Positions 1-35,869 of a DNA stretch of 35,869 nucleotides are shown here, in pieces (within the stretch, counting starts at the first letter, position 1; each line of letters opens with the position of its first letter). The position numbers and the translations under genes were made by a program. This stretch comes from Clostridium sp. (GTDB lineage Bacteria; Bacteroidota; Bacteroidia; Bacteroidales; Bacteroidaceae). Where the stretch lies: NCBI GenBank assembly GCA_023663705.1, contig JAMPGY010000025.1, positions 1 to 35,869 on the forward strand, given 5' to 3'. The notes below the pieces were generated by a model. The model was given only the letters and a program-made list of their open reading frames with translations. It searched no databases and had not been told where the DNA came from.

Positions 1-2
1 AT

Positions 3-140
3 CAGGCAGCCAAATACGGCTACATCGACGATGTCATCGAGCCGCGCAACACGCGCTTCCGCATCATACGCGCATTGGCGCAGTTGCGCACCAAGAAGTT
101 GGCCAATCCGGTGAAGAAGCACGGTAATATACCTTTGTAA
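3..140 (+). CDS. mmdA: Acyl-CoA carboxyltransferase subunit, C-terminal end (methylmalonyl-CoA decarboxylase alpha type)
   Basis: Only the last 45 codons are inside the window; the start lies before base 1. The readable tail ends in KKHGNIPL and contains YIDDVIEPRNTR, both typical of the carboxyltransferase subunit of biotin-dependent acyl-CoA decarboxylases and propionyl-CoA carboxylases. In the family this subunit moves CO2 from the acyl-CoA (usually methylmalonyl-CoA) to the biotin of the carrier subunit. The next three genes encode an OadG-like subunit, the biotin carrier and the sodium-pump beta subunit, so this is the first enzyme of a sodium-translocating decarboxylase operon. The family assignment is firm; the exact substrate (methylmalonyl-CoA rather than another acyl-CoA) is inferred from Bacteroidales succinate-to-propionate metabolism. 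Confidence 0.88.
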   Translation, partial: QAAKYGYIDDVIEPRNTRFRIIRALAQLRTKKLANPVKKHGNIPL

Positions 141-152
141 TTCAGGCAAAAC

Positions 153-1118
153 ATGAAGATAATGAATAAACGAATAATAGGAGCTCTGGCGGGGCTGCTC
201 GTTGTGGCCGGACTTAGCGCACAGGGCAGCCGCAACCTGAAGATCACCGAGGTGGTGACAAACAACACCGAGGGGCTGACCGATGCCTGCGGCCGGCGGA
301 GCGCATGGATAGAGATTACAAACACTTCGTGGTCCACGGTGGACGTGCGCAGTTGTTACCTGACGACCAACCGTGGCACGCTCAACGAGCAACTTTCCGT
401 TCCCGAGCGTGTACGTCTCATGTCGGTGGTTCCCAAAGGGGATGAAAAGACGAGTCTGGCTGCTCAGGAACGCATCGTGTTCTTTGCCGACGGACAGACC
501 AATCTGGGTACGTTGCACACCGCGTTTACCCTGAATCCCGGAGAGGAAACCTTTATCGCCTTGTTCGACGGTAACGGTTCCACATTGATTGATTCACTCA
601 CGGTGCCGCCTTTGGCCGAAAACCAGTCCTATGCCCGTATCTTTACGGACGAAGACGGAGTCTCCAAGTGGATTGTGCTCGATGCGTCGGACGTGACGCC
701 GGGTTATGCTAACCGCGGTCAGGAGGTGACTAAGGACAAGGTGGCCGAGTTTAAGGAAAAGGATCCCTACGGTGTGGCCATGGCCTTCATGGCGATGAGC
801 ATCGTGTTCGGCTGTCTGATTTTCCTCTACATCTTCTTCCGTATTTTCGGCTGGTTCATGGACCGCATGGCCAAGTTGGCCCGTGTGAAGGCCATCCGTA
901 AGATACGTGAGAGCGCCAGCAAGGTGGCTGTTATCGCCAAGGACGGTATGGAAAGCCGTGGTGTGGATATGGAGACATATATGGCCGTGATCGGTATGGC
1001 GCTCCATGAGTATGAAAATGACGTGCACGACGTGGAAAGCAACGTGCTGACCCTGCACACCGAGGAACATACCGACTGGACAGCCAAAGACAATGCCATG
1101 AGAGACTGGCCTAAATAA
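153..1118 (+). CDS. Lamin-tail domain / OadG-like membrane subunit of Na+-pumping decarboxylase
   Basis: A 321-residue protein with an N-terminal signal-like segment (residues about 1-24, ending LSAQG), an extracytoplasmic beta-rich domain of about 180 residues resembling a lamin-tail domain (ITEVVTNN, AWIEITNTS and FFADG-like strands), and one strong membrane helix near residues 207-232 followed by basic residues. The C-terminal part resembles OadG gamma subunits, which assemble the decarboxylase complex at the membrane. It starts 12 bases after the carboxyltransferase stop and precedes the biotin carrier. Classical OadG is under 100 residues, so the large extracytoplasmic domain is the odd feature. 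The OadG-like role rests on position plus the single helix; the lamin-tail call is by pattern. ATG 162 is an alternative start. Confidence 0.75.
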   Translation: MKIMNKRIIGALAGLLVVAGLSAQGSRNLKITEVVTNNTEGLTDACGRRSAWIEITNTSWSTVDVRSCYLTTNRGTLNEQLSVPERVRLMSVVPKGDEKTSLAAQERIVFFADGQTNLGTLHTAFTLNPGEETFIALFDGNGSTLIDSLTVPPLAENQSYARIFTDEDGVSKWIVLDASDVTPGYANRGQEVTKDKVAEFKEKDPYGVAMAFMAMSIVFGCLIFLYIFFRIFGWFMDRMAKLARVKAIRKIRESASKVAVIAKDGMESRGVDMETYMAVIGMALHEYENDVHDVESNVLTLHTEEHTDWTAKDNAMRDWPK

Positions 1119-1148
1119 AGAAGTAAAATCATAATCCAAGAACATAAA

Positions 1149-1601
1149 ATGAAAGAGTATAAATATAAGGTGAAAGGTGCCGAATACACGGTGACCATTC
1201 AGGAAGTAGAACACAAGACAGCCAAAGTGGAAGTAAACGGAATTCCCTTTGAAGTGGAGATGGAACGCCCGATGAATATCACGCACACTACGGTGGTACG
1301 CCCCGTGGCTCATGTGCATCACGGTCCCGTGCAGGCTGCTCCGGCGGCGGCCCAGCCCGTGGCTCAGCCCGCCGCTCCGGCCGGAGCAGGTTTGGCCGTT
1401 CGCGCCCCGTTGCCCGGCACGGTGGTGGCTGTGGCCGTCACCAACGGACAGGCTGTGAAGAAAGGTCAGACCGTTGTGGTGCTTGAAGCCATGAAGATGG
1501 AGAACAATATCGCCGCTGAATGTGACGGAACGGTCACCACGGTATGTGTCAACAAGGGTGATGCGGTGCAGACCGGTGCCGTGCTGCTCACAATCGGATA
1601 A
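1149..1601 (+). CDS. Biotin carboxyl carrier subunit of the decarboxylase
   Basis: A 150-residue biotinyl-lipoyl domain protein. Residues 1-50 form a leading region, residues about 51-80 are an Ala/Pro-rich flexible linker, and residues 81-150 are the biotinyl domain with the motif EAMKM at 113-117; Lys116 is the expected biotinylated residue. It carries the carboxyl group from the carboxyltransferase to the OadB pump, where decarboxylation is coupled to sodium export. It sits between the OadG-like gene (30 bases upstream) and oadB (6 bases downstream). The Ala/Pro linker is standard for carriers that swing between two active sites. No separate biotin carboxylase gene is visible in the window, consistent with a decarboxylase rather than a carboxylase. 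Confidence 0.93.
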   Translation: MKEYKYKVKGAEYTVTIQEVEHKTAKVEVNGIPFEVEMERPMNITHTTVVRPVAHVHHGPVQAAPAAAQPVAQPAAPAGAGLAVRAPLPGTVVAVAVTNGQAVKKGQTVVVLEAMKMENNIAAECDGTVTTVCVNKGDAVQTGAVLLTIG

Positions 1602-1607
1602 GGCGTC

Positions 1608-2765
1608 ATGACAGAATATTTGGATTTTGTAGGAACCAAGTTCCTCGATTTCTGTTCCTACACGGGTTTTGCCAACGGCGAGTGGGGCAACTACATCATG
1701 ATTCTGGTGGGTGCGCTCTTCATCACGCTGGCCATCGTAAAGGACTGGGAACCGCTGTTGCTTATCCCTATCGGACTGGGCATCATCCTGGGAAACATCC
1801 CCTTCAAGGCCGTCGGTCTGGAGATTGGATTGTATGAAGACAACTCCGTGCTCAACTTCTTCTATCAGGGTGTGAAGTTGGGCTGGTATCCGCCGCTCAT
1901 CTTCCTGGGCATCGGAGCGATGACCGATTTCACGGCGCTCATTGCCAACCCCAAGCTGCTGCTTGTGGGAGCCGCCGCCCAGTTCGGTATTTTTGCGGCT
2001 TATATCGCGGCCTTGTGGCTGGGCTTCGAGCCCAATCAGGCTGCCGGCATCGCCATTATCGGTGGCGCGGACGGCCCCACGGCTATCTTCCTGTCGTCTA
2101 AGCTGGCACCCAATCTGATGGGAGCCATTGCTGTGTGCGCTTATTCCTATATGGCATTGGTGCCGCTCATCCAGCGTCCCATCATGCGCTGGCTCACCAC
2201 AGAGAAGGAACGCACCATCCGCATGCAGCCCGCCCGCACGGTGTCGCAGCGCGAGAAGATTATCTTCCCCATTGTGGGACTGCTCATCACGGCCTTTGTG
2301 GTGCCGTCGGGTATGCCCTTGCTGGGTGTGCTGTTCTTCGGGAACCTGCTGAAGGAGAGTACCAAGACCACCCGTCTGGCCAAGACGGCCGGCAGTGCAC
2401 TCAACGACATCGTGGTGATGCTGCTCGGTCTCACCGTGGGATGCTCTACGCAGGCCAGCGAGTTCCTCACCACCAACACCATCTTCATCTTCGTGATCGG
2501 AGCCTGTGCCTTCATTGTGGCCACGGCTTCGGGTGTGCTCTTCGTGAAGTTCTTCAACCTGTTCCTGCCGGAGGGCAAGAAGATCAACCCGCTCATCGGT
2601 AATGCCGGAGTATCCGCCGTGCCCATGGCGGCTCGTATCTCTCACGAGCAAGGTTTGCGCTACGATCCGAAGAACTACCTCATCATGCACGCCATGGGGC
2701 CCAATGTGGCCGGTGTGATCGGTTCGGCTGTGGCCGCCGGTGTGCTGTTGGGATTCCTCAGCTGA
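1608..2765 (+). CDS. oadB: Sodium ion-translocating decarboxylase beta subunit (OadB family)
   Basis: A 385-residue polytopic membrane protein with about nine hydrophobic segments. The signature GGADGPTAIF lies at residues 152-161; Asp155 corresponds to the aspartate implicated in sodium binding in characterised OadB proteins. It catalyses decarboxylation of carboxybiotin and couples it to sodium export across the inner membrane. It is the last gene of the four-gene operon and begins 6 bases after the biotin carrier stop; a hairpin terminator follows at 2798-2828. Length and motif match the family closely. It may be named OadB, MmdB or GcdB depending on the substrate of the carboxyltransferase, which the sequence of this subunit alone does not settle. 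Confidence 0.95.
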   Translation: MTEYLDFVGTKFLDFCSYTGFANGEWGNYIMILVGALFITLAIVKDWEPLLLIPIGLGIILGNIPFKAVGLEIGLYEDNSVLNFFYQGVKLGWYPPLIFLGIGAMTDFTALIANPKLLLVGAAAQFGIFAAYIAALWLGFEPNQAAGIAIIGGADGPTAIFLSSKLAPNLMGAIAVCAYSYMALVPLIQRPIMRWLTTEKERTIRMQPARTVSQREKIIFPIVGLLITAFVVPSGMPLLGVLFFGNLLKESTKTTRLAKTAGSALNDIVVMLLGLTVGCSTQASEFLTTNTIFIFVIGACAFIVATASGVLFVKFFNLFLPEGKKINPLIGNAGVSAVPMAARISHEQGLRYDPKNYLIMHAMGPNVAGVIGSAVAAGVLLGFLS

Positions 2766-2797
2766 TAAGGTGATTTTGCCGAAATACGTATGGAAGG

Positions 2798-2828
2798 GCC
2801 GCTCCGTTTACGGAGGCGGCTCTTCTTA
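2798..2828 (+). terminator. Rho-independent terminator after oadB
   Basis: Arms 2798-2806 and 2811-2820 pair as GGCCGCTCCG-like against CGGAGGCGGC with one bulged G and a TTTA loop, followed by a pyrimidine/T-rich tract. It lies 30 bases after the oadB stop and before the mnmA promoter box. Confidence 0.7.
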
Positions 2829-2867
2829 TTTCCGTCCGTATGGACGGGTAAATCTCGAAAAAAGACT

Positions 2868-2875
2868 TACCTTTG
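2868..2875 (+). promoter_or_regulatory. -7 promoter box for mnmA
   Basis: TACCTTTG matches the Bacteroidetes -7 consensus TAnnTTTG and lies 38 bases before the chosen mnmA start, downstream of the oadB terminator. No clear TTG element is present 19-21 bases upstream. It argues against the longer reading frame that opens at 2790, which would span both terminator and promoter. Confidence 0.6.
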
Positions 2876-2912
2876 CGTTCGTTCACAACTTGGCGAATAT
2901 TGCAATCGGAGA

Positions 2913-4040
2913 ATGATGGGAAAGAAGAAAGTATTGGTGGGCATGTCCGGCGGAATAGACAGCTCGGCTGTGTGCCTGATGTTGCAGGATCAGGGCTATG
3001 ATGTGGTGGGCGTCACCATGCGCGTGTGGGATCTGCCGCGCCATTTCAAGGCCGACGGGCAGGAACAGCCCGACTTCATACAGGAAGCACGTGCCTTGGC
3101 CGAACGTTTGGGTATCCCCCATTATGTGGCCGACGAGCGCGAGGCTTTCCGCCACACCGTGGTGCGCAACTTCACGGATGAGTATCTGGCCGGACGCACG
3201 CCCAATCCCTGTGTGATGTGCAATCCGCTCTTCAAGTTCCGCATGCTCATGGAGTGGGCCGACCGGCTGGGATGCGACTTTATCGCCACGGGGCACTACG
3301 TGCGCGTTTGCCACCGGAACGGATGTGTGAGCGTGTGTTGCGGCATCGACCGCCATAAGGATCAGTCCTACTTCCTGTGGAGGCTTTCGGGCGAAGTGCT
3401 CTCCCGTTGTCTTTTCCCGCTGGGCGGTATGCTCAAGACTGATGTACGCGCTTATCTGGACGAGAAGGGCTTTGCCCTGAAAGCCCGCGAGGGGGAATCC
3501 ATGGAAGTGTGTTTTATCGAAGGGGACTACCGCGACTTTCTGCGTGGGCAGGTGCCCGACATCGACAGCCGCATCCGTCCCGGGCGCTTTGTGGATACCT
3601 CGGGGCGTGTGTTGGGCGAGCACCGCGGATACGCTTACTACACCGTGGGGCAGCGTCGCGGACTGGGCGTCGCGCTGGGCTATCCCGCCTTTGTGCTCCG
3701 GATTAATGCCGAAAAGAATACCGTGATGCTGGGCGGAGCCGGACAACTGGAGGCGCATGCCTTTCTGCTCGAACGCGACCAATGGACGGACGAGAGCGCC
3801 TTTGCGGATCCGGAACTGAGCGTACGCATACGCTACCGTAGTGTTTCCGTGCCTTGTCGGGTGAGACGGGTGGAAAACCGTTTCCCCGTTTCCGGAGGAC
3901 CAAATGAGCTGTTGCTCGTGACAGTGGATGAGGCTGTGTCGGCCGTCACACCCGGGCAATCGGCCGTGTTCTACGTGGGTGACCGTCTGGTGGGCGGAGC
4001 CTATATAGCTGAGCAGCGCGGGGTGGGGGCTTATATATAA
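2913..4040 (+). CDS. mnmA: tRNA-uridine 2-sulfurtransferase MnmA
   Basis: A 375-residue enzyme that thiolates U34 at position 2 in the anticodon of tRNA-Lys, -Glu and -Gln, using ATP and a persulfide donor in the cytoplasm. The PP-loop GMSGGIDSS lies near residues 10-18. Cys100 in NPCVMCN and Cys200 in [10 protein letters not shown] are the expected catalytic pair, and ATGHYVRV follows the first cysteine. The frame is open upstream to 2790, but the first 41 codons would cross a terminator and a promoter box, so ATG 2913 (or the adjacent ATG 2916) is chosen; this matches normal family length. xseA follows 13 bases after the stop. Confidence 0.95.
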
Positions 4041-4053
4041 TAAGGTATACCGT

Positions 4054-5349
4054 ATGGAAGCACTGACACTATACGAACTCAATGCCCTTGTGCGCGGCAC
4101 GCTGGAGGCCGGGCTGCGTGCTCCGATTTGGCTTCAGGCGGAGCTTAGTGAGGTGAGGTGTGCCTACAACGGACATTGCTATCTGGAGTTTGTGCAGAAG
4201 GACAAGCACGGACGGTCTTTGGTGGCTAAGGCACGTGGCGTGATATGGGCGGGCACCTATGCTCTGCTGGCTCTGTCTTTTGAACGGGAGACGGGACAGC
4301 CGCTTGCGGCCGGCATGAAGGTGCTGGTGAGGGTGTCGGTGTCGTTTCACGAGCTATACGGCTACTCGCTTACGGTGACCGATATGGATCCGACTTACAC
4401 GTTGGGCGATCTGGCGCGCCGTCGCCGCGAGATATTGCAACAGCTGGAGGCCGACGGCATACTGACCGACAATCGCGACCTGCCTTTCCCCGTGCCGGCC
4501 AACCGTATTGCTGTCATATCCTCGGCTACGGCAGCCGGCTACGGCGACTTTTGCAACCAGTTGGCCGGCAATGAATACGGTTTCCGCTTCACTACCCGTC
4601 TGTTTCCTGCCGTGATGCAGGGCGAACGGGTGGAGGAGACGGTGCTGGCTGCGCTTGATGCCGTGCTGGCCGCGCGTGACGACTGGGACGTGGTTGTCAT
4701 CATCCGTGGAGGCGGAGCCACCAGTGACTTGTCCGGATTCGACAGCTATCTGTTGGCGGCGGCCTGTGCGCAGTTCCCTCTGCCTGTCATCACAGGTATC
4801 GGCCACGAGCGCGACGACACGGTGCTCGACTGCGTGGCACACCGCCGTGTGAAGACACCTACTGCCGCCGCTGCATTTCTGATAGACCGGATGCTTGGGC
4901 TGGCCGATCGGCTGGAGCAGTTGCGCACCCGGCTCACCACAGCCGCCTTGCAACGGATGCAGGGCGAGCGTGCCGTGTTGCAGCGTCATTCCCTGCAGCT
5001 GAACACCCTTTTCACCCGTGCCGTAGACCGTATGTGCCATGGCATGGACTTGCGCGTGCAGCGCCTGCAGTCTGCCCTGCACCGGCGCCTGCAGAGCGAG
5101 AACCATCGGGCGGATACAGCGTGGACGCGTCTGTGCATGTGTGTGGACGGACGCCTGCAACGCGAGCGTATACGGTTGGACATGTGGTGGAAACAGTGTG
5201 ATGCCGCCGATCCCGTGCATCTGCTCAAACGCGGTTACACACTCACTACCAAGGACGGAAAACCCGTTTGCGCCCCCGCAGACGTGCAGGCGGGCGACGA
5301 AATAACAACCCGGACGGCGGGCGGAGAAATCCGATCCGTGGTTCAATAA
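4054..5349 (+). CDS. xseA: Exodeoxyribonuclease VII large subunit
   Basis: A 431-residue protein. The N-terminal OB-fold (about residues 1-105) has the family pattern PIWLQAELSEV and GHCYLEF; the nuclease domain carries the conserved RGGG (RGGGATSDLSGFD), then ITGIGHERDDTVLD and VKTPTAAA; the rest is a long Arg/Gln-rich, probably coiled-coil region and a C-terminal HLLKRGYTLTTKDGKPV segment. Exonuclease VII digests single-stranded DNA from both ends and needs the small subunit XseB, encoded 12 bases downstream. Length and all core motifs are intact. It is probably cotranscribed with mnmA and xseB. Confidence 0.96.
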   Translation: MEALTLYELNALVRGTLEAGLRAPIWLQAELSEVRCAYNGHCYLEFVQKDKHGRSLVAKARGVIWAGTYALLALSFERETGQPLAAGMKVLVRVSVSFHELYGYSLTVTDMDPTYTLGDLARRRREILQQLEADGILTDNRDLPFPVPANRIAVISSATAAGYGDFCNQLAGNEYGFRFTTRLFPAVMQGERVEETVLAALDAVLAARDDWDVVVIIRGGGATSDLSGFDSYLLAAACAQFPLPVITGIGHERDDTVLDCVAHRRVKTPTAAAAFLIDRMLGLADRLEQLRTRLTTAALQRMQGERAVLQRHSLQLNTLFTRAVDRMCHGMDLRVQRLQSALHRRLQSENHRADTAWTRLCMCVDGRLQRERIRLDMWWKQCDAADPVHLLKRGYTLTTKDGKPVCAPADVQAGDEITTRTAGGEIRSVVQ

Positions 5350-5361
5350 TTCCCAGAGAAT

Positions 5362-5562
5362 ATGAAGAAGAAAGAAATGACATACGAAGAGGCTGCCGCC
5401 CGACTGGAACAGTTGGTGGCGCGGGTGGAAAACAACCAGGCCGGTGTGGACGAATTGGCTGCCACGCTCACCGAGGCACGCAGCCTGATCGCCTTTTGCC
5501 GCGACAAACTCTATGCCGCCGATGAAGAGGTGCGCAAGATTGTGGAATCGATAGAAAAATAA
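5362..5562 (+). CDS. xseB: Exodeoxyribonuclease VII small subunit
   Basis: A 66-residue protein with the small-subunit pattern MTYEEAAARLEQLVARVENN followed by GVDELAATLTEARSLIAFCRDKL. It is a short helical hairpin that packs on XseA and is required for activity of the assembled enzyme. It follows xseA by 12 bases. A small imperfect hairpin (5583-5603) followed by T-rich sequence just after the stop may end the transcript. Size, pattern and position agree. Confidence 0.93.
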   Translation: MKKKEMTYEEAAARLEQLVARVENNQAGVDELAATLTEARSLIAFCRDKLYAADEEVRKIVESIEK

Positions 5563-5615
5563 GCGTGAAAGCATAAAATTTTAGCACATCGTGACGTTGT
5601 GCTGCATATTTTATG

Positions 5616-5623
5616 TATTTTTG
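5616..5623 (+). promoter_or_regulatory. -7 promoter box for ilvE
   Basis: TATTTTTG fits TAnnTTTG and is 29 bases before the ilvE ATG. A GTTG lies 16 bases upstream, slightly short of the usual 19-21, so the -33 element is uncertain. Confidence 0.5.
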
Positions 5624-5652
5624 TCATTACGATACAAAAACCATAAGAAAAG

Positions 5653-6675
5653 ATGAAAGAGATAGACTGGTCGAGTCTGTCGTTTGGCTACATGCCGACA
5701 GATTACAATGTGCGTTGCCGCTACCGCAACGGCGCATGGGGAGAAATCGAAGTTTCGTCCGAGGAGACGATAAACATACACATGGCCGCCACCTGCCTCC
5801 ACTACGGACAGGAAGCCTTCGAGGGCTTGAAAGCCTACCGTTGCCCCGACGGCAAGGTGCGCGTGTTCCGCATGGACGAGAATGCGGCTCGTCTGCAGAG
5901 CACCTGCCGGGGTATCCTGATGCCCGAGTTGCCCACCGAACTGTTTGAAGAGATGGTGCGCAAGGTGGTGTGTCTCAATGTTGACTATATCCCCCCCTAC
6001 GAGAGCGGCGCATCGCTCTATATCCGTCCTCTGCTCATCGGCACGGGAGCGCAGGTGGGCGTTCATCCGGCCAACGAATATCTGTTTGTCATCTTCGTCA
6101 CTCCGGTGGGACCGTACTTCAAGGGCGGATTCGCCACCAATCCCTATGTAATCATTCGCGAGTTCGACCGTGCGGCTCCGCTCGGCACCGGCATATACAA
6201 GGTGGGCGGAAACTATGCAGCCAGCCTGAGAGCCAACCAAATGGCGCACGATCTGGGCTACTCCTGCGAGTTCTACCTTGATGCCAAAGAGAAAAAATAC
6301 ATTGATGAGTGTGGCGCGGCCAACTTCTTCGGCATCAAGAACAATACCTATGTGACGCCGGCTTCCACATCCATCCTGCCTTCCATCACCAACAAGAGCC
6401 TGATGCAGTTGGCCGAGGATTTGGGTATGACGGTGGAGCGCAGGCAGATACCGGAAGAGGAACTAGCCACGTTTGAGGAGGCCGGTGCATGCGGTACGGC
6501 GGCCGTGATCAGTCCCATCGAGCGTATTGACGACTTGGAGAACAAGAAGAGCTACGTCATCAGCAAGGATGGCAAGCCGGGACCGGTCAGCACGAAACTC
6601 TATCAGAAATTGCGTAACATACAGTATGGCATCGAACCCGACACACACGGCTGGACACAGGTGGTGATGGAATAA
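5653..6675 (+). CDS. ilvE: Branched-chain amino acid aminotransferase (fold type IV)
   Basis: A 340-residue PLP enzyme that exchanges amino groups between leucine, isoleucine or valine and 2-oxoglutarate. The signature GQEAFEGLKAY is at residues 52-62, YIRPLLIG near 123-130, and Lys183 in IYKVGGNYA is the expected PLP Schiff-base lysine; ECGAANFFGIK and ACGTAAVISP follow in the order seen in eukaryote-like long BCATs. It appears monocistronic: its own promoter box lies upstream and a strong hairpin (6726-6767) downstream. Length is normal for this BCAT subgroup. Confidence 0.95.
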   Translation: MKEIDWSSLSFGYMPTDYNVRCRYRNGAWGEIEVSSEETINIHMAATCLHYGQEAFEGLKAYRCPDGKVRVFRMDENAARLQSTCRGILMPELPTELFEEMVRKVVCLNVDYIPPYESGASLYIRPLLIGTGAQVGVHPANEYLFVIFVTPVGPYFKGGFATNPYVIIREFDRAAPLGTGIYKVGGNYAASLRANQMAHDLGYSCEFYLDAKEKKYIDECGAANFFGIKNNTYVTPASTSILPSITNKSLMQLAEDLGMTVERRQIPEEELATFEEAGACGTAAVISPIERIDDLENKKSYVISKDGKPGPVSTKLYQKLRNIQYGIEPDTHGWTQVVME

Positions 6676-6725
6676 AACGGCACACTGTCTTCTGCCGCTT
6701 CGTGTGCGGCATGATATATAGATAT

Positions 6726-6767
6726 ACACGGGTCTCCGGTGGCATGATGGCTGCCGGAGACCCGTGT
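6726..6767 (+). terminator. Strong hairpin after ilvE
   Basis: Arms 6726-6739 (ACACGGGTCTCCGG) and 6754-6767 are perfect reverse complements over 14 bases with a 14-base loop. The tract after it is GT-rich rather than a T run, so it is either an imperfect intrinsic terminator or a 3' stabilising hairpin. The 275 bases from 6768 to 7042 hold no gene or motif that I recognise. Confidence 0.6.
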
Positions 6768-7042
6768 GTTGGATAGAGATCCTGTCGTGCAGGATTGGGG
6801 GCGGATGTTTCGGTAGGGAGTTGGCAAGCAGGACAACCTTTGTCCGTACACTCAATGAATGCTTGTCTCATTCTCATCATTCCTGTTGTTCTTTTATCAA
6901 GCCCGCAATTTATTCCGCAGTGCCCCGCGGTTTATCCGTGTTCCGTCAGGATAACCATTCACTTTATTCTCCGTAAACTCTTCCACTCTTGCAGGTCTTT
7001 CGGTTGTCTCTTTCTGTTGTATCCTTTTTTTTCTGATGGGGC

Positions 7043-7233
7043 GATACGATCCCTCTCTTGGTAAGAGAGGAATCGGTGCGGTGTCGGGTTGTCTGTCAGA
7101 GGTTTGTGAAATCGCATATCTGAATTTGTTGAACACAATAGTTGAAAAAACACATAGATATATTGCTTAAGTGTTAATAAATTCATACCTTTACAAGGTG
7201 TTGAACCTCTCTTACCAAGAGAGGGATCGTATC
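7043..7233. promoter_or_regulatory. Probable invertible promoter segment (inverted repeats at 7043-7070 and 7206-7233)
   Basis: Bases 7043-7070 and 7206-7233 are exact reverse complements over all 28 bases. Each arm also contains an internal palindrome, CCTCTCTT-GGT-AAGAGAGG. The 135 bases between hold a good Bacteroidetes promoter, TTG (7163-7165), 20 bases, TACCTTTA (7186-7193), pointing right toward the DUF975 gene at 7281. This is the layout of invertible promoters that control phase-variable genes in gut Bacteroidales: inversion would turn the promoter toward the terminator side of ilvE and leave the membrane gene off. No recombinase gene is adjacent; in this group an invertase can act in trans. 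The repeats and promoter are seen; inversion itself is inferred. Confidence 0.7.
7163..7193 (+). promoter_or_regulatory. Promoter inside the inverted-repeat segment
   Basis: TTG at 7163-7165 and TACCTTTA at 7186-7193 with a 20-base spacer match the Bacteroidetes consensus except for the last base of the -7 box. The predicted start, near 7200, would place the right-hand repeat (7206-7233) at the very 5' end of the mRNA, where it can fold into a hairpin. Confidence 0.6.
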
Positions 7234-7280
7234 ATAAGTAGATAACTTTTATTAAATAAACCATTTAACATAGTTAGAGT

Positions 7281-7886
7281 ATGATAAAAAGTGCGAGTGA
7301 GTTGCGGGCTGCAGCCCGTCAGTCTTTGTCCGGAATGTGGGGTGGAGCAGTGATTTTGTATCTGGTGTATCTGATTATCTATGGCGGAGTGTCTGCCATT
7401 CCCATGGTAGGTTCTTTGGGCAGTCTGCTGCTGTTGCCGATGGCCTATGGAGTGAGTGCGGCTTTCCTTGATAATGCCCGCACCCGCAAGGAGTTTCAGG
7501 TGGGTGATGCTTTTGTAGGATTCAGCGACTACGGCCGCCTGTTCGGCACGTTGCTTCTACAGGGTGTCTACGTGATATTATGGACCATGTTGCTCGTGGT
7601 GCCCGGCATCATCAAGCAATATTCCTATGCCATGACGGTGTTTATCCTGAAGGATGAGCCCGAACTGAAGTACAATGCGGCCATTGAGAAGAGCATGGTC
7701 ATGATGGACGGCCACAAGTGGGACTACTTCTGCCTGCAGCTCTCCTTCATCGGGTGGGTGCTTCTGGCCTGCTGCACCTGTGGCATCGGTTTCCTGTGGC
7801 TCGGCCCCTACATGGCCTCGGCCTCCGCACATTTCTACGAGGAGGTGAAGGCCGACTACGCCAAGCGCATAGCCGGACAGTGCTGA
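7281..7886 (+). CDS. DUF975-like integral membrane protein
   Basis: A 201-residue protein with four to five hydrophobic segments (about residues 22-36, 42-60, 92-110, 150-175). The opening SASELRAAARQSLSGMWGGAV, the central VPGIIKQYSYAMTVFIL and the following ELKYNAAIEKSMVMMDGHKWDYF are typical of the DUF975 family, whose function is unknown. It is probably in the inner membrane. It starts 47 bases after the right inverted repeat of the invertible segment, so its expression is probably phase-variable. A terminator follows at 7909-7946, making it a single-gene unit. The next gene encodes a larger relative. Confidence 0.8.
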   Translation: MIKSASELRAAARQSLSGMWGGAVILYLVYLIIYGGVSAIPMVGSLGSLLLLPMAYGVSAAFLDNARTRKEFQVGDAFVGFSDYGRLFGTLLLQGVYVILWTMLLVVPGIIKQYSYAMTVFILKDEPELKYNAAIEKSMVMMDGHKWDYFCLQLSFIGWVLLACCTCGIGFLWLGPYMASASAHFYEEVKADYAKRIAGQC

Positions 7887-7908
7887 TGTGGCTTTGCCGC
7901 AAATGACG

Positions 7909-7946
7909 AAGGGCGTCTCCGCAGTGCGCGGGGACGCCCTTTCTTT
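7909..7946 (+). terminator. Rho-independent terminator after the DUF975 gene
   Basis: Arms AGGGCGTC (7910-7917) and GACGCCCT (7933-7940) pair perfectly with further GC pairing inside, followed by TTTCTTT. It separates the phase-variable unit from the second membrane gene. Confidence 0.8.
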
Positions 7947-8119
7947 CGTTTGTAGTCGTGTTGTTCTTTCGGAAGATGCTCCGGGAAGCTTTTGGAAGTC
8001 TGAATGTAAGATTTATTTAACATAAATTACCCCACCCCCGTATTGTTTTATAATATTTTAAATGGGTATGTAATGTATTTGTATTTACTTTGATTTGTCA
8101 ATATAAATTATCAAAGCAG

Positions 8120-8908
8120 ATGGAGAATGTAGAAAAAAGCCTGCTCAATCAGGCGTGGAAATCAGTGAGTGGATATTGGGGACGTTCCGTGTGGAGCGTG
8201 GTGCTTTACGGGTTGATATGGACGGTGTTGGCGTTACTTATAGCCGGGCTTTTTGTGGCTATGGGGAACAAGCCGCGCGAAGACAACCAGATGTTTGGTA
8301 ATATGGTTGGTTTTGGGGTCTACATTCCGGCGATGATTTTCGGCTATGGCTTGTCTTACTTCTTTTTAAGTGTGGTGCGAGGAGATGAGCGCGCGGCGTG
8401 CGGTCAGGTGTTCGCGGCGTTAAAAAGCACGCGTGAGGCGGGCACGGCTTTGCTCCACGGTCTGTATGTGGGGCTGGGAATGGTCTGCTGTTATGTGCCG
8501 GGTGTAGTGCTGACGTATGTTTTGGGCATGACGCCTTTTATCATGCGGGATTATCCGGAGGTGTCCGGTCACGATGCGTTGAAGTGCAGCCGCACGCTGA
8601 TGAAGGGGCGTAAGTCCGACCTGTTTATGTGGGATATATCTGTGAGTGCGCTGTATGTTGGCGCGATTATTCTCGAGGCAACGATAGTAATCTATGGCTT
8701 GCTGCCTCTGCTGGGGGGTGATGAGAAGGTGGGACGTATGATTGTTGTCGGGATTGCGGCTGTGATTTTCGGTGTTATTCTCATCCTGTTTTGGATTGTG
8801 CGCAGTGCAATGTACGCCTGCTTCTACGAGCGTGCCAAGGCGGCTTATGAGGCTGAGCACGGCGCGCTGACCGGTTGCCTGACGGTCGGACGTGAGCCGG
8901 TGGAGTGA
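8120..8908 (+). CDS. DUF975-like polytopic membrane protein (paralogue of the previous gene)
   Basis: A 262-residue protein that shares the opening SLLNQAWKSVSGYWGRSVWSVVLYG and the centre CCYVPGVVLTYVLGMTPFIMRDYP, then GHDALKCSRTLMKGRKSDLFMWD, with the upstream DUF975 gene product; it has about six membrane segments. The frame is open from a TTG at 8090, but ATG 8120 is preferred because the shared family N-terminus begins there. The 200 bases upstream are AT-rich and contain several near matches to the -7 box, none perfect. Function is unknown. The two paralogues are separated by a terminator and so probably regulated independently. Confidence 0.72.
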   Translation: MENVEKSLLNQAWKSVSGYWGRSVWSVVLYGLIWTVLALLIAGLFVAMGNKPREDNQMFGNMVGFGVYIPAMIFGYGLSYFFLSVVRGDERAACGQVFAALKSTREAGTALLHGLYVGLGMVCCYVPGVVLTYVLGMTPFIMRDYPEVSGHDALKCSRTLMKGRKSDLFMWDISVSALYVGAIILEATIVIYGLLPLLGGDEKVGRMIVVGIAAVIFGVILILFWIVRSAMYACFYERAKAAYEAEHGALTGCLTVGREPVE

Positions 8909-9025
8909 TGCTGCGGCATCTGCGGATGCGGATTTCAATGAATCGGTGGGAGAGAGCGGTGTATGTTTCTTTCCTGCCGATGCTTTTTTAAAGATTAGCG
9001 GCGGAGTCTTTCTGCGGATATCGGG

Positions 9026-9286
9026 ATGGTGATTACCGGGCTGCAGTGTCCGGGCTGTGGTTCGCAGCGGGCCGTGCATAGTTTGCTGCACGCCGACCTC
9101 CGTGCTGCCTGGGGCTACAATGCTCTGCTGGTGGCCTTCCTGCCTTTTGTACTTTTGCTTTGTGTGGCCGAGTGGCAACGCATGCGCTGGCCGTTGCTCT
9201 ACAATGGTCTCCATCGCCCCGTGGTAATCCGGGCCTGCTTCCTCATTGTCTGCCTGTGGGCCGTGGGGCGCAACCTCATGGGCTGA
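9026..9286 (+). CDS. DUF2752 family membrane protein, possibly 5'-truncated
   Basis: An 86-residue protein with the DUF2752 core TGLQCPGCGSQRAVH near residues 4-18, then WGYNALLVAFLPF and a second hydrophobic segment near residues 68-82. The function of the family is unknown. Family members usually have an extra N-terminal membrane helix and an FFP motif just before the CPxCG core. Here the ATG sits almost on the core, and a different frame upstream (roughly 8964-9005) reads GVCFFPADAFLKISG, which resembles that missing part. This suggests an old frameshift or a truncated N-terminus, though the remaining core is intact. The next upstream stop in frame is 8996-8998. Confidence 0.62.
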   Translation: MVITGLQCPGCGSQRAVHSLLHADLRAAWGYNALLVAFLPFVLLLCVAEWQRMRWPLLYNGLHRPVVIRACFLIVCLWAVGRNLMG

Positions 9287-9349
9287 CCGTGATCTGTCGG
9301 CCATACTCGTTTCCGTCCTCTCTCTTTTTTTATCTTCTGTCTCTTGGGT

Positions 9350-9428
9350 TTGCCTATGTTTTGTGCACAAAAAGGGGCAAAGTTGCCTATGCTTTGTGCA
9401 AAAATAGAGCCAAAGTTGCCTATGTTTT
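9350..9428 (+). repeat. 33-bp tandem repeats upstream of the AAA ATPase gene
   Basis: TTGCCTATG recurs at 9350, 9383 and 9416, an exact 33-base period. Units 9350-9382 and 9383-9415 agree at most positions; the third is partial. The first unit contains the perfect palindrome TTTTGTGCACAAAA (9359-9372). The array ends 13 bases before the promoter box of the ATPase gene, so it may bind a regulator. It is not a CRISPR array: units are directly abutting with no spacers. Confidence 0.65.
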
Positions 9429-9441
9429 AGGAATGTTTTTC

Positions 9442-9449
9442 TATCTTTG
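9442..9449 (+). promoter_or_regulatory. -7 promoter box for the AAA ATPase gene
   Basis: TATCTTTG fits TAnnTTTG and lies 23 bases before ATG 9473. The nearest TTG is 23 bases upstream, inside the last 33-bp repeat, a little beyond the ideal spacing. Confidence 0.6.
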
Positions 9450-9472
9450 CGTAAGATAAATTGTTGAATATC

Positions 9473-10831
9473 ATGTTTGAACGCGATATAATCCATCAGC
9501 TCAGGGCTTGGGGGCTTCGTGAAGAACGTAAGCCACTCGTGTTGCGGGGTGCCCGTCAGGTGGGGAAAACCACCGTCGTAAGCCAGTTCGGGCGCGAATT
9601 TGATGTATTCATTTCTCTCAATCTGGAGCATGAGGCCGATGCCAGGGCCTTCCGTCTGTCGGACGATGTGAAGGAAGTGGTCAACTACATCTGTGTGCTT
9701 AAAAAGCAGTCTTTGCCGGAAGCGGGGCGTGTGCTGCTGTTTATAGACGAGATTCAGAACGAACCCAAGGCCGTGGCGTTGTTGCGCTACTTCTACGAGG
9801 AAATGCCCCATCTCCATGTCATCGCGGCCGGTTCCCGCCTGCATGCCTTGGTTCGGCAGCGTGTGTCTTTCCCCGTCGGGCGGGTGGAATATCTGTCGTT
9901 GCGCCCTTGTTCTTTCCGCGAATATCTGAATGCCACGGGGGATGGGATTCTGGCGGACGAGATGAAGCGCGGGGCGCTGTCCGGCATCTTTCATGTCGAG
10001 CTGATTCGTCGGTTCAACCGTTACGCCCTTGTGGGGGGAATGCCGGAAGCGGTGGCTGCCTATGCGGGTCACGGTGATGTGCAGCGGCTGGCTCCCATCT
10101 ATCGTTCGCTGCTCAACGGCTACAATGAAGACGTGGAGAAATACGCGCGCAGCGATGCGCAGGCCAAGGTGATGCGTCATGTGTTGCGGACCGGATGGGG
10201 CATGTCCGGCCAGGCCATCAAGTTTGCCGGTTTTGGCCAAAGCTCTTATTCCAGCCGCGAGATACACGAGGCGCTTGATGTGCTCCAAAAGGCTTTTCTT
10301 CTCTATCTGGATTATCCGGTCACCTCCACTCAGGTTCCTGCGCTTCCGGCTCTTACCCGTTCACCCAAGCTGATTTGGGTGGACTGTGGGCTGGTGAACT
10401 TCCATGCCGGAGTGCAGTTGGAATACCTTCAGGAGAAGAGTCTGCTGGACACCTGGAGAGGGTATGCTGCCGAGCAGGTGGTGGCGCAGGAACTGCGTGT
10501 GGCGCTCGACCGGCACTATTTGGCGGAGCAGCACTTTTGGGTTCGCGACAAGAAGGGAGCCACGGCAGAGGTGGACTTTGTGTGGCAGCGGGGCAATCAG
10601 CTGATACCCATCGAAGTGAAGGCCGGAAGAAATGCCCACTTGCGTTCCATTCATGTCTTTATGGAGCAGGCGCCCCAAACGGAGGTGGCTGTGCGTGTGT
10701 GGGGCGAACCTTTTTCGGTGGACAGTGTGACCACCTCTGCCGGGCGGACATTCCGCCTGGTGAATCTCCCGTTTTATATGGTGGAGGCGTTGCCGGAGGT
10801 GCTGGACGCGGTGTACGGCGATAATCTGTAA
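9473..10831 (+). CDS. AAA-type ATPase with DUF4143 domain
   Basis: A 452-residue protein. The N-terminal AAA_14-type ATPase has Walker A GARQVGKTT (residues 26-34) and Walker B VLLFIDEIQ, followed by a sensor-like HVIAAGSRLHAL. The C-terminal DUF4143 region ends with KKGATAEVDFVWQRGNQLIPIEVKAG, which keeps the D...E-x-K spacing of PD-(D/E)XK nuclease-like folds. Such proteins are common and multicopy in Bacteroidales; their role is unclear, with DNA-related or toxin/antitoxin-like roles suggested by fold only. The frame opens at TTG 9461, but ATG 9473 gives the usual family start. It has its own promoter and an unusual repeat array upstream. Confidence 0.85.
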   Translation: MFERDIIHQLRAWGLREERKPLVLRGARQVGKTTVVSQFGREFDVFISLNLEHEADARAFRLSDDVKEVVNYICVLKKQSLPEAGRVLLFIDEIQNEPKAVALLRYFYEEMPHLHVIAAGSRLHALVRQRVSFPVGRVEYLSLRPCSFREYLNATGDGILADEMKRGALSGIFHVELIRRFNRYALVGGMPEAVAAYAGHGDVQRLAPIYRSLLNGYNEDVEKYARSDAQAKVMRHVLRTGWGMSGQAIKFAGFGQSSYSSREIHEALDVLQKAFLLYLDYPVTSTQVPALPALTRSPKLIWVDCGLVNFHAGVQLEYLQEKSLLDTWRGYAAEQVVAQELRVALDRHYLAEQHFWVRDKKGATAEVDFVWQRGNQLIPIEVKAGRNAHLRSIHVFMEQAPQTEVAVRVWGEPFSVDSVTTSAGRTFRLVNLPFYMVEALPEVLDAVYGDNL

Positions 10832-10947
10832 GTTGTACGGCCTTCCGGGGGGCTTTGTGGTCGCTTCCGCCCGATGGGGGATAAGCTAAGCTGCATTTCG
10901 GCATAAATATTTCAAGCAAGCTTGATATTTCTGCACTCAATTTGCAT

Positions 10948-10955
10948 TATCTTTG
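10948..10955 (+). promoter_or_regulatory. -7 promoter box for trmB
   Basis: TATCTTTG, 20 bases before the trmB ATG. Just upstream, 10905-10930 forms an imperfect palindrome around TTCAAGC-AA-GCTTGA, a possible operator. Confidence 0.55.
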
Positions 10956-10975
10956 CATCTCAAAAATAGAATGAT

Positions 10976-11755
10976 ATGGGCAAAGGTAAATTGGCAAAGT
11001 TTGCAGACATGGCAAGTTATCCCCACGTGTTTGAATATCCCTATTCGGCCGTGGAGGATGTGCCGTTCGACATGAAGGGGCGCTGGCACGAGGACTTCTT
11101 TCACAACGATAATCCTATCGTGCTGGAACTGGGCTGCGGACGCGGGGAGTACACCGTGGGGCTGGCGCGGCTCTATCCCGAAAAGAATTTCATCGGTGTG
11201 GACATCAAGGGAGCGCGCATGTGGACGGGAGCCACGGAGGCTTTGCGCGAGGGACTGCCCAATGCGGCTTTCCTGCGCACGAACATCGAGATAATCGACC
11301 GCTTCTTTGCCGCCGGAGAGGTGAGCGAGATATGGCTCACATTCAGCGACCCGCAGATGAAGAAGGTGACCAAGCGGCTCACGTCCACCTACTTCATGGA
11401 GCGCTATCGCCGCTTCCTCGTGGACGGCGGACTGGTGCATCTGAAGACCGATTCCAACTTCCTGTTCACCTATACCACCTGTATGGTGGAGAAGAACGCC
11501 CTGCCGTGTGAGTTCTCCACCACCGACCTTTATCACAGCGAGTGGGCCGAACATCCCGAGACGGAGGAAGCACGCATACTGGGCATCCGCACCTACTACG
11601 AGCAGCAGTGGATAGACCGTGGGCTGAACATCAAGTATATGCGTTTCCGCCTGCCGCACGGATCCGTGCTGGCCGAGCCCGAGGTGGAGATAGAGCTGGA
11701 CGACTACCGTAGCTACAACCGCAGCAAGCGGAGCGGGTCGGCCACAAGTAAATGA
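10976..11755 (+). CDS. trmB: tRNA (guanine-N7-)-methyltransferase
   Basis: A 259-residue SAM-dependent enzyme that methylates G46 in the variable loop of tRNAs. The SAM-binding motif [12 protein letters not shown] lies at residues 49-60, the acidic [12 protein letters not shown] follows, and [12 protein letters not shown] (119-130) is the position of the FPDPWPK-like catalytic motif. The N-terminal extension of about 45 residues is usual for Bacteroidetes members. The stop overlaps a possible ATG of the next gene (11752) by 4 bases, so trmB and mrp are probably cotranscribed from the promoter box at 10948. Confidence 0.92.
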
Positions 11756-11781
11756 CGAACCCCGACAATAAGCATAGCATT

Positions 11782-12882
11782 ATGGAAATATACCCTCAGA
11801 TGATTATGGACGCCCTGGCCACGGTGCGCTATCCGGGCACGGGCAAGAATATTGTGGAGATGGGCATGGTGGAGGACGACCTCCGCATAGCCGGTCTGCA
11901 CGTGAGTTTCTCTCTGCTGTTCGACAAGCCCACCGACCCCTTCCTGCGTTCGCTGGTGAAGGCCTCGGAGGCCGCCATCCACGCCTATGTGGGCAAGGAG
12001 GTGGAGGTGGAGATCGTCACCAAGAGCCTGCAGGCACCCCGCCCCGAGGTGGGGCAGTTGTTGCCCGGGGTGAAGAACATCATTGCCGTGTCCTCGGGCA
12101 AGGGTGGTGTGGGCAAGTCCACCGTGGCGGCCAATCTGGCCGTGTCGCTGGCCCGCATGGGCTATAAGGTGGGACTGCTGGACGCCGACATCTTCGGACC
12201 GAGCATGCCCAAGATGTTCCGGGAGGAGGATGCCCGTCCGTATGCCGAGAATATCAACGGGCGTGACCTGATTGTGCCCATCGAGAAATACGGCGTGAAG
12301 ATGCTTTCCATCGGCTTCTTCGTCAATCCCGACCAGGCCACGTTGTGGCGCGGCGGCATGGCCAGCAATGCCCTGAAGCAGCTGATAGGCGACGCAGACT
12401 GGGGCGAACTGGATTATTTTGTTCTGGACACTCCGCCGGGCACGAGCGACATCCACCTCACGCTGGTGCAGACGCTGGCCCTGACGGGTGCGGTCATCGT
12501 GAGCACACCCCAACAGGTGGCGCTGGCCGATGCGCGCAAGGGCATCGATATGTATCGCAACGAGAAGGTGAACGTGCCCATCCTGGGATTGGTGGAGAAT
12601 ATGGCGTGGTTCACGCCGGCCGAGTTGCCCGACCACAAGTACTACATCTTCGGTCGCGAGGGCGTGAAGCGTCTGGCCGAGGAGATGGACATCCCCTTGC
12701 TGGGACAGATTCCCGTGGTGGAGAGCGTGTGTGAGAACGGAGACAAGGGCACGCCCGAGGCGCTGGACGACAACAGCATGGTGGGACGTGCCTTCCGACA
12801 ATTGGCTGCACGGGTGGTCACCCAGACCGACAAGCGGAATCTGGAGCAGGCTCCCACACAGATTGTGGAGATGAAGAAATAA
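11782..12882 (+). CDS. mrp: Mrp/NBP35 family iron-sulfur cluster carrier ATPase
   Basis: A 366-residue P-loop protein (from ATG 11782). An N-terminal MIP18/DUF59 domain (about residues 1-85) is followed by the deviant Walker A GKGGVGKST (106-114), DADIFGPSMPKMF and DTPPGTSDIHLT. Mrp/ApbC proteins bind and hand over Fe-S clusters in the cytosol. The CxxC that bridges the cluster in classical Mrp, after ENM, is absent: here the segment reads ENMAWFTPAELPDHKYY. This variant is, to my knowledge, usual in Bacteroidetes. ATG 11752, overlapping the trmB stop, would add ten residues; 11782 is preferred because related proteins start with M-x-IYPQ. A bidirectional terminator follows. Confidence 0.93.
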   Translation: MEIYPQMIMDALATVRYPGTGKNIVEMGMVEDDLRIAGLHVSFSLLFDKPTDPFLRSLVKASEAAIHAYVGKEVEVEIVTKSLQAPRPEVGQLLPGVKNIIAVSSGKGGVGKSTVAANLAVSLARMGYKVGLLDADIFGPSMPKMFREEDARPYAENINGRDLIVPIEKYGVKMLSIGFFVNPDQATLWRGGMASNALKQLIGDADWGELDYFVLDTPPGTSDIHLTLVQTLALTGAVIVSTPQQVALADARKGIDMYRNEKVNVPILGLVENMAWFTPAELPDHKYYIFGREGVKRLAEEMDIPLLGQIPVVESVCENGDKGTPEALDDNSMVGRAFRQLAARVVTQTDKRNLEQAPTQIVEMKK

Positions 12883-12944
12883 GTGGGGCGGGGAGGGCAG
12901 AGGAACCCTCTGCCACCGAACCCTCGCCGCACAAGGGAAAAAGA

Positions 12945-12993
12945 AAACCTCCCGCACTGGATTCCGGCATTCCGGACGCTGTGCGGGAGGTTT
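12945..12993. terminator. Bidirectional terminator between mrp and kduI
   Basis: Arms 12945-12957 (AAACCTCCCGCAC) and 12981-12993 are perfect complements over 13 bases; the loop holds a second small stem TCCGG/CCGGA. A-rich sequence on the left and T-rich on the right suit termination in both directions between these convergent genes. Confidence 0.85.
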
Positions 12994-13022
12994 CTATACT
13001 ATATAAGGTGTAGTGGCCGGGC

Positions 13023-13979
13023 TTAGCGCATGTCCAGATACTTAATCTCGTCCTTGTCGCTATACTTCAGGTTCTCTCCTCCCATGCCCCAGATAAACGT
13101 GTAGTTGCTCGTTCCGGCTGCAGCGTGGATGCTCCATTCGGGCGAGGTGATGGCCTGCTCGTTGTGGAGCCATACGAGGCGCTCCTGCTGAGGCTCGCCC
13201 ATCAGGTGGCAGATGGCGTTACCCTCGGGCAGGTTGAAGTAGAAGTAGGCCTCCATGCGGCGTGTATGCGTGTGGGCGGGCATGGTGTTCCACACGCTGC
13301 CTGGAGCCAGTTCGGTGAGTCCCACCTGCAGTTGGTTGGTGCCTCCGTCCTTCACGCGCTCCAGCACGTCCTTCACAATCATCTGGTTTACCACGCGCTT
13401 GTTGCTGTCCTCGGCCTTGCCGTAGCCATCGCTGATGGCCAGTGCATAGGTCTTCTTGTTCTTCTCATACTTGGCCTTATCGGTGGTGATGAGCTGGGTG
13501 ACGAACGGCTTGTAGGCCGGTGCGGAGTTGATGTAGAACTTGGCCGGATGGGCGGCGTCTGTGCTCTTGAACGTCACGTCCTTGTGGCCGCACCCCACAT
13601 ACAGCGCCTCTTTATACTCCATCGGATATTCTTTGCCGTCCACCACCACGGTGCCGGCTCCGCCGATGTTGATGACGCCCAGTTCGCGGCGCTCGAGGAA
13701 ATAGGTGATTTCCGGTCCCAGTTCGTGGAATGTCTCCAGTTTCAGTTCTTTACTAACAGGCATGATTCCGCCGTAAATCAGGCGATCGTAGAGCGTGTAG
13801 GTAAGGTTGATTTCGCCCGGCACCATCACCTTGGGCATCATGAAGCGGCTGCGCAGCGTTTCCGTGTCGTAGTGCTTCACATCATCGGGGTGGCAGGCGG
13901 TCTGCACCGTGTAGTTCATTTGTGCCCGTCCGCTCAGTGCGGCCAAGCCCAGGCACATGGCTAATGCAATTCTTTTCAT
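13023..13979 (-). CDS. kduI: 5-keto-4-deoxyuronate isomerase (KduI) with a signal peptide
   Basis: A 318-residue protein. Residues 21-318 match the full KduI family, which interconverts 5-keto-4-deoxyuronate and 2,5-diketo-3-deoxygluconate during breakdown of pectin and glycosaminoglycan uronates. The expected metal ligands are His236, His238, Glu243 and His285 ([13 protein letters not shown] and [10 protein letters not shown]). Residues 1-20 ([20 protein letters not shown]) form a clear export signal ending just before the normal family start MNYTVQT, so the enzyme is probably periplasmic, whereas KduI is normally cytoplasmic. The frame is open further upstream, but those codons lie inside the transporter gene; ATG 13979 is chosen. 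It follows the IIC-like transporter gene by 40 bases and is likely cotranscribed with it. Confidence 0.88.
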
Positions 13980-14019
13980 GATTGTCTTATGTTTTAAACG
14001 GTTTGATAGTGTCGTGTGG

Positions 14020-15468
14020 CTATCGGTTGATGCGGCGGCGGTTCCACCACACCAGTCCTGCGGTGCACAGTGTGAGCGCGGCGGCACCGATGTAGAGGCT
14101 GTATCGGCAGGCGGCGTAGATGACGATGGCCAGCGGGCTGGAGGCAAAGTCGAGGCTTCCGGCCTGGAATCCGGCAGGTACGGCCACCGACTTGTCGTCC
14201 GGGTGAAGCTGCTGCACGAACTCGGCCGCATGGGTGAAGTCGCCGGCCATCCACGTCACGAAGTACAGGCCGCACACCATCATCACGGCACCGATGATGA
14301 AACTCTTCAGCACGTTACCCTTGGTGAGCGGAAGGATGAGCGGGAACACGTAGAACATGCCCGCCAGCGAGGCCAGAGGCAGAAACTGATTGCCCGGCAG
14401 GACGACGGCCAGCACCAGCGTGAAGGGGATGAGCAGCAGGCTCACCACCAGTGTGGCGGGATGACCGATTACCAAGGCCGGCGACATGCCGATGTAGAAC
14501 TCTTTCTTCTCGCCGAACCGGCGTGCGATGAGTTGGCGGGTGGCGTCGGAGATGGGTTTCAGTCCTTCGATAAAGAGCGAGGTGATGCGGGGGATGAGCT
14601 CCATCACGGCACCCATCTTGATGCCCAGTCCCAGTATGGCGGGAATGCCGCCGGCAAACTGGCGGATTTCCGCGTTGCCGTTGGCAAAGGCGGGCAACTG
14701 TCCGCCGGTCGGGTTGTAGCCGCTAATCAACTGTTCCATGTTCTCGCAGGCCAGACAGGCGATGAGGCACCCGATGATGACACCCAGGAAGAGCGGCTCG
14801 CCGAACAGGCCGAACTTCTTTTTCATGCCTTCGGCGTCGATGTTCAGCCGGTCGAAGCCGGGTATGCGATCCAGAGCCTTGTTGATGGCGGCCGCAAACG
14901 GCACGAAGCCCTGGCAGAAAGGTTGGGGGATGGAGATGCCTTCCATGCCCTCATAAAACTGCTGGAATTTCTTGGCCGTCACATCGGCCAGCACCAGTGT
15001 GATGATATAGCATACGATGGCGGCGAAGAATCCCCACAGCAGGCTCTCGCCCGTCATGAAGTAGACTACGGCGCCGATGAAGGCAAAATGCCAGTAGTTC
15101 CACAGGTCGATGTTCACCGTGCGGGTGCAGCCCAGCAGCAGGAGCAGCAGGTTCACGCCCAGGCACACGGGGATGATGAAAGCGCCCACCGACGTGTTGT
15201 AGGCCACGGAGGCGGCTGCAGGCCATCCCATGTCGAACACGCCGAGGTTGAGGTTGAATATGGCGGCCAGGTCGTGCAGGGCAGGGCTGAGCGATGAGGT
15301 GAGCAGGCCGGTGACTACGGACAGTCCCACAAAGCCCACGCCCACATACAATCCGCTCTTGAGCGCCCGGGAAAAAGGAATGCGGATGCACACTCCCAGC
15401 AGGGTGAAGATGATGGGCATCATGACGGCGGCGCCCAGACCGATGATGTAGCTGAAAACGGTTTCCAT
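14020..15468 (-). CDS. GatC-like PTS galactitol IIC family membrane transporter
   Basis: A 482-residue polytopic protein with about ten or more membrane segments, matching the EIIC-GAT (galactitol PTS IIC) family; the family signature [11 protein letters not shown] is present in the middle and [21 protein letters not shown] after it. Classical GatC works with IIA and IIB phosphotransfer proteins, but none is encoded nearby and Bacteroidetes generally lack a complete sugar PTS, so this may act as a facilitator or secondary transporter. It is directly upstream of the signal-peptide KduI gene, suggesting that it imports a uronate-derived ketose made in the periplasm. That substrate is inferred from context only. 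Confidence 0.82.
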
Positions 15469-15588
15469 GCTTGTTAGATTGTGTTTGTTGGTTAATAATG
15501 AATACGTTCTTTTGTCGTATCAGGGGCGAAATTAACCAAAAATAATCGGGAGTGCAAACAAGCGGGGGAATATCTTTTGAAATAAGTG

Positions 15589-16194
15589 TCAAAAGTAGTA
15601 GCCTGCGGACAGCGTGAGGGATAGGTCGCACTGCCGGCCCACATACGCGGCATCGATGGCCGGTGTGAGTATCCACCTACGGAAACCCCAGTCAAACCCC
15701 ATCCCGGCCATGAGGGCGAAGCCCCGTTTGTGGGTCTTGCAGCCCAGGGTGATGAGTCCGTCGTTGCCGTCTGTGGGTTGGTAGTCATCGTAGGAATGGT
15801 TGCGCATTCCGTAGCCTATCATGGCTTTCGCGTAGCAGCAGAATCGCTTGCTCGCACTCTGCCACAGGTCGAATCCGGGTCCGACCACCAGCATCAGGCA
15901 GTCCCGTTGGTCGGCAATGCCGAAGGGAGCGCCTTGCTGCATCACGGTCTTTTCGCCCGAATGTGTGCCCCAATGTGCCGTCAGGCCGCAAAACAATCGT
16001 TCCGACAGGTAGAACCGGCTGAATGCGTCGATTGAGAGTCCGTTTGCCGAGTAAGCATCCGGCATCCACTCATATCCGGTACCGATGCCCCAAAGCACGA
16101 TGCCGTCTTTCGAGTGGAGATCCTGGGCTGCTGCTTCCGCAACACAGGCCATGAGCATCATGCCCCATACCGTAAGCTTCAGCAGGCGGAACAT
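15589..16194 (-). CDS. Predicted outer-membrane beta-barrel protein, unknown function
   Basis: A 201-residue protein with a signal peptide (about residues 1-24, ending EAAAQ) and alternating hydrophobic strands rich in Gly and aromatic residues (GIGTGYEW, LFCGLTAHWG, KAMIGYGM, ALMAGMGFDWGF), ending in the C-terminal aromatic YYF typical of outer-membrane barrels. I do not recognise a specific family. Its start overlaps the end of the upstream lipoprotein gene by 16 bases, so the two are probably translated together. A small eight-stranded barrel is the most likely fold. Confidence 0.65.
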   Translation of the reverse strand: MFRLLKLTVWGMMLMACVAEAAAQDLHSKDGIVLWGIGTGYEWMPDAYSANGLSIDAFSRFYLSERLFCGLTAHWGTHSGEKTVMQQGAPFGIADQRDCLMLVVGPGFDLWQSASKRFCCYAKAMIGYGMRNHSYDDYQPTDGNDGLITLGCKTHKRGFALMAGMGFDWGFRRWILTPAIDAAYVGRQCDLSLTLSAGYYF

Positions 16195-16874
16195 TTTCTG
16201 CCGGGGGTATATTGTTCGGTAATAGCCGTAAAGTCGAAGGCGTCTATCTCTTTCTTTTCAATCTTTTCGCAGAGCACCTCGTCGTCGGCCAGATATTTCA
16301 GCCACTGTTTGCGCATGAAGGAGCGTGAACTGATGCTTCGCCCGAGGAAGAGGAGACCGTCGTCCTGACGCCTGCGGATACAATATTTTATGCCTTCGTC
16401 CGAGGCGTAGGTGACAACAAGCGAACCGTTTTTGGCCAACTTGTAGCTGTTTCCATAGGCGGTTACAATCAGGTTGTCGCCTACGCTTTTCACCACTTGC
16501 CAGCTGTTGTAGGTCTTGTATTTCTGCACGCCCTTCCGGGTGTAGGGAAACTTGAATTCGGTGAATATCAGCGTCTGCTGTTTCTCCGGATGGTTCTTAC
16601 GGGCCAGCTTCATGTAGGCGATTTCCTCGCTCTTTATTTTTTTGCGTCCCTCCTCGGTCTTGATGCTGATGGTCTTTGTTCCGCAGGACAGGTTGGATGA
16701 GCGCTGGCCGCCGATGCGTCCGTTCACCAGCTGATTGTCGTTGGTGATGATTTCCGTGTCGTAGTAGGTGGTGCCGGACACAATCAGATCCACCACCTGG
16801 CAGGAGGTGAGCATCAGCGTGCAGGCCACTGCGGCGATGAGGCTTGTGAGGGATTTTGCTTTGAAGGGTTTCAT
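16179..16874 (-). CDS. Predicted lipoprotein, unknown function
   Basis: A 231-residue protein with a lipoprotein signal: basic MKPFKAKS, hydrophobic stretch, and lipobox LTSC near residues 22-25. The mature part is hydrophilic with no motif I recognise (TEEGRKKIKSEEIAYMKL resembles segments of hypothetical Bacteroidales proteins that sense or bind at the cell envelope). The frame is open to 16901, but ATG 16874 gives the proper signal peptide and lies 25 bases after a perfect -7 box. It heads a two-gene unit with the outer-membrane barrel gene and follows a Crp/Fnr-type regulator gene. Confidence 0.6.
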   Translation of the reverse strand: MKPFKAKSLTSLIAAVACTLMLTSCQVVDLIVSGTTYYDTEIITNDNQLVNGRIGGQRSSNLSCGTKTISIKTEEGRKKIKSEEIAYMKLARKNHPEKQQTLIFTEFKFPYTRKGVQKYKTYNSWQVVKSVGDNLIVTAYGNSYKLAKNGSLVVTYASDEGIKYCIRRRQDDGLLFLGRSISSRSFMRKQWLKYLADDEVLCEKIEKKEIDAFDFTAITEQYTPGRKCSAC

Positions 16875-16898
16875 AGTATTGTTGTTTACTGTTGGACA

Positions 16899-16906
16899 CA
16901 AAGGTA
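16899..16906 (-). promoter_or_regulatory. -7 promoter box of the lipoprotein gene, with upstream palindrome
   Basis: On the minus strand the box reads TACCTTTG, 25 bases before ATG 16874. The palindrome CTCAACA-AA-TGTTGAG lies at 16928-16943, about 22 bases upstream of the box, where an activator would bind. It also lies just after the stop of the Crp/Fnr-like gene and could instead be a weak terminator hairpin. Confidence 0.55.
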
Positions 16907-16958
16907 GAGGGATTTTCCGGTGTGCGTCTCAACAAATGTTGAGAAAGACAGGGCCGGC

Positions 16959-17525
16959 CTATTTTTCTTCAAAAGTGATTTCCTTGCGGATACGGCTGAG
17001 GTGGGTGGGGGTGATTTGCAGAAAGGAGGATAGCTCTTTCAAACTGATGGTGTTCAGCAGATCCGGACACCTTTCCAGTAGAGCGAGATAACGTTCCCGC
17101 GGGTTGTGCAGATGGGTGTCGAGATAAAGCGAATAGGCTTGCCGGAACAGGCTGATGGACAGACTACGGGTGAAATCGGGATGGTTCTCCAGCAGGCGTC
17201 TGACTGCCTTCACGTCGCACACCAGCACATCAACGGGTGTGGCGGCAATGATGTCGGTTGGGTTCGGTTCGTTTTCCACCAGGCTCAGAAACTCACCCAC
17301 GATGCTGTGGGCGAGGGCAAAGCCCGTCACATGCAGGTTGCCGTCTGTATCTGTCGCCATATACTTGAAATATCCGTTTGTCACCAGTCCCCAATGCCTG
17401 AGACGGAAGCCTTGGCGGGCGAACACTTCGTTTTTGGCCAGATGTATGGCTTTGCCTTCTCTGTGGAGCAGGTCGATCAAGGGGGACAGATCCATGTGGT
17501 TTTCATAGAGGTTGAATCTCTTCAT
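16959..17525 (-). CDS. Crp/Fnr family transcriptional regulator
   Basis: A 188-residue protein with a cyclic-nucleotide-binding-like sensor (about residues 10-110, including FARQGFRLRHWGLVTNGYFKYM and IVGEFLSLVE) and a C-terminal helix-turn-helix (ISLKELSSFLQITPTHLSRIRKE). No FNR-type cysteine cluster is visible, so it is unlikely to be an Fe-S oxygen sensor. The frame is open to ATG 17558, but a -7 box at 17566-17573 would then leave almost no leader, so ATG 17525 is preferred. The likely target is the lipoprotein/barrel pair directly downstream, which is inferred from position and from the palindrome at 16928. Confidence 0.82.
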   Translation of the reverse strand: MKRFNLYENHMDLSPLIDLLHREGKAIHLAKNEVFARQGFRLRHWGLVTNGYFKYMATDTDGNLHVTGFALAHSIVGEFLSLVENEPNPTDIIAATPVDVLVCDVKAVRRLLENHPDFTRSLSISLFRQAYSLYLDTHLHNPRERYLALLERCPDLLNTISLKELSSFLQITPTHLSRIRKEITFEEK

Positions 17526-17565
17526 GTGTGGCAACGAAGGTTTTTGTATGGATGACATCTACGGG

Positions 17566-17573
17566 CAAAGATA
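17566..17573 (-). promoter_or_regulatory. -7 promoter box of the Crp/Fnr-like gene
   Basis: Minus-strand TATCTTTG, 40 bases before the preferred ATG at 17525. It sits 7 bases from ATG 17558, which is why the later start is chosen. Confidence 0.55.
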
Positions 17574-17713
17574 GCACTTAATATCCGTAAGTCGGCCACC
17601 GTTCATCGTTTTTTGTTGTATCGCCCAACAATACATCGTAAAAGGGTAAAACCACGCCGGGCATCCGGGAAGATGTGCCGCTGTGAGGCGGATGTGGGTG
17701 AAATCCGGAACGG

Positions 17714-18490
17714 TTATTTTACGATTCTTATGCTCAGTTCATACAGCAGACACATGGGGATGGATACCAGCAGCAGCGTGAAAACATCGGACGTAGGCGT
17801 GATGATTGCCGCAACGGTCAGAATCACGACTATCGCATGTTTGCGGTAGCGACGCATGAAGCCCGCGGAAATCAGCCCCATACGTCCCAACAACCACGAC
17901 AGGACCGGGAGTTCAAAGACTATGCCCATGGTAAGACTCATCATGACGAGTGTGGACATATAGGATTGCAGACTGATCATATTGTCAACATCATCGGCTA
18001 CCTGATAGGTTCCTAAAAAACGGAATGTCAGAGGGAATATCAGGAAATAGTTGACAAGTATGCCAATCCCGAACATCAGGTAGCCACAGCCCGTCAGTGA
18101 AACGGCATATTTGCGTTCATTCTCGTATAGACCGGGAGAGATGAACCGGAAGAGTTGGTATATGATGTAGGGCGAAGCACAGAGTATGCCGGCACACAGA
18201 GCTGTCTTCATGTGAATTACGAATTGTTCTGCAAGACCGGTGTTTATCAAACGTACCGAGAAATGCAGGTTGTTGTCGCCGGGGAGAATACCAGACAGGC
18301 ATTGCAGCCAACGATACGTTACAAAACCGGGATTCTTCGGTGCCAGCACAACCGCGAATAGCGTTTCCTTAAAAAAGAAGGCCACGGCAGCGCATGCAGC
18401 CGTAACCCAACCCATTTTGATGAGAGCACCACGAAATATGTCGAGGTGCTCCCAGAATGTCATTTCCGGATGGTTGGTTGGGGCAGGCAT
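17714..18490 (-). CDS. tatC: Sec-independent protein translocase TatC
   Basis: A 258-residue inner-membrane protein with six predicted helices and the TatC N-terminus MTFWEHLDIFRGALIK (family pattern ExLxELR). A conserved FxxPF-like segment (LCASPYIIYQLFRFISPGLYENERK) and FELPVLSWLLGRMGLIS follow. TatC recognises twin-arginine signal peptides and starts export of folded, cofactor-loaded proteins. It is the last gene of a tightly packed six-gene operon, 3 bases after tatA. Two products of the same operon carry twin-arginine motifs, so this pair probably serves them. No TatB gene is present, matching minimal TatAC systems. Confidence 0.94.
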   Translation of the reverse strand: MPAPTNHPEMTFWEHLDIFRGALIKMGWVTAACAAVAFFFKETLFAVVLAPKNPGFVTYRWLQCLSGILPGDNNLHFSVRLINTGLAEQFVIHMKTALCAGILCASPYIIYQLFRFISPGLYENERKYAVSLTGCGYLMFGIGILVNYFLIFPLTFRFLGTYQVADDVDNMISLQSYMSTLVMMSLTMGIVFELPVLSWLLGRMGLISAGFMRRYRKHAIVVILTVAAIITPTSDVFTLLLVSIPMCLLYELSIRIVK

Positions 18491-18493
18491 AAC

Positions 18494-18688
18494 TTATTTC
18501 TCGTCTGTGCTGTTTTCCTTAATATCCGTTTCTATTTCATTCATGCCGTCCTTGAATGCCCGGACTCCTTTCCCAAGCCCCTTCATCAGTTCGGGGATTT
18601 TCTTGCCTCCGAAAAACAGAAGCACAACGAGGGCGATAAGGAGAACTTCGGAAAATCCGAGTCCGCCGATAAAAAGCAACGTATTCAT
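18494..18688 (-). CDS. tatA: Sec-independent protein translocase TatA
   Basis: A 64-residue protein with one N-terminal membrane helix (about residues 10-27), the hallmark [20 protein letters not shown] amphipathic helix and an acidic tail. It oligomerises into the Tat translocation pore. The gap to the upstream ECF-S-like gene is one base and to tatC three bases, so translation is probably coupled. Confidence 0.93.
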
Positions 18689-18689
18689 G

Positions 18690-19202
18690 TTATTTTCGAA
18701 TTAAATGATTAATGACAAACCAGCCTCCGACAATCTGCAGAAGCATTCCCGGAACTCCAATTCTGAAGTCTTGCATGGCCGCATACAAGCTACCTTTCAA
18801 CAGCCATTCACCGGCCGTGCCGATGATTTGATAGCTCAGGACAACCACAGTCAGTTGCCAAAGAGCTGCTTTGCGAAATCGGGAAGCGAACAGACCGGCC
18901 ACAAATGCGAGTACCGTTGATTTAAGAAGGATGGCCGGCAGGCCGCTCACCGGAGGCATTCCTAACAGCAGACTGTTGATGACAGGCGAGGCGAGAGCCG
19001 TGAGAAGTCCCACTTTCCAACCGTACTTGTACGCCCCCACCAGAGTGAAGAAGTAGATGGGCAGCCATGTCACTCCGCCTTGCGGGACAAGGTGGAACAA
19101 CTGCGGCACGATGATATTGCCCCAAATGAAAAGAGCGGCGACCCCATAAGTGCGGATTTCTGTATATCCGAGGGAATAAAGTTTCAGAGAGGATGTTTGC
19201 AT
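18690..19202 (-). CDS. ECF-transporter S-component-like membrane protein
   Basis: A 170-residue protein with five to six hydrophobic segments. The pattern [34 protein letters not shown] and [20 protein letters not shown] resembles substrate-binding S components of energy-coupling-factor vitamin transporters. S components bind a vitamin or metal-cofactor precursor in the inner membrane and need the EcfA/A'/T module, which is not in this window. It sits between the DUF1893 gene (3-base gap) and tatA (1-base gap). The substrate cannot be told from sequence; a cofactor for the redox proteins of this operon is a reasonable guess, not shown. Confidence 0.62.
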
Positions 19203-19205
19203 GGT

Positions 19206-19619
19206 TTATTTTTGTTTTGTTTTCATGAAGTTTTCAATAAGCGGCAGACATTCCTGAGCCGTAGCGCAGTGAAGACAGAGCATTTCGACAGGGCAGATGC
19301 CGTCGCCTTTCCGGTTTATGATATGGTCCACCTGTTTGCCGAAGTTCACCTTGATGGAACTTTCATGCAGCAACTTAAGGGCGGGAGTACTGATTACATC
19401 GGCATACAGCGCGTTTACGCCTCCGATAATCATAAGTGCCGCCGCTCCTTTCCCTACCACTTTATCGGCAACTTCCGCCCCTTGCAGAAATCGGGAATCA
19501 TTCATAAGCAGATGATAGAGGTCGGACACTCCACGGCCGTCGAAGGTGCGGATCTTGTCATGGTCAGCAACGAGCGAATGACCTCCGTTGTGGAGAATCT
19601 TAATCAGGTGGTCCATCAT
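19206..19619 (-). CDS. TM1506/DUF1893 family protein
   Basis: A 137-residue soluble protein matching DUF1893 (TM1506 type): LVADHDKIRTFDGRGVSDLYHLL, then VVGKGAAALMIIGGVNALYADVIS, and a C-terminal GDGICPVEMLCLHCATAQECLP. The family has a cytidine-deaminase-like fold by structure, but no proven activity. The cysteine-rich tail could bind a metal. The start overlaps the end of the aldo/keto reductase gene by 4 bases, showing translational coupling within the operon. Both ATG 19619 and the next codon are possible starts. Confidence 0.75.
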   Translation of the reverse strand: MMDHLIKILHNGGHSLVADHDKIRTFDGRGVSDLYHLLMNDSRFLQGAEVADKVVGKGAAALMIIGGVNALYADVISTPALKLLHESSIKVNFGKQVDHIINRKGDGICPVEMLCLHCATAQECLPLIENFMKTKQK

Positions 19620-21019
19620 AGCGTACCTTGTTTGAGTTGTTCAACAAAGTTGTCGATGCGGTGCAGTTCCTTGGGGATGTCGATGCTTTGCGGGCAATGC
19701 GGTGAACATTGGTTGCAACCGATGCAGTGGCTTGCCTGGCGGAGCCTTGGCACGCTGCGATCATAACCGACCAGAAAAGCCTGCCGGGCCTCGCGGTAGT
19801 TGACTGCTTGCTGACTTTCCGGTACATTGCCCTGATTGACGCATTTGTTATAATGCAGCAGGATGGCGGGAATGTCAAGACCGTATGGGCAAGGCATACA
19901 ATACTTGCAGTCGTTGCAGGGAACGGTCGGGTATTGCACCATCAGGTCGGCCGTTTCATACAGGAAATCCCGGTCGCTGTCGGTCAACGGTTTCAGCGGA
20001 CAAAACGAGCGCAGATTATCCTGCAGATGTTCCATATAGGTCATGCCGCTCAGCACGGTGAGCACATTGGGGAAACTGCCGGCATAGCGGAACGCCCATG
20101 AGGCCACACTGCGCTCCGGCTCCTGCTGTTTCAGGCGGCCGACAATATGGTCGGGCACGTTCGAGAGGCGTCCGCCCAACAACGGCTCCATGATTATAGC
20201 CGAGATATTTCTTTTAGCCAACTCGGTATAGAGATATTCAGCATCTGTGTTGCGCGGATTTATCTCCTTGGCATGGTGCCAGTCAAGATAATTGAGCTGA
20301 ATCTGCACAAAATCCCACTTGTATTTGTCATGGTTTGCCAACAGGTGGTCAAACACTGCGATGTCTCCGTGATAGGAGAACCCGAGGTTGCGTATCCGCC
20401 CTGCCTCCCGCTCCTTGAGCAGATAGTCGAGAACACCGTTGTTAATATATCGCTTGTTAAATTCCTCCATACCATCGCCCATACCGACACCGTGAAGCAA
20501 CAGATAGTCGATATAATCCACCTGAAGATTTTTGAAGGAATCGTGGTACATCTTCAGCGATGCTTCGCGGCTCCATGTTTGTGGGGCAAAGTTCGACAGC
20601 TTTGTCGCAATGAAGAATTTTTCGCGCGGGTGTCTGCTCAGGGCTATTCCTGTGGCAGCCTCAGAGCGACCTTTGCAATAGGCGGGCGATGTGTCGAAGT
20701 AGTTTACACCATGAGCTATGGCAAAATCAACGAGTGAGTTGATCGTTTCCTGATCGAGATCTGCGTCAGAGCGTCCGGCTCCACCGTCCAAGTCGGGCCA
20801 TCGCATACATCCGTAGCCAAGTACGGAAATATTTTCACCGGTTTTAGGATTTGTACGGTATGTCATGCTGTCGGTCGGTATCTCTGACTGTACCGTTACC
20901 TTTCCGGCAAGTGGATTGTTCTTTGAGTTGCAGCCTACGAGGGCTGTGGCCGACACGGCGGCTGTGCCAAGTCCTATGCGTTTCAGAAACTCGCGGCGGT
21001 CTATATTCTTATTTTTCAT
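19616..21019 (-). CDS. Tat-exported aldo/keto reductase with C-terminal ferredoxin domain
   Basis: A 467-residue protein. Residues 7-17 (DRREFLKRIGL) are a twin-arginine export motif, followed by a hydrophobic stretch and a lipobox-like ALVGC with Cys30, so it may be a Tat lipoprotein. Residues about 50-345 are an aldo/keto reductase barrel with NYFDTSPAY and ATKLS (catalytic Asp, Tyr, Lys). The C-terminal part has two iron-sulfur motifs, CNDCKYCMPCPYG and CIGCNQCSPHCPQSID. It probably reduces a substrate at the outer face of the inner membrane using electrons from the adjacent ferredoxin membrane protein. The frame is open further upstream, but ATG 21019 gives the Tat signal and a 13-base gap from the upstream gene. 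Confidence 0.85.
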   Translation of the reverse strand: MKNKNIDRREFLKRIGLGTAAVSATALVGCNSKNNPLAGKVTVQSEIPTDSMTYRTNPKTGENISVLGYGCMRWPDLDGGAGRSDADLDQETINSLVDFAIAHGVNYFDTSPAYCKGRSEAATGIALSRHPREKFFIATKLSNFAPQTWSREASLKMYHDSFKNLQVDYIDYLLLHGVGMGDGMEEFNKRYINNGVLDYLLKEREAGRIRNLGFSYHGDIAVFDHLLANHDKYKWDFVQIQLNYLDWHHAKEINPRNTDAEYLYTELAKRNISAIIMEPLLGGRLSNVPDHIVGRLKQQEPERSVASWAFRYAGSFPNVLTVLSGMTYMEHLQDNLRSFCPLKPLTDSDRDFLYETADLMVQYPTVPCNDCKYCMPCPYGLDIPAILLHYNKCVNQGNVPESQQAVNYREARQAFLVGYDRSVPRLRQASHCIGCNQCSPHCPQSIDIPKELHRIDNFVEQLKQGTL

Positions 21020-21032
21020 AGGTGTGATACAT

Positions 21033-22514
21033 TTAGACGGTTCTATGTACTTGATGTCCTTCCACATAAATGGCACTGAACGGACGCGACGGACAAAGAT
21101 TCTCGCAGGCTCCGCAACCAATGCAACGCTCATCGTTGACCACCGGTATCTTCGGTGAATCCGGATCGTCTTTATCCGAGGGGACCATCTGTATGGCTCC
21201 TATCGGACAGTGGCGGGCGCAATTGCCACATTCCACACCATCGGTCAGGGGCACACAGTTTTCCTTTACCCATACGGCATGACCTATCTGGATGGCCGAT
21301 TTGTCGGCAGCCGTAATGCGGACTATGGCACCGGCAGGGCATACTTCCGAACATCGTGTACATTCCGGGCGGCAATATCCTCTTTCATAAGAGGACTCCG
21401 GCTGCATCAGAGTTTCAAGATTTGTAGATGGGCGCAACACTCCGTTAGGACAAGCCGATACACATAACTGACAAGCGGTGCAATGACGGACCATGTTGCG
21501 CAGGCTTTTTGCGCCGGGAGGAACAATGCGTGTGGCTCTCCCGGGGATTTTTTTGTCGGTAATCACGGCTAGTCCGCCGTCAACCGTCTTTTCCTGTGCC
21601 TTGATGGCAGTTGTAGCGGCAACTACGGCTGTCGCTGTGAGGAATTGACGGCGTGAATGGTCGGTCTGTTGTTCCTTGGCCGATGGGTGACTCTTTCTTC
21701 TAAAGGTGTATGCAATCGCCCCCTTATGGCACTTGCCGATGCAGTCCATGCAGGCGACGCAACGGGAATAATCTATCTCGCGGTCCTTACTGTTGATGCA
21801 GGCAGCCTTGCAGTTGCGGGCACACAAGCCGCAACTGTTGCATTTCGAGGTGTTCATGACTGGTTTGAAAAGAGAATATTTGGCAAGAAGTCCCAAGACC
21901 GTGCCAACCGGGCAGATGGTGTTGCAAAAGGTACGTCCGTTTCTCCATGCCAATATGCCCAGTACAACAAGGGTTATGACGGCGACCGCAAATGTAACAC
22001 CACTGCGGATCCAGACATCAACCGTATAGAACGCATAACTATCATGCTTCTCAGCCCAATCTGCCAACAGATTGTTCCCGAATTGCCATACCGGAGCAAG
22101 CAGGTTCTGCACCACGCGGCCGTATGCGCTGTAAGGAGCGAACAGAGCTACCATGCTTCCAATTCCGAGCAAGAACGCCACAATCACCCCGCTGAGCGTA
22201 ATGTAGCGCAGAATACTTCTTGCCGGAGAATACTTGTATCGGTTTTTCTTCACTTTCTTTCCAAACCAGGCGAAAATATCCTGCATGACACCGAGCGGAC
22301 ATATAACGGAGCAGTATATTCGCCCGAATATCAGGGTCAATGCAACAAGACCTATTATTACACCGGCATTCAGAACCAACAATGCCGGCAGGAATTGTAT
22401 CTTTGCCATCCAACCAATCCATGCATGGACAGTGCCTGTGAAGTCGAGGAACAGCAAGGTTATCGCCAACAGGAAGATAATCGCAAGTGTCGTTCTGATT
22501 TTTCGTAGAGCCAT
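21033..22514 (-). CDS. Fused NapH/NapG-like polyferredoxin membrane protein with internal twin-arginine motif
   Basis: A 493-residue protein. The N-terminal half is NapH/NosR-like: membrane helices near residues 8-26, 40-62, 103-126 and 172-190, the cysteine motifs YCSVICPLG (67-75) and FCNTICPVG (196-204), and two 4Fe-4S clusters starting at Cys225 and Cys252. Residues 288-295 (SRRQFLTA) with a following hydrophobic stretch form an internal twin-arginine signal, and the rest is NapG/MauM-like with clusters starting at Cys345, Cys381, Cys429 and Cys464. It would take electrons, probably from quinol or cytosolic ferredoxin, to a periplasmic partner; the neighbouring Tat-exported reductase is the obvious one. 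First gene of the six-gene operon; a -7 box lies 54 bases upstream. Confidence 0.83.
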   Translation of the reverse strand: MALRKIRTTLAIIFLLAITLLFLDFTGTVHAWIGWMAKIQFLPALLVLNAGVIIGLVALTLIFGRIYCSVICPLGVMQDIFAWFGKKVKKNRYKYSPARSILRYITLSGVIVAFLLGIGSMVALFAPYSAYGRVVQNLLAPVWQFGNNLLADWAEKHDSYAFYTVDVWIRSGVTFAVAVITLVVLGILAWRNGRTFCNTICPVGTVLGLLAKYSLFKPVMNTSKCNSCGLCARNCKAACINSKDREIDYSRCVACMDCIGKCHKGAIAYTFRRKSHPSAKEQQTDHSRRQFLTATAVVAATTAIKAQEKTVDGGLAVITDKKIPGRATRIVPPGAKSLRNMVRHCTACQLCVSACPNGVLRPSTNLETLMQPESSYERGYCRPECTRCSEVCPAGAIVRITAADKSAIQIGHAVWVKENCVPLTDGVECGNCARHCPIGAIQMVPSDKDDPDSPKIPVVNDERCIGCGACENLCPSRPFSAIYVEGHQVHRTV

Positions 22515-22567
22515 AAGTGTTTATCTGATAAGGTTCGTTGGTGTGATAAGGAGCATTATAACGGTTG

Positions 22568-22575
22568 CAAAATTA
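22568..22575 (-). promoter_or_regulatory. -7 promoter box of the ferredoxin/Tat operon
   Basis: Minus-strand TAATTTTG, 54 bases before ATG 22514. No clear TTG element lies at the usual distance. It would drive the six genes from 22514 down to 17714. Confidence 0.5.
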
Positions 22576-22659
22576 GCTTTCAAGAGGCTGTATGGCATTG
22601 CCGGAATTACCGATTCTACAACCAATAATACGGAATGTGATATACGTATTTCTCCATTG

Positions 22660-23310
22660 TCATTTCATTTTCTTAATCCATGAGTTAACGGTGTTGCGGG
22701 CCTGTTCGCGTTTGTTCTGCGCGGTTTCACCACGTACTGCAAGGCCTTTTGCAACGGTCGCCCCTTTGCAGGCTTCGGCTATGTAACTTTCAGTATTCGA
22801 GAGCCCGCTCCCCTCATGGGTGCAGAAAGGCACAACGGTCTTGCCGTTCCAATCGTGCTTCTCTATAAATGTATACACACACATGGGCATATCTCCCCAC
22901 CAGTTGGGATAGCCTAAGAATACCACATCATAGTCTTCCACCTTTACATCTCCTTTGATGGTCGGACGGGCTTTCTGGGCTTTTTCCTGTTTGGCTATCT
23001 CGACAGTTGCATCATATGAATCCACTGGATAATCTTTTTCGGGAACAATCTCGAAGGTTATTCCGCCCGTAGCTTCGGCTATCATATCGGCGATTATGTG
23101 GGTGTTTCCCTTCTTGATGTTTCCTACCGCGTAGTTCTCACCGGTATGCGAGAAGAATGCTACAAGAATTTTCTTTCCGTCTAATGTTACTGTCATCTTG
23201 TTTTCTGTTTTGTTTTCAAACTCTGTTGATGTTTTGCGGTTGTTGGCACACGATACCATGGAAAGCGCCGATACAACCAGCAGAATACATGTGCTGATTG
23301 TTTTTTTCAT
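22660..23310 (-). CDS. Periplasmic lipoprotein flavodoxin
   Basis: A 216-residue protein with a lipoprotein signal (lipobox SMVSC near residues 17-21), then a flavodoxin domain: the FMN phosphate loop ILVAFFSHTGENYAVG near residues 48-63, FLGYPNWWGDMP and VPFCTHEGSGLSNTE. It is a one- or two-electron carrier or small reductase anchored outside the cytoplasm. Its start overlaps the stop of the SDR gene by 4 bases, so the two form an operon divergent from the AraC regulator. With the membrane polyferredoxin operon next door it suggests a shared extracytoplasmic electron-transfer pathway. Confidence 0.85.
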   Translation of the reverse strand: MKKTISTCILLVVSALSMVSCANNRKTSTEFENKTENKMTVTLDGKKILVAFFSHTGENYAVGNIKKGNTHIIADMIAEATGGITFEIVPEKDYPVDSYDATVEIAKQEKAQKARPTIKGDVKVEDYDVVFLGYPNWWGDMPMCVYTFIEKHDWNGKTVVPFCTHEGSGLSNTESYIAEACKGATVAKGLAVRGETAQNKREQARNTVNSWIKKMK

Positions 23311-24143
23311 TTGGAATCTGGGTTTAATGGTCCATAAAAGAATGAAGCGGTGGCACCTCCGTCTATCAGAATGTCTGCGCCGGTGATGAACGCGCCTTGA
23401 GGGCGCATCAGCAATTCGGCTATATTGGCCACTTCATCGGCTGTGCCGGGCCGTCCGGCTGGACACTTGGCAAACATGTTTTTATAAAAGTCTCCGCGTG
23501 GCCCGTTGAATTCGTCTATTGCAAGCGGTGTGACGATAATACCGGGGGAGATGGAATTGACGCGGGCACCGCGTTCACCCCATTTCACGGCCTCGGCCAT
23601 CACGCGCTTCACATTGCAGCGTTTAGCCATCTGATAGGCATGGAGCGTATCGCTTATATTTACCGGTTGCAGTATGTCGAGCGAGAGCAGTTCATCGGCC
23701 GGTGTAGTGGCGAGCAGACGGTCTTGTTCCGATGTCAGTGCAGGCATACGGTGTCCGCTCTGGCTGGAGATAGTCACACCCGTTCCACCCGGTTTTATCA
23801 CTTTGCCGACTTCCTCAAGCAGTACAGCCGTACCGTAGAGGTCAACAAGGAGTATTGTTTCTATGGAAGCCTGGCTCGGTGATACTCCGGCTGCGTTGAC
23901 GAGCATTGAAATGTCTCCATATTTTTGAGCCTCGGCGATTAACGCGAGTATGGATTCCCGGCTTGACAAGTCCATTTCAAACGGTACGGTGTCAAAACCG
24001 GCATTGTTCATCGTGGCGCATATCGCCTTACCATTTTCCATACTGCGGTCGCCGATCACTATCTTCATGCCGTAGCCCATCCTGCGGGCTATTGCCATGC
24101 CTATCTGACCGGCTCCGGTCAGTATCATCACTTCTGTATTCAT
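23307..24143 (-). CDS. Short-chain dehydrogenase/reductase (SDR)
   Basis: A 278-residue NAD(P)-dependent oxidoreductase with a Rossmann motif TGAGQIGMAIA near residues 8-18, NAAG, ISSQSG, the catalytic YQMAK, and NSISPGIIVTPLA. The substrate is unknown. The frame is open upstream to 24224, but those codons cross the promoter box at 24167-24174, so ATG 24143 is chosen. It is the first gene of the SDR-flavodoxin unit, divergent from the AraC-type regulator at 24356 with a shared control region containing four direct repeats. Confidence 0.87.
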   Translation of the reverse strand: MNTEVMILTGAGQIGMAIARRMGYGMKIVIGDRSMENGKAICATMNNAGFDTVPFEMDLSSRESILALIAEAQKYGDISMLVNAAGVSPSQASIETILLVDLYGTAVLLEEVGKVIKPGGTGVTISSQSGHRMPALTSEQDRLLATTPADELLSLDILQPVNISDTLHAYQMAKRCNVKRVMAEAVKWGERGARVNSISPGIIVTPLAIDEFNGPRGDFYKNMFAKCPAGRPGTADEVANIAELLMRPQGAFITGADILIDGGATASFFYGPLNPDSK

Positions 24144-24166
24144 GTTATATCTAAAAATGGATAATG

Positions 24167-24331
24167 CAAAATTAGCGTCAAACTGATTTGCCCGGTGTAC
24201 ACAAATTACGGATTGAATATCCAATATTACGGATTATAATGCCTTTGTTGCTAAAGGACACACGGTTTACGGATTATCAGACCCTAATTACAGGATCCGG
24301 GACGGAGGAATGAATTTTATGCATAACTTTG
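24167..24331. promoter_or_regulatory. Divergent promoter region with four direct operator-like repeats
   Basis: Minus-strand -7 box TAATTTTG at 24167-24174 serves the SDR gene; plus-strand box TAACTTTG at 24324-24331 serves the AraC gene. Between them TTACGGATT occurs at 24206, 24227 and 24267, and a variant TTACAGGAT at 24288. Spacing is 21, 40 and 21 bases, so two pairs of half-sites lie on the same face of the helix, the usual binding layout for an AraC-family dimer. Confidence 0.65.
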
Positions 24332-24355
24332 CAAAGTCAAAAAGAGAATAATCGT

Positions 24356-25270
24356 ATGGAAGAAATAATCAAACTTGGAAACGTACAGGATTATAGCCGG
24401 ATTCTCGGTGCTGGGACCCTGCATCCGCTTGTGAGTGTACTAGATATGTCTACTTTGAAGTCCATACCGCATTGTCGCAAGGAGTTCGGATTTTATTGTG
24501 TATTCCTGAAGGAACTTGATTGTGGTACGATTCTCTACGGCCGGAGTAAGTATGACTATCAGGAAGGTACCCTGCTATTTATTTCTCCTGGACAGATAGC
24601 CGGTGTCGATGATGAGGGAGAAACGCTCAATCCGAAAGGACTGGTGCTGATGTTCCACCCGGATTTGCTGTATGGCACGTCCTTGGCACATCGCATGAAG
24701 GATTATTCGTTCTTTTCGTATGCAAACAACGAGGCGTTGCATATGTCGGAACGTGAAAGGCGGATCATTGTCAACTGCTTTCACGAAATACGTGAGGAAC
24801 TGGAACATATGGTTGACAAACATACCAAGCAGATTGTGGCTTCGAATATTGAGATGATGCTTAACCATTGTGTCCGTTTCTACGAGCGTCAGTTTGTCAC
24901 TCGTGAGATTCCAAATCATACCATCATAGACCGCTTTAATAATCTCCTGGCTGAATATTTCATTGCCAAAAGGCCTGAAACAATGGGGTTGCCTTCCGTG
25001 CAATATTTTGCCGACAAGGTCTGTCTCTCCCCAAACTATTTCGGCGACCTGATAAAAAAGGAAACAGGCAAGACGGCGTCTGAACATATCCAACTGATGG
25101 TAATTGCCAAAGTAAAGGAGCGGTTGACAGAAACGGACAAGACCATAAGCGAAATCGCCTACGAGCTTGGTTTCAACTATCCACATCATCTCAGCCGCAC
25201 CTTCAAGAAGGTTGTTGGAATGACACCCGGAGAATTCCGACGGGAAACTGGCGTTGCGAGGACACCTTGA
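24356..25270 (+). CDS. AraC family transcriptional regulator
   Basis: A 304-residue regulator with an N-terminal cupin-like sensing domain (about residues 1-170, including the beta-strand run YQEGTLLFISPGQIAGV) and a C-terminal double helix-turn-helix (SVQYFADKVCLSPNYFGDLIKKETGKTASEHI, then ISEIAYELGFNYPHHLSRTFKKVVGMTPGEFR). It is divergent from the SDR-flavodoxin unit and probably controls it through the repeats at 24206-24296. The frame opens at a TTG at 24329 that overlaps the promoter box, so ATG 24356 is chosen. The inducer is unknown. Confidence 0.9.
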   Translation: MEEIIKLGNVQDYSRILGAGTLHPLVSVLDMSTLKSIPHCRKEFGFYCVFLKELDCGTILYGRSKYDYQEGTLLFISPGQIAGVDDEGETLNPKGLVLMFHPDLLYGTSLAHRMKDYSFFSYANNEALHMSERERRIIVNCFHEIREELEHMVDKHTKQIVASNIEMMLNHCVRFYERQFVTREIPNHTIIDRFNNLLAEYFIAKRPETMGLPSVQYFADKVCLSPNYFGDLIKKETGKTASEHIQLMVIAKVKERLTETDKTISEIAYELGFNYPHHLSRTFKKVVGMTPGEFRRETGVARTP

Positions 25271-25693
25271 CTCAAATCCTGCGGAGTCCATGAATGCGAT
25301 ATGATTTTCCGCAGGCCGTCACAGACAGACACAGGTGAACTCCGACAACAGTAAACCCGATACGTCTGTTCACGACATTTCCATCAGTCCAACCGAACTT
25401 CTTGCTATTGTGTTTCAATGTCTTGCGCGGCTCACCGGATAACTTTTGGTATTATATGGAAGAGACGTATGAAGACATCCCCCGTGACCTGCCGTACGTT
25501 TGAGGAAATTCCGTGGCAAAGAATCTTTCCACCATATGGCTACATAGCCGTGAGGATAGCATACGCATTTGGACGTTTTTGGTATATCAGTGAATTTGGT
25601 CATTTTTACCTTGTAATGTATAATAGTCAGTTGACTGAATGGCAGTACCTTTGCACATGATGAATGGTCATCATTTCTAAATGCTTTTATTGT
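25271..25693. other. Gene-free stretch, probably an insertion scar
   Basis: No convincing gene was found. Short open frames such as the one ending near 25660 lack family resemblance and normal codon use. A -7 box TACCTTTG at 25646-25653 lies 41 bases before the broken gene at 25694. Composition is lower in GC than the genes on the left. Confidence 0.5.
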
Positions 25694-26098
25694 ATGAAAA
25701 ATTCAATAAAAATAATGGCTATGCCACTGCTTATGGCTTTTTGTAGCAGTGTTAATGCTCAGGAAGTTGCTACTGTCACCGAAGGTCAAGCCGTTGATCT
25801 TGGTCTGAGCGTGAACTAGGCCGGATGGAATATCGGAGCAAATTCGCCTGAAGAATCGGGCGGTTTATATGGATGGGCTGACTCTACAGGGGAAAGGACA
25901 TCCACGGACTTCAGCGATTATCCTTCAGCAACTCCACCTGATAATATCAGTGGCACGGAATATGACATCTCCACTGCCAAATGTCTTTAATCTACAAGGG
26001 CAGACAATTATTCCGGTAAGGAAAAATCTGTAACTTTGTCGACGAAAGGCGTATATATAGTGCGCATAGATGAAAACAGTCAGAAGATAATACTATAA
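25694..26098 (+). pseudogene. Broken FISUMP-type secreted protein gene
   Basis: Reading from ATG 25694 gives a signal peptide (about residues 1-22, ending SSVNAQ) and VDLGLSVN, then an amber stop at 25817-25819 where relatives have Trp or another sense codon in VDLGLSVKWAGWNVG. The same frame continues as AGWNIGANSPEESGGLYGWAD and DYPSATPPDNISGTEYDI, characteristic of Bacteroidales FISUMP proteins, then has a second stop at 25988-25990 and ends in KGVYIVRIDENSQKIIL. The central part of the normal domain is missing, so there is both nonsense mutation and an internal deletion. The role of intact relatives is unknown; they are surface or secreted proteins. Confidence 0.75.
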
Positions 26099-26107
26099 AT
26101 ATTAGAT

Positions 26108-26269
26108 ATGAAAAAATTTACCTCTATTTTGATGGCACTGCTGGCAATCGCAGGTATTTTTGCCTCGTCGGCATGTTCAAACAAGAAAAATAATATGAGC
26201 ACAGAAGATATAAACTTCGCAAAGTTACGCTATATAACACAAAAACTGCCTAAAATCTGTGGACTTTAG
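26108..26269 (+). pseudogene. Truncated lipoprotein gene
   Basis: ATG 26108 opens a 53-residue frame with a good lipoprotein signal: basic start MKK, hydrophobic core and lipobox SSAC near residues 20-23, then NKKNNMSTEDINF. After about residue 37 the sequence becomes unlike a secreted protein and stops inside a hairpin. It is probably the 5' end of a lipoprotein gene cut off by a deletion or insertion. Which lipoprotein it was cannot be told. Confidence 0.5.
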
Positions 26270-26273
26270 GCAG
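26246..26273 (-). terminator. Hairpin with T-tract on the minus strand
   Basis: Arms CTGCCTAAA (26246-26254) and TTTAGGCAG (26265-26273) are perfect over 9 bases with a 10-base loop. Read on the minus strand it is followed by TTTTTGTGT, so it could end transcription of the small zinc-ribbon gene at 26494-26688. Confidence 0.5.
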
Positions 26274-26307
26274 CAGCGAGAGATAAATAATTGTTGAACA
26301 AATAAGA

Positions 26308-26502
26308 ATGAATATGAAAAAGATAAAAGGAAATCGGACAATAACCAAAAACGTCACTGTCCGATTGTTTGGAATTAAAATTTTGAGTATAACAACTGAG
26401 ACACTTAAATCGTTACCAAATTCTGCTGTTAATACTTCAAGGCAATTCGGAGGTAGTCTGTCGCCATCATTACAAAATGGAACAAGCGATGCATCACTGT
26501 AA
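26308..26502 (+). CDS. Small hypothetical protein
   Basis: A 64-residue frame starting MNMKKIKGNRTITKNVTVRLFG; ATG 26314 would give the same protein without two residues. It is basic, without a membrane helix or recognised family. Its last 9 bases overlap the end of the convergent zinc-ribbon gene. No promoter box stands out upstream. It lies in a scarred region, so it may be a remnant. Confidence 0.3.
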   Translation: MNMKKIKGNRTITKNVTVRLFGIKILSITTETLKSLPNSAVNTSRQFGGSLSPSLQNGTSDASL

Positions 26503-26688
26503 CTTTATACCTAATTTTTCAGCCATTTGATGAATTAGCGCACCTGTGTTATAAAAGGGCACTACGCCTACAACAGCGCCACAAGACCCACATTGAACAA
26601 AATATTGGCGGTATGCACTACCACTTACAGTTGCCTCCTTCATCTCAAAGCGAGTACAATCACATTTGGAACATTTTGATATTGCCAT
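26494..26688 (-). CDS. Small zinc-ribbon protein
   Basis: A 64-residue protein with two cysteine pairs, CSKCDC near residues 6-11 and CGSCG near residues 33-37, spaced as in a zinc ribbon, and a helical tail NTGALIHQMAEKLGIKL. Such small proteins are widespread in Bacteroidales genomes and mobile elements; the function is unknown. A consensus promoter (TTG, 20 bases, TATCTTTG on the minus strand; 26713-26743) lies just upstream, which supports it as a live gene. Confidence 0.7.
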   Translation of the reverse strand: MAISKCSKCDCTRFEMKEATVSGSAYRQYFVQCGSCGAVVGVVPFYNTGALIHQMAEKLGIKLQ

Positions 26689-26712
26689 GATATTTAGTGT
26701 TTAAATTGTATA

Positions 26713-26743
26713 CAAAGATAGTAAAAATTGAAATGATATCCAA
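26713..26743 (-). promoter_or_regulatory. Promoter of the zinc-ribbon gene
   Basis: On the minus strand TTG (26743-26741), a 20-base spacer and TATCTTTG (26720-26713) match the Bacteroidetes consensus. The ATG at 26688 follows 24 bases later. Confidence 0.75.
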
Positions 26744-26746
26744 GTG

Positions 26747-26986
26747 TTAAAAATTTATAACGACTGGGGTATTGTCGTATAAACTCACCTTTTCAAGAAT
26801 ATACAGATACCCGCCAGATATGTGCATACCCATAAAAGGTATGTCATGAACTGTGGCTTTCGGACCCTTTACTGAGTCAAGTGTAATATCCGGCAAGTCA
26901 GTCACACGTCTTGTCGTTGAATTTGTGAGGAAAAAATCGCCGGTGGCAGTCGGGCGCATTTCCTTTGCGTTTCGATGACTAATCAA
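26747..26986 (-). CDS. Hypothetical protein or gene fragment
   Basis: A 79-residue frame, MISHRNAKEMRPTATGDFFL at the start and DNTPVVINF at the end. It has the look of a real coding sequence (balanced composition, KATVHDIPFMGMHISGGYLYI) but I recognise no family, and it has no visible promoter. Its start abuts and overlaps by 8 bases the conjugative-element scrap on the other strand, so it may be the C-terminal piece of a larger gene cut by that event. Confidence 0.35.
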   Translation of the reverse strand: MISHRNAKEMRPTATGDFFLTNSTTRRVTDLPDITLDSVKGPKATVHDIPFMGMHISGGYLYILEKVSLYDNTPVVINF

Positions 26987-27095
26987 AAGAGTAGATTGCT
27001 ACAGAACCGAGGACGGCGAACTATTCTCAGTGGTGGTACCAACCCTTAAAGAGTGCCGACAGAAACGGGACGAATGGCTCGCCAAGAAGAAATAG
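26979..27095 (+). pseudogene. DUF3873-like C-terminal remnant of a conjugative-element gene
   Basis: The frame from 26979 to the stop at 27093-27095 reads CYRTEDGELFSVVVPTLKEC followed by RQKRDEWLAKK. This closely follows the tail of DUF3873 proteins, small genes carried by Bacteroides conjugative transposons (pattern YDYR..DGELFS.V.PTLE.CR..RD.W). The N-terminal half is missing and an in-frame stop lies at 26976-26978, so it is a fragment. It marks this stretch as the scar of a lost integrated element. Confidence 0.6.
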
Positions 27096-27151
27096 CCAAT
27101 AGTCGTAATATACGCCAAGCGGTGCAGTTCTGTGAAGAGTTGTACCGCTGA
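27074..27151 (+). CDS. Very small ORF overlapping the DUF3873-like remnant
   Basis: ATG 27074 opens 25 codons, MARQEEIANSRN to VQFCEELYR, overlapping the end of the remnant in another frame, an arrangement typical of packed small genes in conjugative elements. A weak hairpin CGCCT/AGGCG (27180-27193) follows. No family was recognised and it may not be expressed. Confidence 0.25.
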   Translation: MARQEEIANSRNIRQAVQFCEELYR

Positions 27152-27226
27152 TTTTCGTTTAAATTTCCCAAAAATCGGTCGCCTTTGGAGGCGGCGTTTT
27201 GGTTGGTATCCTTCGAAGATATATGA

Positions 27227-27844
27227 TTATGCAATCACCATGCCTTCACGAAGGACTTTCTCCGTTTCTTCACCCTTTGCTTTTCTGATTATGGCAAGGG
27301 CAAATTCAAGGGTTGTTCCGGGGCCTTTGGAGGTTATAAGGCGGTCGGTGACAATCACGTTGTCTTCGGAATATGTGCCTCCGTTCTTTTCAAACTCTTC
27401 TTTCAGGAATGGATAACCTGCCGCCGTGCTTCCTGAGATAATTCCAAGCGGACCGAGGACGAAAGCCGGAGCTGCACAGATGGCAGCGATTTTGCCACCA
27501 TTCTCCCAGTGATTCTTTACGATATTCTGAAGTTCTCTGTCAAGGTTTACGGCAGCTTCGTTTTTGTCTGCGCCCGGAAATACGAGCCAGTCAATCTGCG
27601 AGGGATAGAGGTCTTCAACCGTCATGTCCGCAACGATATTGTTACCGGTAGCACCTCTTACAAGACGGCTCTCCGTCGTTGAAATAGTGTAAACTTCCAT
27701 ACCTGCACGACGCATCACATCGATAGGAGCAAGGACTTCGATCTCATCAAAGCCTGTTCTGAGCATCACAAACGTAGCTTTTCCATCAGGCTTAACCGAT
27801 GCTGGAATTTTGATACTGGTTTCAGTCATAATTTGAGTATTCAT
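27227..27844 (-). CDS. DJ-1/PfpI family protein
   Basis: A 205-residue protein of the DJ-1/ThiJ/PfpI superfamily. The nucleophile-elbow cysteine is in KIAAICAAPAFVLGPLG (near residue 122), and the conserved acidic residue is in GFDEIEVLAPIDVMR near residue 34. Family members act as glyoxalases, chaperones or redox-stress sensors. A consensus promoter (TTG, 19 bases, TAATTTTG on the minus strand, 27923-27894) lies upstream, with a palindrome beyond it that is probably bound by the divergent HxlR-type regulator. ATG 27829 is an alternative start. Confidence 0.88.
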   Translation of the reverse strand: MNTQIMTETSIKIPASVKPDGKATFVMLRTGFDEIEVLAPIDVMRRAGMEVYTISTTESRLVRGATGNNIVADMTVEDLYPSQIDWLVFPGADKNEAAVNLDRELQNIVKNHWENGGKIAAICAAPAFVLGPLGIISGSTAAGYPFLKEEFEKNGGTYSEDNVIVTDRLITSKGPGTTLEFALAIIRKAKGEETEKVLREGMVIA

Positions 27845-27944
27845 TATGTTTTTGTTAACTTTGCAAAGGATAACAGCTACCCTTTGGATAGTGCAAAATT
27901 ATACATCAAAAATTGTTCTGCAAGAGGTTACTTTGAAAGTAGCC
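27832..27944. promoter_or_regulatory. Overlapping divergent promoters and candidate HxlR operator
   Basis: Plus strand: TTTG (27832-27835), 20 bases, TAACTTTG (27856-27863), toward the HxlR gene. Minus strand: TTG (27923-27921), 19 bases, TAATTTTG (27901-27894), toward the DJ-1 gene. The near-perfect palindrome GGTTACTTT-G-AAAGTAGCC at 27926-27944 lies between the -33 end of the DJ-1 promoter and the regulator gene, a good operator position. Confidence 0.65.
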
Positions 27945-27981
27945 ACTTACTTCAAACTCACTTTTAGTCAGTATCAACAAG

Positions 27982-28349
27982 ATGAAGACCGAAAAAATTT
28001 CAGAAAAATATTCGTGTGTGGCAACGTGCCCCATGCGCAACGTGATAGCTCATTTCGCCAACAAGTGGTCGATGCTTCTTCTCGTCATTCTTGATGAGTT
28101 TGGAGTCATGCGGTTCAACGAATTGTCCCGTGCCATCCCGGACATATCGCCAAAAGTTCTTTCGGGACATCTGAAGACCCTCGAATCCCTCGGGCTTGTC
28201 AAAGCATACTCTATGCCGAGGTACCACCACGCACTGAGTATGAACTTACCGAATTGGGCAAATCACTGATACCGATACTCAATCAATTATCCGAATGGGG
28301 CAATCAGAACTTGAAAACCTTAACACGAAATTTGAAGAATAGTCAATAA
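27982..28349 (+). pseudogene. HxlR family regulator gene with a frameshift
   Basis: ATG 27982 reads as a normal HxlR-type winged helix ([49 protein letters not shown]) for about 75 residues. The frame then runs into unrelated residues and stops at 28269. The proper C-terminus, [19 protein letters not shown] and the following [13 protein letters not shown], continues in another frame to a stop at 28347-28349. A single missing base near 28205 explains this. The break removes the wing end and dimerisation helix, so the regulator is probably inactive unless the shift is a sequencing error. Conserved cysteines near the N-terminus (CVATC) fit redox- or electrophile-sensing members. Confidence 0.8.
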
Positions 28350-28426
28350 TCCAACGGGCCACAAAATCGTACACGAAGCCTATGATGTGTTTTACAAGAT
28401 TTATCCAATATGAAATACCTATTGTA

Positions 28427-29041
28427 TCAAAGAGACAGTATTTCCCGCTGTAATAAATCAAGGAAGTGGGCGGCGTGTGCGCCATCCATTTGAGTATGGT
28501 GGAACTGAAATGAAACGGTGAGTGTGGTTTTGAGCAACCTGTTCCTGTATCTTCCCCATATCATGAACGGATTGTTGAAGATGCCGCTATACATTCCCAC
28601 TGCTCCGTCTATATCGTATTGGGCGAGTGCGGATGTGCCGATTACCATGCAATCGGGCAGGTCATGATTCTTGCAACTTTCAGCCACTTGTCGCGTAAGG
28701 CGGAGATAATCGGAATTGAATATTGCCAGATCATCGGAGAACGGCACATCACACGAATTGACTTCGCCCTGACTGTTTACCACGATAGTGTTGACGGCGA
28801 GAGATTCATATTCAATAAGTTTGTCATCAACCGGGAGCGTCCGAAATTCCTTTATCTGCGAGGCTGCACGTCCGATGCACCAGCACATTAGCATATTGAA
28901 TTTAAGTCCACGCTTACGGCTGATTTTCAATAATCGGGAGACTTTAACCGTCTTGAAAAACGTTACCATTGGCATCGGTGCGTTCATCCACATTTCGAAA
29001 GCATATGCTCGCGTTGTTTTCTTGGGGTTTACTTCTTTCAT
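28427..29041 (-). CDS. Chloramphenicol acetyltransferase-like (CatA-like) O-acetyltransferase
   Basis: A 204-residue protein of the type A CAT fold. The catalytic motif FQFHHTQMDGAHAAHFL near the C-terminus keeps the HHxxxDG signature with the general-base histidine, and FNMLMCWCIGRAASQ and YSGIFNNPFMIWGRY follow the family order. These enzymes form trimers and move acetyl groups from acetyl-CoA to hydroxyl substrates. It is shorter than classical Cat (about 215-220), and chromosomal relatives in Bacteroidales are not proven to act on chloramphenicol. The -7 box TAACTTTG on the minus strand (29059-29052) lies 11 bases before the ATG. Confidence 0.83.
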   Translation of the reverse strand: MKEVNPKKTTRAYAFEMWMNAPMPMVTFFKTVKVSRLLKISRKRGLKFNMLMCWCIGRAASQIKEFRTLPVDDKLIEYESLAVNTIVVNSQGEVNSCDVPFSDDLAIFNSDYLRLTRQVAESCKNHDLPDCMVIGTSALAQYDIDGAVGMYSGIFNNPFMIWGRYRNRLLKTTLTVSFQFHHTQMDGAHAAHFLDLLQREILSL

Positions 29042-29051
29042 TTTTTTACGG

Positions 29052-29059
29052 CAAAGTTA
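29052..29059 (-). promoter_or_regulatory. -7 promoter box of the CatA-like gene
   Basis: Minus-strand TAACTTTG, 11 bases before ATG 29041. The box lies inside an inverted repeat CGGCAA...TTGCCG. Confidence 0.5.
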
Positions 29060-29097
29060 GCACATTGCCGTAGCTTCCGATAGAAGAAAAGAGACAT

Positions 29098-29895
29098 TCA
29101 GAATGGCGAGGCAAACAAAGCGGAATATATGGGTTGAATTTTCAGCAATTCTGCCGGGCTGGTTCCTGAATAGCGGCGACACTCACGGATAAAATGTGAC
29201 TGGTCAGCGTATCCACAGGAATAGGCTATGTCGGCAAAATCGCGATTGCCGTTCTGCATGAGCCACAGTGATTTCTGAAAACGGGCCACACAGGAATATT
29301 CCTTTGGCTTCATTCCTACGGCATTGAAAAACACCCGTTCAAATTGCTTCCGGCTCAGGCAAGCGAGTTGCGCCATACTCTCCACACTGATGGTATTATC
29401 ATGGAATAAATGTTTCAGCGAGGCACCCACTCTTTTGAAATTATAAATTCCAGACTCTGCCAATCTTAACAATAACCACTTCTCAATTAGTTTTATAGCC
29501 TCAATAGAATCTTCGGTATGAAGCACCTCATCGGCAAGTTTATTCAACCTTTTATCACCAAGTGAATAACCGTCAATCTCTTTATTGTAGAATGATGATA
29601 CCGGAATATTGAACATAGTGCCGATGGCATGAGGATGGAACACCACGACAATAGTTTCAACATCGCCCGATGATTGAATCCGTGCCGGAAAATTCACCTC
29701 ACCGCTAATGGAAAATCTTGCTTGTTCAGCTTCCAACTCCGGAATATAAAATCGACTTCGGCGATGAAAGATCAGTTGCGCACACCCGATTGGAAATGTC
29801 AATGTATCAAGATTCTCATTAGTATTCAGAATCCAATAGTAGCGGATATATGGCAATAGTTGAGTACTGGGTAAGAAGTATCTATATATGCTCAT
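29098..29895 (-). CDS. AraC family transcriptional regulator
   Basis: A 265-residue regulator with an N-terminal DUF6597-type sensing domain (SIYRYFLPSTQLLPYIRYYW, FPIGCAQLIFHRR, VVFHPHAIGTMFNIP) and a C-terminal HTH_18 region (SVESMAQLACLSRKQFERVF, FADIAYSCGYADQSHFIREC). It starts 12 bases after the chimeric GNAT/flavodoxin ORF and may be the last gene of the long minus-strand run. The inducer and targets are unknown; neighbours suggest a response to small reactive or toxic compounds. Confidence 0.88.
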   Translation of the reverse strand: MSIYRYFLPSTQLLPYIRYYWILNTNENLDTLTFPIGCAQLIFHRRSRFYIPELEAEQARFSISGEVNFPARIQSSGDVETIVVVFHPHAIGTMFNIPVSSFYNKEIDGYSLGDKRLNKLADEVLHTEDSIEAIKLIEKWLLLRLAESGIYNFKRVGASLKHLFHDNTISVESMAQLACLSRKQFERVFFNAVGMKPKEYSCVARFQKSLWLMQNGNRDFADIAYSCGYADQSHFIRECRRYSGTSPAELLKIQPIYSALFASPF

Positions 29896-29907
29896 TACTT
29901 ACTCTTG

Positions 29908-30444
29908 TTAGTCTAATCTTTTGAGAAACCAGGCCATGTTTTGTCCGAGATTACGCATATTTGCTATACCTTCGTCGTTATTCATTACATCGCCAATCTC
30001 TCTGCCATAAACCATATTCCAGTATGTGGAGCCGACAACTATCATTTCCTTGTTCAGCATAAAATGATTCATCGTATCTACGGCGGTCATACCTCCTGTA
30101 CGGTGCACGGCGGCAACAGATGCCCCCACCTTATGCTTCAACAATCCGGGATTGGCAGCAACTACAACATCGCCACGGTCAAGAAAGGCTTTCATTTTTG
30201 ATGATACATCAGCGGAATATACCGGAGAGCCAAGTATGATGCCGTCACCCCATCCGACAATGCGACGGCACATATCTCCAGGATGTGTTCCAAATTTATC
30301 TGCATATGCCCATATCTCAGGACACGGTAAAATGGTGCGCGGAACTTTCTGTGCATTTATCGGCTGAAATATTGCTTCATAAAGAAAATCTGTAAGAAGC
30401 GGCACTTTGTTCGCTTCTATTGGACCGATAACCGTCTCTGTCAT
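29908..30444 (-). pseudogene. Chimeric ORF: GNAT N-terminus joined to flavodoxin/FMN-reductase C-terminus
   Basis: A 178-residue frame made of two unrelated halves. Residues 1-58 (VIGPIEANKVPLLTDFLYEA, then PEIWAYADKFGTHPGDMC) match the N-terminus of a GNAT acetyltransferase. Residues about 67-178 (DGIILGSPVYSADVSSKMK, KHKVGASVAAVHRTGG, VGSTYWNMVYGREIGDV, NLGQNMAWFLKRL) match the C-terminal two-thirds of a flavodoxin-family NADPH-dependent FMN reductase. The FMN phosphate loop (GSxRxxGNT) and the acetyl-CoA site are both missing. The simplest explanation is a deletion that fused two neighbouring genes in frame near 30260-30275. It starts inside the end of the tautomerase gene, so it may still be translated. 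Function is doubtful. Confidence 0.7.
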
Positions 30445-30641
30445 GACTTATAGTCTCGCTTGATTCCATCAATAGATTTGCCTCCGATACCGAAATTTTC
30501 ATCGGGTAGTTCCTTGATGGTTACAGTGAAGAATTGCTCCGGAATATGGGTTATCTCTGAAGCTGTCGCAGTGAGTTGTTCTATCAACTCTTTCTTTTGT
30601 TCAGCGGTGAGTTTTCCGCTCTCAATGGATATGTAAGGCAT
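30441..30641 (-). CDS. 4-oxalocrotonate tautomerase family protein (intact copy)
   Basis: A 66-residue small tautomerase. Pro2, directly after the initiator Met (MPYISIESGKLT), is the expected catalytic base; FFTVTIKELPDENFGIGGKS follows. Family members isomerise unsaturated keto acids or related electrophiles as hexamers. The stop overlaps the start of the chimeric ORF by 4 bases. A second copy, broken by a one-base deletion, lies at 33084-33283; the two copies (second frame restored) differ at five of 66 residues. Confidence 0.88.
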   Translation of the reverse strand: MPYISIESGKLTAEQKKELIEQLTATASEITHIPEQFFTVTIKELPDENFGIGGKSIDGIKRDYKS

Positions 30642-30660
30642 ATTATTTTCTTTTAGGATA
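30441..30660 (-). repeat. Direct repeat, copy 1 (intact tautomerase)
   Basis: This segment and 33084-33300 are direct repeats with long identical blocks, for example the 44 bases covering codons for TEITHIPEQFFTVTI-like sequence and most of the first 20 codons. Identity extends about 15 bases upstream of the start codon. The two copies flank the three-gene module at 30708-33057. Confidence 0.8.
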
Positions 30661-30707
30661 GTACGTTATCAGCAAATACCGGTGCCCATTTCTTCAATCA
30701 TCGTACT

Positions 30708-31166
30708 TCACAGTCCTTCTGGATCTTCGATGGCGGTGGAATCTGTTTCTTCAACTTTCCGGCGGAGCTCGGTTGCCGCCTCTTCACATTCTTTCTCAAA
30801 CACTTCTGTCTTTACAGTAGGTTCAAGATCTGCGAGATGTCTCTCAACTTCCATGTACAGATTCATGATTTCCATGAACGCGGGAAAGTTGGCGGCATAA
30901 TATCCTACGATATGGACATTGTCAACATTAGACAGATTGTAGTGTTTCCTTTTGCCGGGCAATTCCATCAAACGAACCGAGCCGTCATCTATTACGATAA
31001 TATATAATCCAAGGTCTGCATCTTCCGCTACCGTGACAAAAGAACGTTGCGATTTCAGTTTGTCAAGCCAAAGGGCATTCGGGGCTAAAAAGTGTATATG
31101 CCTAACTCTACGCCTGTTTGTGGCAAGTGTTCCTGCACACATACTTAATATGTCGCTGTTAATCAT
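30708..31166 (-). CDS. Uncharacterised protein, third gene of the flanked module
   Basis: A 152-residue acidic protein. The first 110 residues have a mixed alpha/beta pattern (RRVRHIHFLAPNALWLDKLK, FVTVAEDADLGLYIIVIDDG), and the tail is a charged helix, possibly coiled coil (EVERHLADLEPTVKTEVFEK). No signal peptide or membrane helix; no family recognised. It is 5 bases downstream of the 242-residue gene and separated by 66 bases from the intact tautomerase copy. Its constant company with the next two genes suggests a shared role. Confidence 0.62.
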   Translation of the reverse strand: MINSDILSMCAGTLATNRRRVRHIHFLAPNALWLDKLKSQRSFVTVAEDADLGLYIIVIDDGSVRLMELPGKRKHYNLSNVDNVHIVGYYAANFPAFMEIMNLYMEVERHLADLEPTVKTEVFEKECEEAATELRRKVEETDSTAIEDPEGL

Positions 31167-31171
31167 TGCTT

Positions 31172-31900
31172 TTAATCAGTCTTTGGTGATTTCACGATTA
31201 TTTCATCAAATGGCTTGGGCCGGCCGATGTACACGCGGAATATGTCTCCGTCCCAACCGGTCTTGTTGATGGCCGACTTGCGACTGTAGGCGCAACGGGG
31301 CAGCTCCTCATCCCATTTCGATGCGACGACCTCACCGGTGGCTGTGCTGACAATCTCCACTTTCAGAGCATCACCCACTTTCTGACCGAAGCAGTTATAT
31401 ACTAATGCACGGTGTTTTCTGTCGCGGCTCAGCTTGGAGTAGTGCTTGAGCCGGATTTTCTTCTCGAATCCGCAGTCGCGCAGGTTCTGAATAATATCTT
31501 CACGCCGTTGCGCCAGCCGGTTCTTGCCGCCGTTTGCTTCGTCAATCTCCGTCAAGACATCAAGCACGAGACTGGCTACATACTCAACGAACTCCTCGTC
31601 AAACTCTTTGAAATCATATAGCCGTCGGGAGATGTCACGGTCTAAATCGTAGGTTGATACGTTGAACACCCCTTTCCATTTCTTATATCCCGACGTCACA
31701 TTTTGTTTCTCGACATTGGCACAAAGTGTGAGCCGCCCGTTTCCGTCAAGGTCAATAGGCGACAGCTCTTGCAGGACAACCAGACAGATGCCATAAGTGG
31801 CTACATACAGATGAGCCACATCGCAATAATTCGATTCCTCCTTGATGCGCCGTGCGATAATATCGTCGTCCTCAAAGGACAGCATTTGAAGTTTTGCCAT
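31172..31900 (-). CDS. Uncharacterised protein, second gene of the flanked module
   Basis: A 242-residue soluble protein. The N-terminal part reads SFEDDDIIARRIKEESNYC and LYVATYGICLVVLQELSPIDL, followed by a helical middle (RRLYDFKEFDEEFVEYVASL) and a basic C-terminal region with TGWDGDIFRVYIGRPKPFDE. I recognise no domain. It lies 8 bases after the Sel1-repeat gene and 5 bases before the third gene, so the three are one transcription unit. No catalytic motif can be named with confidence. Confidence 0.65.
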   Translation of the reverse strand: MAKLQMLSFEDDDIIARRIKEESNYCDVAHLYVATYGICLVVLQELSPIDLDGNGRLTLCANVEKQNVTSGYKKWKGVFNVSTYDLDRDISRRLYDFKEFDEEFVEYVASLVLDVLTEIDEANGGKNRLAQRREDIIQNLRDCGFEKKIRLKHYSKLSRDRKHRALVYNCFGQKVGDALKVEIVSTATGEVVASKWDEELPRCAYSRKSAINKTGWDGDIFRVYIGRPKPFDEIIVKSPKTD

Positions 31901-31908
31901 AATTCTTC

Positions 31909-33057
31909 TTATCTTTCAAAATCACGGAATCTCTTGTTTTTCAGTGCGTTCTCGGCGGCGCGGTTATCGTGCGAGGCAGCCCGCTTGAAATAGTCGTATG
32001 CCTTGCGTAGGTCGACTTCTACGCCAAGACCCTTGAGGTACATATTACCGATTTCATACTCTGCCACATCTGCGCAAGAATACCTTTTCATGCTTTTCTC
32101 GCCGGCTACCTGCCGATACAATGCCATTGCCGCCGCATAATCTCTCTGGCATCCCGCACCGCGCTTGCAGCACTCCGCCAATTTCAGTTTGGCATAAGTG
32201 TCACCGCTGTCGGCTGCTTTCCTGAACCATTCAAACGCCTTGTCGAAATCTCTTTCCACACCTTCGCCGTTGAGATATGCGTTTGCCACATTATAATATG
32301 CCGGGGTATAGCCCAGCTCCGCCGCCTTCATATAGCATTCAAAGGCTTTTTCCTCGTTGCCTTCGCGGCTGTATGTCTGTGCTAAATCAATGTATGAGGC
32401 ACCGTCATTCTTTTCTTCGGAAATTTCCTCATAGAGCCGTGTCGCCTCGTCCGTCCGGTCCGGCAGATTGCTGTCAATTTCTTCCGGTACGTCACAACCG
32501 TTATACAATGCGTCAGCCAGATTCTTCTTGTCCCTGACGGTTCCCCGTTCGGCTTTATCCCTCAATATCTCTATCAGGCGTTCATGCCACATCATGGCAG
32601 CCTCCCGTCCTTCCTTTTCCGTCATATCGTCGGGACGGTCATGCACATAAAGATTCATCAGGGATTTTGCCGCGCTCACCACGCCCTTGTCCGCTTTCTT
32701 CTTCAGCACGTCAATCATCCGGTAAAGCCATTTCCGCCCCAACGACTTTCTCTGCTCCGGCTTCATGTCATCGCTGATAAAGCGGTAATAGTCTGCAAGG
32801 AACTTTATGGCGTTCATATTTCCGGCACTTGCCGCTCTCTTCATCCAAGACAGAAAGCGGGAGGGCTCCTCGCAGTAGTAGGTATAGTAATACATGCCAA
32901 GCATATATTGTGCTCGGGCATTGCCCTGCTCGGCAGCAGGAGTTATCGCTTCGACTGCTTGCCGTGCAGAAACGGCATCACTCTCTCCGGTATGGCATTT
33001 GAAGCATTGCCGGATGATTTTAAAGCATTCAGACAGGCCGTTGTTGTTTTCGTTCAT
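31909..33057 (-). CDS. Sel1-repeat protein, first gene of the flanked module
   Basis: A 382-residue protein without a signal peptide. Sel1-type helical repeats are clear near residues 40-80 (GNARAQYMLGMYYYTYYCEE) and from about 218 to 372, with units containing NDGASYIDLAQTYSREGNEE, TPAYYNVANAYLNGEGVERD, TYAKLKLAECCKRGAGCQRD and AEYEIGNMYLKGLGVEVDL. Sel1 arrays are protein-binding scaffolds, often in signalling or host-interaction systems. The middle (about 90-215) is helical without clear repeats. It starts 26 bases after the end of the broken tautomerase copy, with no promoter box of its own, so it relies on upstream transcription. Confidence 0.85.
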   Translation of the reverse strand: MNENNNGLSECFKIIRQCFKCHTGESDAVSARQAVEAITPAAEQGNARAQYMLGMYYYTYYCEEPSRFLSWMKRAASAGNMNAIKFLADYYRFISDDMKPEQRKSLGRKWLYRMIDVLKKKADKGVVSAAKSLMNLYVHDRPDDMTEKEGREAAMMWHERLIEILRDKAERGTVRDKKNLADALYNGCDVPEEIDSNLPDRTDEATRLYEEISEEKNDGASYIDLAQTYSREGNEEKAFECYMKAAELGYTPAYYNVANAYLNGEGVERDFDKAFEWFRKAADSGDTYAKLKLAECCKRGAGCQRDYAAAMALYRQVAGEKSMKRYSCADVAEYEIGNMYLKGLGVEVDLRKAYDYFKRAASHDNRAAENALKNKRFRDFER

Positions 33058-33083
33058 ATTTGGCGGACTCTACGTTTATGATT

Positions 33084-33283
33084 TCATAGCTTGTAATTAC
33101 GTTTTATCTCATCAATGGATTTGCCACCTATGCCAAATTTTCATTTGGGAGTTCTTTGATGGTTACAGTGAAGAATTGCTCCGGAATATGGGTTATCTCT
33201 GAGGCTGTGGCCGTGAGCCGTTCAATCAACTCTTTCTTTTGTTCAGCGGTGAGTTTTCCGCTCTCAATAGATATGTAAGGCAT
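33084..33283 (-). pseudogene. Second tautomerase copy, frameshifted
   Basis: From ATG 33283 the frame reads as the intact copy (MPYISIESGKLTAEQKKELI, HIPEQFFTVTIKELPNEN) for 50 residues, then a missing T in a short T run near 33136-33140 shifts it to an early stop at 33128-33130. Restoring one base recovers GIGGKSIDEIKRNYKL and the stop at 33084-33086. The truncated product of 51 residues keeps Pro2 but loses the C-terminal strand needed for oligomers. It lies 1 base after the end of the small membrane protein gene, so this may be the ancestral position of the gene. Confidence 0.8.
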
Positions 33284-33300
33284 ATTATTTTCTTTTTATA
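33084..33300 (-). repeat. Direct repeat, copy 2 (frameshifted tautomerase)
   Basis: Partner of 30441-30660 in the same orientation; the start codon and about 15 bases upstream (CATATTATTTTCTTTT on the plus strand) are shared. The repeats bound the 2.4-kb three-gene module. Confidence 0.8.
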
Positions 33301-33635
33301 TGGTTTGTTATCAGCATTGCGACAACTCCGAGACATAGATATACTGTGGCATAGGCGATAAACCACAGTTCATGAATATCAAAGAATAGCCATGCTCCGG
33401 CAAGAAACGCAACCGAAGGTATGAGGGGCAAACTCCATAGTTTCTTGATATTGTGCCCCGCAACACTACCAATTATTATGGAATATATGGGATTGATGAC
33501 AAAAAACAGAATTAAGCACAAAGCCATGCCTGAACATTCTGATGCAAGTTTTGCTACTGCAAAAGGCAGTATGAACATAACCGCAAAGGTTACGCCTATC
33601 CATCTAATGAAGCCTCTATTTGATGGTTCACTCAT
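33285..33635 (-). CDS. Small membrane protein, unknown function
   Basis: A 116-residue protein with four hydrophobic segments (about residues 12-30, 36-56, 68-86 and 90-110) ending NHIKRK. The family is not recognised. Its start overlaps the end of the HxlR gene by 8 bases, and its stop abuts the tautomerase copy, so the three form a tight unit under HxlR. A small transporter or quinone-related membrane protein is possible but unsupported. Confidence 0.6.
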   Translation of the reverse strand: MSEPSNRGFIRWIGVTFAVMFILPFAVAKLASECSGMALCLILFFVINPIYSIIIGSVAGHNIKKLWSLPLIPSVAFLAGAWLFFDIHELWFIAYATVYLCLGVVAMLITNHIKRK

Positions 33636-33978
33636 TATTGTGTCTGTTTATCATTATCTGTTCAAAGTTATCCTGCCCCCACTTGATTAACGCTTCGACA
33701 TGGGGCAATAGTGTTTTGCCTAAGTCTGTGATGGAATATTCCACGCGCGGCGGCACATCCGGGTAAAGCTGACGCACTATTATACCGTCAGTGCTAAGTT
33801 GTTTCAACACCTGCGACAGCACTTTCTCAGACACCGACGGGATATTACGGTATAGTTCGTTGAAGCGCGCCGGTTCGCTCTCGGAAATCTTCACGAGAAC
33901 TACCATCGCCCATTTGTTTCCGAGCCATTCAAGCATCGGAGCGGCTTTGCAATATTCATAGTTCAATTTTTTTGCCAT
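33628..33978 (-). CDS. HxlR family transcriptional regulator
   Basis: A 116-residue winged-helix regulator with the complete HxlR pattern: CKAAPMLEWLGNKWAMVVLVK, RFNELYRNIPSVSEKVLSQV, LKQLSTDGIIVRQLYPDVPP, RVEYSITDLGKTLLPHVEAL. One cysteine near residue 9, in the usual sensing position, fits the thiol-based electrophile sensors of this family. It heads the minus-strand run and is divergent from the radical SAM gene. The intergenic region holds GGTAAG at 34025 and 34044 (19 bases apart), possible half-sites. Confidence 0.9.
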   Translation of the reverse strand: MAKKLNYEYCKAAPMLEWLGNKWAMVVLVKISESEPARFNELYRNIPSVSEKVLSQVLKQLSTDGIIVRQLYPDVPPRVEYSITDLGKTLLPHVEALIKWGQDNFEQIMINRHNNE

Positions 33979-34051
33979 ACAGTGTTTGCAGAATTGATTG
34001 AAAATGAGTAAAACAAACTTTCAGGTAAGGGCCAAACCTTTTGGTAAGTTG

Positions 34052-34082
34052 TTGCTTCTACCTTGATTATCACCTAATTTTG
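34052..34082 (+). promoter_or_regulatory. Promoter of the radical SAM gene
   Basis: TTG (34052-34054), a 20-base spacer and TAATTTTG (34075-34082) match the Bacteroidetes consensus. The ATG at 34113 follows 31 bases later. Confidence 0.75.
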
Positions 34083-34112
34083 CACTACAAAGTTAATAAA
34101 AATCGTTGAGAT

Positions 34113-35006
34113 ATGATATATCCTGAACTACATTTCACGGGGCAGGTATGGCGACCGCCATACGAGGCAAACTCACAGTTGCTCCAAATCACGTCGGGCT
34201 GCACATGGCACAAGTGCAAATTTTGCAGCCTGTATTACGGTACTCCATTTCGTATGTCACCATTGTCGGAGGTGGAGGCTGACTTGAAAGTAATCCGGCA
34301 GTGGCAACCGCGGGCACGCCGTGTTTATCTGACAGGTGCCAATCCGTTTGCTCTCAGCTACAACAAACTGATGGATATTGCCATACTTCTACGCAAGTAT
34401 CTTCCTCATTTGGTTTCATACGGAATGTTCGCCCGCGTGACGGATATTGCGCCCAAATCGGTAGAGGAGCTGAAGAACCTGCGTCACATGAAGCTCGACA
34501 GCATAAATATCGGTATCGAGACCGCACATGATCCGACTCTTGAAAGAATGAACAAAGGCTATCATGCCAACGATATTCTTGAACAGTTGTCAAAACTTGA
34601 TGAGGCAGGAATACACTACAACGTGTTCTACCTCAATGGACTTGGAGGAAAGGGCAATGGAATTGAAAGTGCAATCGCCACAGCAGAGGTGTTGAACAAA
34701 CTGCACCCTTGTATAATCAACATCGTTTCATTGACTGTCTTTCCTGAGTCACAGCTATATCAGGAGGTGCTTGATGGCTCGTATGAGGAAGAACCTGAGA
34801 TAGAGAGACTGATTGAGATGCGAACTCTCATTGACCGCTTGAAAATCAAGGTCAACCTTATGGGGCACCATATATCCAATACGGTACCAATCACCGGAGC
34901 GTTACCCGATGACAAGGCGGCTATCCTCCGGGAATTTGACAAAGCGATAGCGGAGTTTCCGGAAGATGAACTCAAAGCCTACCGCAGCAGGATATGGCAT
35001 CTGTGA
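34113..35006 (+). CDS. Radical SAM family protein
   Basis: A 297-residue protein with the cluster motif GCTWHKCKFC (C-x4-C-x2-C, near residues 29-38), the variant found in a large group of radical SAM proteins with the pattern GC..N.C.FC. MKLDSINIGIETAHDPTLER and VFYLNGLGGKGNG follow, typical of the SAM-binding barrel. It binds a 4Fe-4S cluster and SAM to start radical chemistry; the substrate is unknown. It has its own promoter and a strong terminator, so it is a single-gene unit divergent from HxlR. Confidence 0.88.
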   Translation: MIYPELHFTGQVWRPPYEANSQLLQITSGCTWHKCKFCSLYYGTPFRMSPLSEVEADLKVIRQWQPRARRVYLTGANPFALSYNKLMDIAILLRKYLPHLVSYGMFARVTDIAPKSVEELKNLRHMKLDSINIGIETAHDPTLERMNKGYHANDILEQLSKLDEAGIHYNVFYLNGLGGKGNGIESAIATAEVLNKLHPCIINIVSLTVFPESQLYQEVLDGSYEEEPEIERLIEMRTLIDRLKIKVNLMGHHISNTVPITGALPDDKAAILREFDKAIAEFPEDELKAYRSRIWHL

Positions 35007-35025
35007 AGACTCCCTTTCCTGTCTC

Positions 35026-35053
35026 AGCCTGTTCGTTTCGGACAGGCTTTTTT
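35026..35053 (+). terminator. Rho-independent terminator after the radical SAM gene
   Basis: Arms AGCCTGTTCG (35026-35035) and CGGACAGGCT (35039-35048) pair with one G-T wobble around a TTT loop, followed by six Ts. Confidence 0.92.
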
Positions 35054-35077
35054 ATAGGCAATCTCCTCAAAATTTAG

Positions 35078-35085
35078 TAAATTTG
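35078..35085 (+). promoter_or_regulatory. -7 promoter box of the GNAT gene
   Basis: TAAATTTG fits TAnnTTTG and lies 25 bases before ATG 35111, just after the terminator. Confidence 0.6.
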
Positions 35086-35110
35086 CAGTCTAAAAAAACA
35101 CCATTTCCAA

Positions 35111-35695
35111 ATGAAGAAGAATAATATGGAAATCACCATAAGAGATGCGGTTGCCGGAGATGCGAATCTGATAGCAGAAGCTATTGTCATGGCTATCGGC
35201 AAGGACATGGCTATAAAATATTGTGGAGAGGATTATCCGATCGTTATGGACGAGATAATAAAAACTGACGGTACGCAATTCTGTTATCGTAATGTGCTGA
35301 TAGCCGAGGTGGATAATATACCGGCAGGGGCCATAATCGGTTATGACGGCGGAAGTCTTATGCAACTTCAATCCAAGACGTTTTCAGTAATTAACAAATA
35401 TCATCCGGAATTTACTGCCTCTGGAGCAGAAACAAGCGAGGGTGAGTTCTATCTTGACTCTATCGGTATTTTGCCGGAATACAGAGGCTTAGGTGTTGGC
35501 AGCAAATTGTTGACCGCAATGTGCAATAAAGCCTTCTCTTCAGGCCACAATATTGTCGGGTTGTCGGTTGATACCGAAAATCCCGACGCGGAGAAACTGT
35601 ATATCAAAATTGGCTTCCGATGTGTTGGTGAACAACTTTTCTTGGGTCATCATCTAAAGCATTTGCAAATAAAGAAATGTGAATTAAGAGGTTGA
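35111..35695 (+). CDS. GNAT family N-acetyltransferase
   Basis: A 194-residue protein with the GNAT fold: ITIRDAVAGDANLIAEAI at the start, FYLDSIGILPEYRGLGVGSK with the acetyl-CoA-binding RGLGVGSKLL near residues 125-134, and VGLSVDTENPDAEKLYIKIG for the last strand. It moves an acetyl group from acetyl-CoA to an amine; the substrate is unknown. Met6 (ATG 35126) is an alternative start. It has its own promoter and follows a terminator. It is not the missing partner of the chimeric ORF, whose GNAT piece has a different N-terminus. Confidence 0.87.
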   Translation: MKKNNMEITIRDAVAGDANLIAEAIVMAIGKDMAIKYCGEDYPIVMDEIIKTDGTQFCYRNVLIAEVDNIPAGAIIGYDGGSLMQLQSKTFSVINKYHPEFTASGAETSEGEFYLDSIGILPEYRGLGVGSKLLTAMCNKAFSSGHNIVGLSVDTENPDAEKLYIKIGFRCVGEQLFLGHHLKHLQIKKCELRG

Positions 35696-35732
35696 ATCTT
35701 CAAACTATTTTGATATACATTAGCATCTTAAA

Positions 35733-35869
35733 ATGGAAAAAGAAAACCAATATGGCGAAAGCGCGGTTGAAGAACTGACACCAGATTGTAGCTGTCATTG
35801 TGAGGGCGAATGTCATTGCCACGAGAGACAGCCGGAGGTTTTCGATGAAAGTGACATCGACCTCATAAT
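35733..35869 (+). CDS. Cys/His-rich protein, 5' part only
   Basis: ATG 35733 opens a frame that runs off the window. The visible 45 residues are acidic and contain DCSCHCEGECHCHERQ near residues 18-33, a dense Cys/His cluster that could bind zinc or another metal. No promoter box stands out in the 37-base gap after the GNAT gene, so it may be cotranscribed. The family cannot be named from this piece. Confidence 0.5.
   Translation, partial: MEKENQYGESAVEELTPDCSCHCEGECHCHERQPEVFDESDIDLI

Follow-up and report, generated by a model that had tools for sequence, protein, structure and literature searches.

A probable invertible promoter in front of a DUF975 membrane protein gene in a Bacteroidales genome

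Introduction

Does a short segment bounded by inverted repeats, lying in front of a gene for a DUF975 membrane protein, act as a promoter that can be turned round, and if so, by which kind of enzyme? The question is raised by a stretch of 35,869 nucleotides (the window), which is contig C17 of a 2.74-Mb assembly that is 96.4% complete and whose genus, we infer, is Paraprevotella. Judged from the sequence and its relatives, the element is very probably an invertible promoter of a known kind that serves DUF975. That the segment is still switching in this strain is a less secure proposition, towards which the balance of the sequence comparisons nevertheless tilts.

Results

Anatomy of the repeat and the enclosed segment

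The following features of the window are used throughout.

5653 to 6675, plus strand: class IV aminotransferase gene (Pfam Aminotran_4), which in relatives mostly lies directly next to DUF975
6726 to 6767, plus strand: perfect 14-bp inverted repeat with a 14-nt loop, 3' of the aminotransferase gene, given no score by the terminator scan (no T run)
7043 to 7070, no strand: left arm of the 28-bp inverted repeat, with the 15-nt core TCTCTT-GGT-AAGAGA at 7054-7068
7071 to 7205, no strand: inter-arm segment of 135 bp, the proposed invertible part (inversion is seen at two other class loci, not here)
7163 to 7193, plus strand: Bacteroides-type promoter TTG-N20-TACCTTTA, directed towards DUF975, its -7 element ending 14 nt from the right core
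7206 to 7233, no strand: right arm; its core, TCTCTT-ACC-AAGAGA (7208-7222), is the left core in reverse complement
7281 to 7886, plus strand: DUF975 gene (Pfam DUF975, E 5.2e-35), encoding a hydrophobic membrane protein of 201 aa, the proposed target
7908 to 7942, plus strand: intrinsic-terminator-like hairpin of 15 pairs, 3' of DUF975 (terminator scan)

The arms are complementary at 28 of 28 nt (100%), lie 135 nt apart and each contain the interrupted palindrome CTCTCTT-ACC-AAGAGAG; the earlier note had described two perfect repeats of this kind, and a recheck of arm identity bears it out. On the outer side, identity between the arms continues for 9 bases past the palindrome. The pair is the longest of the three exact inverted repeats returned by a scan of the window (at least 14 nt, arms at most 1500 bp apart), the other two being 14 nt. 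An exact 28-mer of the arm had no match in viral contigs. The layout is that of an inverton, with near-identical inverted repeats around a segment of about 100-400 bp and an internal promoter aimed at a gene in one orientation, the promoter match itself not being rare.

The promoter consists of a TTG at 7163-7165, a spacer of 20 nt and TACCTTTA at 7186-7193, and is the only match to the pattern TTG-N19..21-TAnnTTT on either strand of 6676-7280. Taken alone the match is weak, because the whole window contains 10 such matches and first-order resampling of the inner 135 bp yields at least one in 5.35% of cases. With that proviso, the promoter that the earlier note had placed between the repeats is indeed present and directed at DUF975, whose start codon at 7281 lies 47 bases past the right arm. 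A strong terminator-like hairpin stands directly behind the gene, and DUF975 therefore probably forms its own one-gene transcript.

The repeat is one of a class of sites

The window repeat can be assigned to a class of Bacteroidales sites whose core is TCTCTT-NNN-AAGAGA. In 18 genomes of the genus the core occurs 127 times, versus 6 for the same pattern written backwards as a control, and 13 of the 18 have a match (28 in P. clara and 26 in P. xylaniphila). An exact pair is present in 36 of the 49 genus loci examined, some of the 36 being mutual orthologues; the other 13 have contig ends or a mismatched arm, and L093, nearly identical to L081, was not counted. The centre bases match in inverted register in all 36 pairs, which comprise 14 centre types and include none that match in direct register only (a looser first pass flagged only an additional half-site in L099 as not matching). 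The window's own pair follows suit, its two inverted cores at 7054 and 7208 carrying the same centre bases (GGT/ACC). A tyrosine recombinase can exchange strands only where the centre, that is, the overlap, is identical, so that matched centres in every pair are what is expected of such an enzyme.

The pattern extends beyond the genus. In a collection of at least 117 named stretches, 107 of the 122 pairs listed match in inverted register, nine in direct register only and six in neither; for the 111 Bacteroidota pairs listed these numbers are 104, five and two, the misses coming from Saprospiraceae and two other non-gut-type records. Among the matches listed from unrelated phyla and Saprospiraceae, the pairs are mostly direct or unmatched.

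The place of the promoter is likewise shared. A promoter match stands beside one arm only in 24 of the 36 genus pairs, seven of these at 14 nt from the core, and 45 of the 122 named pairs listed have a match beside an arm, 24 of them at 14 nt; the window's 14 nt from -7 element to core is the commonest spacing of the class. We also considered the three-base centre as a private address of each locus and rejected it as a strict rule: the 14 pairs of P. clara share eight centre types, with ACT used four times, AGG three times and ACC twice.

A second class pair in the window's genome (L255, G000:C18:12549-12739) has a strong promoter towards a signal-peptide protein with a weak OmpA-like match. 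On its other side lies a gpmI-like gene (named by eye), as is also the case near the P. clara/P. xylaniphila pair L068/L100.

Evidence of flipping

Comparison of P. clara with P. xylaniphila indicates that sites of this class flip, since at two of the five loci that can be compared (L069/L104 and L075/L099) the segment runs opposite ways with respect to its flanks, the interiors being 91.8% and 90.6% identical once one of them is turned round. The remaining three loci are collinear, as is the G006/G012 pair. The sites that most resemble the window's, at 93% over 29 bp, are in L169, a contig from the record of another Bacteroidales, isolate C35. At 4108-5172 of that contig the same flank is joined to the segment in both directions, by eye a chimeric assembly of both forms.

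The window's own genome holds 12 sites of the looser form TCTCT-N5-AGAGA (2 for its backwards control), eight of which fall into four pairs, in the window and on contigs C18, C7 and C41. Of the four unpaired sites, three are found close to a contig end (C7:1, C21:29063 and C27:1), at distances of no more than 135 bp and in two cases no more than 4 bp; the chance of this is about 1.6e-5, with a cut chosen after seeing the data. Contig ends at arms are to be expected where both orientations coexist in the sequenced population, because the assembler breaks there. At the window locus the contig runs through the segment unbroken, in one orientation.

Individual contig ends and gaps show what lies at such sites. 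At the end of contig C21 (L028/L030), the contig stops 4 bp past a class core, which lies upstream of a 777-aa peptidase-like gene with a 1099-aa receptor-like gene behind it (names by eye); a surface operon is probably under a switch here too. Contig C7 begins exactly at the site TCTCTTCTTTAGAGA (L039, G000:C7:1-15), beside a recombinase with its own repeat pair. In P. xylaniphila, loci L099 and L102 have runs of N at class sites, flanked by repeated arm sequence, as if scaffolding had failed at switches.

Recombinases

The earlier note had left open whether a serine or a tyrosine recombinase would act here. The tyrosine recombinase domain has nine matches in the assembly, seven above the cut-off, and the serine recombinase domain PF00239 has no match in the 96.4% complete assembly (the control matched in 10 of 14 genomes). 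On this search, a serine invertase of the Mpi type was set aside as a candidate for the window switch. An NCBIfam search of the recombinases gave sub-cut-off Xer-type matches only, and no cognate enzyme was found adjoining the window switch.

The recombinases on contigs C7, C41 and C16 are members of a single family. All three genes are followed by an inverted repeat, which lies 23-55 bp 3' of the stop codon. Behind the C7 and C41 enzymes this repeat is a variant of the site class; behind the C16 enzyme the sequence is unrelated, and consists of a perfect 40-bp inverted repeat with arms 140 bp apart (L037, G000:C16). Among the matches listed, relatives of this family occur in 37 of the 117 named loci, and 30 of 38 family matches have a class pair at most 80 bp 3' of the stop codon, 29 of them with the exact core. 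The presence and position of the recombinase are the informative part here, as the named loci were chosen for having a pair.

A recombinase tree (57 of 71 rows; short, broken and duplicate rows left out) contains a clade of ten genus members, with support 100/99, whose genes have no adjacent class repeat (e.g. L265, L266). All ten genomes that bear it are among the twelve with scattered sites, the other two being the window's genome and G011 (10 of 10 versus 2 of 8; Fisher p 0.0015, relatedness ignored). On the exact core, G003 has the clade with no sites and G004 has one site, and G015 has five sites without the clade. This clade is a probable genus-wide trans-acting invertase of Paraprevotella. 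In seven of nine loci its gene adjoins the same transporter-like gene (MATE by eye only), usually divergently.

None of the nine tyrosine recombinase matches in the window's assembly belongs to the ten-genome clade, and the transporter-like neighbour was not found in the assembly at E 1e-150. As to a possible deletion of the enzyme from a syntenic place, a relative of a second clade neighbour (50% identity) is internal to contig C22, and no recombinase adjoins it there. At 96.4% completeness, the gene for a trans-acting recombinase may merely be missing from the assembly; within the assembly the candidates are the C7 and C41 recombinases, intact relatives whose own sites differ from the window core.

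A conserved gene pair split by the switch

In a 301-genome sample of the family, 56 genomes have a DUF975 match; 30 were examined, the window's and the 29 best relatives. In 26 of these 29, the class IV aminotransferase gene (at 5653-6675 in the window; we take it to be ilvE) and DUF975 are adjacent on the same strand, in that order, with a gap of 11-68 bp (median 24); the other three have no aminotransferase gene within the stretch covered. The gap in the window is 605 bp and contains the switch. Neither a class core nor an inverted repeat of at least 15 nt occurs within about 1.5 kb of the locus in any of the 29 relatives. With the pair contiguous and free of repeats in its relatives, the switch appears to have been gained in the window's lineage, parting the two genes.

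The earlier note had proposed this comparison, counting absence of the repeats from related genomes, with the promoter always in one orientation, against inversion. The repeats are absent from all 29, but the promoter segment is absent too; the comparison therefore points to a recent gain and says nothing on switching.

A second, diverged DUF975-like gene lies behind the first at 8120-8905 (E 1e-07, slightly below the Pfam cut-off), and none was seen in the 26 relatives with the gene pair, within the stretch covered.

Genes beside the other genus pairs mostly begin with signal peptides (by eye). DUF975, as an integral membrane protein, stands out among them and looks an unusual target for this known type of switch. 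As a recurrent target of the class it was tried and rejected: among the class loci fetched, the sole DUF975 gene not linked to ilvE (L218) lies more than 5 kb from its pair.

Discussion

We propose that a tyrosine recombinase acting in trans would pair the two TCTCTT-NNN-AAGAGA cores of a 190-bp cassette and invert the 135-bp segment. As the segment lies in the window, transcription from the promoter would cross the right arm and enter DUF975 (ON). After inversion the promoter would point away, and DUF975, separated from the aminotransferase transcript and with a terminator of its own behind it, would be silent (OFF). The likeliest reading is thus a promoter that switches a one-gene transcript ON or OFF, caught here in the ON state. 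The invertible promoter, its ON state and DUF975 as the gene read into, all claimed in the earlier note, gain support from membership of the site class, from centres that match, from the constant promoter position, from inversion at other class loci and from the terminator behind DUF975. Flipping of this particular copy, the enzyme responsible and the effect on expression are what we infer from these comparisons.

The main rival to an invertible promoter is a locked relic: the cassette would have flipped while a trans-acting recombinase was present, and loss of the enzyme would have fixed the promoter ON for DUF975. Both the ten-genome clade and its usual neighbour gene are missing from the assembly, the contig passes the segment in one orientation, and G011 offers a parallel, having a scattered pair but no clade member. 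Against this, the 28-bp arms remain free of mismatches, the unpaired sites at three contig ends of this genome suggest some ongoing switching, and the C7 and C41 enzymes are intact relatives; we regard such a relic as unlikely, though the foremost competitor.

Less probable by a clear step is that the cassette switches something else, for instance, when inverted, an antisense transcript running towards the aminotransferase gene. The flipped promoter would indeed point at that gene, which lies on the plus strand, but as seen it faces DUF975 with 47 bases to the start, and no convincing leftward-read gene is present; switching of DUF975 and an antisense effect could also go together. Least credible of all is a reading without recombination, in which the arms serve as operators or RNA hairpins for a DUF975 regulator: each arm is palindromic and the right one would fall at the transcript start, yet arm identity runs 9 outer bases past the palindrome, centres match within 36 of 36 pairs while differing between loci, recombinase genes adjoin pairs of this kind and two loci differ in orientation from one species to the other.

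The invertible promoter remains the preferred reading. A wider proposal, which we hold tentatively and at a little less than even weight, is that a gene otherwise fixed, across the family, as partner of the branched-chain-type aminotransferase gene was cut out in one Paraprevotella lineage and put under the heritable switch of a genome-wide regulon of a trans-acting tyrosine invertase. Phase variation would thereby extend beyond the cell surface to a function of the inner membrane that is possibly linked to amino acids. If true, this would be a clean case of a conserved gene entering phase variation (the pair is intact in 26 relatives and split in one) and a natural ON/OFF experiment for DUF975, a family of unknown function. 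It would also describe a Paraprevotella regulon, with 14 pairs in P. clara, whose probable trans-acting enzyme is open to direct testing.

Comparison with known systems

In the open library searched, and judged by titles, work that mentions DUF975 concerns streptococci, and the motif letters AAGAGA for invertible elements return no Bacteroidales literature; Paraprevotella is mentioned there alongside invertible elements and phase variation. A 2019 survey of gut Bacteroidota invertons reportedly underlies the grouping of repeat motifs with invertases. Gut Bacteroidota invertons are promoters flanked by repeats, as in the window, and fall into several repeat-motif groups tied to nearby tyrosine-type invertases (PMC11892184); the window's site class may be one of these groups. 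Switches of Bacteroidales resistance genes, in hosts that include P. xylaniphila, have a recombinase gene immediately 5' of the invertible promoter (PMC8748976). They differ from the window in their targets and in their cis-linked enzyme, none being adjacent here.

Two systems of Bacteroides fragilis, both described in PMC4747536, are also close to the proposed regulon. Mpi inverts 13 promoter regions with one enzyme, resembling it in the single enzyme serving many promoters; unlike anything found in the window's assembly, it is a serine recombinase. The tyrosine recombinase Tsr19 (BF2766) inverts a local and a distant promoter, and resembles the class in having an invertible promoter just downstream of the enzyme and further promoters elsewhere. 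Its known targets are exopolysaccharide and outer-membrane operons, whereas for the window copy the enzyme is only a candidate, and we liken the two by arrangement, not by repeat sequence. The same paper gives the Bacteroides -7 element as TAnnTTTG. Tyrosine-recombinase promoter switches, enzymes serving many loci and grouped repeat motifs are thus all published in these bacteria (PMC4747536, PMC11892184, PMC8748976), and it is on this account that we regard the window switch as one of a known kind.
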